Assembly (NCBI GenBank): GCA_944332265.1
Contig: CALVJQ010000007.1
Location: forward strand, 1 to 62,255
Direction of reading: 5' to 3'
Length of the DNA stretch: 62,255 bases
Source of the DNA: an uncultured Bacilli bacterium
Lineage (GTDB): Bacteria > Bacillota_I > Bacilli_A > RF39 > UBA660
Part shown: positions 1-62,255 of the stretch, one piece after another
Layout: every line of letters begins with the position of its first letter
How positions within the stretch are numbered: position 1 is the stretch's first letter
Position numbers and translations under genes: made by a program
The notes under the pieces: generated by a model
The model's input: the letters and a program-made list of their open reading frames with translations, nothing else
Told to the model about the DNA's origin: nothing
Databases searched by the model: none

Positions 1-49
1 TAATACCAGTTTTAACTGTTTTTGTTATTGTGTCATTTTTCTTATTCAT
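1..49 (-). CDS. N-terminus of an unidentified protein (partial)
   Basis: Only the first 16 codons lie in the window, reading MNKKNDTITKTVKTGI, and the gene runs off the left edge. The ATG at 47-49 is preceded by a strong GGAGGT ribosome binding site with good spacing. Upstream is a TATAAT -10 box (about 90-95) and a palindrome at 62-81. I do not recognise the protein from so few residues; a lysine/threonine-rich cytosolic N-terminus without a signal peptide is all that can be said. Confidence 0.6.
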   Translation of the reverse strand, partial: MNKKNDTITKTVKTGI

Positions 50-61
50 AATTGACCTCCT

Positions 62-81
62 CAACAAATTACTATTTGTTG
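62..81. promoter_or_regulatory. Palindromic operator candidate
   Basis: CAACAAAT-tact-ATTTGTTG is a perfect 8-bp inverted repeat with a 4-nt centre. It lies between the TATAAT -10 box at about 90-95 and the ribosome binding site of the gene that starts at 49, so a bound dimeric repressor would cover the transcription start. No T-run follows it, so it does not look like a terminator. I cannot assign it to a known regulator family. Confidence 0.5.
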
Positions 82-112
82 TTTAGATAATTATATCATT
101 TATTTTTTTTTA

Positions 113-144
113 AAAAAAGATGGGAATACCTATTAGATATTCCC
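113..144 (-). terminator. Second terminator after tRNA-Met
   Basis: Read on the minus strand, GGGAATA and TATTCCC form a 7-bp stem with a 9-nt loop, followed by ATC and a T7 run. It lies behind a first terminator and so backs it up, insulating the gene at the left edge. Confidence 0.6.
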
Positions 145-146
145 AA

Positions 147-171
147 TAAAAAACTAGGCTTAAAACCTAGT
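147..171 (-). terminator. Terminator of the tRNA-Met gene
   Basis: Minus-strand stem ACTAGG/CCTAGT with a 7-nt loop, followed directly by six T residues, 15 nt after the tRNA CCA end. Confidence 0.65.
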
Positions 172-185
172 AAAATAATCAAAAT

Positions 186-262
186 TGGTAGCGACGGTGT
201 GATTCGAACACACGACCTGCCGGGTATGAACCGGATGCTCTAGCCAACTGAGCTACATCGCC
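186..262 (-). tRNA. tRNA-Met (CAT), elongator type
   Basis: The minus strand folds as a full cloverleaf. The acceptor arm GGCGATG pairs with CGTCGCT (with G-T wobbles), the D arm is GCTC/GAGC, the anticodon loop is TTCATAC (anticodon CAT), and the T arm is GTGTG/CACAC around TTCGAAT. The CCA end is encoded at 186-188. The G1-U72 pair at the acceptor end differs from the C-A mismatch of initiator tRNA, and the overall sequence resembles Firmicutes elongator tRNA-Met. The outermost anticodon-stem pair (T27-C43) is mismatched. The gene has its own promoter and two terminators. Confidence 0.93.
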
Positions 263-281
263 ATAAAAAGTAAGCAAATTA

Positions 282-310
282 AATATATCATAATAGATTC
301 GATTTGACAA
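282..310 (-). promoter_or_regulatory. Promoter of tRNA-Met
   Basis: A -35 TTGTCA (305-310) and a -10 TATATT (282-287) are separated by exactly 17 nt. The expected transcription start is about 13 nt before the tRNA 5' end. Confidence 0.6.
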
Positions 311-340
311 TACTTTTTTTGCTTTTTTAAGATATTTTTG

Positions 341-1261
341 CTATTTTTTGGCTTTTTCTAAACGTAAATTAAATGGTTCTAAGGTTTCTTTGTTTCTTAA
401 ATCAAGGTTGTAATATTTTAGTAAGTTAGAGATACTTTGTTCTCCATCTATTATAGCAGTAAAAAAAGAAATTAATGATTGGGGATCATCTTGATAATAA
501 GTAAATAATTTTAGGGCATATATATTTGATACTATATACCCAAAAGCATTGTGTTCAGCATATGTTATACATTGTTTAATTCCAGAAACTAGTTCAGGAT
601 TTTGAAGTACTTTGTTTGTATAAATTAGTAATTGATGATTTTCTTCTAATGTTCTTGCGTGATCTTGGCAATTTTGAATTCTTATAATATTATGTTTAGT
701 TTCTAATTTATCTTGTTTTAATAATTCGCTTAATTCATAAATAGTAATATATTCAATTAAGATACTTAGTAATTCACGATAATGAATATTACTTATAACT
801 CGGTTAAAATTGGTTGTTATATGTTTAGATAATAAAGCATGAATATATTCATGGGCAGCTGCTACTATTTCAATAGATGCTAGTTTATTACTTAAATAAA
901 ATTTTTTTATTATATGTGTATCTCCTTGAACATCAGATTCTAAAGTTGCTTCAAAAGCATTAGGAATTTCTTCTAAAGTAATTAAATCGTTATATTCACT
1001 TATAGTATTGGTATATCTTGAAGAAAATATTTTATCTAGTATTTCTTGGATATAAGATTTTAATTCTTCAATAGTTAAAGTTGTATATTGAAAAGTTTTA
1101 GGATCAGGTAGTTTAATTTCTTTTAGTCTTTTTAAAATATTATTATAAACTTTTGCTCCTCTACTAAATTTGAACTCTTGATATGTAGTATCGTAGTTAT
1201 ATAAGCGACAATCAGTTTCAAAGTCTTTTGTTTGCTTTAAAATAGCTTCTAATTCTGTCAT
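341..1261 (-). CDS. HExxH metalloprotease-like protein of unknown function
   Basis: This is a 306-residue protein without signal peptide or membrane segment. Residues 137-141 read HEYIH, a zinc-protease HExxH motif in a helical context (AAAHEYIHALL). A glutamate at 163 within YRELL, about 22 residues further, is placed like the third zinc ligand of gluzincins. A later stretch (about 235-290) with NAFGYIVSNIYALKLF recalls the C-terminal helices of M3-type oligopeptidases, but the protein is about half the length of an M3 enzyme. I infer a compact cytosolic metallopeptidase or a derivative. The ATG follows an AGAAGG ribosome binding site. It is a single gene between the rseP terminator and tRNA-Met. 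Confidence 0.6.
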   Translation of the reverse strand: MTELEAILKQTKDFETDCRLYNYDTTYQEFKFSRGAKVYNNILKRLKEIKLPDPKTFQYTTLTIEELKSYIQEILDKIFSSRYTNTISEYNDLITLEEIPNAFEATLESDVQGDTHIIKKFYLSNKLASIEIVAAAHEYIHALLSKHITTNFNRVISNIHYRELLSILIEYITIYELSELLKQDKLETKHNIIRIQNCQDHARTLEENHQLLIYTNKVLQNPELVSGIKQCITYAEHNAFGYIVSNIYALKLFTYYQDDPQSLISFFTAIIDGEQSISNLLKYYNLDLRNKETLEPFNLRLEKAKK

Positions 1262-1390
1262 TTAATTACCTTCTATCTTTTTAATTTACTTAATCTATTA
1301 TCAACTATATCGTAGTTTATCTGGTTTATTAAATCTTTTTTAGGTGTTTTTTCTAAGTGCTTATTTTAGCATTGTTTTGTTTTTTTAGCA

Positions 1391-1413
1391 AATAAAAAGA
1401 GCTTTTTAGCTCT
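1391..1413 (-). terminator. Terminator of the uppS-cdsA-rseP operon
   Basis: Minus-strand AGAGC-TAAAAA-GCTCT followed by TTTTTA. The hairpin overlaps the rseP stop codon (TAG). Confidence 0.65.
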
Positions 1414-2473
1414 ATAAAATTAAAGTTATTACATCATGAATTGTTACATATATCATTAATAATAAAAGTAAAGCAAAGAAGATTGTAGTAGTAATTGCTT
1501 CTACTTTAGCATTTACTTTTTTACGAGTTATTAATTCAATTAATAAGAATAATACATGTCCACCATCTAAAGCTGGGATAGGAAGAATATTCATAATACC
1601 TAGATTAATACTTAAGTAAGCTGTTAAGAATATAATACTTGATATTCCTGCTTCTCTTGTTTCTCCTACTACGGTGTATATGCCAACAGGACCTGATAAG
1701 TTATTAATTGATAATCCTCCTGTAAAAAGATTAACTAATGTTAAACACATTTGATCTAAAGTACTAAAGAATTTTTGGAAAGCATATTTAATTGCCGGAA
1801 CAAAGCCTTTAGATACTTCATTTTTTATTTCAATACCAAATACTCGTGATTCGTTTCCTTCTTCATCTTTAGTTATTTCTGGAACGATTTCGTATGTATC
1901 GCTTGTACCATCTTTATGTTTAACTGTTATATCATATTTATCGTCTTCACTTTTTAGAAGTAATAGTAATTGGGCTTTATCCCAAGTTGTTACTTTTGTA
2001 TCATTTACAGCAGTAATTACATCACCGGCTACTATACCAGCTTCGGCAACTGGTTTACCTTCTGTTACATTATATATAACAGGTTTTAAAGATTGAGCTC
2101 CCCAAATAAGGGCGATAATAAATAATAATATAATAGCTAACAGGAAGTTATTAAATACACCAGCGACAAGAATTATTAATCTTTGATACCAAGGACGATT
2201 ACACATAAATTTATCTTTAGGAATTTTTTCGGAATCATCGTCCTCATATATTTCTCCAGCCATTTGAACATAACCACCAATAGGTAGTGCTCTAATAGAA
2301 TAATTTATTCCATCTTTTCCTTTAATTGTTTTAATTAATGGTCCCATGCCAATAGAAAATTCATAAATATGAACACCACTTTTTTTGGCTGTTATGAAAT
2401 GACCAAATTCATGAACAAATACTAAGATACCAAGAATTAAAATAAATAATAGAATGTTAATAATTGTTCCCAT
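1412..2473 (-). CDS. rseP: RseP/RasP site-2 zinc metalloprotease
   Basis: Intramembrane protease of the S2P (M50) family that cuts anti-sigma factors and leftover signal peptides in the membrane. The HEFGH zinc motif is at residues 21-25 inside the first membrane helix. The GVFNNFLLAI segment (about 105-114) corresponds to the conserved second helix. A PDZ domain covers about 125-200. The third-ligand motif LPIPALDGGH is at 297-306, and a last membrane helix ends the protein. The length of 353 residues is usual for Gram-positive RasP. The ATG sits behind AAGGTGATTAA. It is the last gene of an operon, 13 nt after cdsA. In most Firmicutes dxr lies between cdsA and rseP; here it does not. Confidence 0.95.
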   Translation of the reverse strand: MGTIINILLFILILGILVFVHEFGHFITAKKSGVHIYEFSIGMGPLIKTIKGKDGINYSIRALPIGGYVQMAGEIYEDDDSEKIPKDKFMCNRPWYQRLIILVAGVFNNFLLAIILLFIIALIWGAQSLKPVIYNVTEGKPVAEAGIVAGDVITAVNDTKVTTWDKAQLLLLLKSEDDKYDITVKHKDGTSDTYEIVPEITKDEEGNESRVFGIEIKNEVSKGFVPAIKYAFQKFFSTLDQMCLTLVNLFTGGLSINNLSGPVGIYTVVGETREAGISSIIFLTAYLSINLGIMNILPIPALDGGHVLFLLIELITRKKVNAKVEAITTTIFFALLLLLMIYVTIHDVITLIL

Positions 2474-2486
2474 TTAATCACCTTGC

Positions 2487-3308
2487 TTATCTCATTAAGT
2501 TAATTATATTTATGATAATTATATAACCATATATTACAAAGGTCATACTATCAAAACGATCTAGAATACCACCGTGTCCAGGCATAATATTAGAAAAATC
2601 TTTTATATTGTTTTCTCTTTTCATTTTACTAAAGAATAAGTCACCTAATTGACCTAAGATACTTAAGAATAAAGTCATTATGATTAAAGCAATAATGTTA
2701 ATATTACTAGTAATAACATTATAATAATAAATAGATGCTATGGCAGTACCTAGTATGGAACCAGCTATACTACCTTCAACAGACTTCTTAGGAGATACTT
2801 TAGGTATTAGTTTATGTTTACCGATTAAGCATCCTATTAACATTGCAAATGTATCAGTCATAGTAGCAATTAAAATTAAGTATAATAGTAACCATTTATT
2901 ACCAAAGAATAGAAGCATTAATAAATTAAAGAATAAACCAATAAAAATAGTAGTTCCTAATAAATAGAAAGCCTCTTTAGTAGTATATTTATCTTTTGTA
3001 TCAAATATACTAGGAATAAGAATAATTAAAATAGATATTCCAATAGCAGCAAATGATACTCCATTATAAATATATGAAGCATTAATACTATTTAGAGTTA
3101 TAAGTTCCATACAAATAAAGCCTATTATAGTCATTATTTTAGGATATGGTTTATGACTTTCTTTTAATGTTAAAGTTTCTTTATATGATAAAGCGGCTAA
3201 AATACCAGCTGCTACGGCCATTAAGATAGTACTTATTTTAGTAGGTAAAACAAATAAGAGAATAACAGCTAGAACTAAAATTGCTGCAGTTATGATTCTT
3301 TTTTTCAT
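2487..3308 (-). CDS. cdsA: Phosphatidate cytidylyltransferase
   Basis: Makes CDP-diacylglycerol from phosphatidic acid and CTP, the branch point to all membrane phospholipids. The protein has 273 residues with about seven or eight hydrophobic helices. The CdsA signature lies near the C-terminus ([13 protein letters not shown] from about residue 243) with the catalytic aspartates, preceded by a second conserved stretch [13 protein letters not shown]. The start ATG overlaps the TGA stop of uppS (ATGA), so the two are translationally coupled. The overlap also shows that UGA works as a stop codon in this organism. A plus-strand open frame inside it is a shadow. Confidence 0.95.
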
Positions 3309-4012
3309 TTTTTATTTCCTCCGAATCTTCTTTCACGATTATTATAGATATCAATAGCTTTTTCAAATTCTTCTTCTGTAAAATCTGGGAAATATATTTT
3401 AGGGAAATACATTTCAGCATAACTTAATTCATATAACATGAAATTACTTATGCGTTCTTCACCACTTGTTCTAATTAAGTAGTCGATTGGTGGTAGTTCA
3501 TTATACATATATTTATATAATAACTTTTCATTAATATCATCAATAGTTATTTGACCTTCTTGAATATCTTGGGCAATTTTTTTAGTAGCATCAGTTATTT
3601 CTTGTTGACCTCCGTAATTTAAACAAATATTAAAAATACCTTTAGTATTATTTTTGGTTTTTTCTGTAATGTATTCCATAGCTTCTAGAACATCTGGTCT
3701 TAAGTTATCACGACGACCAGAGAAAACTATTTTTATGTTTTCTTCATGAATTTTATTACATTCTTTTTTAAACATATCGACAAATAAGTCCATTAGGTAT
3801 TTTACTTCTTCTTCAGCACGTTTAAAGTTTTCAGTTGAAAAAGCAAAAACACTTAGAACTTTAACACCTTTATTAATTATATATGGTGCAAGTGTACGAA
3901 TGTTTTTAAATCCTTTTTGATGGCCTTTTAATTGAGGAAGGCCTTTTTCTTTTGCCCAGCGACGATTGCCATCTAATATTATAGCAACATGTTCGGGATA
4001 TATTTTTTCCAT
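3305..4012 (-). CDS. uppS: Isoprenyl (undecaprenyl) diphosphate synthase
   Basis: Cis-prenyltransferase that builds the C55 lipid carrier for peptidoglycan and other cell-wall polymers. [12 protein letters not shown] places the catalytic Asp at residue 14, and the substrate-binding [11 protein letters not shown] motif is near residue 180. The length of 235 residues is a little short but within the family range. It is the first gene of the uppS-cdsA-rseP operon, with a good sigma-A promoter at 4035-4063 and an AAGGA ribosome binding site. No frr or ribosomal genes precede it, unlike in many relatives. Confidence 0.95.
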
Positions 4013-4034
4013 TTACATCAATCCTTCTTAGTAA

Positions 4035-4063
4035 ATTATACTATTTTATAATAGTAAAGGCAA
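4035..4063 (-). promoter_or_regulatory. Promoter of uppS-cdsA-rseP
   Basis: -35 TTGCCT (4058-4063), 17-nt spacer, -10 TATAAT (4035-4040). The start ATG of uppS follows 23 nt after the -10 box, with a ribosome binding site between. Confidence 0.65.
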
Positions 4064-4147
4064 GAAAGATAAAATTGATTAATGATGGAAAATTTATTAT
4101 TTTTTTGATTTTGTGTTATTATATATTTATTCAAAGGGGTTTTTATA

Positions 4148-4606
4148 ATGAAGAGTTTAAGTATATGGATATTAGATTATTTAGATAGTCATTTATATGA
4201 AGAGATAAGTATAGATATTTTAAGTAATTATATAGGATATGATAAGTATTATATAATGAAGATATTTAAAAATGATGTTGGAATATCTATTAAAACTTAT
4301 ATTAATCAACAAAAAATAATTAATAGTTTAAAATTATTAGAAGAAGATTCTTATTTATTAAGTATAGCTTTGAATTCAGGATATAATTCTTTAGAATATT
4401 ATTCAGAAGTATTTAGTAAAATTATGGGAGTAAGTCCTTCTATATATCGAAAGTATTTATTAGGTATTTGTAAAGAAGAAGAAAGAGTTATTATAGAAAG
4501 TTCATTACTATTATTAGGTGAGCTTAAAAGTAAAATTGATAAAATACGTTATAAGAAAGATATTAATGTATTAGCTTATAATAATAAAAATAAGAAATGT
4601 GCATAA
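4148..4606 (+). CDS. AraC-type helix-turn-helix regulator (DNA-binding domain only)
   Basis: The protein has 152 residues. Residues 5-105 form a complete AraC/XylS double HTH: a first helix-turn-helix around ISIDILSNYIGYDKYYIMKI, then the second around SIALNSGYNSLEYYSEVF, ending with the typical MGVSPSIYRK. No ligand-binding domain precedes it. About 45 residues follow, rich in Lys and Asn and without recognisable fold. It is transcribed divergently from uppS and converges on the next gene, sharing a bidirectional terminator. The ATG follows AAAGGGG. An extended -10 (TGTTATTAT) lies upstream at about 4113-4121. The target is unknown; as a DNA-binding domain without sensor it could act like a MarA/SoxS-type regulator controlled by its own level. 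Confidence 0.85.
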   Translation: MKSLSIWILDYLDSHLYEEISIDILSNYIGYDKYYIMKIFKNDVGISIKTYINQQKIINSLKLLEEDSYLLSIALNSGYNSLEYYSEVFSKIMGVSPSIYRKYLLGICKEEERVIIESSLLLLGELKSKIDKIRYKKDINVLAYNNKNKKCA

Positions 4607-4624
4607 CATTTCTTTTATTTTATT
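4593..4624. terminator. Bidirectional terminator
   Basis: AGAAATGT-GCATA-ACATTTCT with a T-rich tract on the plus side (TTTATTTTATT) and a T-rich tract on the minus side (TATTTTTATTATT). It serves both the AraC-type gene and the convergent exported protein gene. Confidence 0.65.
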
Positions 4625-5751
4625 ATTTGATCAATTGAAATAATATTAGAGTTTATTGATCCTGAAGCACTAATAAATTGATTATCTTTATAAACCATAT
4701 AAATATTAAATGGATAAGTATTATTTTTTAATGGTTCACCTACTTGTTCTATGTATATACAATCACTTGTATTATCATTACATAAATAAGTTCCTCTTAA
4801 ATTTATAATAGCTTCTTCTTTGTTAGAAGGATAATATCCAGTATATATAACTTCATTTATATCCCAAGATGATAAATTATTATTTGTTACAAAACCATTT
4901 TTATTAAAATAGTCTTTAGTCATTTTAATAAGTTCTTCTTTAGAAGGAAGATTAAGAGATGGATTTTCAAACAAAAGATTGGAAATAGAAGTAATTTCTT
5001 GGTTTTCATTTAATTTTATATAGATGTTATTATCATATGAGCCATCTTTTTTTACTTCATCTAATTGAGCATTATATACACACGTTGTTAAATCATTTTG
5101 ACAATGGAAATTACTAACTATATAGTATACTTTTTCATTATTAATAGTCTTAGTATATTGAATATCTTTTATATTCCAGTAATCAAGAGTTTCATTATCA
5201 ATTAAATTATGTTTTTGATAATATTCTTTTATTATATTTGATATTTTTTCTTGAAATTCGTTATTGGTAGATAGAGTTTCTTCTTCTTTTAGGAGTTCTT
5301 CATTAGAAGTTTGAGAAATAGATTTTATTTGGTATTTATCTTTAGTAATGGAAACTTCTAGATAAATTAGATAATTAGGTTCAGTAGTTAGTTCTTGTTC
5401 AACATAGATACAAGTTTCATCTTGGTTAAGGCATTTATAATTACCTTCTACTTTATAATAATAAGTGTCTTCTTTTTCGTTATAGCCAATATAGGTAATT
5501 GATGTTATATGCCAATAATCTAGGTTATCTTCAGTAATTAAATTATTTTGAAAATAGTAATCTTTTAGTAAAGTAGTTAATTCATCTTTAGTAGTTGATG
5601 TTGCTTTAGTAAGATAGTCGGTTTTTATTTCTTGGGGTTTAGTTTGAGTTTCTCCTTTTTTTAGATAAATAATACCAATTATAATTATAGATAAGAAGAA
5701 GATTATACCTATTATAATTAAAAAAGAACTTCTTTTTGCATGTTCAATCAT
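4615..5751 (-). CDS. Membrane-anchored exported protein with three tandem repeats
   Basis: This 378-residue protein has one N-terminal membrane helix (about residues 10-30) and is otherwise extracellular. I do not recognise the family. Three repeats of about 100 residues can be aligned by eye. Each starts with a helix of the type LLKDYYFQNNLI, continues with DYW-x-I-x-x-I-x-Y, and ends with a pair of cysteines (C-x5/6-C) followed by hydrophobic-tyrosine residues (CIYVEQ, CVYNAQ, CIYIEQ). The Cys pairs suggest one disulfide per repeat outside the cell. The ATG at 5751 has only a weak ribosome binding site (AAGTGAC). It shares a terminator with the AraC-type gene, and no function can be given from context. 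Confidence 0.7.
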   Translation of the reverse strand: MIEHAKRSSFLIIIGIIFFLSIIIIGIIYLKKGETQTKPQEIKTDYLTKATSTTKDELTTLLKDYYFQNNLITEDNLDYWHITSITYIGYNEKEDTYYYKVEGNYKCLNQDETCIYVEQELTTEPNYLIYLEVSITKDKYQIKSISQTSNEELLKEEETLSTNNEFQEKISNIIKEYYQKHNLIDNETLDYWNIKDIQYTKTINNEKVYYIVSNFHCQNDLTTCVYNAQLDEVKKDGSYDNNIYIKLNENQEITSISNLLFENPSLNLPSKEELIKMTKDYFNKNGFVTNNNLSSWDINEVIYTGYYPSNKEEAIINLRGTYLCNDNTSDCIYIEQVGEPLKNNTYPFNIYMVYKDNQFISASGSINSNIISIDQIIK

Positions 5752-5792
5752 TTTGTCACTTCCTATTATATAAATTATAACATTATAGTAAT

Positions 5793-5820
5793 TAAAAAAA
5801 CAACTGATATAACAGTTGTT
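5793..5820 (-). terminator. Terminator of rpsP-khpA
   Basis: Minus-strand AACAACTG-TTATAT-CAGTTGTT followed by T7. It ends the operon directly after the khpA stop. Confidence 0.7.
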
Positions 5821-6065
5821 TAGAATGAATCGATATTAATCTTAACGTTTTTAATACCTAAGATATAAGCATGAGCTTGAACTAAAGTACGAATAGCTTT
5901 AGCGTTTTTGCCATTACGTCCGATAACAGTGCCCATGTCACTTTCGTGAACAATTATTTCTAAGATTGTAGCATCTTCTTCGCCACCGAATTGTTGCACG
6001 CTTACCATATCAGGTTCTTTAACGATACTTTTAACTAAATACTCAGTAAACTCTTTTAAATTCAT
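5820..6065 (-). CDS. khpA: KH-domain RNA-binding protein KhpA
   Basis: The protein of 81 residues is a single type-II KH domain with the GxxG loop as GRNGKNAKAIRTL (about 49-61). It is the YlqC/KhpA family, which forms a heterodimer with KhpB (Jag/EloR) and binds RNA, affecting cell elongation and division in streptococci. It lies 2 nt after rpsP, the usual place for this gene. The rimM-trmD-rplS genes that normally follow are missing here because a terminator follows at once. Confidence 0.92.
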   Translation of the reverse strand: MNLKEFTEYLVKSIVKEPDMVSVQQFGGEEDATILEIIVHESDMGTVIGRNGKNAKAIRTLVQAHAYILGIKNVKINIDSF

Positions 6066-6067
6066 AA

Positions 6068-6343
6068 TTATTTACCTTCTTTTTTAGAATCAGTATATTT
6101 AGCTATAATACCTTTTTTGCTTAGTAAATTTTTTACTGTATCAGTTGGTTGAGCACCTTGTGATAGCCAATATAAAGCTTTTTCTTCATCAATACTTACT
6201 TCATATTCAGCTGGAATTGGATTGTATGTTCCAATTGTATCAATAAATCTTCCATCTCTTGGACTACGAGCATCAGCGGCTACAATACGATAAAATGGTC
6301 TTTGTTTAGAACCGCCTCTTTTTAATCTTAATTTAACTGCCAT
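6068..6343 (-). CDS. rpsP: 30S ribosomal protein bS16
   Basis: Protein of 91 residues matching bS16 over its full length, from [19 protein letters not shown] through SRDG-type [11 protein letters not shown] to [10 protein letters not shown]. It is a primary assembly protein of the 30S 5' domain. It is the first gene of the rpsP-khpA pair, with a GGAGGGA ribosome binding site and a consensus promoter (TTGACA-17-TATATT) whose -35 box lies in the terminator of the gene upstream. Confidence 0.97.
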
Positions 6344-6371
6344 ATTATTCCCTCCTTTGCTTAGCGATATT

Positions 6372-6400
6372 AATATAACAGATAATTAAAAGGCTGTCAA
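6372..6400 (-). promoter_or_regulatory. Promoter of rpsP
   Basis: Perfect -35 TTGACA (6395-6400), 17-nt spacer, -10 TATATT (6372-6377). The -35 hexamer forms part of the downstream arm of the terminator hairpin of the preceding surface-protein gene. Confidence 0.7.
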
Positions 6401-6420
6401 CCTTTTTTGGTTAACAGTCT
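6384..6420 (-). terminator. Terminator of the 8717/6421 surface-protein pair
   Basis: Minus-strand GACTGTTAACC, loop of six A, then GGTTGACAGCC (two G-U pairs), followed by TTTTAATT. The hairpin begins next to the stop codon of the upstream gene and contains the rpsP -35 box. Confidence 0.65.
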
Positions 6421-8706
6421 TTAACTTCTTGGAACATATGAGCTATCTAAAAGATTAATATCAAATGTATAATTAACTGAATATGTTATTCTAGCTGATC
6501 TAGCGCAATCATCATGTGGAGAATATGTATAGAAACGAAGTTGACGAATCTTTTCAGTTTGAGCATTGAAGATTGATAAGTTACTAGCATGTAAGGTAGA
6601 TTTCATATTTCCAGTCCAGGTGTAAAGTACTACTTCACGTCCTGATTCAGTCATACCATATACTACCATGGTATCAGTTTTGCTACCATTACTGTGACCA
6701 CTTGCGAATTTAACTTCAAAGGTAAAGTTTGAAATATAACAACCTTCAAGGAATTCAATCCAACCACTATCATAAGTTGTATTAGTATAATTAGCATTAA
6801 CTAAAGTACTTGAATCTTCTGAATAAACATATAAAATGCTACGAGTAGATGAAGTTGCACCAGCTTTATCGGTAGCAATTATCTCAAGAACTCCAGCACC
6901 TATATCTGTGGAAGTTAGACGATATGTTGCTTGGCCAGTTGAGGTACTAACTTGTTTGATAGTTAACGACTTACAAATACGACCAGAGGTACATTTAACA
7001 GTAATTGTTGGTGTTTTATCTTCGGCGTCTGTTGATTTAATAACAAGAGTTGCTGTTTCTGAGCCATTCTTTAAATATCCATTAGATGATTTCCCAGAAT
7101 TAGCGTAGGTTGTTGAAACTGTTGGAGTTGTTGGGGCTGTATTAGACCAATGAGCATAGATAGTTACATTACTATCAGTACGATGGATAGTTGATGAATC
7201 GACTTTTGTTCCACCCGATGGACTTGTGTACCAGCCAGTAAAGCGATATCCTGTACGAGTTGGAGTTGGTAATGAGCCATATGCAGAGTCGAAAGTAATT
7301 GTTTTACTTGTTGGGCTGATTGGATTACCTTGATTAACAGAATAAGTTAAAGTATAGGTTTTAGGTTTCCAATTAGCAGTTAGGGTTGTATTAGCTAAAT
7401 CCATAGTAAAGATAGTATCTTTTAAAGTACTATTATTTGAAGTTTTACTCCATCCAGTGAAGTTATAACCAGTTTTTTTAGGATTAACAACGTTATAGGT
7501 TTGTTTATATAATAAAGAGATAGTTTGTTTACTAGCATTACCATTCCAAGTTCCGGTATTAGGATCAATTACTAAGTTGAACCTTTGACGATTATAGTTG
7601 TAATTTACTACATTCTTAGTAGGTGGATCGTTATCAACATCAATTGTTAAAGTTTTACTACTTGGTGAAATAAAGCCAGTATAAGTATTGACTTTAGGAG
7701 TTATTTTGGTTCCGTAATTTTCAGAACCTGTTATTGTATCATTAGCAACTTTATTATAGGCGCTACCATCTGGGGACTGTTGATTATGGTATACAATATA
7801 TTTATAGTTATTTACTTGCCAATTAGCTGTAAGAGTTACATCTCCTGTATAGTTCATGGTAAATTTGTTACCATTTAATGAACCATTACTAACTGTCCAA
7901 CCGGTAAAGGTGTAGCCTTTACGAGTAGGATTTTCAATATCTGTTACTGAATCATATTTAATATCAAGAACTGTTGAAGACGTATTTCCTTTATAAGAAC
8001 CACCATTTGGATTAATCGTAAGTTTATAGTTATTGGCATTCCATATAGCTTTAATTGTTGTGTCTTCGGTTCCCATTTTAAAGATTTTTTCATCTATAGT
8101 GCTATCAGCTCCAGTAACCTCCCAGTTACTAAAGGTGTAACCTACTCTAGTTGGATCTTCTATTTCTTTTTCTTCAGCAAAATCCATACTAAATGATTGT
8201 TCTCCTGGACTTTCAAGCCATGTTCCACCATTTGGATTAACAGTTAAATTACTTACAACTATGTTCCAATTAGCATATATAGGATAATCAATTGTAGAAT
8301 CAATAATACTTTTTTCATCTATTACTTCATTATCTTTATTTGTCCACATTTCGAAGATGTAGCCTTTTTTAGTTGGTTCCATTAAGGTACCAACTGGTTT
8401 TTTATAAACAATACTTTTGCTTCCAAGTTCTTCATCTTCGTCCATATAAATTATTCTTGTTACACGGTCAACATTTATTTTACAAGTTAAAGGAGTTGTC
8501 TTAGTATCAGGTAGATGTTCACCTTCAGCTTCTAAAGTAATAGCAAATAGTTTTACTTGTGTAATATCGTAATTGTCTTTAATAGTATTATTTTCTTTGT
8601 ATAATATGTTTTTTATCAATTCGGTTTTAGGATTTAAAAAACAAAGAGCTGTTATTATAAATATAACTAGTAAGATATTTATATATATTAAAGATTTTCT
8701 TTTCAT
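6421..8706 (-). CDS. Exported surface protein with InlB B-type (Listeria-Bacteroides) repeats
   Basis: The protein has about 761 residues and one N-terminal hydrophobic helix acting as signal or anchor. From about residue 75 to 530 it carries InlB B-repeats (Flg_new type), recognisable by N-x-N-G-G (VNPNGGTW, INPNGGSY, IDPNTGTW), a P-T-R-x-G-Y-T-F-x-x-W block and an ending such as TLTANW. A different beta domain (STDAEDKTPTITVKC) and a C-terminal beta-rich domain follow. There is no C-terminal sorting motif or membrane helix, so it is held, if at all, by its N-terminus. Such repeats occur in adhesins. The ATG at 8704-8706 was chosen over an upstream GTG. It begins 10 nt after the neighbouring anchored surface protein and is probably cotranscribed with it. 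Confidence 0.8.
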   Translation of the reverse strand: MKRKSLIYINILLVIFIITALCFLNPKTELIKNILYKENNTIKDNYDITQVKLFAITLEAEGEHLPDTKTTPLTCKINVDRVTRIIYMDEDEELGSKSIVYKKPVGTLMEPTKKGYIFEMWTNKDNEVIDEKSIIDSTIDYPIYANWNIVVSNLTVNPNGGTWLESPGEQSFSMDFAEEKEIEDPTRVGYTFSNWEVTGADSTIDEKIFKMGTEDTTIKAIWNANNYKLTINPNGGSYKGNTSSTVLDIKYDSVTDIENPTRKGYTFTGWTVSNGSLNGNKFTMNYTGDVTLTANWQVNNYKYIVYHNQQSPDGSAYNKVANDTITGSENYGTKITPKVNTYTGFISPSSKTLTIDVDNDPPTKNVVNYNYNRQRFNLVIDPNTGTWNGNASKQTISLLYKQTYNVVNPKKTGYNFTGWSKTSNNSTLKDTIFTMDLANTTLTANWKPKTYTLTYSVNQGNPISPTSKTITFDSAYGSLPTPTRTGYRFTGWYTSPSGGTKVDSSTIHRTDSNVTIYAHWSNTAPTTPTVSTTYANSGKSSNGYLKNGSETATLVIKSTDAEDKTPTITVKCTSGRICKSLTIKQVSTSTGQATYRLTSTDIGAGVLEIIATDKAGATSSTRSILYVYSEDSSTLVNANYTNTTYDSGWIEFLEGCYISNFTFEVKFASGHSNGSKTDTMVVYGMTESGREVVLYTWTGNMKSTLHASNLSIFNAQTEKIRQLRFYTYSPHDDCARSARITYSVNYTFDINLLDSSYVPRS

Positions 8707-8716
8707 ACTTATCACT

Positions 8717-9691
8717 TTATACTTTCTTAAATGGATTATATTTTTTAGATAAAATAACTAAGATTAGACCAAGGATAATTAATCCTCCTAATATACTTAA
8801 ACAGATAGTCGTACCAGTTAGAGGAATTTCGTCAGTTGTTATTGTTTTTGTATCAGAGCAATTAATTTCATCTTTAATAGTAGCTTGGTAAGTATAAGTT
8901 GTATTGTCTTTTAAATTTTTATCAGTAAATTCTCCATTATTACAACTTGTTGTTCCGACTTTTTCATATTGATTTTGATCATTTAAACGATATATATCAC
9001 ATTCATCGTTTAAGTGATTTTCTGAATAAACACTTAGAGTTATACTAGAAACATCTTTTTTGATTTCTTTTATTGATATATAATCAGTTACAGGAATATT
9101 ATCTGTTAGTTCATTAATATCGATAGTATAACTTTTAGGAACATTTACAAAGTAGTTATATGATCCATCGTTTACTTTGTAACTATATTTTATTTGTTCT
9201 GTTTGACTTGTAAGACCTGCATCTTCTTGATTTAGATTAATTTGATTCATCCAGTTAATAAGGATATCTTTGTTATACCCTCTAGCTCCACCAATTGAAT
9301 AAATTATTTGGGTAAATAAAATAGTATCTATTCTTGATTCTAGGGAATCTATTTCATTTGGATTAGTATAACTAATTTGATTAGGAGTTAGATTTATAAT
9401 AGTTTCTTTTTCAATAGAACCTTTTTCTTTATCATTTAAACTTACTTTTATAGTTGCTTTATCATCAGTTGATTCAATAGTATAAGTAAATTTATCGATA
9501 TCATATTCATCATTACCATTTAAAATACGACCAAATAAAGAGAAGTTTTCTTCTTCATCTAGAAGATTATTTTCTTGCATAAAAGATAAGACATCTGATG
9601 TTGTAAGTTCTTCTGCTTTAACATTTAATATAGGAATAAATAAGATAATAAAAGAAAAAATTAATAACATTTTTATAACTTTTGTTTTCAT
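8717..9691 (-). CDS. Surface protein with signal peptide and a sortase-like C-terminus (IPLTG)
   Basis: The protein has 324 residues. A cleavable signal peptide covers residues 1-26 (ending NVKA). The middle is acidic and beta-rich; residues about 200-285 look like a fibronectin/Ig-type domain with a Cys pair (CDIYRLNDQNQYEKVGTTSC). The C-terminus has IPLTG, a hydrophobic helix of about 20 residues and a basic tail (KKYNPFKKV), which is the layout of a cell-wall sorting signal. IPxTG-type motifs are known from some pilin sortase substrates; no sortase gene lies in this window. It precedes the InlB-repeat protein by 10 nt, so the two are likely made together and may interact. Confidence 0.7.
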   Translation of the reverse strand: MKTKVIKMLLIFSFIILFIPILNVKAEELTTSDVLSFMQENNLLDEEENFSLFGRILNGNDEYDIDKFTYTIESTDDKATIKVSLNDKEKGSIEKETIINLTPNQISYTNPNEIDSLESRIDTILFTQIIYSIGGARGYNKDILINWMNQINLNQEDAGLTSQTEQIKYSYKVNDGSYNYFVNVPKSYTIDINELTDNIPVTDYISIKEIKKDVSSITLSVYSENHLNDECDIYRLNDQNQYEKVGTTSCNNGEFTDKNLKDNTTYTYQATIKDEINCSDTKTITTDEIPLTGTTICLSILGGLIILGLILVILSKKYNPFKKV

Positions 9692-9740
9692 ACTCCACCT
9701 CTATTATAATAATAGCATTTTCTTTATTTTATGTAAATAT

Positions 9741-9767
9741 GAAAAAAAAAAGATGACAATCATCTTT
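9741..9767 (-). terminator. Terminator of cotE
   Basis: Minus-strand AAAGATGA-TTG-TCATCTTT followed by T7-T8. Confidence 0.7.
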
Positions 9768-9771
9768 CTTA

Positions 9772-10281
9772 TTATTTATCTTTTAAGTAATCTTCTTCGA
9801 TATCTGGTTCTTCTAAAATATCATCCCAAGGAAGTTCATCTTCTTCAATAGCTATTTTTACTTTGCCTTCCCCTACTATTTCAACTCCAAGTTCTTTTTC
9901 GATATTTAAATAAACATCATTATTCTTTATTTTGACATCTTGAACAGTTGGTTGTTTTAAACTACGGACAATTATTTCGTTATCGTCAGTTAAGGAAGAG
10001 ACATCTTTAATACGTAGACGCATAGTTTCTTCATAAGTAAAGTTTCTAGTTGTAACGGCTGTTTTAGAATCATGATCATATGAATACCAAACATTAACAT
10101 CAAAAGAACCATGTACTAAAACTTCATTTTGATTGTTAGTCCCACTAAAGGTATGATTTATAACCCAACAACCTAAAACTGTATTAGGAGTATTTTCAGG
10201 GGTAAGAGAATATTCTTTTTTAAATGTTTTACGGCCTTTACCAATAACAGTTTTAGTAACAATCTCTTTATAATTAGACAT
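9772..10281 (-). CDS. cotE: Spore coat morphogenetic protein CotE
   Basis: The protein of 169 residues resembles Bacillus CotE along its length. The start MSNYKEIVTKTVIGKGRK corresponds to MSEYREIITKAVVAKGRK, then come LGCWVINH, GSFDVNVWYSY and VRSLKQPTVQDV, and the C-terminus is acidic (DELPWDDILEEPDIEED). CotE assembles the outer spore coat in the mother cell. The ATG at 10279-10281 with GAGGTGA in front fits the CotE N-terminus better than a GTG nine nt upstream. It is monocistronic, with its own terminator and a sigma-E-like promoter at 10300-10327. Its presence implies that the organism, or its recent ancestor, forms spores with a Bacilli-type outer coat. Confidence 0.92.
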   Translation of the reverse strand: MSNYKEIVTKTVIGKGRKTFKKEYSLTPENTPNTVLGCWVINHTFSGTNNQNEVLVHGSFDVNVWYSYDHDSKTAVTTRNFTYEETMRLRIKDVSSLTDDNEIIVRSLKQPTVQDVKIKNNDVYLNIEKELGVEIVGEGKVKIAIEEDELPWDDILEEPDIEEDYLKDK

Positions 10282-10299
10282 ATTATTCACCTCTAATTT

Positions 10300-10327
10300 A
10301 ATTTATGCAAAAAAGAGATAAATATTG
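10300..10327 (-). promoter_or_regulatory. Sigma-E-like promoter of cotE
   Basis: Minus strand reads CAATATT (10321-10327), 13 nt, then CATAAATT (10300-10307). The Bacillus sigma-E consensus is roughly KMATATT, 13-15 nt, CATACAMT, so the ATATT core and CATA core are both present. No convincing sigma-A promoter is visible in this gap. The match agrees with mother-cell expression of cotE in Bacillus. Confidence 0.5.
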
Positions 10328-10332
10328 CTTAA

Positions 10333-10360
10333 TAAAAAAAGAATAAGAAGAATCTTATTC
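10333..10360 (-). terminator. Terminator of the 10355 gene
   Basis: Minus-strand GAATAAGA-TTCT-TCTTATTC followed by T7; the hairpin overlaps the stop codon. Confidence 0.7.
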
Positions 10361-10903
10361 AGGAATATATGATAATACTTTATCTTCATTAGGACTTAAA
10401 ATATAAGTATTTACTAAATCTTTATATAAAGATAAATTGTGATTAGTCGTTAATTGTTTATTACATAGTTCTAGGATTAAATCTAAAGATGATGAAGGTA
10501 TTTCTAATCCTTTAGGGAGATTACTATATATTTTTTGCCAGGTGGAACCTTTACCAAAGAAATTACTTAATATAGTTAATTCTTCATTAGTTAATTCATC
10601 AGTTTGATATGAAGAAACTTTTAATAAGATATTTATTATATTTAGTTCATTTAATGAGAGATAAGGACGATATTCATCGGTAATAGATGATGGTGTATTT
10701 AATAATAAGAGTTTTAAATCATTAGGACTTAAATGAACTATCTCATCATTTTTTTTAGCAGTTAATTCATTTATTAAGTTAGTACGTTTTTTTAAGAAAT
10801 TAAGATATATTTTTAAGATAGTACTTTCATTATGAGTAGATAAAAAGGAAATACTAAAGATATCTTTTAAAATAAAGTATGGTGTTTTTTCTTGAGTTAA
10901 CAT
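10355..10903 (-). CDS. Hypothetical helical protein, 182 residues
   Basis: I do not recognise this protein. It is soluble, has no signal peptide and looks mainly helical with many Leu, Asn and Ser residues. The first 20 codons of the longer frame (to 10963) must be non-coding, because a perfect promoter (TTGACA-17-TAGAAT) sits inside them. The ATG at 10901-10903 has AAAGGGGG in front, so translation starts there (MLTQEKTPYFIL). Residues 75-110 contain a run of hydrophobic heptad-like positions (LSLNELNIINILLKV). It is a single gene with its own promoter and terminator between cotE and the RSH gene. Confidence 0.7.
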   Translation of the reverse strand: MLTQEKTPYFILKDIFSISFLSTHNESTILKIYLNFLKKRTNLINELTAKKNDEIVHLSPNDLKLLLLNTPSSITDEYRPYLSLNELNIINILLKVSSYQTDELTNEELTILSNFFGKGSTWQKIYSNLPKGLEIPSSSLDLILELCNKQLTTNHNLSLYKDLVNTYILSPNEDKVLSYIPE

Positions 10904-10934
10904 AATAAATCCCCCTTTGCTTTTTAAGGGAGGT

Positions 10935-10963
10935 ATTCTAACAAATATTTTTTTTATTGTCAA
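10935..10963 (-). promoter_or_regulatory. Promoter of the 10355 gene
   Basis: -35 TTGACA (10958-10963), 17-nt spacer, -10 TAGAAT (10935-10940). The ATG at 10903 follows with a 5' leader of about 25 nt. Confidence 0.7.
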
Positions 10964-10965
10964 AT

Positions 10966-11003
10966 TTTTATAAAAGATGCTTTATTTTTTTAAAGCATCT
11001 TTT
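10966..11003 (-). terminator. Terminator of the RSH gene
   Basis: Minus-strand AAAGATGCTTT, A-rich loop, AAAGCATCTTT, then TATAAAAATTT. It overlaps the stop codon. Confidence 0.6.
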
Positions 11004-12409
11004 ATTTTACGACGGGCACTTGAAGTTACTGCGTGATCTAACCATGATTTATGAGGAGTTGATTTTTCTCTTTGAATAAGCATTATACGATCTTTATTAT
11101 TTAATTTGTGAGTAAGTTTAACTTCTTTACCATTGATATAAGCTTTATATAAGTGATTACCAATATCAGTATGAATTTTATAAGCAAAGTCTATGACAGT
11201 TGAACCGTTTGGTAATTCGATAATGTCACCACGTAAAGTATATACATAGATATTATTAGAAAATATTTCTTGTTTTACACGGTCAATATAATCAGAATCA
11301 TTATCAATAACATCATTTAAGTCACGTAAGGTATTAAAAAACTGATAATTAAGTTTTAATTCATGTTGCATTTTAGTTTTGCCTTCGGCTTTAAAGTATT
11401 TCCAATAAGCAGCTAAACCGATGGTATTAATATCATCCATAGTTTTAGTCTTAATTTGGAATTGAAGAAGATGATTATCAGGGCCAAAAACTGTAGTATG
11501 AAGAGAGCGATACATATTTGTTTTTGGACAAGCAATGTAATCTTTAAATTTATTATTCATAGGGGTATATAATTTATGAATTAAACCTAAAACACGGTAT
11601 GGGTCTTCATCATCAGCAAGAATTAGTTTAAAATTCACTAAATCATGAATATCATTTAGTTTATATCCTTTATTTAGTTTTCGATATAAATGATAAACGT
11701 TTAATATTTTAATACGATAGGTAAATTGAATGTTATTAGCTTTTAGGAGTTCTTCTACTTCTTTACTGGCTATTGTACGACACTTATCATAATCTTTTAG
11801 AATATCTTCTTCTTTTTCAGTTAAAGTATTGTAAGCTTCGTTATCAAGATAAGAAAGACATATGTCTTCTAATTCACATTTTAGTTTGAAAGCACCAATA
11901 AAGTAAGCTAAGGGAACGAAGATGTTTAAAGTTTCTTCAGCACTGCGAATTTGTTTTTCGGGAGCTTTATATTCTAAAGTTCGCATGTTATGAAGACGAT
12001 CACATAGTTTAATAATTATAATACGAACATCATCATTTAAACTATTAATTAAACGACGAATATTAGCATTGGTTGCTTCATCTTTACTATTGTAGTGTAA
12101 ATTACTAATTTTAGTTACACCATCGACTAAGAAGGCAACGTCTTTGCCAAATAATTTTTCAATGTCTTTTAAGGTATAGTCTGTATCTTCAACAACATCA
12201 TGTAATAGACCAGCACATAAGGAGGCACCATCAGCTTTAAAAGTAGTCAAATTGTAGCAAACATTTAATGGATGAATAATATAAGGCTCGCCACTTTCTC
12301 TTTTTTGATGTTGATGAGCTAAAGCAGCAATTTCATAGGCATGGCGTACTTTTTCTACCTCGTCTGGATTATATTTTTCAATTTCTTTTATTACATCTTC
12401 AATAGTCAT
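10982..12409 (-). CDS. RelA/SpoT-family protein: intact (p)ppGpp hydrolase domain, degenerate synthetase, TGS domain
   Basis: The protein has about 475 residues from the ATG at 12407-12409, chosen over an upstream TTG. Its HD hydrolase domain (1-170) looks complete: RESGEPYIIHP, LLHDVVEDTD with the HDxxED motif at about 70-75, and KLCDRLHNMRT. A synthetase-like domain (220-340) keeps DYIACPK and YRSLHTTVFG but has lost key positions. The Glu of the E-x-Q-I-R-T motif is Gln (LQFQIKT, about 316), NGYQS is NMYRS, and the basic residues of the RxKD loop are replaced. A TGS domain (about 385-445) follows. The usual helical, zinc-finger and ACT regions are missing (a long Rel has about 730 residues). 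I infer a (p)ppGpp hydrolase rather than a synthetase. It is monocistronic. Confidence 0.88.
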   Translation of the reverse strand: MTIEDVIKEIEKYNPDEVEKVRHAYEIAALAHQHQKRESGEPYIIHPLNVCYNLTTFKADGASLCAGLLHDVVEDTDYTLKDIEKLFGKDVAFLVDGVTKISNLHYNSKDEATNANIRRLINSLNDDVRIIIIKLCDRLHNMRTLEYKAPEKQIRSAEETLNIFVPLAYFIGAFKLKCELEDICLSYLDNEAYNTLTEKEEDILKDYDKCRTIASKEVEELLKANNIQFTYRIKILNVYHLYRKLNKGYKLNDIHDLVNFKLILADDEDPYRVLGLIHKLYTPMNNKFKDYIACPKTNMYRSLHTTVFGPDNHLLQFQIKTKTMDDINTIGLAAYWKYFKAEGKTKMQHELKLNYQFFNTLRDLNDVIDNDSDYIDRVKQEIFSNNIYVYTLRGDIIELPNGSTVIDFAYKIHTDIGNHLYKAYINGKEVKLTHKLNNKDRIMLIQREKSTPHKSWLDHAVTSSARRKIKDALKK

Positions 12410-12463
12410 ATTACCACATCCCCACAATTGGTATGTAACAATAATAGCATAAAATAGAAAAAA

Positions 12464-12494
12464 GCAAAAGAAAAACCATTAATATAATGGTTCT
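12464..12494 (-). terminator. Terminator of the cadherin-like surface protein gene
   Basis: Minus-strand AACCATTA-TATT-AATGGTT followed by TTTCTTTT. Confidence 0.6.
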
Positions 12495-14347
12495 TTTCCT
12501 TCCTTAGCTTTTTTCTTTTTATTATAGTAATTAAAACCTATAAAACCAAGGATTACTATTATAATACAACTTATAATATATACCCCATATTTTTTTACTA
12601 ATTTATCAAATGGTCCTTCTACTTCAATTAGTGTTGAAGTAGTTATTATATAGTTTGTTTGACCATTAGTTGTAAATGATATATATCCATTTTGAACTGT
12701 TACACCAGCAGTTAATAAAGTATATTGACCCATTTCATTATAGGTGTATATCTTAACTATTTGGTTATCTAAGAATAAATCATCTAGATATAATAGAACT
12801 TCATTGCCAGCTGGTATATTAGTTTCATATGATAAAGGATTATCTGCTTTTTTAGTAAATAATAAATTAAAGTCATTATCAGGAAGATTCTTTTTTAATG
12901 CTATTTGATATAATAAACCATTATATATATTAACTACATTATAATATAAGGTATTATTATTTTCTTTTATGGTAGATAGTAATTCTTTAGATATTGTAAG
13001 ATTAGCTTGACTGGATGTAGAATAAATTACATCACCACTTATATTAGCATTATTTAAATCATTAATAATTGTTGCGTTAGATGGATTTTTATATACTATT
13101 AATGTATATTCTGTTTGTTCTTCATTTTCTTCTGTAACAATTATTGTTATTTTATTAAGGCCACTTTTTAAATTTTCATTACCTTGAATATCAATGGTAG
13201 CTGTAGAGCTTTCTGTAGTGGCTTCAATATCTAGTTTATTATATTCGTTTGTTATTCCATATAACCATTTTGTTCTATCATTAGCTAAATCAAGAACGAG
13301 ATTGTTAACTTTTAAACTTAGAAGTTTGCTACTTTTTACAGCTGTTTGAAATTCTTCAGTTGAACGATTAACAATTATTGTATATGTTGTTGTTTTACCA
13401 CCTGATGAGGTAACGGTTAAGGTAAATGTATTTTTACCAATAGCAAGATTTTTTTTACCTGTTCCTGATAAGGTTGCATTAGCATCACTTGTTCTAGCAG
13501 TTATTAAAACACTATCAATACTACGGCTAACAGTAGTTTCATAAGTTGTTTTACCTTCTTCATATTTTATATTAGTATTAGAAACATTGATACTTCGCAA
13601 GCTAGTATCACCCGTTCGATTATCAGTACGATATATCATTATTTCATAGGTTCTTGATGAACCATCTTGGGCAGTGACGATGACACGAGCACGATTAGCT
13701 CCATATTGTAATTTTTTTTCACCAGTACCAGTAATTGTTTGACTTTCATCACCTTTTTTAGCTTTAATATCAACTGAAGTAGTATTAGGAGGGACAGTTA
13801 AAGTATAAGAATAATTTGTACGGCTAAATGTTGGTTGAATATCAAAACCATCGATATATAAAGAACCAATTAAGGAAGAACTACTAGGTTCTGTTGCACT
13901 AATTGATACTTTACCAAAAGATTGACCAATAGGATTCCCATTACTATAGTAAGAATCAATAATGGCATTATTAGAATCTCTTTTAGCATCAACAGAAATA
14001 GTTGAAAGACCTGATTTTAAAACTTTAAATTTAAACTGAATAATAGCTCCTGTATCCCAGTAACTTCCACCATCTTTATCAATTGTGATAGTTCCAGAAC
14101 TAGTTTTATATGTTCCACGATTTTGTAACCAGATAACTTCTTCTAATTTTAAATATTTATTATCATAGCTTACAACTAAGTGCATACTGCTTATTTGATA
14201 GTTTTCACCATAGTTAGCATCTAATTGAACATAAACACTTGAACCAACTACGGGATTTTGAGTAGATGCACCTAACTCAGTTGCAGCTTTGGTAAAGCAA
14301 GGAAAAGCAATAAATAAGATAATTAAAAGTATTATATTTCTTTTCAT
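12479..14347 (-). CDS. Membrane-anchored surface protein with cadherin-like beta-sandwich domains
   Basis: The protein has 622 residues. It begins with a signal peptide (1-20, KAAT). Residues about 25-145 form a cohesin-like or Ig-like beta domain (QISSMHLVVSYDNKYLKLEE). Three cadherin-like (PF12733-type) domains follow at about 155-240, 245-330 and 340-420. Each begins with a leucine-rich strand (LYIDGFDIQP, LRSINVSNTN, LLSLKVNNL), has a G-x-G-x-K-x-L or equivalent turn, and ends T-Y-x-I-x-V/I-Y/N-R. A C-terminal membrane helix (about 590-610) and a lysine-rich tail anchor the protein. The ATG at 14345-14347 follows GGGTGGTG; an in-frame GTG nine nt upstream is less likely. It is probably an adhesin or cell-surface binding protein; the ligand is unknown. 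Confidence 0.8.
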   Translation of the reverse strand: MKRNIILLIILFIAFPCFTKAATELGASTQNPVVGSSVYVQLDANYGENYQISSMHLVVSYDNKYLKLEEVIWLQNRGTYKTSSGTITIDKDGGSYWDTGAIIQFKFKVLKSGLSTISVDAKRDSNNAIIDSYYSNGNPIGQSFGKVSISATEPSSSSLIGSLYIDGFDIQPTFSRTNYSYTLTVPPNTTSVDIKAKKGDESQTITGTGEKKLQYGANRARVIVTAQDGSSRTYEIMIYRTDNRTGDTSLRSINVSNTNIKYEEGKTTYETTVSRSIDSVLITARTSDANATLSGTGKKNLAIGKNTFTLTVTSSGGKTTTYTIIVNRSTEEFQTAVKSSKLLSLKVNNLVLDLANDRTKWLYGITNEYNKLDIEATTESSTATIDIQGNENLKSGLNKITIIVTEENEEQTEYTLIVYKNPSNATIINDLNNANISGDVIYSTSSQANLTISKELLSTIKENNNTLYYNVVNIYNGLLYQIALKKNLPDNDFNLLFTKKADNPLSYETNIPAGNEVLLYLDDLFLDNQIVKIYTYNEMGQYTLLTAGVTVQNGYISFTTNGQTNYIITTSTLIEVEGPFDKLVKKYGVYIISCIIIVILGFIGFNYYNKKKKAKEGKEPLY

Positions 14348-14465
14348 GTGCACCACCCTTATACTCCTTTATTCTATATAATTATATTATAATATTAGTT
14401 ATATTTCAATCGAATTAGATTTACCTTTTGGCTTTTTTTTGATAACATATTTTTAGGTGATTAAA

Positions 14466-14840
14466 ATGAATGATTGTATATTTTGTAAGATTATTAAGGG
14501 AGAAATTCCTTCTAGAAAATTATATGAAGATGATCAAGTAGTAGTTATTATGGATGCTAATCCTCAAGTAGATGGACATTCTTTAGTAATACCAAAGAAA
14601 CATGTAACTGATATAATGGATTTAAGTAATGATGAATTAACTTATATTTTTAAAATAGCTAAAGAGATGAGTAATAAATTAATGAAGAAATTAAATTCAC
14701 GTGGTTTAACTTATTGTATTAATTATGGTGATTCACAAGTAGTTAAACATTTCCATTTACATTTATTACCTGATTATTCAATTAAGAAAAAAAGTGATAA
14801 AACAATAGAAGAAGTTTTTGACATGTTAAAAGAGGATTAA
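14466..14840 (+). CDS. HIT-family nucleotide hydrolase
   Basis: The protein has 124 residues. The N-terminal CIFCKIIKGEIPSRK and the catalytic triad motif HFHLHLLP (about 96-103) are typical of the Hint/HinT branch, which hydrolyses purine nucleoside phosphoramidates. HSLVIPKKHV supplies the other conserved histidine. The two N-terminal cysteines resemble the zinc site of some bacterial HIT proteins, but the other two zinc ligands were not identified. The ATG follows TTAGGTGATTAAA; an upstream GTG is the second codon-frame option and lies in the ribosome binding site. It is a plus-strand singleton between two minus-strand genes. Confidence 0.92.
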   Translation: MNDCIFCKIIKGEIPSRKLYEDDQVVVIMDANPQVDGHSLVIPKKHVTDIMDLSNDELTYIFKIAKEMSNKLMKKLNSRGLTYCINYGDSQVVKHFHLHLLPDYSIKKKSDKTIEEVFDMLKED

Positions 14841-14858
14841 ATCCTCTTTTTATTTGGT
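14829..14858. terminator. Bidirectional terminator after the HIT gene
   Basis: AAAAGAGGAT-TAA-ATCCTCTTTT, T-rich on both sides. It serves the HIT gene and the convergent gene ending at 14850. Confidence 0.65.
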
Positions 14859-15287
14859 ACTTAGAAATTTTTTTAATGTATTAAGATTTTTCTTTTCAAT
14901 ACGAAATAATTCTTTGGCTAAAGAAATTATTTCTTGGTCTTGACCAAGATAATCTTTAATTTTTTTAGATATTTCAGTTATTCCTTTATCATTACCTTTT
15001 ATCATCATTTTAGCAATGTTGGTTGAGCTATGATCATACATTGTATTTATTTTGGCATCAATATAGGTCATGATTTTAGCTATACTACTTATTTCTTCTG
15101 GTTGATGACTTAGTTTATGAAGATTTTTTTCTATCTTTTTTAATATATCTTGATAATCATTACGTTGTTCTAAGATTATTTCTTTTAGTTTTGAATCTTC
15201 AATATCAGGAATGATGTTATCAATACCAATAATGCCCATTTGGGCATTTTGATAAATAGATACAAGTAATTGGATGTCTTCTTTCAT
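14850..15287 (-). CDS. Hypothetical four-helix-bundle-like protein
   Basis: The 145-residue protein is entirely helical by inspection, with four amphipathic stretches. Spacing of E and H residues is not clearly that of ferritin, so I see no metal site. The layout resembles DUF2383/PA2169-type four-helix proteins, but only weakly. The ATG at 15285-15287 follows AGGTGATAAT; the longer frame starting at 15317 would include that ribosome binding site in coding sequence. It lies between a bidirectional terminator and the terminator of the next gene upstream, so it is probably monocistronic. Confidence 0.65.
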   Translation of the reverse strand: MKEDIQLLVSIYQNAQMGIIGIDNIIPDIEDSKLKEIILEQRNDYQDILKKIEKNLHKLSHQPEEISSIAKIMTYIDAKINTMYDHSSTNIAKMMIKGNDKGITEISKKIKDYLGQDQEIISLAKELFRIEKKNLNTLKKFLSTK

Positions 15288-15315
15288 ATTATCACCTATT
15301 ATTAGTATTAACGAC

Positions 15316-15345
15316 ATAAAAAAAAGTATTCTTAAGAATACTTAT
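15316..15345 (-). terminator. Terminator of the TasA-like gene
   Basis: Minus-strand AAGTATTC-TTAA-GAATACTT followed by T8, overlapping the stop codon at 15342. Confidence 0.7.
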
Positions 15346-15890
15346 AATTCAGTATATTCTAATGTAGTAGTTAAATCTAAGTTATTAAGTGGTTGTTCTT
15401 GACCAGTAATTACAGGATATTCAAGACGAATACGTAAATAGTCATTAGCATTAATACCTAGCCCAATATTTAAATCAGAAATATTATTACTATAATATTG
15501 GTTGCCATAATATATAGTATATTTTAAAAGTTTTTGTTGTTCTTCATTTAGGCCAATACTTTTTATTGAAATTAATTTAGCATCGATTGTACCTTGATTT
15601 TCAACTGCAATGGTGAATTCATAAAATTCCCCAGGATTTAAAGATATATTATATTTAGCCGTAGTATTAGAAAAAGATTTTTGATTGGCTGATATACTAC
15701 CATTAGATTCAAGATATGTGTTTTCTTTTAATAAAACATTGAGATCTTTAGTTACTTTAGTTGTTTCATAATTATTAACTAGTTTTAAAGCACGACTATA
15801 AGAACCTGCCGTTAAGAATAGGCCCATACTAATAACAACTAAACATAAAGAGGAAATAATTATTATTTGATTTATTCTTGATTTAAACAT
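15342..15890 (-). CDS. Exported protein with a TasA/CalY-like beta domain (tentative)
   Basis: The protein of about 182 residues has an N-terminal hydrophobic helix (about 8-28) ending GSYSRA, followed by an extracellular domain. The phrase LNPGEFYEFTIAVENQGTI resembles the strand pair found in TasA, CalY and SipW-dependent fibre proteins, where the text is typically 'LKPGD...VTNSG'. I infer a small exported beta-sandwich protein, perhaps a matrix or surface component; this assignment is weak. Start choice is uncertain: the ATG at 15888-15890 has GGATGAT in front, the one at 15899 has no clear site. Confidence 0.6.
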   Translation of the reverse strand: MFKSRINQIIIISSLCLVVISMGLFLTAGSYSRALKLVNNYETTKVTKDLNVLLKENTYLESNGSISANQKSFSNTTAKYNISLNPGEFYEFTIAVENQGTIDAKLISIKSIGLNEEQQKLLKYTIYYGNQYYSNNISDLNIGLGINANDYLRIRLEYPVITGQEQPLNNLDLTTTLEYTEL

Positions 15891-15931
15891 TTTAATCATC
15901 CATTCTATTATTTATATTATAGCTTAAATTA

Positions 15932-15964
15932 ATAAAAAAAAGAAGTTTAAAATTAAACTTCTTG
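15932..15964 (-). terminator. Terminator of the RNase J-like gene
   Basis: Minus-strand AAGAAGTTTAA-TTT-TAAACTTCTT followed by T6-T8. Confidence 0.7.
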
Positions 15965-17590
15965 AACAACAGCTATTATCATTGGTTTACATTCTGTTTC
16001 ATGATATAAATATTTACCTAGTTCTTCTCTAATTTCATTTTTGATTTTATTATATTCAATGAAGTTTTCAGTAATATTTCTTTCAATGATATTAAGGGAA
16101 ATTCTTTTTATCTCTTCAATCATTTCTGTTGAATCTTTGACATAAATAAATCCTCTTGTTGTTACTTCTGGTCCAACTAAGATAACTTTATCTTTTTTAG
16201 AGATAGTAGCACTAATTAGAACTATTCCATTTTCTGATAGCATTTCACGATCTTTGATAACTAGTTCACCAACATCTTCTGTACTATTACCATCAATAAG
16301 GATATCGTTTACTTTAATATGGTCAAAGCATTCTGGATTAAGGTTACCATTTATTATTTCAGCGACATCGCCGTTTTGTTTTAAAATTATATTTTCACTA
16401 GGCATGTTTAATTCAGTTGCAATATTAGCGTTATTAACCATGTAACGATATTCACCTTTTACTGGCATATAGTATTTGGGTTTTAAAAGATCTATCATAA
16501 TCATTAAGTCTTCTGATGAAGCATGATGAAGGATATTTTTTTCTTTAGGAATTGTAAGGATGTCACAACCATGAGTCGCTAAGTCGTTTTGAACTTTAAC
16601 TAAGGTTTTTTCACTACTATCATATTTAGGTTCAGCAAAAATTACAGTATCAGTAGGTTTTAATTTGATAAACTTATCATAACCATTAATTATTTTACTA
16701 ATAGATGCATATGGGTTTTCTTTGCTATCTTGGATTAAAAGAATTGAATCTTTGTCATCAATATTAGATAAATCTCCTAGAGCATTATCGTTAATTTTTA
16801 AGTAGCCTTCTTTTTTAGCAAAATTAATGATATTTTGTAAATTTTTACCCATAATAACAATCTTACGATGCGTATTAGCAGCAGCATCGAATATTTCTTG
16901 GATAGTATAAATATGAGTTGGTAAAATAGCAAATAGCATACGGTTTTCATGGTGTTTTATGGCATCTTTAAAGAAGGAAGTTAAACGATGGGTTGGTGAT
17001 GTGTGACCGATACGTTCAGAGAAAACTGATTCACATAATAAGGCAAGAACACCTTGTTTACCAACGTAAGCAATCTTACCTAGATCCATTGAATATTTAT
17101 CCATCATCTTAGGATCGATAATAAAGTCTCCAGTATAAACAATAGCACCATCTTTAGTATATAAAACATACATAACAGCATCAGGTGTTGAATGGTTAAC
17201 GTTTATTGGGAAAATACTTACTGAACCAAAGTTTATCTTTTTATGTGGTTTTATTTCATGAATACGTTTTTCTTCAATTCCATCGTTAGTTAAAATAAAT
17301 TTAGTAAATCTAGTAGCATATATTTTTATTTTAGGAATTTCTGTTAATAAGTCTTCCGTTGCCCCCATGTTTTCATAATGACCATGAGTTAAAAAAACAC
17401 CTTTAATACGATTTTGATTTTTTATTAAATAGTCAAAATCAGGAATGATATAATCTATTCCATATAAGTTTTCATTAGCATATTTTAAACCACAATCAAA
17501 AACAAAGATATCGTTATCAACTTCGACAACATAGCAGTTTTTGCCCATCTCATCTAGTCCACCAAGACTAAAAATTCTTATTTTACACAT
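15953..17590 (-). CDS. rnj: RNase J-family protein with degenerate metal site
   Basis: The protein has 545 residues, the normal RNase J length, and aligns to RNase J1 from SLGGLDEMGKN through the beta-CASP region to the C-terminal domain (RGFIYVKDS, KPMIIAVVQEV). Active RNase J has HxHxDH; here residues 69-74 read HGHYEN, so the Asp and the last His are gone. HGEYR has become KGEYR, SGHGG-type has become HHASS, and SDSTN has become CESVF, while NHSTPD and TGDF remain. I infer loss of or strong reduction in nuclease activity, as for RNase J2-type partners. It may act as partner of a second RNase J elsewhere. The start chosen is the ATG at 17588-17590. Confidence 0.88.
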   Translation of the reverse strand: MCKIRIFSLGGLDEMGKNCYVVEVDNDIFVFDCGLKYANENLYGIDYIIPDFDYLIKNQNRIKGVFLTHGHYENMGATEDLLTEIPKIKIYATRFTKFILTNDGIEEKRIHEIKPHKKINFGSVSIFPINVNHSTPDAVMYVLYTKDGAIVYTGDFIIDPKMMDKYSMDLGKIAYVGKQGVLALLCESVFSERIGHTSPTHRLTSFFKDAIKHHENRMLFAILPTHIYTIQEIFDAAANTHRKIVIMGKNLQNIINFAKKEGYLKINDNALGDLSNIDDKDSILLIQDSKENPYASISKIINGYDKFIKLKPTDTVIFAEPKYDSSEKTLVKVQNDLATHGCDILTIPKEKNILHHASSEDLMIMIDLLKPKYYMPVKGEYRYMVNNANIATELNMPSENIILKQNGDVAEIINGNLNPECFDHIKVNDILIDGNSTEDVGELVIKDREMLSENGIVLISATISKKDKVILVGPEVTTRGFIYVKDSTEMIEEIKRISLNIIERNITENFIEYNKIKNEIREELGKYLYHETECKPMIIAVVQEV

Positions 17591-17680
17591 TAAAAACATC
17601 TCTTTTCTATTTATTATATATTTTTATAAAAGGCTTGTGTCTTTGTAATTATATCAGAATTATTTATTTTAAGCAATAGC

Positions 17681-17714
17681 GTAAAAAAATAATACTTGGT
17701 AAGTATTATTTTAA
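17681..17714 (-). terminator. Terminator of the alpha/beta hydrolase gene
   Basis: Minus-strand AAAATAATACTT-ACC-AAGTATTATTTT followed by TTTTACG. Confidence 0.65.
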
Positions 17715-18503
17715 TATTAATTTAGCTGCTTCTTCAATATTTTCTTTAGTTCCAGCAGCAAAATGATTATTATTTTTTGATTCTAAATGGTAGTTAATAC
17801 CTAAATGTTCAAATTCTTCTGGATCGAAAGCTACTACACCATCACTATGATATCCAGTAATTATTTTAATCATTTGATAGGTTTCTTTTAATAAAGCGTT
17901 TTGTTCATTAGGAATGTCTAAGTAGTTACCAACTACAATTAATTTATCTAAATCTACTTTAGTTAAATCAGCGCCTTTAAAATTATCTATTTCAAAACCA
18001 TATTCAGGATTAATTAAAAGTTTTAAACCTTGAAGAAGGAGTTTTTGATAATTTGTTAATAATTTTTTATACATTGCAACATAACGTGGATTAGCTAATG
18101 GTGTCCCAATTATTGGAGGATGAATAGCTATAGCAGTCGTTATACGATCAGATTTAGTTGCTTCAGCAGCAATTAATCCTCCATAGCTTTCAGTTATTAA
18201 AGCAACATCTGTTAAATTAGCTTCTTCTAGAGCAGTTAATAAATTAGCTGTAAAATTGGTTGTATTATAACTTGCCTTATCATTAGAAAATAAGGGATAG
18301 TCATAAAACCATGAACCAGTAAACATGTTATGTCCTGGATCGGCAGTATAGCCGGTTTGTTCTAGAATATGACAACGGTGTTCCATTTGACCACCTATAT
18401 AAATTATAGGTCTTTCATTATTATTTAGTTTTGTTTCATCAATATATAAACTTCCTAAAATATTTGGTTTATATCTTTTTTTACCTTGACGATAATTTAT
18501 CAT
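17706..18503 (-). CDS. Alpha/beta-hydrolase fold protein
   Basis: The protein has about 265 residues and is cytosolic. RPIIYIGGQ (about 27-35) is the first central strand with the oxyanion-type turn. ITESYGGLIAAEA carries the nucleophile elbow with Ser in E-S-Y-G-G, a variant of GxSxG in which the first Gly is Glu. A late histidine (NNHFAAGT) near the C-terminus can complete a triad. The substrate is unknown. Two starts are possible: the ATG used here has GAAGAAA in front, and an ATG at 18542 would add 13 residues. It lies 21 nt or more after the deacetylase-like gene at 18564 and could be cotranscribed with it. Confidence 0.75.
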   Translation of the reverse strand: MINYRQGKKRYKPNILGSLYIDETKLNNNERPIIYIGGQMEHRCHILEQTGYTADPGHNMFTGSWFYDYPLFSNDKASYNTTNFTANLLTALEEANLTDVALITESYGGLIAAEATKSDRITTAIAIHPPIIGTPLANPRYVAMYKKLLTNYQKLLLQGLKLLINPEYGFEIDNFKGADLTKVDLDKLIVVGNYLDIPNEQNALLKETYQMIKIITGYHSDGVVAFDPEEFEHLGINYHLESKNNNHFAAGTKENIEEAAKLILK

Positions 18504-18563
18504 AAATGTATTTCTTCTTTCTTTAGGACATATATAGTACATTATCTTTTATTATAAGTCAAT

Positions 18564-19349
18564 TTATCTTGATTCACTAATTAATTCTGATAAAGGAATG
18601 ATATTTAATCCTTGATATTTAATTTGATTTAGTAATAAATTTAATTCTGATAAAGAAAGTGAATCTTTAACTAATATTATTTCTCCACTTTTTATTTTAT
18701 TGAGATTGGTACTTATATTAGAATGAGTTATGATTAAGGATGGTTTAAATAAGTATTTATCTTTACAAAGATTAGATATTTTATTATTTTTAACAAGACA
18801 TAAGTTTTTATTTAGATTATTTTTATTTAGATATTCTTCTATATTTTGATAAGTCTTTTTTAAATTGGAATTATTTATTAATTCATAATTGGAATTATAT
18901 TCCTCTTCATTTATCAAGTGATTAACAAGGTAATCTTGTTGATGTAAATAACGAGTTAAATTACTTATTTTTTCAAAGATTAAAGAAACACTATTTTTAT
19001 CTTTATTGCCTCTAATTATTATTTTATCTTTATTTGTTTCTAAACTTATAGTAGGTTTTATAAAGTTAAAAACTAATGCTGAGTCACTGTAAGTATTATT
19101 TTTGTTCATTTGATAAAAGGATTTATCTAAGTTAATTTCTTGACCTTCTAGACCAGGTATAATATAAGTATTATCATAAATTATACTATTTACTGGAGAT
19201 ATATTTTTTATTTTACTAACATCTTTTATTTCTTGCATTAGAGGATTCATATTTTTTACATAGAGGGCAACTCTTTCAGTATAATAAAAACTTAAACAAC
19301 ATATTCCTAATAAACCAAGATATTGAAAATATTTTTTTATATTAATCAC
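18564..19349 (-). CDS. Exported divergent polysaccharide-deacetylase-like protein
   Basis: The protein of about 260 residues has an N-terminal signal or anchor helix (YLGLLGICCLSFYY). Residues about 60-110 read IIPGLEGQEINLDKSFYQM and ISLETNKDKIIIRGN, a layout I associate with divergent NodB-like proteins of Firmicutes. The C-terminal region (GEIILVKDSLSLSELNLLLN, then YQGLNIIPLSEL) matches the last strands of the polysaccharide deacetylase fold. The metal-binding H-D and HxxxH motifs are not visible, so activity is doubtful. The start is unusual: the only in-frame canonical start is GTG at 19347-19349, overlapping the ribosome binding site, whereas an ATA at 19338-19340 sits at the standard distance from GGTGAT and would give KKYFQYLGLLG. 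Confidence 0.55.
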   Translation of the reverse strand: MINIKKYFQYLGLLGICCLSFYYTERVALYVKNMNPLMQEIKDVSKIKNISPVNSIIYDNTYIIPGLEGQEINLDKSFYQMNKNNTYSDSALVFNFIKPTISLETNKDKIIIRGNKDKNSVSLIFEKISNLTRYLHQQDYLVNHLINEEEYNSNYELINNSNLKKTYQNIEEYLNKNNLNKNLCLVKNNKISNLCKDKYLFKPSLIITHSNISTNLNKIKSGEIILVKDSLSLSELNLLLNQIKYQGLNIIPLSELISESR

Positions 19350-19423
19350 CCCTACTATTATATGTTTTACTTTATCTTATATCGATTTTTTTATATAATA
19401 TTTTTAATTTATGGGTGGTTTTT

Positions 19424-20407
19424 ATGGATATAATAGATTTCTTAAATCGTAATATAATTGATATATATGGTAATTATTTAACTACATGGGAAAATGTTAG
19501 TATAGAAGAATTTGATAATTCTTTTTATGATGAAGATGATAATTTAATAGATGATATTCAATATATTATTTTAAATAATGAGAAAATATTTAATGAAGCA
19601 ATATTTGAAGAATTATATATATTAGTATGTACTTTAGGTGGAGATAAAGAAATATCTTTAGATAGATTAGTTAGTTTTTTAGTTAGTAAATGTTATGTAT
19701 ATAATTATGATAATAAAAAATTAATTCAGTTTATTAATCAGTCTTCTTTAGATAAGTTAGTAAATCTTTTTATAGATAATTATGATTTTGGAATGAGGTT
19801 AATAAGAGATTACTTTTTTACTTTGGTTGATAGTAAGAAATATAAGGAAGTTAGAACTAAAATATTAGATAGTAATGATAAAGGAAGATTACTTATTTTA
19901 GAAAATAAAGCAATTAATGATAAGATTGTAACAATTAATAGTATATTAAGAGATATAATTGCTAATTTATTTAACTTTTATATAAGAAATGGTTGTAATA
20001 AGGAAGAAGCACTTAATAATACTTGGGCTTATTTTATTGATAATTTTGATCCTTTAGGTGAATTAGATAAGATGGGATATGATTTTGATACTAAGAAAGG
20101 ATTACAATATTTGGCTTTAGTAATTATGTATTGCGATTTATATGAAGATATATGTAATGAAGCAATTATTAATAACGAGGAAGAATTAAATAGAAAAATA
20201 AAAGTCTTAGTTAGTATAGGAGTTCATCTTAATATGATAAGTATTCCACGTGATAAGATGTTAAGAAATGGAATGTTAGAATATTTTTTATTATTAAAAG
20301 AAGAAAAAGATAAAAGGAAATATAATAGAGAGCGTTCACATATAGAAGAAAGAATTAAAGTATTAAAAAAAGTTAATCCAATCTATTTTTTAGATGAATT
20401 AACTTAG
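19424..20407 (+). CDS. Hypothetical helical protein, 327 residues
   Basis: I do not recognise it. It is acidic, rich in Asn, Asp, Ile and Leu, appears all-helical, and has no signal peptide or membrane helix. Charged C-terminal helices (EEKDKRKYNRERSHIEERIK) suggest a coiled coil. The ATG follows GGGTGG; an upstream GTG lies inside that site. It is a plus-strand singleton, divergent from the deacetylase-like gene with about 70 nt between them, and converges on ssb. Confidence 0.65.
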   Translation: MDIIDFLNRNIIDIYGNYLTTWENVSIEEFDNSFYDEDDNLIDDIQYIILNNEKIFNEAIFEELYILVCTLGGDKEISLDRLVSFLVSKCYVYNYDNKKLIQFINQSSLDKLVNLFIDNYDFGMRLIRDYFFTLVDSKKYKEVRTKILDSNDKGRLLILENKAINDKIVTINSILRDIIANLFNFYIRNGCNKEEALNNTWAYFIDNFDPLGELDKMGYDFDTKKGLQYLALVIMYCDLYEDICNEAIINNEEELNRKIKVLVSIGVHLNMISIPRDKMLRNGMLEYFLLLKEEKDKRKYNRERSHIEERIKVLKKVNPIYFLDELT

Positions 20408-20429
20408 TGTGAGATATGATTCTTTTAAG

Positions 20430-20768
20430 TTATTTTTCTTCAACTGATGATTTAGATGATAAAAATGTAACTTTTTCAGCTATTACTTCAGTTATGTATT
20501 TTTTCTTGCCTTCAGAATCATCATAGTTTGTAACTTGAAGACGACCTTTGACACCTATAATATCGCCTTTTTTACAATATTCACTTGTACTTTGAGCAAC
20601 GGCATTCCATAAAATACATCTAATGAAATCAGTTTCATATATTCCTTCACTATTTTTAAATGAACGTTGAACAGCAAGATTCATTGTTGTTACTTTTTTA
20701 CCATTTTCTTTAGTTATGACTTCTAAGTCGTCAGTTAGACGACCAACTAAGACAACTTGGTTTAGCAA
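20430..20768 (-). CDS. ssb: Single-stranded DNA-binding protein, short SsbB-like form
   Basis: The protein of 112 residues is one OB fold: NQVVLVGRLTDDLEV, NLAVQRSFKN, TDFIRCILW, GDIIGVKGRLQ. It ends SSKSSVEEK without the acidic tail and hydrophobic tip (DDDLPF type) that recruits repair partners. In length and lack of tail it resembles Bacillus SsbB rather than SsbA. It is not next to rpsF/rpsR, where the main ssb usually lies, which supports a secondary role, perhaps in DNA uptake or repair. It starts with TTG (20766-20768), fixed by a perfect AGGAGG eight nt upstream. Confidence 0.9.
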   Translation of the reverse strand: MLNQVVLVGRLTDDLEVITKENGKKVTTMNLAVQRSFKNSEGIYETDFIRCILWNAVAQSTSEYCKKGDIIGVKGRLQVTNYDDSEGKKKYITEVIAEKVTFLSSKSSVEEK

Positions 20769-20792
20769 TCTTATTCCTCCTTTCAGGATGAG

Positions 20793-20821
20793 ATAATATC
20801 AAGGAAGAAAAAGATTAGCAA
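20793..20821 (-). promoter_or_regulatory. Promoter of ssb
   Basis: -35 TTGCTA (20816-20821), 17-nt spacer, -10 TATTAT (20793-20798). The gap between ssb and sufB (20769-20951) holds this promoter and the strong hairpin at 20890-20945; nothing else is visible. Confidence 0.55.
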
Positions 20822-20889
20822 ATGAATACTTTTTATTTTTTTTAAATTTAAGATGATAAGAAAGTTATTTTAGTAAGAGAGTTTTATTA

Positions 20890-20945
20890 TTTTTAAAGAT
20901 AAAACACCTTTAAACTGGAAGTTTAGAGGTGTTTTGATTTTTTTT
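20890..20945. terminator. Strong hairpin terminator after sufB
   Basis: A 16-bp stem (AAAACACCTTTAAACT pairs with 20920-20935, one T-G wobble) with a 3-nt loop. On the plus side it is followed by GATTTTTTTT; on the minus side, the sufB direction, by TTTTATCTTT. Confidence 0.65.
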
Positions 20946-20951
20946 AGGTAT

Positions 20952-22250
20952 TTAGTTTTCTTTTAATAAACGATTTAATTCAACAGCATATTCCATAGGT
21001 AGTTCTTTTTTAAAATCACTAATAAAGCCCATAATAAGAAGTTCTTTAGCAGCATCTTCACTAAGACCTTTACTAGTTAAATAGAACATTTTTTCTGCTG
21101 ATACTTTAGATATAGTAGCTTCATGTTCTAAAGTACTGCTGCTATTACCTAGAATATTAGTTGGAAAAGTATCACTTTTAGATTTATCATCAAGGATAAT
21201 AGTATCACATTTGATACTGGCTTTACTATTATGAGCATTTTTACTTATTTTAGTTAGACCACGATAATTACTGATACCACCATTTTCAGCTATAGATTTA
21301 CTAACAATATTACTTTTGGTATTAGGGGCTAAGTGAATCATTTTAGCACCAGCATCAAGTTCTTGACCTGATTTAGCATAGGCAATGGAAATAGAATTGC
21401 CAGTTGCTCCTTCACCAGCTAAGATACAAGATGGATATTTCATAGTAATTTTACTACCAATATTACCGTCGACCCATTCCATTAAGCCGTTTGTTTCAAC
21501 AATAGCTCTTTTAGTAACAAGGTTATAAACATCGTTAGACCAATTTTGAATAGTTGAATAACGACAATGGGCATTTTTTTTAATGAAGATTTCTACTACA
21601 CCAGCATGTAGAGATGTAACACTATATTCTTTAGCAGTACATCCTTCAATGTAACTTAAATCGGCATCTTCATCGACGATAATAATAGTTCTTTCAAACT
21701 GACCTAGAGATTCTGTTTCAATACGGAAATAGCTTTGTAAAGGGCGATCTACTTTAACTCCTTTAGGAATATAAATAAATGAACCACCACTCCATACAGC
21801 ACCATTTAAAGCCGTATATTTATTTTCTGCGTAATTAACTAAATGATTGAAGTATTTCTTAAATAATTCAGGATATTTTTGTAAAGCTTCATCAGTTGAA
21901 GTAAATATTATGCCTTCATTATCAATAGTTTGATTATGGTAGACAACTTCACTTTCAAATTGATTAGTAACACCACCTAAATATTTTTTTTCGGCATCAA
22001 TTACACCAAGTTTATCAAAGCTATTACGAATACTGCAATTTACTCTTTGCCAATCATTAGTTATTTTTTCTTCTGTTCCTTTATAATAAGTAAGGTTATT
22101 AAAATCTAATTCTAGTTTAGGACCAAACTTAGGATTATCTAGTTCTTTAAATTTAGCATATGATTTTAAACGGAATTCTAGCATCCATTGAGGTTCATTT
22201 TTTTTATGCGATAAATCGATAATAAATTGTTCATTAAGTTCTTTTTTCAT
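20952..22250 (-). CDS. sufB: Fe-S cluster assembly scaffold protein SufB
   Basis: The protein has about 432 residues, matching SufB over its length: WMLEFRLKSYAKFKEL, GAVWSGGSFIYIPKGV, DADLSYIEGCTA, LHAGVVEIF, MKYPSCILAGEGA, and HEATISKVSAEKMFYLTSKGLSE. SufB with SufC and SufD assembles Fe-S clusters. Here it stands alone, with no sufC, D, S or U beside it. The start is uncertain among three close ATGs; the one at 22248-22250 (MKKELNEQ) has GTGAT in front and fits the family N-terminus. A TATAAT -10 box at 22266-22271 lies inside the longest frame, so the first ATG (22277) cannot be the true start if that promoter is used. Confidence 0.95.
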   Translation of the reverse strand: MKKELNEQFIIDLSHKKNEPQWMLEFRLKSYAKFKELDNPKFGPKLELDFNNLTYYKGTEEKITNDWQRVNCSIRNSFDKLGVIDAEKKYLGGVTNQFESEVVYHNQTIDNEGIIFTSTDEALQKYPELFKKYFNHLVNYAENKYTALNGAVWSGGSFIYIPKGVKVDRPLQSYFRIETESLGQFERTIIIVDEDADLSYIEGCTAKEYSVTSLHAGVVEIFIKKNAHCRYSTIQNWSNDVYNLVTKRAIVETNGLMEWVDGNIGSKITMKYPSCILAGEGATGNSISIAYAKSGQELDAGAKMIHLAPNTKSNIVSKSIAENGGISNYRGLTKISKNAHNSKASIKCDTIILDDKSKSDTFPTNILGNSSSTLEHEATISKVSAEKMFYLTSKGLSEDAAKELLIMGFISDFKKELPMEYAVELNRLLKEN

Positions 22251-22265
22251 AAACATCACGAACAT

Positions 22266-22294
22266 ATTATATCGCATGAATAATTATTTGAAAA
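22266..22294 (-). promoter_or_regulatory. Promoter of sufB
   Basis: -10 TATAAT (22266-22271), 17-nt spacer, -35 TTTTCA (22289-22294). The predicted leader before the ATG at 22250 is only about 10 nt. Confidence 0.5.
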
Positions 22295-22333
22295 TATATA
22301 ATTAATTTGATACTATTATTATAGGGTGATATG

Positions 22334-23647
22334 ATGGATATATTAGAGATTAATAGAATGACTTTAAGTAATTTATATGAACAATATCCAGAAAATTTTA
22401 AGGATTTAAGATTAGAAGGAAATGATTTAGTTTATAACGGAGAAAGAATTGATATAAGTCACTTTAATATAAATGATTTATTATCTAATGAATCAATGTT
22501 TATTTCTTCATTGAGTATTTTAAGTTCGGAAGATATTTTTAAAATAATAAGATTACATGCTTTAACTATTAATAGTAGTTTAAATGAAAATAAAGAAAAA
22601 GAAGAAGAAAAATTAGAAACTATTAAGAAAGAGAATCCTTTATTTAATAATGTTAGTATTGTAAGAAGGAAAAATAGCGTTGGATACGATGAATATATTA
22701 ATATTGTTGATTCAATGGGAAATGATCACTTATATCGTAATGATCGAAATGTTGATTTCTTAGAAGTTTATGAAAATTTAAAAATCAGAAATGGTGGGAA
22801 TCAAGTAGCTATTGAAGATTTCTTACAAGAAATGAATCGTAAATTACCAATTATTGCTTTAGATGATGCAAGAAAAATACTAGATAGTAATAAAACAACT
22901 GAAGATTTTGCTAATAAAATGAATGTTACTAATGCACCATATGATGATGATAATCGCGTGCGTGTTTTAGGTAATGAAGATGACGATATCGCAATTGTTA
23001 GAGATGATAGAGATAATAGTGAACATCAAGTTATTACTTATAGTGAAAATCAATTTGGTGATTTAGTTTTAGAAGGTCATGGACAGAATGTAGAAAGTGA
23101 TTTAGCTGATACAAGTAATAAAGGAACAGATAGTTCAAAAGTAACTAATAATGATGAAGTAGCTATAGTTAAACAAGATAAAGAAGAAGTAAAAGCTATA
23201 TTAATAGCACCAGAAGTATTTTATAGATTATTAAATTCGGGAATTGAATTATCTAGTGAAGATCGTCGTAATGTAGATTTATATTATGCGTATTTGGGAG
23301 ATTTAATATTATATGAAGATTATCTATTACCTACTCTTCGTACTATATTAGAACAATTTAGGAAGTATGTTTTTGATTTGGAATATAATAATGAAGGAAG
23401 AGAGATAAACCAATTACAACAAGAAGCTATTAATAAGAATAAAGAGATGGAAGAAAGTAAGGCATTAAGTAATAATGAGATGTCTTTAGAAAAAAAGGAA
23501 GAAAAAGTTAAAAAGTTGGAATTAATAAGACGAAATACAAATAATGATTTAGATGAAGCTGGTAGTATTAGTACTATTCAAGTAATTGCTTTAGTAGTAG
23601 GAATAGCGATTATCTTAACAGCTATTACTTTATATTTAATCAAATAA
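22334..23647 (+). CDS. Hypothetical acidic protein with C-terminal membrane anchor
   Basis: The protein has about 437 residues. It starts without a signal peptide and is strongly acidic and hydrophilic. A helical segment (about 330-400) has coiled-coil character (EINQLQQEAINKNKEMEESK). One membrane helix lies at the very C-terminus (IQVIALVVGIAIILTAITLYL), so the topology is that of a tail-anchored cytoplasmic protein. I do not recognise any domain. ATG ATG at 22331-22336 follows GGGTGAT; the second ATG has the usual spacing. It is a plus-strand singleton, divergent from sufB and convergent with pta. Confidence 0.7.
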   Translation: MDILEINRMTLSNLYEQYPENFKDLRLEGNDLVYNGERIDISHFNINDLLSNESMFISSLSILSSEDIFKIIRLHALTINSSLNENKEKEEEKLETIKKENPLFNNVSIVRRKNSVGYDEYINIVDSMGNDHLYRNDRNVDFLEVYENLKIRNGGNQVAIEDFLQEMNRKLPIIALDDARKILDSNKTTEDFANKMNVTNAPYDDDNRVRVLGNEDDDIAIVRDDRDNSEHQVITYSENQFGDLVLEGHGQNVESDLADTSNKGTDSSKVTNNDEVAIVKQDKEEVKAILIAPEVFYRLLNSGIELSSEDRRNVDLYYAYLGDLILYEDYLLPTLRTILEQFRKYVFDLEYNNEGREINQLQQEAINKNKEMEESKALSNNEMSLEKKEEKVKKLELIRRNTNNDLDEAGSISTIQVIALVVGIAIILTAITLYLIK

Positions 23648-23673
23648 AAAAATGCTCTTTTGGGCATTTTTTA
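23646..23673. terminator. Bidirectional terminator between the tail-anchored protein gene and pta
   Basis: AAAAAATGC-loop-GCATTTTTT, with T-runs in both directions. Confidence 0.6.
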
Positions 23674-24669
23674 TTTGCTAGCTTGAACAGAAGTAATAGC
23701 AACAACACCGACTATATCTTCGGTTTTACAGCCACGAGATAAGTCATTTACTGGTTTTTTAATACCTTGAGTAATAGGTCCATAGGCTTCAGCTTTTGCT
23801 AGACGTTCAACTAATTTATAACCAATATTACCAGCATCTAAATCAGGGAATATTAAGACATTAGCATGACCTGCTACTTTAGAATCTGGAGCTTTAGAAG
23901 CTGCAATTTCAGGAACAATTGCCGCATCTAATTGAAGTTCACCATCTATTTCATATTGTGGATATTTTTCTTTAGCTATTTTAACTGCTTCAACTACTTT
24001 ATCAACATCAGGATGAGATGCACTTCCTTTAGTTGAGTGAGAAAGCAAGGCGGTAATAGCTTTAGTTTCTGTTAATAATTCAAATGATGAGGACGATGAA
24101 GCGGCAATAGCAGCTAGACGTTTTGGAGTTGGATTTTGTTCTAAACCTGAGTCGCCAAAAATAAAGGTACCATGATATCCGTATTCACAATTAGGAACAA
24201 CCATTAAGAAGAATGCAGAAACAAGTTCTGAATCAGGGGCTGTTTTTATTATTTGTAAAGCTGGTCTTAAAGTATTAGCAGAAGAATGACATGCCCCGGA
24301 AACTATTCCATCAGCTTCATCATTTTTTACTAACATACAAGCATAATACATAAAATCACCTAAAAGGGTTTCACGAGCTTTTTCTAAAGTCATACCTTTA
24401 GCTTTACGTAACTCATAAAAATCATTTATTAATTTATCTGTTTTTTCAGAAGTAAAAGGGTTAATAATTTGGATATTGGCTAAATCAATATTCTCTTCTT
24501 TTGCTAAAGTATTAATTTTTTCTTCTTCACCAATTAAGATAATTTTAGCTATTCCCTCTTTTTGGCAAATACTTGCAGCTTTTAAAACTCTTTTATCCAT
24601 TGTTTCTGGTAAAATAATTGTTTTTATATTTTGACGTGCTCTTTCTTTTATCGTTTCAATAAAATTCAT
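23671..24669 (-). CDS. pta: Phosphate acetyltransferase
   Basis: Interconverts acetyl-CoA and acetyl phosphate, the step before ATP formation by acetate kinase. The protein of 332 residues is the short form (PTA_PTB domain only). Conserved stretches are VSGACHSSANTLRPALQII, FIFGDSGLEQNPTPKRLAAIA, LSHSTKGSASHPDVDKV, ELQLDAAIVP and HANVLIFPDLDAGNIGYK. No ackA lies nearby. It has a GAAGG ribosome binding site and stands alone between terminators. It suggests acetate-forming fermentation. Confidence 0.96.
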   Translation of the reverse strand: MNFIETIKERARQNIKTIILPETMDKRVLKAASICQKEGIAKIILIGEEEKINTLAKEENIDLANIQIINPFTSEKTDKLINDFYELRKAKGMTLEKARETLLGDFMYYACMLVKNDEADGIVSGACHSSANTLRPALQIIKTAPDSELVSAFFLMVVPNCEYGYHGTFIFGDSGLEQNPTPKRLAAIAASSSSSFELLTETKAITALLSHSTKGSASHPDVDKVVEAVKIAKEKYPQYEIDGELQLDAAIVPEIAASKAPDSKVAGHANVLIFPDLDAGNIGYKLVERLAKAEAYGPITQGIKKPVNDLSRGCKTEDIVGVVAITSVQASK

Positions 24670-24711
24670 TTTATAACCTTCTTTCCTAAAATATTATATT
24701 ATTTTTTAGCA

Positions 24712-24745
24712 TTTAAAAAAAGTGTATTTGACACTTTTTTAATTA
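24712..24745 (-). terminator. Terminator of the 24739 gene
   Basis: Minus-strand AAAAAAGTGT-CAAAT-ACACTTTTTT then TAAAT. Confidence 0.6.
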
Positions 24746-25473
24746 TTATTTAAATATAAATCATAAAATTCAACTATTTGACTATATATAAAACTAACTA
24801 TATTTTTACGTTCAGTTAAATCAGGAATTAAAGAAGAATAATTATCAGGATTATATTCTTTTTCATAAGAAGTTTTTACATATTTATCTAATTTAGGATT
24901 ATATATTACAGGTACTACTTTATTTTCTTTGAAAATTTTAATAACATCTAGTCTTTTATCATTTCTAGTTATATTTCTTTTTAAAATAATATTATACTTG
25001 GTTGGAGGTACTGCTGATGATATTTCCATATTTTCGGGAATATTTAAGTAGGTAGAAATATCTTCATCGATATTAAAGATTTCAAAAGAATAACTTTCAG
25101 TACAATCTCCAGCTATATTATCTACTAGACCAGATACTTTAATAACAGGGCTTTCTGGGCCATATGTATCATTAAAACTAGGAATGATATCAGGAATAAA
25201 ATAACGAATCTCTGTTTCACGTGTTGTTTCATAGTAAGCATCATTTTTAGTAATTCTTACGGAAGTATCATCATTTTCATATTCAACTATTGTATCTAGA
25301 GGGTTTAAATTAATATGATAAGAACCAATCTCGATATCATATTCTTTTTGTTTTATACATTCACGTAGTAAAGTAAATAGAGCTTTTTGAAAACTTATTT
25401 TGTCTATTTCAGTTAGTTCTTGATTATTATGATATAAATATTTTTTTAAGTCTTTTGTTAATTTTTCTATCAT
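24739..25473 (-). CDS. Hypothetical protein, 244 residues
   Basis: I do not recognise it. It has no signal peptide or membrane helix. The N-terminal 50 residues look helical, the middle mixed alpha/beta and acidic, with an aromatic C-terminal helix (FIYSQIVEFYDLYL). The ATG at 25471-25473 follows AGGGTGAT; a GTG nine nt upstream is inside that site. It is transcribed after spoVS, but a terminator lies between them. Confidence 0.6.
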   Translation of the reverse strand: MIEKLTKDLKKYLYHNNQELTEIDKISFQKALFTLLRECIKQKEYDIEIGSYHINLNPLDTIVEYENDDTSVRITKNDAYYETTRETEIRYFIPDIIPSFNDTYGPESPVIKVSGLVDNIAGDCTESYSFEIFNIDEDISTYLNIPENMEISSAVPPTKYNIILKRNITRNDKRLDVIKIFKENKVVPVIYNPKLDKYVKTSYEKEYNPDNYSSLIPDLTERKNIVSFIYSQIVEFYDLYLNNN

Positions 25474-25500
25474 TGGAATCACCCTATTGTAATTATATCA

Positions 25501-25540
25501 TAAAAAAAGAAAATTGAGGTTTATTTAGCCTCAATTATTA
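25501..25540 (-). terminator. Terminator of spoVS
   Basis: Minus-strand AATTGAGG-loop-CCTCAATT followed by TTCTTTTTTT; overlaps the stop codon. Confidence 0.7.
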
Positions 25541-25781
25541 ATTTAATAGCAGTTTTTTCTTTACCATCTATTTCGATATCAGTAAAAGCCGGAATACAAA
25601 TTAAATTTATACCACTTGGGGAAATATAACCACGAGCAATTGAGACAGCTTTAACGGCTTGGTTAAGGGCTCCTGCGCCGACAGTTTGAATTTCTAGGCC
25701 ACCCTTTTCTCTAAATATATTGGCAATAGCACCAGCGACTTTACTTGGATTTGATTTACTGGATACTTTTAAAATTTCCAT
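25521..25781 (-). CDS. spoVS: Stage V sporulation protein S
   Basis: The protein of 86 residues matches SpoVS closely: EILKVSSKSNPSKVAGAIAN, VGAGALNQAVKAVSIARGYI, GINLICIPAFTDIEIDG. SpoVS is a small Alba-like nucleic-acid-binding protein required for late sporulation in Bacillus; relatives also occur in non-sporulating bacteria. The ATG follows AGAGAGG. It is divergent from a peptidoglycan amidase gene, with 108 nt between. Together with cotE it supports a sporulating lifestyle. Confidence 0.95.
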   Translation of the reverse strand: MEILKVSSKSNPSKVAGAIANIFREKGGLEIQTVGAGALNQAVKAVSIARGYISPSGINLICIPAFTDIEIDGKEKTAIKLIIEAK

Positions 25782-25860
25782 TTTTAATTTCCTCTCTTTC
25801 TGTAAAAATATATGATATATAATTTTTTTTATGTTAAAATTTTTCTTTTTTTACATGTTT

Positions 25861-25869
25861 TGTTATAAT
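25861..25869 (+). promoter_or_regulatory. Extended -10 promoter of the amidase gene
   Basis: TG-T-TATAAT (25861-25869), 20 nt before the ATG. The -35 region is only T-rich, as is common with extended -10 promoters. Confidence 0.5.
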
Positions 25870-25889
25870 TTGGATTGAGGTGAATTAAG

Positions 25890-26531
25890 ATGACTAAGAA
25901 AAATCATCCTTATTGGATTAATAAAGATAATATTAATAATACGATATTAGAAAGTAGATTATTACCAAAAGAATGTGCTAATAATCTTGGTATAGAACAA
26001 ATTCCAGATTATATTATTATTCATGAAGTATCTTTAGGATTAGGAAGATCACCAAAGGAATATAATTTAGAACATTATGCAAAGAAAATTATAGATGATG
26101 GGTTACGTGGTAGTAAAATTGGATATCACTATTTAGTTAGTGATAAGAAAATTATTCAGTTTATTTACGATAATCAATGTGCTTTTCATACAGGGACTGA
26201 TTTTAATTATCATAGTATTGGTATTGAAAGATTAATATGCGAGGGAATAAGGTATCCAGATGCTTTACATAATCAAGCTAAATTAGCTGCTACTTTAATG
26301 GTTAAATGGAATATACCAATAAGCAATGTTATTTCACATAAAGAGACTAAAAGATTAAGTAATGATGAAGTTAAGCAGTGTCCTAACCGTTTAATTGAAG
26401 GACAATATGGAGGATTTAGAATATTTTATCGTGAAATAAGAAAGTGTTTACAAGAACGTGATTTGTTTTATGAAATATTAGAAGATGTAAAACAATTAGA
26501 TTATCAAGATTTATTAAATAGGAAATTTTAA
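25890..26531 (+). CDS. N-acetylmuramoyl-L-alanine amidase (amidase_2/PGRP fold), no signal peptide
   Basis: The protein of 213 residues cleaves the bond between muramic acid and the stem peptide. Zinc ligands can be placed as His in DYIIIHEVSLG (about 51), His in NVISHKETK (about 149) and Cys in QCPNRL (about 164). GYHYLV and GIERLICEG fit the amidase_2 core. There is no signal peptide and no cell-wall-binding domain, as in CwlH, XlyA and phage endolysins. Release by mother-cell lysis would explain this, but no phage genes and no holin lie nearby. The divergent neighbour is spoVS. The ATG follows GAGGTGA. Confidence 0.88.
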   Translation: MTKKNHPYWINKDNINNTILESRLLPKECANNLGIEQIPDYIIIHEVSLGLGRSPKEYNLEHYAKKIIDDGLRGSKIGYHYLVSDKKIIQFIYDNQCAFHTGTDFNYHSIGIERLICEGIRYPDALHNQAKLAATLMVKWNIPISNVISHKETKRLSNDEVKQCPNRLIEGQYGGFRIFYREIRKCLQERDLFYEILEDVKQLDYQDLLNRKF

Positions 26532-26560
26532 AAGAAGTGGTTTTCCACTTCTTTTTTATT
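26529..26560. terminator. Bidirectional terminator between the amidase and GGGtGRT genes
   Basis: AAAAGAAGTGG-TTTT-CCACTTCTTTT with T-runs on both strands. Confidence 0.7.
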
Positions 26561-27554
26561 TACATGCTTCTTCGATTGCAACAGCGATTGAAACAGTTGC
26601 TCCAACCATTGGGTTGTTACCCATACCGATTAGTCCCATCATTTCAACATGAGCTGGTACTGAAGATGATCCAGCAAATTGGGCATCGCTATGCATTCTA
26701 CCCATTGTATCAGTCATTCCGTATGATGCTGGTCCAGCAGCCATATTATCTGGGTGAAGAGTACGTCCTGTTCCTCCACCTGATGCTACTGAGAAATATT
26801 TTTTACCTTGTTCAAGGCATTCTTTTTTATAAGTACCAGCTACAGGATGTTGAAAACGAGTTGGATTTGTAGAATTTCCTGTTATTGAAACATCTACACT
26901 TTCAAGATGCATAATAGCAACACCTTCGCGTACATCATTAGCACCATAACATCTTACTTTGCTTCTTTCGCCTTTAGAGTATGGAATTTCTTTTACAACA
27001 TTTACTTTGCTATTAAAGAAATCAAATTCAGTTTGAACATAAGTAAAACCATTAATACGTGAAATAATTTGGGCTGCGTCTTTACCTAAACCATTTAAAA
27101 TTACTTTTAATGGTTCTTTTCTTACTTTATTAGCAGCTAAAGCGATACCTATTGCTCCTTCGGCTGCTGCGAATGATTCATGTCCAGCTAGGAAAGCAAA
27201 ACATTTAGTTTCTTCTGATAAAAGCATTGATGCTAAATTACCATGACCTAAACCTACTTTACGATCATCAGCTACTGATCCAGGAATACAGAAAGCTTGT
27301 AATCCTTCGCCAATAGCTTTAGCAGCTTCTTTAGCTTTAGTACGACCTGATTTAAGAGCAATAGCCGCACCTAAAGTATATGCCCAGCAAGCATTTTCAA
27401 AACATATTGGTTGAACAGATTTAACTATTTCGTATGGATCAAAACCTTTTTCTTTACAAATATTTCTTGCGTCTTCAAAATCTTTTATACCATATTTTTC
27501 CATTACTGGTTTTATTTGATTGATTCTTCTTTCGTAGTTTTCAAATAATGCCAT
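26556..27554 (-). CDS. GGGtGRT family protein
   Basis: The protein has 332 residues and contains the motif that names the family, SGGGTGRTLHPDNMAAGPASYG, near residue 260-280. Other conserved-looking blocks are GLGHGNLASMLL, AGHESFAAAEGAIGIALA and SVPAHVEMMGLIGMGNNPMVGATVSIA. The family (PF14057) has no known activity; the glycine-rich loops and several conserved His, Cys and Glu residues suggest a cofactor or metal site. It ends the operon behind a NifU-like gene, 11 nt apart, an arrangement I have seen associated in anaerobic Firmicutes. The ATG follows GGAGGTTAATAT. Confidence 0.88.
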   Translation of the reverse strand: MALFENYERRINQIKPVMEKYGIKDFEDARNICKEKGFDPYEIVKSVQPICFENACWAYTLGAAIALKSGRTKAKEAAKAIGEGLQAFCIPGSVADDRKVGLGHGNLASMLLSEETKCFAFLAGHESFAAAEGAIGIALAANKVRKEPLKVILNGLGKDAAQIISRINGFTYVQTEFDFFNSKVNVVKEIPYSKGERSKVRCYGANDVREGVAIMHLESVDVSITGNSTNPTRFQHPVAGTYKKECLEQGKKYFSVASGGGTGRTLHPDNMAAGPASYGMTDTMGRMHSDAQFAGSSSVPAHVEMMGLIGMGNNPMVGATVSIAVAIEEACK

Positions 27555-27565
27555 ATATTAACCTC

Positions 27566-28258
27566 CTATTCGTTTCTAGGGTCTATCTTTTTAACAGCTT
27601 CAGCAAATCTTCCATAAGTGCCACTTGCTTTTTCGATAGCCTCCATTGGTTCAATACCTGCTTTGATATTGTCCATCATTTTTCCTAAGTTAACATATTT
27701 GTAACCAATGATTGTATCGTTTTCATCTAAGCCGATTTCAACGATATATCCTTCAGCTAATTCTAGGTAACGAGGACCTTTTACTTTAGTACTATAAATT
27801 GTACCTACTTGGCTACGATGACCTTTTCCTAAGTCTTCTAAGCCAGCACCAATTGATAGTCCTCCTTCACTAAATGCTGATTGACTACGACCATAAACAA
27901 TTTGTAAAAAAAGTTCACGCATAGCAGTATTAATAGCATCACATACTAAGTCTGTATTTAAAGCTTCTAGGATTGTTTTTCCAATTAATATTTCTCCGGC
28001 CATAGCAGCACTATGAGTCATACCTGAACAACCTAGGGTTTCAACTAAGGCTTCTTCTATAATACCATTTTTAATATTTAGAGTAAGTTTACATGCACCT
28101 TGTTGAGGAGCACACCACCCTATTCCATGTGTAAGTCCAGAAATATCTTTTATTTCTTTAGCTTGAATCCATTTTCCTTCTTCAGGAATAGGTGCTGGAC
28201 CATGGTCGGCACCTTTGGCTACTTTACACATATTTTCTACTTCTTTTGTGTATATCAT
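27566..28258 (-). CDS. NifU/IscU-like iron-sulfur scaffold-related protein
   Basis: The protein has 230 residues. Residues about 45-130 resemble the NifU N-terminal/IscU domain: GWCAPQQGACKLTLNIKNG, then ETLGCSGMTHSAAMAGEIL, in which Cys residues sit where IscU carries its cluster ligands. The rest is longer than IscU and unlike it (GRSQSAFSEGGLSIGAGL, GTIYSTKVKGPRYLELAEGY). There is an additional Cys at position 10 or 11. It is the first gene of a pair with the GGGtGRT protein. It has a GGAGG ribosome binding site and an extended -10 promoter. The role is probably connected with Fe-S clusters, but this is inference from the fold only. Confidence 0.8.
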   Translation of the reverse strand: MIYTKEVENMCKVAKGADHGPAPIPEEGKWIQAKEIKDISGLTHGIGWCAPQQGACKLTLNIKNGIIEEALVETLGCSGMTHSAAMAGEILIGKTILEALNTDLVCDAINTAMRELFLQIVYGRSQSAFSEGGLSIGAGLEDLGKGHRSQVGTIYSTKVKGPRYLELAEGYIVEIGLDENDTIIGYKYVNLGKMMDNIKAGIEPMEAIEKASGTYGRFAEAVKKIDPRNE

Positions 28259-28281
28259 TATTTAACCTCCTATATGTATTA

Positions 28282-28290
28282 ATTATAACA
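28282..28290 (-). promoter_or_regulatory. Extended -10 promoter of the NifU-like/GGGtGRT pair
   Basis: Minus-strand TG-T-TATAAT; TATAAT at 28282-28287. The -35 position reads TTCCTT at 17 nt and overlaps the preceding terminator. Confidence 0.5.
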
Positions 28291-28299
28291 AATGTCCAA

Positions 28300-28323
28300 A
28301 GAAAAAGGAACAAGTTGTTCCTT
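28300..28323 (-). terminator. Terminator of the methyltransferase-PP2C-DUF1292 group
   Basis: Minus-strand AAGGAAC-AACTT-GTTCCTT followed by TTTCTTT, overlapping the DUF1292 stop codon. Confidence 0.6.
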
Positions 28324-28591
28324 AGTTATCTTCTAATTTATACTTTGTTTTTGCTTTATTAGCTATTGCTTCTAACATAGATGTAATATAATTTATTTCG
28401 GTAGTTTCAGTTACTTCTTTAAGTTTGTTATCTTTATAAATTGAAGCATAACAATTTATATTGTTATTTTCATCTTTTTCATAATTTGTATATACAATGT
28501 AATGTTGATGGTCGTTTTTTGATGTAAATTCGAAGATAACATCATATTCTTTTTCTAGACCTTGATCGTTTGATATTTTTATTTTCTCCAT
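28322..28591 (-). CDS. DUF1292 (YrzB-like) protein
   Basis: The protein of 89 residues fits DUF1292: an N-terminal strand (KEYDVIFEFTSKNDHQHYIVYT), a second strand pair with INCYASIYKD, and a C-terminal helix (YITSMLEAIANKAKTKY). The family is small, cytosolic and of unknown function; in Bacillus it lies behind yrrK/yrzB. Here it follows the PP2C phosphatase gene with 2 nt between, which is not the usual place. The ATG follows AAGGAGATAATT. Confidence 0.8.
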   Translation of the reverse strand: MEKIKISNDQGLEKEYDVIFEFTSKNDHQHYIVYTNYEKDENNNINCYASIYKDNKLKEVTETTEINYITSMLEAIANKAKTKYKLEDN

Positions 28592-28593
28592 AA

Positions 28594-30090
28594 TTATCTC
28601 CTTATATATGCAGCAGCAGAAGCGTTATCTTTCCCTGCTTCAATGATTATACGATTACCATATTCATCATAACCTACTGCATTATTGTTTATTGCTTTTT
28701 TGACGATTTCATGAGTTATACGGTCTGGGGGCGTAGTTTCAGCAATGAAGTTTATGTCATCGGTTGATAATAAATCATGAACGCCATCACTAAAGAGGAA
28801 TAATTTATCATAAGCATCGTTACCAATTAACCATATTTGGGGATTAACATTTTGACTGCCAACAGCACTTAGTATTTGGTTATTACCTGGAGCAAAACGA
28901 AGATTATTAATGTCATCGTAGGTTATTGGACGTTTGTTTTTTTGATTTCTATATTCCATTTCATTCCAAACTAAAGATTGGTCCTTGGTAATAAGATTTA
29001 ATTCACCATTTTTATAAGCATATGCACGTGAATCACCAACATTAACAATGGTTGTTACATTACGACCAACAATAGCACAGACTAAAGTTGTTCCTGATAT
29101 ATGGTTTTTACTACCAAATTTATTAGCAACTTCTGCACTTATTTGTCTAACAATTTGTTTTAACTGATGATATAGGATATCATGATTTTCATAATATAGT
29201 AATGGTAAAGATTGAAACCATTTACTTAGAGCCATTAAGGTATAGTTACTAGCTTTTTCACCATATTCTTCGCCACCCATACCATCAGCAACAGCTAAAA
29301 GTTTAAAGCTGTTATTTTGAGGATGTGTCATGATAAGGGTTGAATCTTCTTGGTTGCGACGTTTTTTACCAATATCTTGGGTAGCAAATAGGTTACCATC
29401 AAGAGCATATTCGTTATGTTTATATTTAATTTGACTACCATCTAATACTTGTTGTAAACAATTATTTAGGGCTTCATAATTAACATGAACTTCTTCAATA
29501 TTTGATACTTCTTGATAATCTTTTCTTATTCGATAATAAAGTTCATCTAAAGTGTAATTACGATTACTTAAGTTATCAATTTTTTTACGGAATTGATTTC
29601 CGTACATGATATTATCAAATAGAATTTCACCATTATTAGTTAGAGGGTAAAATTTAGGATTATAACGTATTTTTAAGACTGCATTAATTAAGGAGAAAAG
29701 ACGTTTAGGATTTAAAATATATTCATTAAATAAATTACTTTGACAATTTTGCATCTTCTCTACTTCTTCACGAATGATTTGCCATTCAGTAAAATGCTTA
29801 TTTAAAGATGCGAGATCATGATAACCAATTCGACTATGATTAACAACTGATGGATATAATTCTATAATAGCAGAATAAGTACTAACTGCTTGGTTTAGAA
29901 TATATCTTAATAATTCATTTTGAGTTAAACCACGGATAGATGAACGAGCATTATTATTAGAAGTAAAATTTTCTAAATGAATACCAGATATTATATTATG
30001 ATAAATTGTCGTACTAAAATTACCAGCATATGAGGGATGTTTTTTTAAAGTTTCTGCTATTGCATAATCTATTGTTTGATCTTTTATCAT
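28594..30090 (-). CDS. PP2C-type Ser/Thr phosphatase with a long novel N-terminal domain
   Basis: The protein has 498 residues. Residues about 1-235 are a helical region I do not recognise. The PP2C domain follows at about 240-495 with all metal and catalytic motifs: KKRRNQEDS, AVADGMGGEEYGE, GTTLVCAIVG, NVGDSRAYAY, LFSDGVHDLL and KDNASA at the very end. It should be an active Mg/Mn phosphatase. No Ser/Thr kinase gene lies beside it, unlike the usual prpC-prkC pair. The ATG at 30088-30090 follows TAGGTGATATT; the longer frame to 30174 would read through that site with low-complexity hydrophobic residues and is rejected. It is followed by DUF1292 after 2 nt. Confidence 0.88.
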   Translation of the reverse strand: MIKDQTIDYAIAETLKKHPSYAGNFSTTIYHNIISGIHLENFTSNNNARSSIRGLTQNELLRYILNQAVSTYSAIIELYPSVVNHSRIGYHDLASLNKHFTEWQIIREEVEKMQNCQSNLFNEYILNPKRLFSLINAVLKIRYNPKFYPLTNNGEILFDNIMYGNQFRKKIDNLSNRNYTLDELYYRIRKDYQEVSNIEEVHVNYEALNNCLQQVLDGSQIKYKHNEYALDGNLFATQDIGKKRRNQEDSTLIMTHPQNNSFKLLAVADGMGGEEYGEKASNYTLMALSKWFQSLPLLYYENHDILYHQLKQIVRQISAEVANKFGSKNHISGTTLVCAIVGRNVTTIVNVGDSRAYAYKNGELNLITKDQSLVWNEMEYRNQKNKRPITYDDINNLRFAPGNNQILSAVGSQNVNPQIWLIGNDAYDKLFLFSDGVHDLLSTDDINFIAETTPPDRITHEIVKKAINNNAVGYDEYGNRIIIEAGKDNASAAAYIRR

Positions 30091-30113
30091 AATATCACCT
30101 ATTATTATTTTAA

Positions 30114-30158
30114 CATAAAAAAAGAAAAGAAAAAATGTTAATTTTTCTTTTCCCAGCG
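30114..30158 (-). terminator. Terminator of the methyltransferase gene
   Basis: Minus-strand GAAAAGAAAAA-loop-TTTTTTCTTTTC followed by T7. The stem is A/T-rich, so termination may be partial. Confidence 0.5.
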
Positions 30159-31010
30159 AGCATAAATACCACATGGTAAGATTAAATCGTTAGCAGCCTT
30201 TATTCCTAATTCATCACTAGTGATAAGACCAGGATGTTGATTATTAATTGTTAAATTTAAAACATTTTCTAAGACAGTCTTAGATAAACCGGTTGTATAA
30301 GAGTTAATAAGGAATAATAATGGATCATCAGAAAGAATTTCACTACATAGATTAACTAAAGGGTATAAATCTTTTTCAATATCCCAAATTTCCCCATTGG
30401 AGCCACGGCCAAATGATGGAGGATCCATTAAGATAATATCATATTTATTTCCTCTTCTTATTTCACGTTTAACGAACTTAACGACATCATCAACAAGAAA
30501 ACGAATTGTTTTATCCTGAAGGGAACAGGAAATAACGTTTTCTTTAGCCCATTCAATCATCCCACGTGAAGAATCAACATGAACTACTAAAGAGGCTCCA
30601 GCAGCGGCAGCTGCACAGGTTGCAGCACCAGTATAAGCAAATAAATTTAATACTTTTACTGGACGATTAGCTTTTTTTATTATTTCAGTAATTAAATTCC
30701 AGTTATAGGCTTGTTCTGGAAATAAGCCTGTATGTTTAAAGCCCATTAGTTTAAGATTAAAAGTCAAATTACGATAATGAACTTGCCAAGTAGATGGCAT
30801 TTTATTATTTTTTATTTCCCAATGGCCTCCACCTTTATTATTACGATGGTAAACGGCATCAATTAAATCCCACTTATCAGGATAACTTTTATTATCCCAA
30901 ATTATTTGAGGGTCTGGACGAAGTAATTTAATACCATGCCAATTTTCAAGTTTCATACCAGAAGACATATCGATAATTTGATATTCCGTAAAGTCATTAA
31001 CAGTTTTCAT
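30138..31010 (-). CDS. Class I SAM-dependent methyltransferase (RlmI/COG1092-like)
   Basis: The protein of 290 residues has a Rossmann SAM-binding core: LNLFAYTGAATCAAAAAGA (motif I), VHVDSSRGMIEWAKENV (motif II) and LMDPPSFGRG, the catalytic DPPS(F) motif seen in RNA cytosine or N6-methylating enzymes. The N-terminal half (YQIIDMSSGMKLENW, LLRPDPQIIW) is typical of this group, which relates to 23S rRNA m5C methyltransferases but lacks the PUA domain. The target is likely rRNA. The ATG at 31008-31010 follows TTGGTGATATCT; an upstream TTG is inside that site. Confidence 0.85.
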   Translation of the reverse strand: MKTVNDFTEYQIIDMSSGMKLENWHGIKLLRPDPQIIWDNKSYPDKWDLIDAVYHRNNKGGGHWEIKNNKMPSTWQVHYRNLTFNLKLMGFKHTGLFPEQAYNWNLITEIIKKANRPVKVLNLFAYTGAATCAAAAAGASLVVHVDSSRGMIEWAKENVISCSLQDKTIRFLVDDVVKFVKREIRRGNKYDIILMDPPSFGRGSNGEIWDIEKDLYPLVNLCSEILSDDPLLFLINSYTTGLSKTVLENVLNLTINNQHPGLITSDELGIKAANDLILPCGIYARWEKKN

Positions 31011-31045
31011 AGATATCACCAAGTTTATTTTAACAAATAGTATAA

Positions 31046-31074
31046 TTAAAAAAAAGACTTTATAGTCTTTTTAA
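31046..31074 (-). terminator. Terminator of the 31071 gene
   Basis: Minus-strand AAAAGACT-ATA-AAGTCTTTT followed by TTTTAA. Confidence 0.6.
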
Positions 31075-31589
31075 GCATGATTTATTAAGGTTTTTAAAAT
31101 TGGATCAAATAATTCTAAAATACCATGAGTTAAAGTTATATAACCAAAGATTACTACTTCATTAGTAAAAGCTAAATTAATTGAAGATAAAAGACTAACA
31201 AGAATAAATAAGCCTAAAATAAAAGTTCTTATTTTCCACATACGATCATGACGATCATGATAGTAATCGATTTTTTTTAACTTGCTTATTGATATTAGCA
31301 TAATCCATATACCTAGTATTAAAGCTATTTTACGGGGAGTATCTGGTTTAGTAATGACACTTATTATAAGAGGAATAATTGAGGAAATGGTTATATATAA
31401 TCCTTCTATATCTTTAGTGTCTTTAAGAATAAGGAATTTTATTGCTCCTATTATAGTATAGATGGTGTATATTATAATACTAAGAAATAAAATGTTATCA
31501 TAGTTAAAGATTGGTAAGATAAGGATTAAAGAACCTATTAGAATTAAGATTAAGGAGATAGTTATATCTACTTTTTGCTTCTTTTTCAT
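31071..31589 (-). CDS. Polytopic membrane protein (DUF308/HdeD-like)
   Basis: The protein of 172 residues has about six hydrophobic helices of 18-22 residues (for example LILILIGSLILILPIF and ALILGIWIMLISISKL), separated by short basic loops, as in DUF308/HdeD-type proteins. I see no catalytic motif. It follows the HAD phosphatase gene after 8 nt and is probably cotranscribed with it. The ATG follows GGTGACAAA. Confidence 0.65.
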   Translation of the reverse strand: MKKKQKVDITISLILILIGSLILILPIFNYDNILFLSIIIYTIYTIIGAIKFLILKDTKDIEGLYITISSIIPLIISVITKPDTPRKIALILGIWIMLISISKLKKIDYYHDRHDRMWKIRTFILGLFILVSLLSSINLAFTNEVVIFGYITLTHGILELFDPILKTLINHA

Positions 31590-31597
31590 TTTGTCAC

Positions 31598-32425
31598 CTA
31601 TTCATTATTTAAAATTAACTTTTCTAATATTTTAGCTACACCATCATTTTCAGCAGTATCGGTAATATAAGTTGCTCTTTCTTTTAAAAGATTTATAGCA
31701 TTTCCTACAGCAACAGATGTGCCAACAACATCACATATACAAACATCATCATAGCCATTACCTATTGCTATTGCTTCTTCTGAGTCAATATTTAAATATT
31801 CAAGAAGTTCAACTATACCAGTACTTTTAGCAGTATTCTCTAAGACTAAGTCGTGATAATATTCTTTGTTTTTTTCTCTTTTTTCTTCAATTAAACCAAT
31901 TGAGGAATGAATTACTTTTAAAGCAGGAAATTTTTCTTTAAAAAGAGATGGTAAGACAAGCATGCGATCAAAGTTGGAACTTAAAATTACTAATTGATTG
32001 ATAGGATTTTCTTTAAGGATTTCATTGATATCTTCAAAATAGATAGCTGGCTCATTATTATATTTATAATCTTTGATATTGATAAAACGTTTTTCTAGAC
32101 TGTTTAAAATAAGAGTCATATTATGAGTATTGCAATAATCAAAAACAGATATAACATCTTCTTTATTTATTGGTTTAGTAAATATTGCTTCTCTATTATG
32201 ATAGTTATAAACTTCTGCACCATTAGAACTAATTACATATTCACTTAGGTTTCCTTCAATGCTTTTTTCAATGGCATATTTAGCACTACGACCTGAGTTA
32301 ACAACGACTTTTATTCCTTTTTCTTTAACTTTTTTTATTACTTCTTTTGTATATTCTGATATCTTACCATTAGATGGATTTAGGGTATCATCTATATCGA
32401 CAAAAACAATTTTATATTTGTTCAT
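31598..32425 (-). CDS. Cof-type HAD-IIB phosphatase
   Basis: The protein of 275 residues has HAD motif I as FVDIDDTLN (Asp nucleophile and Asp acid), motif II VVNSGR, a cap domain of type C2B in the middle, and the closing motif AIGNGYDDVCICDVVGTSVAVGNA typical of the Cof/YkrA group. These enzymes dephosphorylate sugar phosphates, FMN or pyridoxal phosphate; the substrate cannot be read from sequence. The ATG at 32423-32425 follows AAGGTGATATTT, so the longer frame from 32446 is not used. Confidence 0.9.
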   Translation of the reverse strand: MNKYKIVFVDIDDTLNPSNGKISEYTKEVIKKVKEKGIKVVVNSGRSAKYAIEKSIEGNLSEYVISSNGAEVYNYHNREAIFTKPINKEDVISVFDYCNTHNMTLILNSLEKRFINIKDYKYNNEPAIYFEDINEILKENPINQLVILSSNFDRMLVLPSLFKEKFPALKVIHSSIGLIEEKREKNKEYYHDLVLENTAKSTGIVELLEYLNIDSEEAIAIGNGYDDVCICDVVGTSVAVGNAINLLKERATYITDTAENDGVAKILEKLILNNE

Positions 32426-32516
32426 AAATATCACCTTTTCTTCCATATTTATATTATGACATATAATGTCAAATAACGTATATTATATGTTAATCATTTT
32501 ACTTTTATTTAACATA

Positions 32517-35027
32517 TTAATTTATTTGTTTATGAGATTCCAAGGTAATTACTAAGAATGATATTAATAAACCAAAAGAAGATATTATTAAAGAGATGTC
32601 TTTTAAAGGAGCTTTATATTCAATTGATATTTTATGATAACCGGCTTTTATTTTAAAACCAATAAAAGCATTATCTACTTTTTCATAATTTGTAATTTGA
32701 TTATCTACTTTAATTATAAAATTAGAATCATATGGAATAGTAAGCATAAAGTAACCATCTTCTAGGACATTTATTTCACCATTTATAAAATCACCTTTAG
32801 TAGTGTCTTTACTAATAATGAAACGATCTAATTTAGAAGATAAGTTTTCAATAGTAGCATAATCAAGGATGTAAGTTTCAAAATCACTTAAATTGTATGT
32901 CCCTTCTTGAAATATAAAATTTAATTCTTTTTGATTTTGACTAGATAATACATAAGTAAATATTTCATTATTATTGTAGTATTTCCAATTTGAAGCAGTT
33001 AATTTATTTTTAACATTGTTTATTTTAATAACCAGGTCACTTTCTTTTTCGGAATGATTCATTTTAAAACGAATAAAGATTATTTTATTTTGATATTTCT
33101 TAGGTATTTTATAAGTTACTTTAAGACTATCTTTAGTCGTTAGTGATATTGAGTTATCTTTTTCTTCTTTAAATAAAGAAGAAGCAGAAGTAAAAATGTC
33201 TTGATAGTCAATATCTATTTTTTGAGTATTAGAAACAAAGTTATTTTGACTTGGGCTATTTGTAACTATAACATTTAATAAAGCTTCTTGTTTTACTTGA
33301 TCACTTAATTTATAAAATTCTTCATAGTTCATAGTACTACTTGTGGCAAATCCTAGAGGGAAAACATTTTGATTACGATATATATAAAGACCATTATGAG
33401 AACTTATTTGTTCATATCCTAAAGGTATTTCTTGGTTAGATAAGATATATTTATTACCTGTAAGCATTAAAAATAAAACGTTTTGATTTGAGACAGTTAA
33501 AGCTCTATTACGAGTAGGAAGATTATTAAAAGTCTCACAGTAATAAAAATTATTATAAATATTATTAGAAAGACTTGAATAGATAGTTGAATTATAATAA
33601 TTTAAATTATTATAAATATTATTAGGGGTAGTACTAAGAGAAAGATTATTACTAATACGATATATATCAGAGTCTAACTCTGTTATTAAATTAATATTAT
33701 CTTTTATAGTACTTTCTTTAGATTGATAATCTTCTTTTAAAACTAAAGTATCTAATTTACTAAATGATAAATTAGTAATAAATAGAAAGATTGTTAAAGG
33801 AAGAATAAATAATAATTTTTTATTAAATTTATTATATAAGATAATAGTTATTATAATTAGAATAATATCAATGATATAAAGAAGATAATATTTATTATTA
33901 AAAGAGATTATAATACTCATTATTATAGTTAGAAAGATTATTAATTTAGAAGATATTTTTTTATTAAATAAGTCTTCTATAAAAATAGAAATAGAATATA
34001 TATATAATGGTAATAAAGGGATTAAGGATTTACTATTAATATACATAGTTCCATTTATAAGATAATTAAAGATATTTAATAAGACTAAGAAGATTAAAAG
34101 AATTCCTAAGATAATATTAGCTTTATTCTTTTTAAATAAGTTTATAAGTGAAGGAATGATAATAGCTGTTAAGCCAAGACCATAATAATTATATAGGAGA
34201 TTATTAAAAGATAAATCAGGTACTAATAAATCTTTTATATTAATCGTTACATTTGAAGGTAGACGATTATTTAAGATAGTAGCAATAGTTGGTAATGTTA
34301 AAATACTAGATATGAGAATTGCTATTAGGATAGGAATAAATATAGCAATAAAATTTTTAATAAGAGTTTTTATCGTTATAATATTCATTTTATTTAAATA
34401 ACGATATAAAGCATAGATAAATAGGCAGATTATACCTCCTATACTAAAGTAATAACTAGTCATAATCATTAAGAAAGTAGATAGAATTAGTAACCAACTA
34501 CGTCCTTTATCTAGTTTTTTATCAACACCAAATAAACCCATAATTAAAAATGGCATGTAATTAATAAACATGATATGACGATGAGATGAAAAAGAAATTG
34601 AAGTAGCCATTAAAAAGATAAATGCAGATAGGAAGCATGTTTCTGCTTGGAAATTTTTCTTTTTAAGAAAAAGATAGATAAGATAAGAACTTATTAGACA
34701 AGTTATTATAGTTGAAATAACTATATATGTTGACATTTTAATAAAAGGTAATAAATATGATATTAAGATAATTGGACTTAGAAAGCCATAATAAGATAAA
34801 TTATAAATATTTTGTCCACTACCTAGGTTAAAAGCAAAATCAGGAAATAAATCTTTAGTTTGATAAAATAATGTACGAAAATAATCGGGAATAGTAATAT
34901 GTTGGGATACCCAATCTAATGTTGAACCATATAGATAAGTATTCTCACATAATATATAAATAAAGATTAGAAAGATGATTGTATTTATTATATTATATAA
35001 AAAGTCTTTTTTAGTTAGTTTATTCAT
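32517..35027 (-). CDS. YfhO-family multispanning membrane protein
   Basis: The protein of 836 residues has about twelve to fourteen membrane helices, a large extracellular region (about 440-800) and a last helix at the C-terminus. Typical YfhO features are the early loop STLDWVSQHITIPDYFRTLF, NLGSGQNIYNLSYYGFLSP, and C-terminal text IEYKAPLKDISLIISSFGL. YfhO proteins are GT-C-like; the family includes LTA/wall glycosylation enzymes. The start overlaps the PIG-L deacetylase gene by 8 nt, so both are made from one message and may act on the same glycan or glycolipid. The ATG follows GGGGGAATTTAA. Confidence 0.88.
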   Translation of the reverse strand: MNKLTKKDFLYNIINTIIFLIFIYILCENTYLYGSTLDWVSQHITIPDYFRTLFYQTKDLFPDFAFNLGSGQNIYNLSYYGFLSPIILISYLLPFIKMSTYIVISTIITCLISSYLIYLFLKKKNFQAETCFLSAFIFLMATSISFSSHRHIMFINYMPFLIMGLFGVDKKLDKGRSWLLILSTFLMIMTSYYFSIGGIICLFIYALYRYLNKMNIITIKTLIKNFIAIFIPILIAILISSILTLPTIATILNNRLPSNVTINIKDLLVPDLSFNNLLYNYYGLGLTAIIIPSLINLFKKNKANIILGILLIFLVLLNIFNYLINGTMYINSKSLIPLLPLYIYSISIFIEDLFNKKISSKLIIFLTIIMSIIISFNNKYYLLYIIDIILIIITIILYNKFNKKLLFILPLTIFLFITNLSFSKLDTLVLKEDYQSKESTIKDNINLITELDSDIYRISNNLSLSTTPNNIYNNLNYYNSTIYSSLSNNIYNNFYYCETFNNLPTRNRALTVSNQNVLFLMLTGNKYILSNQEIPLGYEQISSHNGLYIYRNQNVFPLGFATSSTMNYEEFYKLSDQVKQEALLNVIVTNSPSQNNFVSNTQKIDIDYQDIFTSASSLFKEEKDNSISLTTKDSLKVTYKIPKKYQNKIIFIRFKMNHSEKESDLVIKINNVKNKLTASNWKYYNNNEIFTYVLSSQNQKELNFIFQEGTYNLSDFETYILDYATIENLSSKLDRFIISKDTTKGDFINGEINVLEDGYFMLTIPYDSNFIIKVDNQITNYEKVDNAFIGFKIKAGYHKISIEYKAPLKDISLIISSFGLLISFLVITLESHKQIN

Positions 35028-35721
35028 TTAAATTCCCCCACTTTGTTGCTTTTATCCATTCTTCATAACCATAGATATGATCAAAGGTAGTTTGAATAAA
35101 AGATTGTGATTTATAAAAACCAAGTAATTTCTTTTTTATTTTTAAATTTTTATCAGATATAGGTATCATTTGACTATAATACTTGGCTATATTCTTTTTA
35201 GAATGATATTCTCCAAAATAATATAAATTATCTTTATTAGGAACAATATCTGTTACATATTTACTAGTTAATTTATGATGGAGATGACCATATTCACCAT
35301 TAGGATTATGAGTAACTATAAGATTCCAATCTTTTAAATTAATTATTTCTTGTAAATCGATTATTATATTATCTATAGAAGATTGCCAGTTATCACGTTC
35401 ATTATTTGTTTTATCTGGATAACCTAGCATAATATATTTATCATGAGTATAGTTTAGAAGACGAATAAATTCATTGGCTCTTTTTTTATTATTTCCACAA
35501 GTTATACAAACTACTAAATAGTTATCATCTATTAAATGAGAACCACCCCATAATAGCTCATCATCAGGATGAGCTACAATCATTAAATTATTAATATCTT
35601 GTAAATTTATTTTAGAAAAATCATTAGTAATATAATGAGTATTATGATAATAAAATAAATATGTAACTAAGATAATTAATAATAAGAAGATAAAAATAAT
35701 ATATTTAAGATATTTTTTCAT
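35020..35721 (-). CDS. PIG-L/LmbE-family zinc deacetylase, membrane-anchored
   Basis: The protein of 233 residues has an N-terminal membrane helix (about 5-24), so the catalytic domain is outside the cell. The zinc and catalytic motif is MIVAHPDDELLWGG (AHPDDE), and the second ligand block is HNPNGEYGHLHH. PIG-L enzymes remove acetyl groups from N-acetylglucosamine-linked molecules (GlcNAc-PI, mycothiol or bacillithiol precursors, glycans). An exported form fused to a membrane helix and overlapping a YfhO gene suggests surface glycan or glycolipid processing; this is inference. The start ATG has GAGGTTATCT in front. Confidence 0.9.
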   Translation of the reverse strand: MKKYLKYIIFIFLLLIILVTYLFYYHNTHYITNDFSKINLQDINNLMIVAHPDDELLWGGSHLIDDNYLVVCITCGNNKKRANEFIRLLNYTHDKYIMLGYPDKTNNERDNWQSSIDNIIIDLQEIINLKDWNLIVTHNPNGEYGHLHHKLTSKYVTDIVPNKDNLYYFGEYHSKKNIAKYYSQMIPISDKNLKIKKKLLGFYKSQSFIQTTFDHIYGYEEWIKATKWGNLNE

Positions 35722-35871
35722 AGATAACCTCTTAGTCCGTCATATTTCAAATAATACTCTATCAATTTAATGTTGTCAAATAAGATGTTTTTATATAAGA
35801 CTTATACTTTATTTTTATAGGGTTTTGTGGTATAAGTAAGGAGGCAAAAAAGAAAGAAAAGGAGTGATATT

Positions 35872-37212
35872 ATGATTAGTTTGGAAAAGTTAGAAGAATT
35901 ATTAGAAAATAAGAAATTAATAGAAGTTAAAAAGATTCTAGAAGAAATGAATGAGTATGATATCGCCTCCTTGATTCAGGAATTACCTGATGATTTATTA
36001 ATTCAAGTATTTCGTTTATTATCTAAAGATATAGCTGTTGATGTTTTTGTTAATTTAGATGATGAAGTACAAAGAAAATTAATTGCTAGCTTAACTAAAA
36101 AAGAAGCTAAATATATTATAGAAGATATGTTTTCTGATGATGCAGCTGATTTGTTTGAAGAAATGCCAGCAATGTTAGTAACTTCTTTACTTAGTAATGT
36201 TGATAAAGAAACGAGAAATGATATAAATATATTATTAAAATATCCAGATAATAGTGCTGGTTCTTTAATGGCAGTTGAATATATTCATTTAAAGATGGGA
36301 TTAACAATTAAAGAATCTATTGAAAGAATTAGAAAACAAAAAGATGACTTTGTTTCTTATGATAGTTGTTTTGTAACTGATGATAAAAGAAAATTATTAG
36401 GAAGAGTTTCAGTTAAGGATTTATTAATAAATGAGCCTTCTTGTTTAATTGATGATATTATGGAAGAATGTGAACATAGTATTAGTACTTTGACTGATCA
36501 AGAAGATGTTGCTAAATGTTTTCAAGATTATGATTACTCAACGTTACCAGTAGTAGATTCAGAGAATCGTTTAGTAGGAGTTATTACTATTGATGATGTT
36601 GTTGATATAATGGAAGAAGAAGCAACTGAAGATATTGCTAAGATGGCAGCTACTACACCAACGGAAAAACCATATTTAAAAAGTAGTTTATGGGATATTT
36701 ACAAAAGTCGTATGCCTTGGTTATTATTTTTAATGATAAGTGCTACTTTTACGAGTGGAATTATCTCTGGATTTGAAAGTTCTTTAGCTAGCTGTGCTGT
36801 ATTAACTCTTTTTATGCCAATGATAATGGGAACTGGTGGTAATGCAGGAGGTCAAGCTAGTGCTACTATTATCCGTGCTTTATCTTTAGATGAAGTTAAA
36901 TTTAAAGATATATTTAGAGTCTTATTAAAAGAATCAATTATAGCTATTTTATGTGGTTTAACTTTAGCGATTTGTAATTTTGTTAAGTTGTTATTATTTG
37001 ATAAAGTTGAAGTGTTAATTGCTTTTGTTATTTGTCTTTCTTTATTCTTAACTATTTTATTAGCTAAAATAATTGGGGCTATATTACCTATATTAGCTGA
37101 TAAAATACATTTAGATCCTGCAGTAATGGCTAATCCTTTAATTACGACAATTGTTGATGCTGGTTCATTATTAGTATATTTTAAAGTAGCTAGTATTATT
37201 TTAGGATTATAA
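35872..37212 (+). CDS. mgtE: Magnesium transporter MgtE
   Basis: The protein of 446 residues has the full MgtE layout: an acidic MgtE N domain (about 1-125, SDDAADLFEEMP), two CBS domains (about 130-255) and five C-terminal membrane helices with MGTGGNAGGQASATIIRAL, the pore motif, and LDPAVMANPLITTIVDAGSL. It is a Mg2+-gated channel. It is a plus-strand singleton. The 150-nt divergent gap before it (35722-35871) holds a TTGTCA -35-like box and AAGGAG ribosome binding site; it is too short for an M-box or mgtA leader, and I see no riboswitch. Confidence 0.95.
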   Translation: MISLEKLEELLENKKLIEVKKILEEMNEYDIASLIQELPDDLLIQVFRLLSKDIAVDVFVNLDDEVQRKLIASLTKKEAKYIIEDMFSDDAADLFEEMPAMLVTSLLSNVDKETRNDINILLKYPDNSAGSLMAVEYIHLKMGLTIKESIERIRKQKDDFVSYDSCFVTDDKRKLLGRVSVKDLLINEPSCLIDDIMEECEHSISTLTDQEDVAKCFQDYDYSTLPVVDSENRLVGVITIDDVVDIMEEEATEDIAKMAATTPTEKPYLKSSLWDIYKSRMPWLLFLMISATFTSGIISGFESSLASCAVLTLFMPMIMGTGGNAGGQASATIIRALSLDEVKFKDIFRVLLKESIIAILCGLTLAICNFVKLLLFDKVEVLIAFVICLSLFLTILLAKIIGAILPILADKIHLDPAVMANPLITTIVDAGSLLVYFKVASIILGL

Positions 37213-37244
37213 AAAGATACAAATTATTTTTTGTATCTTTTATA
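37212..37244. terminator. Bidirectional terminator after mgtE
   Basis: AAAAGATACAAA-loop-TTTGTATCTTTT, T-rich tails on both strands. It serves mgtE and the convergent surface-protein gene. Confidence 0.65.
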
Positions 37245-38588
37245 TTGGTATATAATTAGGAATGATAAAGAGATTGCAAATAATGGTATCATATAATAAA
37301 TATTATCTATAGTTTCAGGATTTTTTATTTCAAAGATAGCTGTTATTGTAACATCACTTGAAGGCATTATGAATGTGTTATTATCTATTTTTATCTGATT
37401 ACCAAGTTCATCTGTTATAGTTAGATTTTTTAAAATATAATTTTCATTTGGAGTTGTACTAAATGAGACTGTATCGCCAGCAATAGCTGTATCTTTAACT
37501 GTAATTGTTCCATGACCATCAGTTTTAGTATAGATATCATAGATATTAACTGTAAATTTGTCAATAAAGATAGTATTTTCACTAAAACCAACTATTGATT
37601 CAACTACAGGGGTTACACTACGATATATTGATTTAATAACGATACCTGTATCATCTGGAATAATAGCAATTGGAGCTTCTTCCTCTACTCTAATTGGTAT
37701 TTGTTCTTCAGAAATCAAATTGTTTTTTCGATCATATATTTTTAAATAACGAATCGTATTGTAGTTTTCATCAGGAGCAATATACATAGTAACCAAGTAA
37801 TCTTTATAGAAAGATAAACTAGTAGAGATACTTATTTTACGACTGTTCTCTTCCCAAATTGTATTTAATTCGTTATCAATTATTTTGATAAAAGAACGAG
37901 GATTACTATCAATAACACTATAACCTGTTAAATAGAATAAATTATTTTTTTTAGAGATATCTGTAATTTCGTAATATTCTTCTTCGTCTGCATTTTCATA
38001 TAAATACGTCATATATTTAAAATACATTTGATCTGTTTCACTTATAAAGGGAGCTAATTTAATTAAATCTTGATATGATTCTATTTCAGTTAAATCTATT
38101 TTTTTTATTGTATCTAAATCATAGTTAGTGTAATATAAATAAAAATTACTTTTATCAAGGTAGTATATTTTATTATTGGCAATTTTTAATTCATCCATGG
38201 ATGAACCAATGTAGTAGTCTTCTTTGGTATCGGTTTGGCTTGTTATTTGGAAGTTACTATCTAATTTATAAATTGTTGTATTACGATCGAGAGCAATAAA
38301 TTGATTATCGTAAAAGATTAAATCAATAATAGGAGCTTCTATATCTGGTTCGTATGATTTTATTAAATTACCTGATTCATCGTATTCGTTAATTATATTG
38401 ATATAATCATATTCGTCGATATGCCAGGTATAATATTTATTATTAACATAAATTACACTATTTAAGCCGGCTCCTAAATTATAGTTTGTTTCATCAAATG
38501 ACCAATCATAATCGAATATTTTTTGGGCTTTGATAGTTGATATACTTAACATAAAGAGAATTATGATTGTTATAAATTTCTTTTTCAT
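37224..38588 (-). CDS. Anchored surface protein with divergent InlB B-repeat
   Basis: The protein has 454 residues: signal peptide (1-21), a large beta-rich domain with repeated F-Y-D-N/L-D-x-N patterns (about 30-345) that suggests a beta-propeller-like fold, one divergent InlB B-repeat (about 350-420: GHGTITVKDTAIAGDTVSFS, MPSSDVTITAIFE), and a C-terminal membrane helix with a KRYKK tail. It is an intact paralogue of the frameshifted gene at 49315-50698, which has the same C-terminal repeat and layout. The ATG follows AGAGGTGAAAAC. Likely a surface sensor or adhesin; the ligand is unknown. Confidence 0.78.
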   Translation of the reverse strand: MKKKFITIIILFMLSISTIKAQKIFDYDWSFDETNYNLGAGLNSVIYVNNKYYTWHIDEYDYINIINEYDESGNLIKSYEPDIEAPIIDLIFYDNQFIALDRNTTIYKLDSNFQITSQTDTKEDYYIGSSMDELKIANNKIYYLDKSNFYLYYTNYDLDTIKKIDLTEIESYQDLIKLAPFISETDQMYFKYMTYLYENADEEEYYEITDISKKNNLFYLTGYSVIDSNPRSFIKIIDNELNTIWEENSRKISISTSLSFYKDYLVTMYIAPDENYNTIRYLKIYDRKNNLISEEQIPIRVEEEAPIAIIPDDTGIVIKSIYRSVTPVVESIVGFSENTIFIDKFTVNIYDIYTKTDGHGTITVKDTAIAGDTVSFSTTPNENYILKNLTITDELGNQIKIDNNTFIMPSSDVTITAIFEIKNPETIDNIYYMIPLFAISLSFLIIYQYKRYKK

Positions 38589-38649
38589 GTTTTCACCTCT
38601 ATGTTAGTAGTTTAGGTTTATTATGTATAAATATGTTGGTAATATTTAA

Positions 38650-38677
38650 CAAAAAAAAGACTTTTTAAGTCTTTTAT
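38650..38677 (-). terminator. Terminator of gpmI
   Basis: Minus-strand AAAAGACTT-AAA-AAGTCTTTT followed by T4-T8, overlapping the stop codon. Confidence 0.7.
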
Positions 38678-40182
38678 TTTATTAATGATTCACCTGTTAT
38701 CTCGATTGGAATTGGTAAGTTAAGAAGTGTTAACATAGTTGGGGCGATATCAGCTAGTTTACCTTCTTCTTTTAATTCAATATTTTTCTTAGTAACAATA
38801 AATGGTACTTTGTTTGTTGTATGTGTAGTACATGGAGAGCCATCTTCATTTATCATAACGTCACAGTTACCATGATCAGCAGTTATAATCATTATGCCTT
38901 GTTTTTCTTCAAGTTTAGAATAAATTCTATTTAGACAATGATCAACAAATTCAACAGCTTTAACTGCTGCTTCGTAGTCACCAGTATGACCTACCATATC
39001 TCCGTTAGCGAAGTTTAAAATTACAACATCTAGGTAGTCCTTATCTAATTCAGCAATTAGTTTATCTGTTACTTCTTCAGCACTCATCTCTGGTTTTAAA
39101 TCGTACGTTGCTACTTTAGGAGATGGAACAAGAATTTTAGTCATATTAGGTATATCTAAGTCCTGGTCACCATCGAAGAAATGAGTTACATGAGCATATT
39201 TTTCGGTTTCGGCAATACGTAGTTGAGATAAACCGAAGCTAGAGATATACTCACCAAAAGTTTTAGTTAAAGTTTGAAGTTCAAATGCATGATCAGCTTT
39301 TACAGAGTCATAGATATGCATCATAGAAACAGTTTTAACATTTTTAAATTCTTTTTTTCCTTCTAAAGGAGATTCTGCTGGATTAGTAATAGCAGTAAAC
39401 ATTTCGCGTAGGCGATCTGGACGATAATTAAAGACTATTATACCATCGTTATCTTCTAATTTATTATTACTGAAAACAGTTGGTTTAATGAATTCATCAG
39501 TTACATTATTAGCATAGGATTTATCAAACATTATAGCTGGTTCAGATTCTTTTTCACCTAGGCCATAACAAATGGCATCGTAAGCTAGTTTTAGACGATC
39601 ATAGTTATTATCTCGATCCATAGCATAGTAACGACCAGATATAGTTACGATATTACCTATATTTACTTCTTTAATTTTATCTTCTAAGATTTTTACAAAA
39701 CCTTTACCACTAGTTATACCGGTATCACGTCCATCAGTAAAAAGATGGAAATAAATTTCAGATAAACCTTGTTGTTTACACATATCAACGATAGCTAGTA
39801 GATGATTTATATGAGAATGAATACCCCCATCACTTATAAGACCCATAATATGTAATTTAGAATTATTTTTCTTAGTATGATTAATAACTTCTAATAAATG
39901 TTTATTTTGATAAAATTCTTTGGTTTCTATTGAATGATTAATAAGTTCTAATGGTTGATAAACTATACGACCAGCACCAATATTCATGTGCCCTACTTCA
40001 GAATTACCCATTTGACCATCAGGAAGACCAACTAGTTTACCAGAAGCTTCTAAAATAGTGTGTGGATAATTATTATAAAGATAATCAAAAGTCTCTTTTT
40101 TAGCATTTTTAAAGGCGTTGCCTTTTGTTTCTTCTCTTAGACCACACCCGTCTAAAATACAAAGAATTAATGGCTTTTTCAT
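38674..40182 (-). CDS. gpmI: Cofactor-independent phosphoglycerate mutase
   Basis: The Mn-dependent glycolytic enzyme converts 3-phosphoglycerate to 2-phosphoglycerate. It has 502 residues, the normal length. Recognisable sites are LCILDGCG with the metal Asp, the catalytic Ser in GQMGNSEVGHMNIGAGR, the phosphate-binding DGRDTG and the C-terminal metal block ITADHGNCDVM and THTTNKVP. No other glycolytic genes are next to it (it commonly follows tpiA). The ATG follows AAAGAGTGATATT. Confidence 0.96.
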   Translation of the reverse strand: MKKPLILCILDGCGLREETKGNAFKNAKKETFDYLYNNYPHTILEASGKLVGLPDGQMGNSEVGHMNIGAGRIVYQPLELINHSIETKEFYQNKHLLEVINHTKKNNSKLHIMGLISDGGIHSHINHLLAIVDMCKQQGLSEIYFHLFTDGRDTGITSGKGFVKILEDKIKEVNIGNIVTISGRYYAMDRDNNYDRLKLAYDAICYGLGEKESEPAIMFDKSYANNVTDEFIKPTVFSNNKLEDNDGIIVFNYRPDRLREMFTAITNPAESPLEGKKEFKNVKTVSMMHIYDSVKADHAFELQTLTKTFGEYISSFGLSQLRIAETEKYAHVTHFFDGDQDLDIPNMTKILVPSPKVATYDLKPEMSAEEVTDKLIAELDKDYLDVVILNFANGDMVGHTGDYEAAVKAVEFVDHCLNRIYSKLEEKQGIMIITADHGNCDVMINEDGSPCTTHTTNKVPFIVTKKNIELKEEGKLADIAPTMLTLLNLPIPIEITGESLIK

Positions 40183-40251
40183 AATATCACTCTTTCTACG
40201 TATAATATTTTAACAAATTATATTAGTAAATTAAATAGTTTTATTATAGAT

Positions 40252-40286
40252 AGAAATAAAAAGAATTAGATTTCATCTAATTCTTT
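40252..40286 (-). terminator. Terminator of the CobW-type GTPase gene
   Basis: Minus-strand AAAGAATTAGAT-GAA-ATCTAATTCTTT followed by TTATTT, overlapping the stop codon. Confidence 0.6.
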
Positions 40287-41417
40287 AGTTATTTCCTCTT
40301 TAGATATACCTTTACCAATAAAGACTATTTTAACCATACGATCTTTATAGAAAGGATCCCAGTCTTTCTTGATATCAGGATTAGCTTCTAGAACTTCTTC
40401 TTGGAATTTAGGAGATTCAGCAGCTAACCATAAACCAGCTTCTGTTAGGTCTTTTAAAGTTCCAGCTTGTTCAAACATATATGACATATCTTTATCGTCT
40501 TTGAAATAAGTTATTCCTTTGGCACGAATTATTTTTTTAGGCCATGGTTTACCAATATATTCATAAAATTTTTGACGGTCCATTGGTTCACGACGATAGT
40601 AAACGAATGTCGTTATGCCGTATTCTTCTACTTCACCTTCTTCATGATGGTGATGATGTTCTTCGTGATGATGTTCTTCTTCATTATCAACATTATCTAA
40701 CTCAGCATACCAACCTGATGAGGTAGCTGCTGATTCAAAATCGAATTTTTTAGTAGCAAGTATCTTTGATAGATTGACTTTAGCATAATTTGTTTCTATT
40801 ATTTCAGCATGAGGCTGTAAAGCTTTTATAACGTCTTTAACACTAGCTAGTTCTTCTTTAGATACTTCATCAATCTTATTTAAAATAATAGTGTCACAGA
40901 ATTCAATTTGTTGGATAACTAAGTTTTCGATATCATCTTCATCAAGATGATCATTTAATAAGTCGCCACCTTGATTGAATTCAAAAGATAAACGTTTAGC
41001 ATCTACAACAGATATTATTGAATCTAAGTAACATTGTTTAGGCATATTATAATCAGCATAGGCATCTTCTAGAGCGCATATAGTTTGAGCTATAGGGATT
41101 GGTTCACAGATGCCACTTGCTTCGATAATAATATAATCAAATTTTTTAGCAGCTATAATATCTTGAATTTGTTCAAGAAGGTCTGTTTTTAATGTACAAC
41201 AAATACAGCCATTTTGTAATGGTACTAAAGAATCATCTTTACCACTTACTATGCCATCTTTTTCAATTAAAGAGGCATCGATGTTTACTTCACCAATATC
41301 GTTAACTATAACAGCTATTTTATAACCTTCTTGATTATTTAGAATATGATTTAAAAGGGTTGTTTTACCACTTCCTAAATAACCAGTTAATAATGTAATA
41401 GGTATACATTTTTCCAT
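40266..41417 (-). CDS. CobW/P47K-family (COG0523) metallochaperone GTPase
   Basis: The protein has 383 residues. Walker A is TGYLGSGKTTLLNH (about 10-23), the family metal motif CxCC is GCICCTLKTDLL (about 70-81), the guanine motif is LNKIDEV, and a CobW_C-like domain is at about 270-380. A histidine/glutamate-rich loop at about 245-260 (EEHHHEEHHHHHEE) is a likely Zn or Ni/Co-binding segment. COG0523 GTPases deliver metals, often under zinc limitation. No zinc transporter, Zur box or cobalamin gene is visible around it. The C-terminal region has an extra stretch (GLWLAAESPKFQEEVLEANP) found in the nitrile-hydratase-like/YciC side of the family. Confidence 0.9.
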   Translation of the reverse strand: MEKCIPITLLTGYLGSGKTTLLNHILNNQEGYKIAVIVNDIGEVNIDASLIEKDGIVSGKDDSLVPLQNGCICCTLKTDLLEQIQDIIAAKKFDYIIIEASGICEPIPIAQTICALEDAYADYNMPKQCYLDSIISVVDAKRLSFEFNQGGDLLNDHLDEDDIENLVIQQIEFCDTIILNKIDEVSKEELASVKDVIKALQPHAEIIETNYAKVNLSKILATKKFDFESAATSSGWYAELDNVDNEEEHHHEEHHHHHEEGEVEEYGITTFVYYRREPMDRQKFYEYIGKPWPKKIIRAKGITYFKDDKDMSYMFEQAGTLKDLTEAGLWLAAESPKFQEEVLEANPDIKKDWDPFYKDRMVKIVFIGKGISKEEITKELDEI

Positions 41418-41472
41418 TTAATATCACTCTTTTCTTTACGTATATTATTATATTCTTTTTGTAAATCTTTCT

Positions 41473-41500
41473 CAATAGAAAAAGAGAACTTAATCTCTTT
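41473..41500 (-). terminator. Terminator of the 41499 gene
   Basis: Minus-strand AAAGAGA-TTAAGT-TCTCTTT followed by TTCTATT. Confidence 0.6.
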
Positions 41501-42320
41501 ATTTTATATTTTCAGTACTATCAAAAATATAATTATTATCTTTTTTAATAAATTTTATTTTATACTTAGTAAATTCTTGATAGTTTGCGCTAGTTATTTG
41601 AAGATCATTTAGGGAAGAAGATTTCTGGTATTCTGTTTTTTTATCATAATTGGTATAGAATATAAATTCATTAAGATTACTATTAAATTCAATTAAACCA
41701 ACACTAACATAAATATATAAGGAATCTTCTTTTTGAGTATATTTGTAAGGATATATTCGAGCTATATTACTATATAAGCCACCACATTGAGAGCCGATGT
41801 AAAAGGCATTGTATTTTTCATTGTAATTATATGTAGGACAGCTCACGGTATCAATTTTTGTATTAGTAGGTTTTTCGCCGTAGATTTCTTCAACTTTTTC
41901 AAGTACGATATTGGCACTTATTTTAGGAAAATCTTCTTTTGTTAATCCACTTGCTGTTATTTTAGGGAACACTTCATTATATTCTTCATTTGAGTATTCT
42001 TCAAAATTACTTTCTTCTTGAACTAAAGTATATAAAATACTTGTTATCTTTTGTTCATCTGTTAAGTCGCTATTTTGAGTATTTTGATTAAATATAGATG
42101 GTTGAGATTTTACTTCATCAGTATCTAAGTTGCTTAAATAATCTAATTTTTCATTTAGTGTTTTAATTAAGTCTTCATCAGTAATTTCTTTTTCTTGTGG
42201 AGTATTATCTTTAATATTGTTATCTTCTTTTTTAAAAATATATCCTTTATCATAAGCAATGTAACTTAGAAGTATAATAATTAAAAAAGCGATGATAAGA
42301 ATGATTGAAATTTTTTTCAT
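41499..42320 (-). CDS. Hypothetical membrane-anchored exported protein
   Basis: The protein of 273 residues has one N-terminal membrane helix (about 4-24), then a charged linker and an extracellular domain. The domain has two cysteines close in space along the chain (TVSCPTYNYNEKYNAFYIGSQCGG), probably a disulfide. I do not recognise the family; the fold may be NTF2/DUF-like. The ATG at 42318-42320 follows AAAGGAAATATAAAT; the longer frame starts inside that site. It is monocistronic between two terminators. Confidence 0.65.
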   Translation of the reverse strand: MKKISIILIIAFLIIILLSYIAYDKGYIFKKEDNNIKDNTPQEKEITDEDLIKTLNEKLDYLSNLDTDEVKSQPSIFNQNTQNSDLTDEQKITSILYTLVQEESNFEEYSNEEYNEVFPKITASGLTKEDFPKISANIVLEKVEEIYGEKPTNTKIDTVSCPTYNYNEKYNAFYIGSQCGGLYSNIARIYPYKYTQKEDSLYIYVSVGLIEFNSNLNEFIFYTNYDKKTEYQKSSSLNDLQITSANYQEFTKYKIKFIKKDNNYIFDSTENIK

Positions 42321-42361
42321 ATTTATATTTCCTTTCATTTATTATATTATATTTTTATTAT

Positions 42362-42396
42362 AGCATTAAAATAGGAAGAAAAATTATTTTTCTTCC
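42362..42396 (-). terminator. Terminator of the phospholipid-acylation operon
   Basis: Minus-strand GGAAGAAAAA-TAA-TTTTTCTTCC followed by TATTTTAA; overlaps the end of the second plsC-like gene. Confidence 0.65.
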
Positions 42397-43028
42397 ATAT
42401 GACTATTTTTTTCTTCTTCTACTGTACGATTAGTATCTTTTAAATTTAAGTATATTAGTTCTTCAATTGTTTGACGTAGTTTTTGTTGAGCTTTTTCTTT
42501 ATTACCATTTTCTACTTTGAATGGTTTACCAAAGCGAATCATTAAGTTTTTACTACGGAATTTATAATCACCAGTTATGGCATACGGAACAATAGTAGCG
42601 TCTGTTTTATCGGCCATAGATACTGTACCATATTTAAAATCAAGAAGTAATTTCTCTTTAGTTTTAATTCTTGTTCCTTCGGGATATAGACCTATTGCTC
42701 CTCCATTTTTTAGGACTTCAATTGCCTCACCTTTAGCTACACCATCATGAGCTTCACGATTTACAGAAATACATCCTCCAGCACGGAAGAACCATGCAAA
42801 TTTACTATCGAAGTATTCTTTTTTAGCCATATAATGAACAATTCTTTTAGTTGATATAATAACAGAACATTGGTCCATAATATGTTTATGATTGCCAACT
42901 ATTAAAATAGGTCCTTCTTTAGGTATAACCTCAGCATTGATTATTTGAGGATTATAGTAAAATTTAAATAAGGGGCCAAGAATTGGTTTAAATAACTTAT
43001 AACCCCAAGTACTATGATTTTTGGCCAT
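42384..43028 (-). CDS. PlsC-family 1-acylglycerol-phosphate acyltransferase (second copy)
   Basis: The protein of 214 residues carries the PlsC motifs: motif I GNHKHIMDQC (HxxxxD), motif III YPEGTRIK, motif IV VPYAITG. It transfers an acyl chain to position 2 of lysophosphatidic acid or a related lysolipid. No long signal sequence precedes the domain. The ATG at 43026-43028 follows TTGGAGGAACAAT and lies inside the end of the acyl-CoA ligase gene (17-nt overlap). It is the last gene of an operon with a two-component system, another PlsC and the ligase. Confidence 0.92.
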   Translation of the reverse strand: MAKNHSTWGYKLFKPILGPLFKFYYNPQIINAEVIPKEGPILIVGNHKHIMDQCSVIISTKRIVHYMAKKEYFDSKFAWFFRAGGCISVNREAHDGVAKGEAIEVLKNGGAIGLYPEGTRIKTKEKLLLDFKYGTVSMADKTDATIVPYAITGDYKFRSKNLMIRFGKPFKVENGNKEKAQQKLRQTIEELIYLNLKDTNRTVEEEKNSHMEEK

Positions 43029-44793
43029 ATTGTTCCTCCAATCTTTTTTCCATATTTTCTTGTTGTAATTTACGAAAATCAACTTTACCTATCATTGTTT
43101 TAGGTAATGATTTTCTAAATTCATAATATTTAGGTATTGAGTATTTAGCTAAGTTCTTTTTACATAATTCATCTAATTCTTCACGTAGTTTAGGAGTATC
43201 GCGGTAACCATTTTTTAAAGCAATATAGGCTTTGGCTACTTCTACTTTATATGGATGAGGTATTCCAATAACTGAGCAATCCATTACGGCTGGGTGTTGT
43301 TCTATTACTTCTTCGATTTGAGAAGGATAAACATTATATCCTGATGTTACAATCATTCGTTTTAGACGTTGTTTATAAGAAATAAAGCCATCTTTATCCA
43401 TTGAACCTATATCACCAGAATGTAACCAAACATTACCATCTTTATGAATATGAAGTGCTTCATTAGTTTCTTTTTCATTATTATAATATCCTAACATAAC
43501 AGTTGGACCACAAATACATATTTCACCATCTTCTCCGAAAGGAACTTCTTCATCTGTACTAGGTTTTACTATTTTAATATATGTTCCAGGCCATGGAATA
43601 CCTATAGTTCCAGGATGAGAAGCATATTTTAAATCAACAGATACGGCCGCTACAGCTTCAGTCATACCATAACCTTGCATTAAATTAGTATTAGCTCCAT
43701 GTTCGTGTAAAAAATTATTTATTTTATTAACACGGGTTTTATTTAAGGTATCTCCCCCAGAAATTACGTATTTTAATTGGGCAAGACTAACACTATTCAT
43801 ACGTTCATTGGTTGTTAGAGCTTCAAATAAGGTTGGTACTCCGACTAAGACAGTTGGTTTGTATTTAGTTAGTAATTTATCAAATTCTTTTGCTTTAAAG
43901 GTAGGAATAAGAATTACTTTAGCTCCAATAGCAAAAGCAGTTGTAATACTAACTGAGAGACCTAAACCATGAAATATTGGCATTATAGCTAGGATTGAAT
44001 CTTCTTGATTTAAATCAGGATATGCAGTGCGTGCTTGAATAGTTTCAGCCATAAAATTACCATTTGATAGGACTATACCTTTTGGTTTACCAGATGTTCC
44101 ACCACTATGAAGGATTATAGCTGGTGTATCACGTTTAGTTTCAGAGATAATCTTTTCATGATTGTATTTATCTCCTAATTTAATAAAATCATGCCAATAT
44201 AGATAATCTTCACTTTTTTTAGGTTTTTCTACTTTATAACCTTGTGTTATTTGATAACCTATTTTCATTAAATTAGGCATAGAATCTTTAGCTGATATTA
44301 TAATGGTTTTATATACTTCAGTTTCATCTAATATATTTTTAATTTTACTATAGGTTATATCCATTGCAACTAACATAACTGTTGAGTAACGTTTTAGGGC
44401 TTCTTTTATTTCATTTTCTGCTGATAGAGGGTGAATCATATTAGCTACAGCTCCTATTTTATTTAGAGCATATATAGAATATAAGGCTTCAGGAATATTA
44501 GCTGATAGGATAGTAACAACATCTCCTCTTCTAATACCTTGACTACGAAAAGCTTTTGAACAACGATCAATATTCTTAAAAAATTCTTGATAAGTTATTT
44601 TAGTTCCAAAATATTCAATAGCAATATTATTTTTAAAACCTCCTAGTAATGAAGAATCTTTAAGATATTGGTATAAAGAAATATTTGGAATATCGATATT
44701 CATATCTTTTTTATGATAATATTTTTGCCATATAGCTTTTGGTTTCTTTTTTAAACCAATTAAACTAAAAAAGTTCATATCTAAAATACCCAT
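43012..44793 (-). CDS. Acyl-CoA synthetase-like AMP-forming ligase
   Basis: The protein of 593 residues belongs to the ANL superfamily. The phosphate-binding loop is ILHSGGTSGKPKGI (about 228-241), then GYGMTEAVAAVS, WLHSGDIGSMDKDGFISY and the C-terminal catalytic lysine block KTMIGKVDFRKLQ. The broad similarity is to long-chain fatty-acyl-CoA/ACP synthetases. Lying between two PlsC genes, it probably activates exogenous or recycled fatty acids for phospholipid acylation, like the two halves of Aas in enteric bacteria. The start ATG follows AGAGGAGATAAC, 1 nt after the first plsC gene. The product is probably cytosolic and membrane-associated. Confidence 0.9.
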   Translation of the reverse strand: MGILDMNFFSLIGLKKKPKAIWQKYYHKKDMNIDIPNISLYQYLKDSSLLGGFKNNIAIEYFGTKITYQEFFKNIDRCSKAFRSQGIRRGDVVTILSANIPEALYSIYALNKIGAVANMIHPLSAENEIKEALKRYSTVMLVAMDITYSKIKNILDETEVYKTIIISAKDSMPNLMKIGYQITQGYKVEKPKKSEDYLYWHDFIKLGDKYNHEKIISETKRDTPAIILHSGGTSGKPKGIVLSNGNFMAETIQARTAYPDLNQEDSILAIMPIFHGLGLSVSITTAFAIGAKVILIPTFKAKEFDKLLTKYKPTVLVGVPTLFEALTTNERMNSVSLAQLKYVISGGDTLNKTRVNKINNFLHEHGANTNLMQGYGMTEAVAAVSVDLKYASHPGTIGIPWPGTYIKIVKPSTDEEVPFGEDGEICICGPTVMLGYYNNEKETNEALHIHKDGNVWLHSGDIGSMDKDGFISYKQRLKRMIVTSGYNVYPSQIEEVIEQHPAVMDCSVIGIPHPYKVEVAKAYIALKNGYRDTPKLREELDELCKKNLAKYSIPKYYEFRKSLPKTMIGKVDFRKLQQENMEKRLEEQYGQKS

Positions 44794-44794
44794 G

Positions 44795-45373
44795 TTATCT
44801 CCTCTTTTCTTTCAATTTAGTTTTTATTATATCCATTAATTCTTGATTAGCATCTGTTAAATTAGATTTAGGAATATATGGTTTTAGAAATTCAATAGTA
44901 ATACTATGATGAAATGGTTTATATTGACCAGTAATAATAAAAGGTATTATTGGGGTATTAGTATCTTTAGCCATCTTAACGCATCCTATTTTAAAGGGCA
45001 TTATAATATCTTTAGTACGATTAATTGTTCCTTCAGGAAATATACCAATTACTTTGTTTTCTTTTAAACAATTAATAGCATTATTTAAAGCTCCTTTATC
45101 ATGAATAGTTCTATTAACAGGAATAATTCCTATATTATTAAATATTATCTTTTTAAAACCTTTAGTTAAAGAGTCTTTAGCTAAAAAGTGAATTACTCTT
45201 TTAGTAGAACTTATTAAAAGAAGACAATCAAAATTATTGGTATGGTTTCCACCCAAGACATAATTTCCTGTTTTGGGAATATTTTCAAGACCAATATATG
45301 TTGGACGATATATAAGACGAAATAAAAATGTAATTATAGGACGTACTATATGATATAAAAGTGGTTCTTTCAT
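44795..45373 (-). CDS. PlsC-family acyltransferase (first copy)
   Basis: The protein of 192 residues has the catalytic GNHTNNFDCLLL (HxxxxD) and FPEGTINRT motifs, and IIPFIITG. It is shorter than the second copy and about one third identical by eye. The ATG at 45371-45373 follows GAGGAGGATTAAT; the frame extending to 45424 overlaps the histidine-kinase gene and is unlikely. It is the third gene of the operon. Confidence 0.9.
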   Translation of the reverse strand: MKEPLLYHIVRPIITFLFRLIYRPTYIGLENIPKTGNYVLGGNHTNNFDCLLLISSTKRVIHFLAKDSLTKGFKKIIFNNIGIIPVNRTIHDKGALNNAINCLKENKVIGIFPEGTINRTKDIIMPFKIGCVKMAKDTNTPIIPFIITGQYKPFHHSITIEFLKPYIPKSNLTDANQELMDIIKTKLKEKRR

Positions 45374-45374
45374 A

Positions 45375-46679
45375 TTAATCCTCCTCACATATATTGATGG
45401 TAAAGATAATTGTGAAGCCACCATACTTATTATTTTGAGCTTTAATTGTTCCTCCGTGAGACTCTATTATCTCTTGACAGATAGAAAGACCTAGTCCACT
45501 TATTTTACGACTTTTATCTGTTGTATATAAGGGTTCAAATATTTTATTTAAATCATCTTGGCAACCACAACCATTATCATCAATCTCAAATACTATTTTA
45601 TCATCTTTTTGACTATTTATGGTAATATTTAAGACTTTTTTAGGTTTATCAAAATGTCTTATACTATTAGTTATAATATTACTAAATACTCTTTTGAACT
45701 TAGGAAGATCAACTTCAATACGACTATTTGGACAATTGGTTTTTATTTTAAATTCAATATCTTTTTCTTTTAAATCATCTGTATAATAATCTTTTAGATA
45801 AGCAACTAGATATTTTATAGATATTTTTTCTTTTTTTGTTTCGTCTTTTATATTACAACTTAAGTAATCATCGAATTCTTCGACTATTTCTTTCATAACT
45901 AGTGCTTTTGTATAAATTGTATTAGCATATTTTAACTTAGTTTCATTAGAAATATTTTTTTTAGTTAATAGTATTTCAGAATATCCTAAGACACTTGTTA
46001 ATGGGGTTTTTATATCATGGGAGATACTTGCTATAATACGATTTTGTTTTTGTTTTTCTTCTTCTAAGGCAGATACTAAATCAACAAAATCATTTTGAAT
46101 ATGATTTATGCTACTATTGATTTTTCTTTTTTTAGGAATAATACCTAGTTTGTAATTATTTAAATCTTTAGATAGATATGTTATTGGTTCTAATATTTTA
46201 CGATTAGCACTATATATGCCTGTTATTGATAAGATAATAACAATAATAGTTTCAAAGATAAGAAAATCAATTATAATACGTGGTTTAATAATTTCATATT
46301 TTTTAGAAAGAGTTATTAAGTATATATTATCTTGATATTGGATAATATTAGAAATAGTAATAGAATCTTTTGGAAAAGATTTATTATAGTTTTTTATTTC
46401 TTGATTATTTATATCACTTATAATAATATTTATATTTTTTTGTTTAGCATAATTATTTAGATAATCATTTAAATCTTGATTATCATTTATTTCTTTAGAT
46501 ATATGGTTTAAATCTGTTTGGAGTTCATTTTTAATAACTTCGTAATTTTTATTTATTTGGTTATTTAGGAGAATATTATAATAGATGAAGATAAAGATGA
46601 AATTAGAGATTATTAATGTAGCAACACCTATTATAAAGCATGTACGAATACTAAAGTGTTTTTTAATATAGTTAATCAT
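45375..46679 (-). CDS. Sensor histidine kinase
   Basis: The protein of 434 residues has two membrane helices (about 13-36 and 133-155) enclosing an extracellular sensor domain of about 95 residues. HisKA follows with the phospho-acceptor motif SISHDIKTPLTSVLGYSE, and an HATPase domain with NIITNSIRHF, DDNGCGCQ and GLGLSICQEIIESHGG. Organisation is like OmpR-type sensors. The start overlaps the response-regulator gene by 8 nt, and the kinase is followed by lipid genes after 1 nt, so it likely controls or senses membrane state. Confidence 0.95.
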   Translation of the reverse strand: MINYIKKHFSIRTCFIIGVATLIISNFIFIFIYYNILLNNQINKNYEVIKNELQTDLNHISKEINDNQDLNDYLNNYAKQKNINIIISDINNQEIKNYNKSFPKDSITISNIIQYQDNIYLITLSKKYEIIKPRIIIDFLIFETIIVIILSITGIYSANRKILEPITYLSKDLNNYKLGIIPKKRKINSSINHIQNDFVDLVSALEEEKQKQNRIIASISHDIKTPLTSVLGYSEILLTKKNISNETKLKYANTIYTKALVMKEIVEEFDDYLSCNIKDETKKEKISIKYLVAYLKDYYTDDLKEKDIEFKIKTNCPNSRIEVDLPKFKRVFSNIITNSIRHFDKPKKVLNITINSQKDDKIVFEIDDNGCGCQDDLNKIFEPLYTTDKSRKISGLGLSICQEIIESHGGTIKAQNNKYGGFTIIFTINICEED

Positions 46680-47355
46680 TATTTATTACTCTTACAAATT
46701 TATAACCTAAACCCCAAATAGTTATTATGTATTTTTCTTCTGGATCTAATTTTTTACGTAAGCTTTTGATGTTTACAGCAACTGTTCCAATATCTCCATA
46801 TTCTGTTTTCCAAACGGCATTATATATTTGTTCTTTTGATAGAACAACACCTGCATTGGACATAAGATATGATAGAAGTTCAAATTCTTTAGTTGATAGA
46901 ATAACTTGTTTACCATTTTTTTTAGTTTCATAGCTTTCTTTATTTATTTCAATATCACCAATTTTAATAATATTAGTTTCAGATATATTGGGTCTTTTAT
47001 CACGACGAATATGAGCTTTAACACGAGCTACTAATTCTTCAATAACAAAGGGTTTAGTAATGTAATCATCTCCCCCTATTTCAAAGCCGACTAATTTATC
47101 AATTGTTTGATTTTTGGCAGTTACAAAGACAATGGGACATGTTACTAGATCTCTTATTTTACTACAAGTTTCTGTCCCTGATAGATTAGGCATCATAATA
47201 TCAAGAAGGATTAAATCATAATGATTATTTTTTACTTCTTCAATAGCACTATAACCATCATTTTTAATAACTGTTTCAAAGCCTTCATCTTGTAAAACAT
47301 CACTTATTAATTCTGCGATATCTTTTTCATCATCAACAATTAAAATTCTAGACAT
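46672..47355 (-). CDS. OmpR/PhoB-family response regulator
   Basis: The protein of 227 residues has a receiver domain (ILIVDDEKDI, phospho-Asp in YDLILLDIMMPN at about 51, and VTAKNQ, DYITKPF) followed by a winged-helix domain (STKEFELLSYLMSNAG, SLRKKLDPEEKYIITIWGLGYKF). It is the first gene of the operon. The ATG at 47353-47355 follows ATAGGTGATTATT. The 110-nt region upstream up to the next terminator is A/T-rich with no clear operator repeat. Confidence 0.96.
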   Translation of the reverse strand: MSRILIVDDEKDIAELISDVLQDEGFETVIKNDGYSAIEEVKNNHYDLILLDIMMPNLSGTETCSKIRDLVTCPIVFVTAKNQTIDKLVGFEIGGDDYITKPFVIEELVARVKAHIRRDKRPNISETNIIKIGDIEINKESYETKKNGKQVILSTKEFELLSYLMSNAGVVLSKEQIYNAVWKTEYGDIGTVAVNIKSLRKKLDPEEKYIITIWGLGYKFVRVINND

Positions 47356-47450
47356 AATAATCACCTATATTTATTTTATCATAAGATAAAGTTTCTTTTT
47401 TATTATATAATTTAAATATTAAATAAATATATTTAGTTTATTAAAATTTA

Positions 47451-47477
47451 TTAAAAAAAGACAGATTAATCTGTCTA
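47451..47477 (-). terminator. Terminator of the 47475 gene
   Basis: Minus-strand AGACAGA-TTAA-TCTGTCT followed by T6. Confidence 0.7.
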
Positions 47478-48173
47478 ATTAAGAGTTAAATTATATCTTT
47501 GATCTAGTGTTTTATTGTAGGCGATAGCAGTATTAGCATCTTTTTTAATAAGAATAAACCACCATGTTTCATTATCTTTTAAATCTCTAGTTGTTGTATC
47601 TTGATATCCTTTATATACTAAGGAAGGCAATAAATTAAGGGAATAAGCATTATTTATATCGAGATTTTCTCCAAAAGTTTTTTTAAATTCTTCTTCTGTA
47701 TAGCCCATTTCTTTTAGAGCTTCTGGACCTTGTTTATAACTATATGTTCCAGCATAGTAGTTATTTGTTTGTTCTTTATATGATTCATACCAATAAAAAG
47801 TATAATCATCATTAAAGACAAATAAACTATTATTAGTAGTTAACCAACTTCCTAGAACATTTGCTTTTATTTCAGGTATTTTATTAGAATAACTTATATT
47901 ATCATTATTTTTATTATTAATTATGTTAATAAGTAAGATGATATTAATAATTAAAAGACAAGTAACGATGACTATTTTTAAGGTTGATTTACTACGTAAA
48001 TCAGATTGTTTTTCTTTTTTTAGTGATAATGGGGCTTTAATTGGTTTTATTTTTAAAGGAATTGTTTTAATATTTATTTTTTGTTTTGCTAAGTTTTCCT
48101 GATCAGTTATCTTTTCAGGATTATTTATGATTGTTGGTAATTTATTTGAATCTTTTTTATTTTTAGCCATCAT
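47475..48173 (-). CDS. Hypothetical membrane-anchored protein with small beta-barrel-like exported domain
   Basis: The protein of about 232 residues starts with a cytoplasmic basic region of about 65 residues (LKIKPIKAPLSLKKEKQ), then one membrane helix (about 66-85), then an extracellular domain. The domain reads GSWLTTNNSLFVFNDDYTFYWYES and GTYSYKQG, which recalls the strand pairs of lipocalin-like or calycin-like domains. I do not recognise the family. The ATG follows GAGGTGAT. It is monocistronic, upstream of the two-component operon but with a terminator between. Confidence 0.6.
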   Translation of the reverse strand: MMAKNKKDSNKLPTIINNPEKITDQENLAKQKINIKTIPLKIKPIKAPLSLKKEKQSDLRSKSTLKIVIVTCLLIINIILLINIINNKNNDNISYSNKIPEIKANVLGSWLTTNNSLFVFNDDYTFYWYESYKEQTNNYYAGTYSYKQGPEALKEMGYTEEEFKKTFGENLDINNAYSLNLLPSLVYKGYQDTTTRDLKDNETWWFILIKKDANTAIAYNKTLDQRYNLTLN

Positions 48174-48233
48174 ATCACCTCTTATCTTCTATTTATAATA
48201 TTAACATTTTTTATTAAAAAAAACTATCTTTTA

Positions 48234-48263
48234 TTAAAAAAAGTAGAGTTTACTCTACTTTTC
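48234..48263 (-). terminator. Terminator of galE
   Basis: Minus-strand AAAAGTAGAGT-AA-ACTCTACTTTT followed by TTTTTAATA, overlapping the stop codon. Confidence 0.7.
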
Positions 48264-49262
48264 GATATGCTCACGAAGAATAAAATTGTAACTATCACGA
48301 CACATTTCTTCAATACCTTTTTCCGCTTTCCAACCTAGTTTTTCAAAAGCATATGAAGGGTCTGCATAACATTCAGCGATATCCCCTGGACGACGGTCAG
48401 TTATACGATAGTTAATTTTAACATTATTAACTCTTTCGAATGTTTTTACTAAATCTAAAACACTATATCCTTTTCCAGTACCTAAATTATAGCAATCGAT
48501 TTCTTTAGTACTTAGAACTTTTTCGATAGCTTTAATATGACCACGAGCTAAATCAACGACATGAATATAGTCGCGAACTCCAGTACCATCTTTAGTTTCA
48601 TAGTCGTTACCAAAGATATTAAGTTCTGGTAGTTCACCAGTAGCTACCTTAATAATATATGGCATTAGATTATTTGGAATACCACGAGGATTTTCTCCTA
48701 TTAAACCACTTTTATGAGCACCAATAGGATTAAAATATCTAAGTAAAGCGATACTCCAATTATTATCAGCTTTATATAAATCTCTTAAGATATCTTCAAT
48801 CATTAATTTAGTTGATCCATATGGATTAGTTGTACTTAATGGAGCATCTTCTTTGATAGGTAAAGATTCTGGTGTTCCATATACTGTAGCGCTTGATGAG
48901 AAAACTAATTTTTTACAATTAAATTCGTTCATTACTTCTAATAAGGATAAAGTAGAATCTAAGTTATTGCGATAATACAATAAAGGTTTTTCAACTGATT
49001 CTCCGACAGCTTTTAAACCAGCAAAATGGATAACAGCATCTATTTGATGTTCATTAAAGATTTTAGTTAATATTTCTTTATCACAAACATCTCCTTCATA
49101 GAATGTTACAGTTTTACCAGTTATTTGATTTATCTTATCAACTACTTCTCTTTTAGAATTGCATAAATTGTCAACAATTACGACTTCGTAGTGGTTATCT
49201 AGAAGTTCACAACAAGTATGAGAACCAATATAACCACATCCACCTGTTACTAATATTTTCAT
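48255..49262 (-). CDS. galE: UDP-glucose 4-epimerase
   Basis: The protein of 335 residues has the NAD motif GGCGYIGSHT at the N-terminus, the catalytic YxxxK as NPYGSTKLMIED with SSATVYG upstream, and LRYFNPIGAH and GTGVRDYIHVVDLA, all diagnostic for GalE. It provides UDP-galactose for surface polymers or uses galactose. No other Leloir genes are in the window. The ATG follows GGAGGTTATAAC. Confidence 0.96.
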   Translation of the reverse strand: MKILVTGGCGYIGSHTCCELLDNHYEVVIVDNLCNSKREVVDKINQITGKTVTFYEGDVCDKEILTKIFNEHQIDAVIHFAGLKAVGESVEKPLLYYRNNLDSTLSLLEVMNEFNCKKLVFSSSATVYGTPESLPIKEDAPLSTTNPYGSTKLMIEDILRDLYKADNNWSIALLRYFNPIGAHKSGLIGENPRGIPNNLMPYIIKVATGELPELNIFGNDYETKDGTGVRDYIHVVDLARGHIKAIEKVLSTKEIDCYNLGTGKGYSVLDLVKTFERVNNVKINYRITDRRPGDIAECYADPSYAFEKLGWKAEKGIEEMCRDSYNFILREHIEK

Positions 49263-49291
49263 GTTATAACCTCCAAATACATTATATCATT

Positions 49292-49328
49292 TAAATTTAA
49301 AAAAGGTATAATATTTATACCTTTTTTA
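49292..49328 (-). terminator. Terminator of the frameshifted surface-protein gene
   Basis: Minus-strand AAAAAAGGTATAA-ATA-TTATACCTTTTTT, overlapping the stop codon. Confidence 0.65.
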
Positions 49329-50698
49329 AATGTTTATTACATATTATAAAAATTACTCCACTAATAATGAAAATACTAAAAATAATAATAGTAATATCTT
49401 TTGTATCTGGATTTTCTGGTAAGAAAATAACTTCAATTGTAACATCACTACTTGGCATTGTAAAAGTATTTGAAGTAAATGTTAAAATATTACCGTTTGC
49501 ATCTGTTACTTTAACAACACCTAATACATAACCTTCTTCAGGGACTATTTCAAAGGTTACTTCTTTACCACCATAAGCTGACTTTTTAACTATTACTTGG
49601 CCTTTACCTGATTGGGTTGTTTTTATTGAATAAGGATAGTCAATTCCCCATATATAGCCATCGCCAGAAGTTTTGTTCTCCCCTATACCTGCTAATAATA
49701 GTAAATCATTACTAGTAAATAATGCTGTAGCTTTAGTAAACGTTGGGTTTGGATCATTATATAGTTCTTCCATATTAGTTGAATTTTTAATATTTAAATT
49801 TTCATCAATATTATAAATATATCCAATGTTTTTATTATTCTTTAAGGAATTACCTGATATATATATTTCATTATTAGATGTAGCTATATCTGTTATTTCA
49901 TAAATATCTTCTAATACTAAATGAGAAATATAATTACCATCTTTATCTACTTTAAGTAGTAGTCCTTGATTATTATAATATGTTGAATCAATATATGGGC
50001 TAGCTGTAATCATATAATAATAATCACCTATTTTAATTCCTTTTTTCCAATAATAATAAGTTGGCCAATTATATTTTTTTATATTTTGTGAGTAATTATT
50101 AAGAGAGAAATTGACTAAATTATAATCATCTTTCATTATTTCTTTAATTGGAATATCTCCTATACTAATAGGATTATAACTATTACCATTAATATCATAT
50201 TCTATTACTTCTGAAGGAATATTTAAATAACTAAGTATTAAATAGATTTTATCTTGATAATAGTATAATTTAATAATTGTTTGATAATTTACCATATATG
50301 ATACTGGTGATATATCACTTATATCAATTACATCACCATTTTCTTCTTTTAAGACTAAAATAGTACTTAATGAATAATTATCTGATAAAGCTAAATATAG
50401 GTAATTATCAAGCATTATTACATCATGAATTGTAATATTCTTTAGTTTATTTTGCCATATATTTTGACCATTATTATCAATTTTAGAGATATAGGCTTCA
50501 TTATTATTAGTTTTTCCGATTCTTATATAACCATTATTAGTTTTAATAATTTTAGTCGTATAGTTTCCATTTTCTTTTTCTTCTATATTATATTTTTCAT
50601 TCCAAGGACTAGTAAAATTAGAAATATCAAGAGCATGGATTTTAGTAATAAAAGCGCCTAATAAAATAAGTAAGTAATTATTCTTATATTTTTTTCAT
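49315..50698 (-). pseudogene. InlB-repeat surface protein, frameshifted at an A7 tract after the start codon
   Basis: The open frame 49315-50415 begins inside the protein. Going upstream, the same frame stays open to 50689 and encodes KYKNNYLLILLGAFITKIHALDI, a signal peptide, and then a domain with SPWNEKYNIEE. An ATG at 50696-50698 with GAGGT in front leads into seven A residues (50689-50695); with six A the reading would be M-K-K-Y-K-N-N-Y. With seven A it stops after M-K-K-I. The C-terminal part has a divergent InlB repeat (GKGQVIVKKSAYGGKEVTFE, MPSSDVTIEVIF) and a membrane helix, as in the intact paralogue at 37224-38588. This could be a broken gene, slippage-controlled expression or an assembly error. 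Confidence 0.8.
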
Positions 50699-50733
50699 AT
50701 GGTACCTCACTATTCTACCTACATTTAAGTACA

Positions 50734-50761
50734 AGAAAAAGATACTAAATAGTAGTATCTT
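50734..50761 (-). terminator. Terminator of the first ABC operon
   Basis: Minus-strand AAGATACTA-CTATT-TAGTATCTT followed by TTTCTTG. Confidence 0.65.
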
Positions 50762-51047
50762 CTTGGATATCTTTATTTAAAAAGTCATAATCGTCATTTA
50801 ATATAGCAGCTAGTTCATCAGCTTCTACTGGAGTATCATTATCAGCACGCCAAATGATAATCTCGCTAATAAGGGATTCTTTAGGTAAATGACGATAATT
50901 ATCAATAGGATAGTTATTTGATTCAACTTCTTTAATAATATCTTTTAAAGACATTGAATTTAAATCGTTTTTTACTTCCATTAAAATATTAGCATTCATG
51001 TGACCAAATTTGTCATCTAAATATGTCATATTTACATTTTTCTTCAT
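50745..51047 (-). CDS. Hypothetical small acidic protein, third gene of an ABC operon
   Basis: The protein of 100 residues is acidic and helical, without signal peptide or membrane helix. I do not recognise it. It lies 15 nt after the permease gene and before the operon terminator. A site-like DNA-binding pattern is not visible. Its ATG follows AGGAGAATATCT. An accessory role for the ABC pair is possible from position only. Confidence 0.6.
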   Translation of the reverse strand: MKKNVNMTYLDDKFGHMNANILMEVKNDLNSMSLKDIIKEVESNNYPIDNYRHLPKESLISEIIIWRADNDTPVEADELAAILNDDYDFLNKDIQEDTTI

Positions 51048-51062
51048 AGATATTCTCCTTTC

Positions 51063-54000
51063 TTATTCAACACTTTTTAAACTTTCTATCATATCTATTT
51101 TCTTTAAAGTAAAATGTGTTACAAAATTAACTACAATAGTAAAGAAAGATGATATTAAAGCAGCATAGACAAAGCTAAGAGGATTTATTCTTCTTAGAAA
51201 ACGATAGTTTTCCATTTCAACAGTTCCAATAGTTAGATTAGTTAAAATAACTCCTAGACCAAGACCAATAGCTATTCCAATAATTGTTAAAATAATAGTT
51301 TCTTTAGTAATATAATGATCTACTTCTTTATCATAAAAACCTAGTACTTTTAAAGTAGCTATTTCACGATTACGTTCAGAAATATTAATATTAGATAAAT
51401 TATATAAAACAACAAATGATAATAGAGCTGATAATAAAACTAAAATAACAATTACTTTATTAAGAGATTCTAACATATCATTTGCACTATCTACTAAGGT
51501 ATTAGTATGAATAACATTTATTACAGAATCATGTTCTAGTAATTCATTACTTAATTCATCTTTTTCTTTTTTATTTAATTCTTGGGTTTTTAAATAAATA
51601 ACATTTGGCTGATATATATAATCAATATTTTCGAATGTTTGCTTATTCATATAAATATAATGACCTAAGTAATTTTTTACTATACCAGATATTTTAAATG
51701 AATATTCTTTCTTATCACTATCTAATATATTAATTTTATCACCTATTTTTAAATCATGATTAGTAGCTAATTTGTCAGTTATAATAACTTCATTATCTTT
51801 TAAAGTTATTTTTTTATTATCTTCATCATTTAAATTTATTATATTAGATAAATCTTTAGCACTATCAGTAATTAACATACTAACATTAGATTCGCCAACG
51901 TTACCTGTTATTATTTCAGCTAAAGTATAAGATTTTATTTTATCATTATTTATAATATCTGATACTTCATATAATTTAAGATTATTAGTATAGATAGTAG
52001 CATCATAGGTAAAGGTTTTACCATATTGCATATTAGTAATATCAACAATGCAATCTTTTATACCAAAACCACATAGCATTAGAGCAGTACAACCACTAAT
52101 ACCAATTATTGTAACTAAAACACGTTTTTTATAACGAAATAAATTACGAATAGTTATCTTATTAGAGAATTTTAAATGACGCCATAATGGTTTTATCTTT
52201 TCAATTAAGATTTTTTGACCATTTTTAGGAGCTTTAGGACGCATTAAAGTTGCTGGTTTATCTTTTAAGATACGATTAGATGTTATTATACTAGAACCAC
52301 AAATACATACTATGGCAATACATATTCCAGCTAAGGTACTTGGTAGATTAAGGGTAAATTGAAAATTTGGTAAGGTAAATAGTAAGCTATAAATACTAAA
52401 AATAATATATGGTATAAAAGTTAAACCAATAGCTATACCAATAAGACCACCTATAATAGTAGCACTTAAAGAAAATAAGATATATTTATTACGAATTTCT
52501 CGATTAGTAAAACCTAATGATTTAAAAGTACCAATTTCACTACGATCGTCTTCAACCATTCGATTCATAGATATTAAACTAACTAAGATAGCTACTGCAT
52601 AGAATACTAAAGGAAATAAGGCGGATAAATTACTAATACTCTTGGTTTGATCAATATATGAAGAATATGTTTGATCATCTTCACGATCATATATATACCA
52701 GGTAGGTTGTTTAATATCTTCTAATTCTAATCTAGCTTTGGCAATTTCTTCTTCGACTTCTTTTTTATTATCTTCATATTCTTCTAAAGAGTCGTTGTAT
52801 TTAGCTAAATTTGAATTATATTCTTTTAAACCACTTTGATAATCTCGATTAGCTTTTTGGTATTTAGAATAATTACTATTATATGTTTTTTCAGCATCGT
52901 TTAATGTTTTTTCGGTTTCTTTAAGTGTCGTAAGCATTGTTTGTTGTTTTTTTAAAGTATCTAAAGTCTTTTTATTAGTTTGATATTCGGTAGATGAAGA
53001 ATCTAAGGAATTTAAAAGTTTTTCTAAGTTATTAATATTAGTATTAAGGGTATTTAAGGAAGTTGTAATATCCTTAATATTGTATTTATCTAAATTATTT
53101 TGTAATTCTTTTTGACCATTTTCTATTTCTTTTTTAGCTTCTCCTAGTTGTTTTTTACTTTTAGATAAAGTTTTTTTGGCATTATCTAATTCTTTTTTAG
53201 CACTATTTAATTTCTTTTTAGCATCATCTAGTTCTTTTTTACCATCAGCTAATTTTTCATTTGCTTCTGCTTCATTTTTATTAATTTCATTTTCAGCTTC
53301 ATTATAGATATCTTGATAACGGCGATTTTCTTCAGTATCTTTTATTTTATTGATATTATTAGTTGCTTCTTCAATTAAAGAAAGATAATCATTTTGAGAG
53401 GTAATTTTTTCTTTAGCATCTTTAATAGTTAAATAAATATTAGTATAGTAATCAAGATTAAAATTAGAAGGTAGTACGTATGAATAGTAATTAACTGTTC
53501 CTGTACCTATAGTAGTTGAACCACGACTTTGACTGATTGATACATTATTAAAATATAAAGAACTTTCTATTGTTCCAACAATAGTTAATTCTTGGTTATT
53601 AAAGTTTTCATTTGAAATAGTTATTTTATCATTTAGTTTATAATTTAAATTAGTTAAGAAGTTTTCTTCAACGACTATTTCGTTTTCTTTTTTAGGCAAG
53701 TGACCACTTGTTAATTCTAAGGTGTTAATCTTTTTAGGAAGAGATGATATTTTTAAAACATATTCTGTATCATCTTTTTTTATTAAAACATCTTCAGAAT
53801 AAACTCCTTCTATTTCATTGATATTTTTTATTTCTTGTAATGAAATAATATCTTTATCAGTTAAACCCATAGATGAGATGACATTAATATCATAAGTATT
53901 ATATTTATCATAATGCTTATCTATAGTAGCAATCATATCTGGTGAAGTAGCAGTTAAACCAACAAAAACTAAGACACCTAAAAGACTCATTATAACTAAA

Positions 54001-54071
54001 GAAAGGAAACGGGGAAAGTTTTTTTTGATAGTACGTAAGCTATTAGTTAGAAGTCGATTTTTCTTTTTCAT
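51063..54071 (-). CDS. FtsX-type ABC permease with extracytoplasmic coiled coil (system 1)
   Basis: The protein of 1002 residues has a first membrane helix (about 20-40), an extracellular MacB-like region (to about 240), a long coiled coil (about 240-450, rich in Lys, Glu and Asn with heptads), FtsX domain 1 with three membrane helices (about 485-600), a second extracellular domain, and FtsX domain 2 (about 865-1000). Both FtsX domains have the conserved short coupling text (IGTFKSLGFTNREI, IATLKVLGFYDKEV). It pairs with the ATPase gene just upstream (1 nt gap). Such proteins usually work mechanically (lipoprotein release, hydrolase activation) rather than by pumping. The ATG at 54069-54071 has only a weak site (GTGGTAAT). 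Confidence 0.88.
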   Translation of the reverse strand: MKKKNRLLTNSLRTIKKNFPRFLSLVIMSLLGVLVFVGLTATSPDMIATIDKHYDKYNTYDINVISSMGLTDKDIISLQEIKNINEIEGVYSEDVLIKKDDTEYVLKISSLPKKINTLELTSGHLPKKENEIVVEENFLTNLNYKLNDKITISNENFNNQELTIVGTIESSLYFNNVSISQSRGSTTIGTGTVNYYSYVLPSNFNLDYYTNIYLTIKDAKEKITSQNDYLSLIEEATNNINKIKDTEENRRYQDIYNEAENEINKNEAEANEKLADGKKELDDAKKKLNSAKKELDNAKKTLSKSKKQLGEAKKEIENGQKELQNNLDKYNIKDITTSLNTLNTNINNLEKLLNSLDSSSTEYQTNKKTLDTLKKQQTMLTTLKETEKTLNDAEKTYNSNYSKYQKANRDYQSGLKEYNSNLAKYNDSLEEYEDNKKEVEEEIAKARLELEDIKQPTWYIYDREDDQTYSSYIDQTKSISNLSALFPLVFYAVAILVSLISMNRMVEDDRSEIGTFKSLGFTNREIRNKYILFSLSATIIGGLIGIAIGLTFIPYIIFSIYSLLFTLPNFQFTLNLPSTLAGICIAIVCICGSSIITSNRILKDKPATLMRPKAPKNGQKILIEKIKPLWRHLKFSNKITIRNLFRYKKRVLVTIIGISGCTALMLCGFGIKDCIVDITNMQYGKTFTYDATIYTNNLKLYEVSDIINNDKIKSYTLAEIITGNVGESNVSMLITDSAKDLSNIINLNDEDNKKITLKDNEVIITDKLATNHDLKIGDKINILDSDKKEYSFKISGIVKNYLGHYIYMNKQTFENIDYIYQPNVIYLKTQELNKKEKDELSNELLEHDSVINVIHTNTLVDSANDMLESLNKVIVILVLLSALLSFVVLYNLSNINISERNREIATLKVLGFYDKEVDHYITKETIILTIIGIAIGLGLGVILTNLTIGTVEMENYRFLRRINPLSFVYAALISSFFTIVVNFVTHFTLKKIDMIESLKSVE

Positions 54072-54072
54072 A

Positions 54073-54774
54073 TTACCACTCAATACTTTCTATTGGACGA
54101 GGATTATGATTAATATATATTTCTTCTACTTGACCGTTTTTAAATTTTATAACTTTATCTGCCATATCAGCAATAGCACTATTATGAGTTACAATAATAA
54201 TGGTCATTCCTTCTTTATGACAAGTGTCTTCAAGTAATTTTAAGATTTGTTTTCCTGTTTTATAATCTAGAGCTCCTGTTGGTTCATCACAAAGTAATAG
54301 TTTAGGATTTTTAGCAATGGCACGAGCAATAGATACTCTTTGTTGTTCACCACCAGATAGTTGAGATGGAAAATTATCAAGACGATCTTTTAAACCAACT
54401 TTTTTTAAGACTTTTTCAGGATTTAAATGATCTTTACATAATTGAACTGCTAGTTCAACATTTTCTAATGCTGTTAAGTTTTGAATTAGATTATAAAATT
54501 GGAAAACAAAACCAATATCATGGCGACGATATTTTATTAAATCTTTTCCTTTTAACTTAGTTATTTCAACGCCATCGATTATTAAAGTTCCACTAGTAGC
54601 TTCATCCATTCCACCTAGAATATTTAAACAAGTTGTTTTTCCAGCTCCAGAGGGACCTAAAATAACGACTAATTCACCTTTTTCAATAGAAAATGAAGCT
54701 TTATTAAGAGCTTTTATAGATATTTCACCCATTTGATAAACTTTACTAATATTTTTAAATTCAATATATGCCAT
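54073..54774 (-). CDS. ABC ATPase of system 1 (MacB/LolD-type)
   Basis: The protein of 233 residues has Walker [13 protein letters not shown] (about 40-51), Q-loop VFQFYNLI, signature [14 protein letters not shown], Walker [13 protein letters not shown] and the switch His in IIVTHNS. It belongs to the group that powers MacB/FtsX-type permeases. The ATG follows AAAAGGTGATATA. It is the first gene of the operon ATPase - permease - 100-residue protein. Confidence 0.95.
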
Positions 54775-54834
54775 TATATCACCTTTTCGATTATATATTA
54801 TAACATAATTTATCTGTAATTTTAGTGAATATTT

Positions 54835-54881
54835 CTTTAAAAATTATGAAAATAGACGAAGAATTATTTCTTCGTCTATTC
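54835..54881 (-). terminator. Terminator of the second ABC operon
   Basis: Minus-strand AATAGACGAAGAA-ATAA-TTCTTCGTCTATT followed by TTCATAATTTTT. It is the main feature of the 106-nt gap between the two ABC operons; the gap also holds the start region of system 1. Confidence 0.65.
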
Positions 54882-57800
54882 TATTCATTGCTCTTTAAAG
54901 ATTCTGTTAAATTGATTTTTTTGACATATGAATTTATTAACATACTAAATGCTAAGGTAAAGATAATTGTAGCAATTACAGAGATTATGCAGTTATTAAA
55001 TGTTACTTCTTTAATAAAGTTTAAGTTTTCAACTTCACAAGTTTTTATAACGATAATAGAAAGAATATATCCTGCTATTAAACCAAATATGATACCAAAT
55101 AGCATAAGAATAATATTTTCTCTTTTTATAATACTTATTACTTTACTGTTTTTAAATCCTAGTACTTTGTATGTTGCTATTTCTTTTGAACGTTCACGAA
55201 CATTTATATTAATTAAATTATATAGAACAGCAAAGATAAGTAAGATTGAGAAGACTACAAAGACACCAACTAGTAAAGCTAGATTATTCATAACATCTTC
55301 ATAAGCTTTTTCAGCTATAGAAACATATAATACTTGAGAGACAATATTAGTATCATTTATCTTTTGAGCAAGTTCTAATTCATCGTAATTACCTTTTGTT
55401 TTTAATAAAAGCATGTTATTACGTGGTTCTTGCCCAAAGGCTTTAGTATAATAATTAGAATTCATATAAACATAATGTTCAATGTAATTTTTAGCTATAC
55501 CTTTAACTATTAAACTATATTCTTTTTGTTGTTTATCTTTTAACTTAATAACTCCCCCTACTCTGATATTGTTCATAGTAGCAAGTTTTTCACTAATAAT
55601 AACACCATTATCATCTAATTTTAATTTTTTATTAGTTTTATAATCACGTAAATCGATAAAGTCACTAAAGTTATTATCATAGAATGTTACTGAGTTAATA
55701 TTAATAGTTTTTCCGTTGTAATCGGAAGTATAAGTTTCGTAATTACTTATTAAGCCTTTATTAACGTTATCTAAAGCTAAAATTTTTTCAGTTCCTTCAT
55801 TTAATGATTCACGAGAACTTAAATCTTTATAAAATATTTGAGCATCTACTTTAAATATTTTACCATATTGAGTTGGAATCATTTCAGTTATTGAAGTACG
55901 TAATGATAAACCGGTTAACATTAAAGCTAAACAACCACCTATACCTATTATAGTCATTAACATACGAGCTTTGTAACGAAAGATATTCTTTAATGATATC
56001 TTAGTTGTAAGTGATAAATGATTCCAAAATTTAGGAATTTTTTCAAAAATAGAAGAAACAGTTTCTTTTTCTTGCTTAGCTTTTAATAAAGATACAGGTT
56101 TTTCTTTGAATGTTTCTTTACAACATATTAAAGTTGAAGCTATAGCTACTACTAGAGCTATTCCACTAGCTATTAAGAAATAACGAAAGTTAAAGTTTAA
56201 ATTATAAAATGGGAATTCATATAGCATTTCATAAATAAAATAAACAAATAATGGAAGAATAACAACACCTACTATAATACCGATAAGTGATCCTATTATA
56301 ACGGACGATATAGAATATATTAGATATTTAATTAATATTTCATTGTCTCTAATACCGATAGCTTTTAAAGTACCTATTTGGTTTCGTTCTTCGTATAACA
56401 TACGATTAATAGAGGCACTTATCATAAAGAAAGTTATGAAATAGAAAACAACTGGTACAACTATAGCTAGATTACTTATTTTTTCAATGTCAGAGATAAA
56501 TTGGCCATAACCAGCATTATCTTTTCGATCGAAGACGTAACTTTTAGGATATGATAATGTTTTTATCATATCTTCACCATTTTGAATTTCTAAACGAGTA
56601 GATTCTAGTTGTTGATAAGCAGTATTTTTTTTATTATTTAAATCTGTTTTAGCTGCTGATATCTCTTGTTCATATTGAGATACTGTTTTACGTAGTTCAT
56701 TGTTTTGTTTTTTATAATAAGATGATAATTTACTGGAGCTACCCATTGAATTATAGATTTCTAATTGTTCTTCGTATTGTTTTTTAGCATTTAGATATTT
56801 ATTTTCATAAGATGATAATTCACTTGAAATAGTTAATTGTTTTCTTAAAGAAATATTTTCAGTTTCTAAGGAAGCTTTTTCAATTTTTTGATTAGATATA
56901 GTATTTTCTAGTTGATCTATTTCAGCTTTTAAAGCTACTTTTTCGGCATTTATAGTCGGTGATGTTCCCCCACCAAAGAAACCATTGTAACCAAATGAAG
57001 CGTTATAGCAATAGAAACCTCCTGGATAACAACATCTTTTACCATCAGAAGATAAACTAAAACCAGGATAACATTTATTAGTACTTCCTTGAGTATAATC
57101 ATTCATGCTATTATATTGAGCTTTCATAGCATTTAATTTAGCTGTATTACTATTAATAGAAGTATTTAATTCTTTAATTCTTTGTTCATTATTATTTATT
57201 CTTTTTTGAGTATTAGATATTTGATTATTATAATTTTTTTTGTAATTATCATAAGCAGTTTTAGCATTATTCATCTGTTTCTTTAAATTATTTAATTTGT
57301 TTTTTTCTTCATTTCTAGTAGAATCGCTTATACTATTAATTTTTTGGTCTATTTGTTTATCTGTTAAGATGTTTTTCTTAGTATCATTTAGTAATTCTTC
57401 TTTGTTTTTTATTTCGTTTTCAGATTCGATAAATTGAGCATCTATTTTAGCTTTTTCAGCTTCATACTCAGCTTTAGCACTAGTTATTTTTATTTGTTGA
57501 TCTGTAATTATTTCGTTATATTTATCTTTGAAATAACCACTTACTGCATATGTAGCTTCTATTTCTTTACGTTCGATATAATCATCGTACATTTCGGTAA
57601 AAGCAACACTATTAGTATCATATTTTATATATAAATCGGAATAGACATCTGAATTAACATTAGCTTCATTAACAAAAACATAATAATTTATTTTACCAGA
57701 TAAAAGAGTTGAATTACCACGGTCGATAGCTAGATACTCTGGTGATTGAATAACACCAACTATTTTAAGCTTTTTTTCTTTTAATAAATCGGATTCAATA

Positions 57801-58255
57801 GTGATTTCATCACCTATTTCATATCCATCGTTATGCATTTTTTTATCAATAACACATTCGTTATTATTTTTAGGATTTTCACCATCTATTAGTTTGGTAG
57901 TATTTATTTTATTTTTACTATTATAAGAGTGAAGTCTTATAACATAATCTTCACCATCTAAGTTATTAACAATATCTTGTGTATATGCACCTTCAATATA
58001 TTTTACTTCTTCAAGCGTCGTTTTTAACTGAGAGATATCATTAGCTTCGATACCATATTCTAAATTTACTTTAACATCGTAAAAGTTATTATTTTCAACA
58101 AATTCAGTCATTGTATCTTGAAGGTCAAGACTAGATATTTTCATTCCAACGAAAAAGCCAACTCCTAAGGTAACAATTATTATTTGAGCTATATAAGTTT
58201 TGATATTCTTACGAATAAAATTTTTAGTTTCTTTGATTAAAACTTTGTTTACCAT
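54881..58255 (-). CDS. FtsX-type ABC permease with coiled coil and Cys-rich insert (system 2)
   Basis: The protein of 1124 residues has the same plan as system 1: N-terminal helix (about 18-35), MacB-like region, a long coiled coil (about 240-600), FtsX domain 1 (about 610-760, GTLKAIGIRDNEIL) and FtsX domain 2 (about 985-1115, IATYKVLGFKNSKV). The coiled coil is interrupted at about 395-425 by a Cys, Tyr and Gly-rich insert (NKCYPGFSLSSDGKRCCYPG, then FYCYNASFGYNG), followed by a second helix, which makes it look like the tip of a hairpin. System 1 lacks this insert. The start overlaps the ATPase gene by 7 nt. Confidence 0.88.
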   Translation of the reverse strand: MVNKVLIKETKNFIRKNIKTYIAQIIIVTLGVGFFVGMKISSLDLQDTMTEFVENNNFYDVKVNLEYGIEANDISQLKTTLEEVKYIEGAYTQDIVNNLDGEDYVIRLHSYNSKNKINTTKLIDGENPKNNNECVIDKKMHNDGYEIGDEITIESDLLKEKKLKIVGVIQSPEYLAIDRGNSTLLSGKINYYVFVNEANVNSDVYSDLYIKYDTNSVAFTEMYDDYIERKEIEATYAVSGYFKDKYNEIITDQQIKITSAKAEYEAEKAKIDAQFIESENEIKNKEELLNDTKKNILTDKQIDQKINSISDSTRNEEKNKLNNLKKQMNNAKTAYDNYKKNYNNQISNTQKRINNNEQRIKELNTSINSNTAKLNAMKAQYNSMNDYTQGSTNKCYPGFSLSSDGKRCCYPGGFYCYNASFGYNGFFGGGTSPTINAEKVALKAEIDQLENTISNQKIEKASLETENISLRKQLTISSELSSYENKYLNAKKQYEEQLEIYNSMGSSSKLSSYYKKQNNELRKTVSQYEQEISAAKTDLNNKKNTAYQQLESTRLEIQNGEDMIKTLSYPKSYVFDRKDNAGYGQFISDIEKISNLAIVVPVVFYFITFFMISASINRMLYEERNQIGTLKAIGIRDNEILIKYLIYSISSVIIGSLIGIIVGVVILPLFVYFIYEMLYEFPFYNLNFNFRYFLIASGIALVVAIASTLICCKETFKEKPVSLLKAKQEKETVSSIFEKIPKFWNHLSLTTKISLKNIFRYKARMLMTIIGIGGCLALMLTGLSLRTSITEMIPTQYGKIFKVDAQIFYKDLSSRESLNEGTEKILALDNVNKGLISNYETYTSDYNGKTININSVTFYDNNFSDFIDLRDYKTNKKLKLDDNGVIISEKLATMNNIRVGGVIKLKDKQQKEYSLIVKGIAKNYIEHYVYMNSNYYTKAFGQEPRNNMLLLKTKGNYDELELAQKINDTNIVSQVLYVSIAEKAYEDVMNNLALLVGVFVVFSILLIFAVLYNLININVRERSKEIATYKVLGFKNSKVISIIKRENIILMLFGIIFGLIAGYILSIIVIKTCEVENLNFIKEVTFNNCIISVIATIIFTLAFSMLINSYVKKINLTESLKSNE

Positions 58256-59040
58256 GGTAATTCTCCTACTGGAGTTGGATTATTGTTTTCAACCTTGCTT
58301 ATTATTTCTCCACTACGGAATGAATAGACAACATCAGCTATTGGAGTAATAAAATTATTATGTGTTACGATAATTAGAGTTATATTTTTTTCTTTACAAG
58401 TTTTAACTAACAATTCTAGAACTTGTCTAGTAGTATTATAGTCAAGTGCTCCAGTTGGTTCATCAGCAAAAAGGATACGCGGTTCTTTAGCTAGAGCACG
58501 GGCGATAGATACTCTTTGTTGTTCACCGCCGGATAATTGACTTGGATAATTATTTATACGATCTTTTAAACCAACTTGTTCTAGAAGATATTCGGCGTTA
58601 CTTTTCTTTTTCTTTTTACATAGTTCTAATACTAATTCCACATTATCTTTAGCAGTTAATGTTTGAATTAAATTATAAAATTGGAATATGTAGCCTACTT
58701 TAGCGCGACGGTATTCTAGCATTTTGTTTTCGTTGTATTTAGTTATATCGTCACCATCAACAAAGATACGACCGGATGTTGCTTGGTCTAGACCACCTAA
58801 TAAATTAAGAGCTGTACTTTTTCCGGCTCCACTTGTACCAAGAAATATAACAATATCTCCTTCATATATAGTAAAATTAATACCATTTAAAGCACGTGTA
58901 TATACTTCACCAGTATGGTATTCTTTAACAACATTTTCAAATTTTATAATAGGTTTTTTCTTCTTTTTAGGAGTAGAAGGGGTTTCTTCAAGATCTAGAA
59001 CTTCTATTTCAGAATTAGTTAGATTATTATCTTTGTTCAT
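58249..59040 (-). CDS. ABC ATPase of system 2 (MacB/LolD-type)
   Basis: The protein of 263 residues has an N-terminal extension of about 28 residues ([19 protein letters not shown]) and then a standard ATPase: Walker [27 protein letters not shown], Walker [20 protein letters not shown]. It is closely related to the ATPase of system 1, pointing to duplication of the whole pair. The ATG follows GAGGTGATAAT. Confidence 0.95.
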
Positions 59041-59100
59041 ATTATCACCTCATACTCTACTATACTAGTAATATTATAGCATTTTTATATTTTTAAGCAA

Positions 59101-59127
59101 TAAAAAAGGAATAATATATATTCCTTA
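59101..59127 (-). terminator. Terminator of the alpha/beta hydrolase gene
   Basis: Minus-strand AAGGAATA-TATAT-TATTCCTT followed by TTTTATT, overlapping the stop codon. Confidence 0.7.
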
Positions 59128-60660
59128 ATTAAATAAATTTTTAAAGAAGTTGCCAATACTTTTGAAGAAGTTAACAATAGCGTCTCCTATTTTAGCAAAG
59201 AAACCTTTTTCTTCTTTTTCTTCTTCATTAGTTTCTAAATCTTTTTGGTCATCTAAGTTAGTTATATCTTCTGATGCTTGTTCTTCTTTATTAGAAGTAT
59301 TTTGGTTTTCTAAATATCTAATATATTTAGAAATATTATTTGTGTATTCTGTTTTATTTAGACCAACTATTATAAAAGCATGTTGTTGTCCTTGAACTTG
59401 CCAGAAGTCATATAGTAAATTAGCTTTTTTAGCTGCTGGATAGACTATCGAAGTACTAATACTATATGGAACTGTTGTATCAGAAGTACCGTGAATAATA
59501 TATATAGGTACTTTACTTATTTGACGATTAGGATGGAAGGCATTTTGTTTAAGATCAAAATCTTCTTCCTTTAGACCAACTTTAATTTGATTGATTAAAT
59601 AATTTTTAATATTCTCTTCACCAATAAGGTCATATAAGTTTTCTTTACCTACTAAGTTAGTGATTTTTGCTAGTAGTTCCATTCCAGATCCAGTTGTTAA
59701 AAGTCCTTCGATAATTCCAGTCATTGAATCGTATCCACAGTCATCAACAATACCAATAACATTTTTAGTTGTTAAATCACGTCCCATATTCGCTTGAGTC
59801 CAAGCTTGTAAGGTTGTTGCTCCACCAAGTGATGTACCATGAATAATTACTTCTGATGCTTTGCGATCAGCAATAGCATAATTGTTTTCATCATTAATGT
59901 ATGTTAGCCAATCCCAGATATCTAAGCTTTCTAGGTAGCCCATGCCAACAGATCCACCACTTTTACCGAAGCCACGTAAATCAGGAGCAATAACATTATA
60001 TCCTTGGTCTAAATACATTTTAGCAATTGCTTGTGCATATATTTTACCATTCGTCATAAAAGGATGAATGATAACTGCCCATTTAGTAGATTTAGTTGGA
60101 GCATAGTAAATGTAAGCATTTAAATTAACTTTGTAAGCTGGCCCTGCTTCACTTGTTTGTGCTGCTGTTGTAGATTCAATTTGAATACGTTCATCATAAT
60201 TTAACATTAATGATTCTAATTTAGTTGCAACATCTTTGATAACTTGGCCAATATTAGTACCTAGCCCATTTATAAGGCTTTGGCTATCAGCAAAAGTCCC
60301 AGAAAGATTAGATAATAATTCAGAAGCAATAGCATCAACAGCGACTGAATCATAACTATTATTTGATAATTCATATATCTTATAAGCAATATCAACTTTT
60401 AACACATCAAGATTTTCATTTTTGTTTAAGGTTTTAATATAAGTTAATAATTCGTTTAAAAATTCAGTAGCTTTTTTGACATCATTAACAGATATATTAG
60501 AAACTTTATTAGTTTGAATACTATTAGTAGTAAGTGAATTGCTTGCTAAAAAGATAGTACTAAAGCCTGTTATTGTTAATAAAAAACATAAAATAATTAT
60601 AGTTAATTTATATTTTTTTTGTTTTTGTTCTTTTTGACTATTAAATACTTCGTTATTCAT
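59125..60660 (-). CDS. Exported alpha/beta hydrolase with amphipathic C-terminal helix
   Basis: The protein of 511 residues has an N-terminal membrane helix (about 20-40), a linker (to about 165), and a hydrolase domain (about 170-440): VIHPFMTNG, PDLRGFGKSGG, nucleophile elbow IIHGTSLGGA, acid in IIHGTSDTTVP, and His in QGQQHAFII. Closest in style are BAAT/FrsA-like or membrane-bound esterases. The C-terminus has an acidic stretch (about 455-485) and then a short amphipathic helix rich in Phe and Lys (KIGDAIVNFFKSIGNFFKNL), which probably binds the membrane. The ATG at 60658-60660 follows GGGTGTGATAAGAT. Confidence 0.85.
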   Translation of the reverse strand: MNNEVFNSQKEQKQKKYKLTIIILCFLLTITGFSTIFLASNSLTTNSIQTNKVSNISVNDVKKATEFLNELLTYIKTLNKNENLDVLKVDIAYKIYELSNNSYDSVAVDAIASELLSNLSGTFADSQSLINGLGTNIGQVIKDVATKLESLMLNYDERIQIESTTAAQTSEAGPAYKVNLNAYIYYAPTKSTKWAVIIHPFMTNGKIYAQAIAKMYLDQGYNVIAPDLRGFGKSGGSVGMGYLESLDIWDWLTYINDENNYAIADRKASEVIIHGTSLGGATTLQAWTQANMGRDLTTKNVIGIVDDCGYDSMTGIIEGLLTTGSGMELLAKITNLVGKENLYDLIGEENIKNYLINQIKVGLKEEDFDLKQNAFHPNRQISKVPIYIIHGTSDTTVPYSISTSIVYPAAKKANLLYDFWQVQGQQHAFIIVGLNKTEYTNNISKYIRYLENQNTSNKEEQASEDITNLDDQKDLETNEEEKEEKGFFAKIGDAIVNFFKSIGNFFKNLFN

Positions 60661-60747
60661 ATCTTATCACACCCTATACTATTTACTATTTTAGTATAAT
60701 ATAAATTTATAAAATAAACAATTTATTTTATAGAATAATCTTATTAT

Positions 60748-60785
60748 ATAAAAAAGAACTTAGTACTTAATCACTAGGTTCTTTT
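60748..60785. terminator. Terminator after tRNA-Arg
   Basis: AAAGAACTTAG-loop-CTAGGTTCTTT; on the minus strand, the tRNA direction, one C-A mismatch, followed by TTTTTTATAT. On the plus strand a T-rich tract also follows. The space 60661-60942 is otherwise noncoding, apart from a startless open stretch at 60784-60921. Confidence 0.45.
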
Positions 60786-60942
60786 ATTTATTTTTTCTTT
60801 GATAGAATAAATATGGACTTTGTTCATAATCAAAATACTTGAATTCTGTTATTAATAACATATCTTTATACAGTTCAGTATCTATGAATGTATATAATCC
60901 CAGTATAATAATTAAATTAAATCAGTTTTTTTATATAATAAA

Positions 60943-61019
60943 TGGCGTCCCCGGGCAGATTCGAACTGCCGACCTACCGCTTAGGAGGCGGTTGCTCTAT
61001 CCAACTGAGCTACGAGGAC
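60943..61019 (-). tRNA. tRNA-Arg (CCT)
   Basis: The minus strand folds as a cloverleaf. The acceptor arm GTCCTCG pairs with CGGGGAC, the D arm is GCTC/GAGC, the anticodon stem ACCGC/GCGGT encloses CTCCTAA (anticodon CCT, reading AGG), and the T arm is GGCAG around TTCGAAT. The discriminator is G and the CCA end is encoded at 60943-60945. A plus-strand open frame across it (60839-61066) is spurious. Confidence 0.95.
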
Positions 61020-61035
61020 TTCAATTAACTTTAAT

Positions 61036-61044
61036 ATTATATCA
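61036..61044 (-). promoter_or_regulatory. Extended -10 promoter of tRNA-Arg
   Basis: Minus-strand TG-A-TATAAT with TATAAT at 61036-61041, 17 nt before the tRNA 5' end. The -35 region is weak. Confidence 0.5.
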
Positions 61045-61087
61045 TACTTTTATAAGAAATTTATAATTTTAAAGTTAATTTAGTTTG

Positions 61088-61207
61088 CTACTTTTTAGAT
61101 AATTTATTTTCTTCATCAACAATAGATGCTAAACGACATGCACAGTAGATAAAGAGAATAAGAAATGATACTAAGATAACTGAAACAATAATTAAAAATA
61201 TCTTCAT
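61088..61207 (-). CDS. 39-residue single-pass membrane protein
   Basis: The ATG at 61205-61207 follows TTGGTGATAAA, a good local-type ribosome binding site. The protein reads MKIFLIIVSVILVSFLILFI for its membrane helix, then YCACRLASIVDEENKLSKK and TAG. Two cysteines follow the helix directly. It is placed between VanZ and tRNA-Arg, 49 nt after the VanZ stop codon, without a terminator between, so it is probably cotranscribed with VanZ. I do not know the family; such small helix-plus-Cys proteins are often missed by annotation. Confidence 0.6.
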   Translation of the reverse strand: MKIFLIIVSVILVSFLILFIYCACRLASIVDEENKLSKK

Positions 61208-61256
61208 TTTATCACCAATTAAATTATATATTGATGAAATGAAGATAATTGTCGTA

Positions 61257-61721
61257 TTAAGTATTTAATTTATTTTTCAAATAAAATATTAAAGTTAGAA
61301 TTGTTGTGGATAGTAAAGCTCCACTTGTATCAACAAAGATATCAAAAATGCGAGCTGTTCTGCCACTTATAAATAGTTGATGAATTTCATCGGAACAAGC
61401 ATATATAAAACAAAAAATAATGGTATATATGAATGCTTTAGGAGTTAAACCAAATATTTTTTTATTAAAAATGAAGACTAAAATACCTAAACAAGAGTAT
61501 AGAAAAAAGTGAGCGCTTTTACGAACAACTACAATGTATTTATCTATTATTTTTTGTTTATCTTCTTGAGGAATTTTTTCTTGTTTTATTGTTTCAATAG
61601 TATTAATGATAACTTCATCACTACGATGCTCTGACTTAGTTGCATCTTCAGCAGAAAAAGAAAAAATTATAAAAAGCCAAATGATTATAAAAATAATATT
61701 TAAAATGTATTTAGTCTTCAT
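61257..61721 (-). CDS. VanZ-family membrane protein
   Basis: The protein of 154 residues has four membrane helices. Typical VanZ text is SFSAEDATKSEHRSDEV after helix 1, RKSAHFFLYSCLGILVF, CFIYACSDEIHQLFISGRTA and DIFVDTSGALL. VanZ-like proteins are linked to low-level teicoplanin resistance, but most chromosomal members have no defined role. No vanA-type genes lie here. The ATG follows AAAGGAGCATCAAT, and a sigma-A promoter is present at 61757-61785. Confidence 0.9.
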   Translation of the reverse strand: MKTKYILNIIFIIIWLFIIFSFSAEDATKSEHRSDEVIINTIETIKQEKIPQEDKQKIIDKYIVVVRKSAHFFLYSCLGILVFIFNKKIFGLTPKAFIYTIIFCFIYACSDEIHQLFISGRTARIFDIFVDTSGALLSTTILTLIFYLKNKLNT

Positions 61722-61756
61722 ATTGATGCTCCTTTAAAACTTTTGACAATAAAATA

Positions 61757-61785
61757 ATTATAAAACATTATACAAGGGACTTCAA
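61757..61785 (-). promoter_or_regulatory. Promoter of the VanZ gene
   Basis: -35 TTGAAG (61780-61785), 17-nt spacer, -10 TATAAT (61757-61762). Confidence 0.6.
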
Positions 61786-61808
61786 TTTGAAAGAGTGTAA
61801 CTTGACAT

Positions 61809-61833
61809 AAAAAAAAGCTTTTTAAGCTTTTAG
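61809..61833 (-). terminator. Terminator of the cold-shock protein gene
   Basis: Minus-strand AAAAGCTT-AAA-AAGCTTTT followed by T4, overlapping the stop codon. Confidence 0.65.
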
Positions 61834-62030
61834 TTTTCGCAAAGATTTAAGATATGAATATATGAACAATTCTCTATTTCTTCAATATAGAATTCAATTT
61901 CTTGATCGTCGTGAATTTTATCGCGATCTTTATCATCTTTTTTTAAATAAGCGAAGATATTATCCGTATCATTATATTCGATAAAACCATATCCTTTATC
62001 TTTACTCCACCATTTCACTCTACCTTTCAT
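61830..62030 (-). CDS. Cold-shock domain protein
   Basis: The protein of 66 residues is a single CSD OB fold: GRVKWWSKDKGYGFIEYND contains RNP1 (KGYGFI), and NIFAYLKK stands in place of RNP2 (usually D-V-F-V-H-Y). RNP2 is therefore divergent and lacks the His. The C-terminal half (EIEFYIEEIENCSYIHIL) also departs from CspA. It probably binds single-stranded nucleic acid, with altered affinity. The ATG follows GGGTAGAGAAA. A TATAAT -10 box lies about 30 nt upstream, with a LexA-like sequence above it. Confidence 0.88.
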   Translation of the reverse strand: MKGRVKWWSKDKGYGFIEYNDTDNIFAYLKKDDKDRDKIHDDQEIEFYIEEIENCSYIHILNLCEN

Positions 62031-62187
62031 TTTCTCTACCCTTTCTATATTATTATACTAACATACATTTGTTCGTTTGTAAATACTTGTATTTATATAA
62101 TTATATATGCGTAGAGAATGATAATTATGAACCGTTTGCCTCTTTTGTGGTCCCCCCTCCCGGACAAGAAAGAAGAGCAAAAAAAAA

Positions 62188-62255
62188 GAGGCAACTACCT
62201 ATTTTCGCAAGAAACTATCGTCGGCGTGTAAGTGCTTAACTGCTCTGTTCGGGAA
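62188..62255 (-). rRNA. rrf: 5S ribosomal RNA, 3' part
   Basis: The minus strand from the right edge reads CCCGAACAGAGCAGTTAAGC, then GCCGACGATAGT, AAAATAGGTAGTTGCCTC, the conserved 3' half of 5S rRNA (loops B to A and helix IV/I). The 5' part is outside the window. A T9 run follows the 3' end. The rest of an rrn operon is expected to the right on the minus strand. Confidence 0.9.

Follow-up and report, generated by a model that had tools for sequence, protein, structure and literature searches.

Introduction

Surface-protein genes with short adenine tracts near their starts are known from a few well-described bacterial systems. In Listeria monocytogenes a tract near the start of inlA is found as A6 or A7, a peptide of 8 residues is all that the off form encodes, and the insertion leading from A6 to A7 occurs at a rate of about 1e-7, the reverse change being rarer (PMC2831843). 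In Mycoplasma hominis 8 A keep the vaa gene on, 7 or 9 turn it off, and switching takes place at a rate of 1e-3 to 1e-4 (PMC524362). Here we describe a surface-protein gene with an A tract at its very start in an uncultured gut bacterium of the genus Candidatus Coprovivens (Bacilli). The window referred to below is the whole stretch of DNA analysed, 62,255 nucleotides in length.

Results

It is confirmed that the window contains a surface-protein gene which is out of frame at its start-proximal A tract and otherwise intact (Table 1). The original prediction, an ATG with a ribosome binding site leading into seven A, a frame ending after four codons and a shifted frame open to 49315, was borne out at each of these points. 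The start as assembled reads ATG AAA AAA ATA TAA, the bases following the tract being TATAAG, and the shifted frame is free of stops throughout. Base shuffles of the same 457-codon stretch (n = 2000) average 45 stops, with a minimum of 28, and the remaining five frames hold 35-85 stops each. That no stop is found where about 45 are expected shows that this recently was, or still is, a coding frame. Among the window's open frames of 140 codons or more, this one alone has no early start: no ATG, GTG or TTG occurs within it upstream of 50415. A start codon inside the displaced frame near its 5' end was considered and rejected, as the first candidate lies only at that position and has no clear Shine-Dalgarno sequence. 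The tract itself is neither longer nor rarer than the background, as tracts of at least seven A or T occur 71 times inside the ORFs of the window, and another ORF (2487-3308) also opens with ATG-A7, in frame. Alternatively, the net shift of one base may sit just past the A7 tract and not within it.

Table 1. Coordinates of the out-of-frame gene, its start region and C-terminal elements, and of the intact paralogue.
Feature	Position	Strand	Description	Further detail
Shine-Dalgarno GTGAGG	50705..50710	-	6 nt upstream of ATG	read from the sequence
ATG start codon	50696..50698	-	as assembled opens four-codon frame, MKKI then stop	TAA at 50686-50684
A7 tract	50689..50695	-	adjoins ATG on its 3' side	
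Open frame off register with the ATG	49315..50688	-	457 codons	TAA stop at 49317-49315
InlB-type B-repeat, Pfam PF18998	49420..49632	-	residues 353-423	E = 8e-7, above curated cut-off
NPDT motif, membrane helix and basic tail (sortase-type anchor)	49318..49413	-	residues 426-457	
Intact paralogue with same C-terminal repeat and anchor	37224..38588	-		98% identical in sister species

The protein encoded in the displaced frame consists of a signal peptide (called by eye and from the alignment), a beta-propeller-like domain, a single InlB-type B-repeat of the divergent kind described by PF18998, an NPxT motif, a membrane helix and a basic tail. The same order is found in the 17 family members of the genus that were aligned, all with a signal-peptide-like start with an invariant alanine (A19) and a divergent domain of about 300 residues ahead of the repeat and the anchor; the N, P and T of the NPxT motif are invariant among them. 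In an AlphaFold model (mean pLDDT 74.5) the repeat comes after a beta-rich domain and is itself followed by a long helix at the C terminus (residues 427-456). Beta-propellers, among them BamB and WD40 domains, make up most of the best-matching solved structures, with low TM-scores. The genome contains a single sortase gene, whose active-site motif is TLSTC. As NPxT signals are used by class B sortases of the TLxTC type, anchoring in the wall by this enzyme is plausible, and from these sequence features we infer that the product is probably an exported accessory surface protein, anchored by sortase in the wall.

Two more members of the family are encoded in the genome, both intact, one within the window (Table 1) and one on another contig (C5:4074-5330). 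The former had been put forward in the original prediction as an intact paralogue with the same repeat and anchor, which holds, with the likeness to the out-of-frame gene confined in BLAST comparisons to the C-terminal 126 residues (about 40% identity). Its A8 tracts are located mid-gene and in frame. A second copy of the out-of-frame gene was rejected, since the sole other DNA match in the genome (on C16) is a chance match of 41 bp beside a ksgA-like gene. Searches with peptide patterns in species genomes and in viral contigs found no close relatives, and a DNA search across 98 relatives returned mainly AT-rich chance matches.

Among the family members of the genus, six others start with ATG-A7 and are in frame (L005/L074, L006/L084, L007/L085, L012/L091, L020/L103 and L087), from which it follows that a length of A7 does not in itself mean 'off' and that the tract is an ordinary mutable site. 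The nearest B-repeat relative, L006, begins with MKKIFK, and the alignment to it is equally good if a small indel is placed just 3' of the A7, so that the tract may be innocent. No other full-length member in the genus was found to be out of frame at its start. One member (L009) is truncated by a contig end, and two further open frames with late starts have other causes, the late start of L068 being explained by a TTG start and that of L104 by an internal TGA. In the latter, a more distant B-repeat protein (G006:C12, 3176-3586 region), the coding frame extends upstream of the in-frame TGA, which is either a nonsense mutation or a sense TGA; TGA seldom serves as a stop in the window (2/62 ORFs). 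Tandem arrays of two to five members are common in the family (G010:C68 with L082, L093 and L009; G009:C24; G001:C1 2.5-5.7 kb; G041:C25). The members resemble one another in their C-terminal repeats and anchors and diverge in the N-terminal domains, a pattern that suggests duplication or recombination of modules.

The window was further compared to the sister species, Candidatus Coprovivens excrementavium (genome G001), the contig C7 of which (CALVVU010000007) is colinear with window positions 20957-62187 and about 8-16% apart at the DNA level in aligned blocks. As nucleotide indel counts at low gap costs proved to be alignment noise, the protein comparison was used instead. Nearly all window genes between 22 and 62 kb have full-length colinear counterparts in the sister species, at 60-100% identity, and the unmatched entries are a gene cut at the edge, an antisense frame and the out-of-frame surface-protein gene. 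The latter is missing: galE adjoins the 100-residue gene that is located upstream in the window. The spacer of the sister species nevertheless aligns with the window gene's last codons and terminator at a score of 48, against 39 for the highest of 5000 shuffles. The sister species most likely lost the gene by deletion, judging from this 3' remnant, which also favours loss over the alternative considered, a gain in the window lineage. The probable deletion site (L054, G001:C7, about 8490-8580) corresponds to window positions 49315-50740, with a short matching sequence at the junction. Two further genomes, G014 and G009, likewise lack the gene at the equivalent place. Its absence from the sister species shows that the gene is dispensable and that its loss is tolerated.

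The surroundings of the locus show some additional features. The upstream 100-residue protein (50745-51047) has a weak match (E 1e-3) to the Rho N-terminal domain, the rest of Rho being absent. Beyond it are two adjacent, related FtsX-like permease genes (51063-54083, with a coiled-coil insert, and 54881-58255). A second pair of related, smaller genes (54073-54774 and 58249-59040) accompanies them, one next to each permease gene. Compared with the sister species, the permease copy beside the broken gene shows only 79% identity and the other copy 98%. Between 22331 and 35721 most protein identities to the sister species fall within 60-97%, and between 35872 and 62187 within 79-100%, an unevenness that suggests recombination or uneven divergence.

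Discussion

The data are best explained by a small and recent indel which would have turned the surface-protein gene off in the assembled strain. We infer that the indel is most likely the result of replication slippage inside the start-proximal A tract, after which the ribosome would yield MKKI and then stop; the same kind of slip could revert the allele, at a rate expected to be modest for seven A in the presence of mismatch repair. On this reading, to which we assign a probability of about 0.58, an accessory surface protein would be lost through a reversible null allele, and the locus would not be a dedicated high-frequency switch. That the sister species lacks the gene and retains its 3' end, its loss thus being tolerated, supports a null allele. 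The age of the lesion can be judged from the frame itself. It offers 244 single substitutions that would create a stop, with about 0.8 new stops expected per 1% of neutral divergence, and that none has accrued implies either that the lesion is recent or that the frame is still selected in other cells. Seen against a DNA divergence of 8-16%, the absence of stops also indicates that the lesion arose long after the two species parted. General decay, of which further stops would have been the sign, is thus not apparent within the out-of-frame gene, and the lesion looks recent.

A more specialised origin is that the tract flips often between lengths, giving mixed populations of on and off cells for immune or phage evasion, as in vaa of M. 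hominis. Such programmed phase variation is possible, though on balance unlikely. A surface protein, a poly-A tract near the start and an intact downstream frame are all in its favour, as are the known behaviour of vaa (PMC524362) and the ATG-A7 starts of six other family members, several of which could slip. However, the tract is just seven long in a window with 71 tracts of at least this length in its ORFs, none of the other full-length members was found to be off at its start, and in the intact paralogue the A8 tracts lie in frame in the middle of the gene. The genome also encodes MutS and MutL, both as long open frames, and mismatch repair by MutS/MutL lowers slippage in short tracts. Of the start-proximal homopolymer switching suggested in the original prediction, the layout, which is that of vaa and inlA, was upheld; the switching itself may occur, but the assembly shows a single state and both repair genes are present. 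An extension of this idea, that the A tract found near the start in about one third of the NPxT-anchored propeller family in the genus provides family-wide slow contingency switches with mismatch repair kept, is very unlikely; if true, it would give each cell of these gut Bacilli a different surface set. An error of sequencing or assembly in the homopolymer, or a consensus of mixed strains, is a distinctly unlikely source of the shift. Homopolymers are the usual site of such errors and the window is a whole contig (C7) of a draft assembly in 48 contigs, but comparison with the sister species shows the other genes compared between 22 and 62 kb, with their many tracts of 7-8 A, to be full length and in frame. 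A generally noisy assembly is on these grounds excluded, and a single local error is possible as judged from the same comparison.

It has also to be considered that a full-length protein is made from the out-of-frame DNA, by slippage of the RNA polymerase in the A run or by ribosomal frameshifting. The downstream frame is intact and has no start of its own, and Buchnera, an AT-rich endosymbiont, provides a known case of such rescue (discussed in PMC2831843). The bacterial host RNA polymerase studied in PMC6260861, however, showed no detectable slippage below 8 A, and insertion predominates over deletion in such runs (PMC5574713). Insertion of one A, like the common -1 ribosomal shift on A AAA AAA, would enter the third frame, which closes after about 13 codons, and both insertion slippage and -1 ribosomal frameshifting were consequently rejected as leading to the wrong frame. 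In addition, the RNA structure predicted at the start is not stable (z -0.78). The combination of tract and direction that would restore the frame, as expected of a programmed frameshift, was thus not found at this start, the favoured directions leading to a closed frame and A7 being below the slippage length reported for bacterial RNA polymerase. Transcriptional slippage, named as an option in the original prediction, is disfavoured on the same grounds, and rescue by any of these routes is most improbable.

As it stands, the locus documents a dispensable and variable surface-protein family in Candidatus Coprovivens. Starts with ATG-A7 are normal in this AT-rich genus and are alone no evidence of switching. 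If switching were true, a surface-protein family of uncultured gut Bacilli would join the short list of poly-A contingency genes.

By analogy, inlA of L. monocytogenes is the closest analogue of the putative OFF allele. Both concern a surface protein of the internalin kind in Bacilli, with an A tract near the start, an off peptide of a few residues and a gene that remains intact otherwise. In inlA, on the other hand, A7 is on and A6 off, as demonstrated in many isolates and with a measured rate, whereas here a single assembled state is at hand; InlA also differs in being anchored by LPxTG instead of NPxT, and its domain is not propeller-like plus one B-repeat as in the window protein. The vaa gene resembles the locus in being a surface adhesin gene with a short 5' poly-A tract for which 7 A is an off length, but its switching is demonstrated, while the window genome, with MutS and MutL, is known from one assembled state. 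Ordinary recent frameshift pseudogenes of draft genomes are similar in that one frameshift has hit a dispensable gene, here one that the sister species lacks altogether; the window lesion differs by its place, immediately 3' of the start codon, and by showing no further decay as yet. The locus is most likely an instance of a familiar on/off or loss mutation and not a new system.
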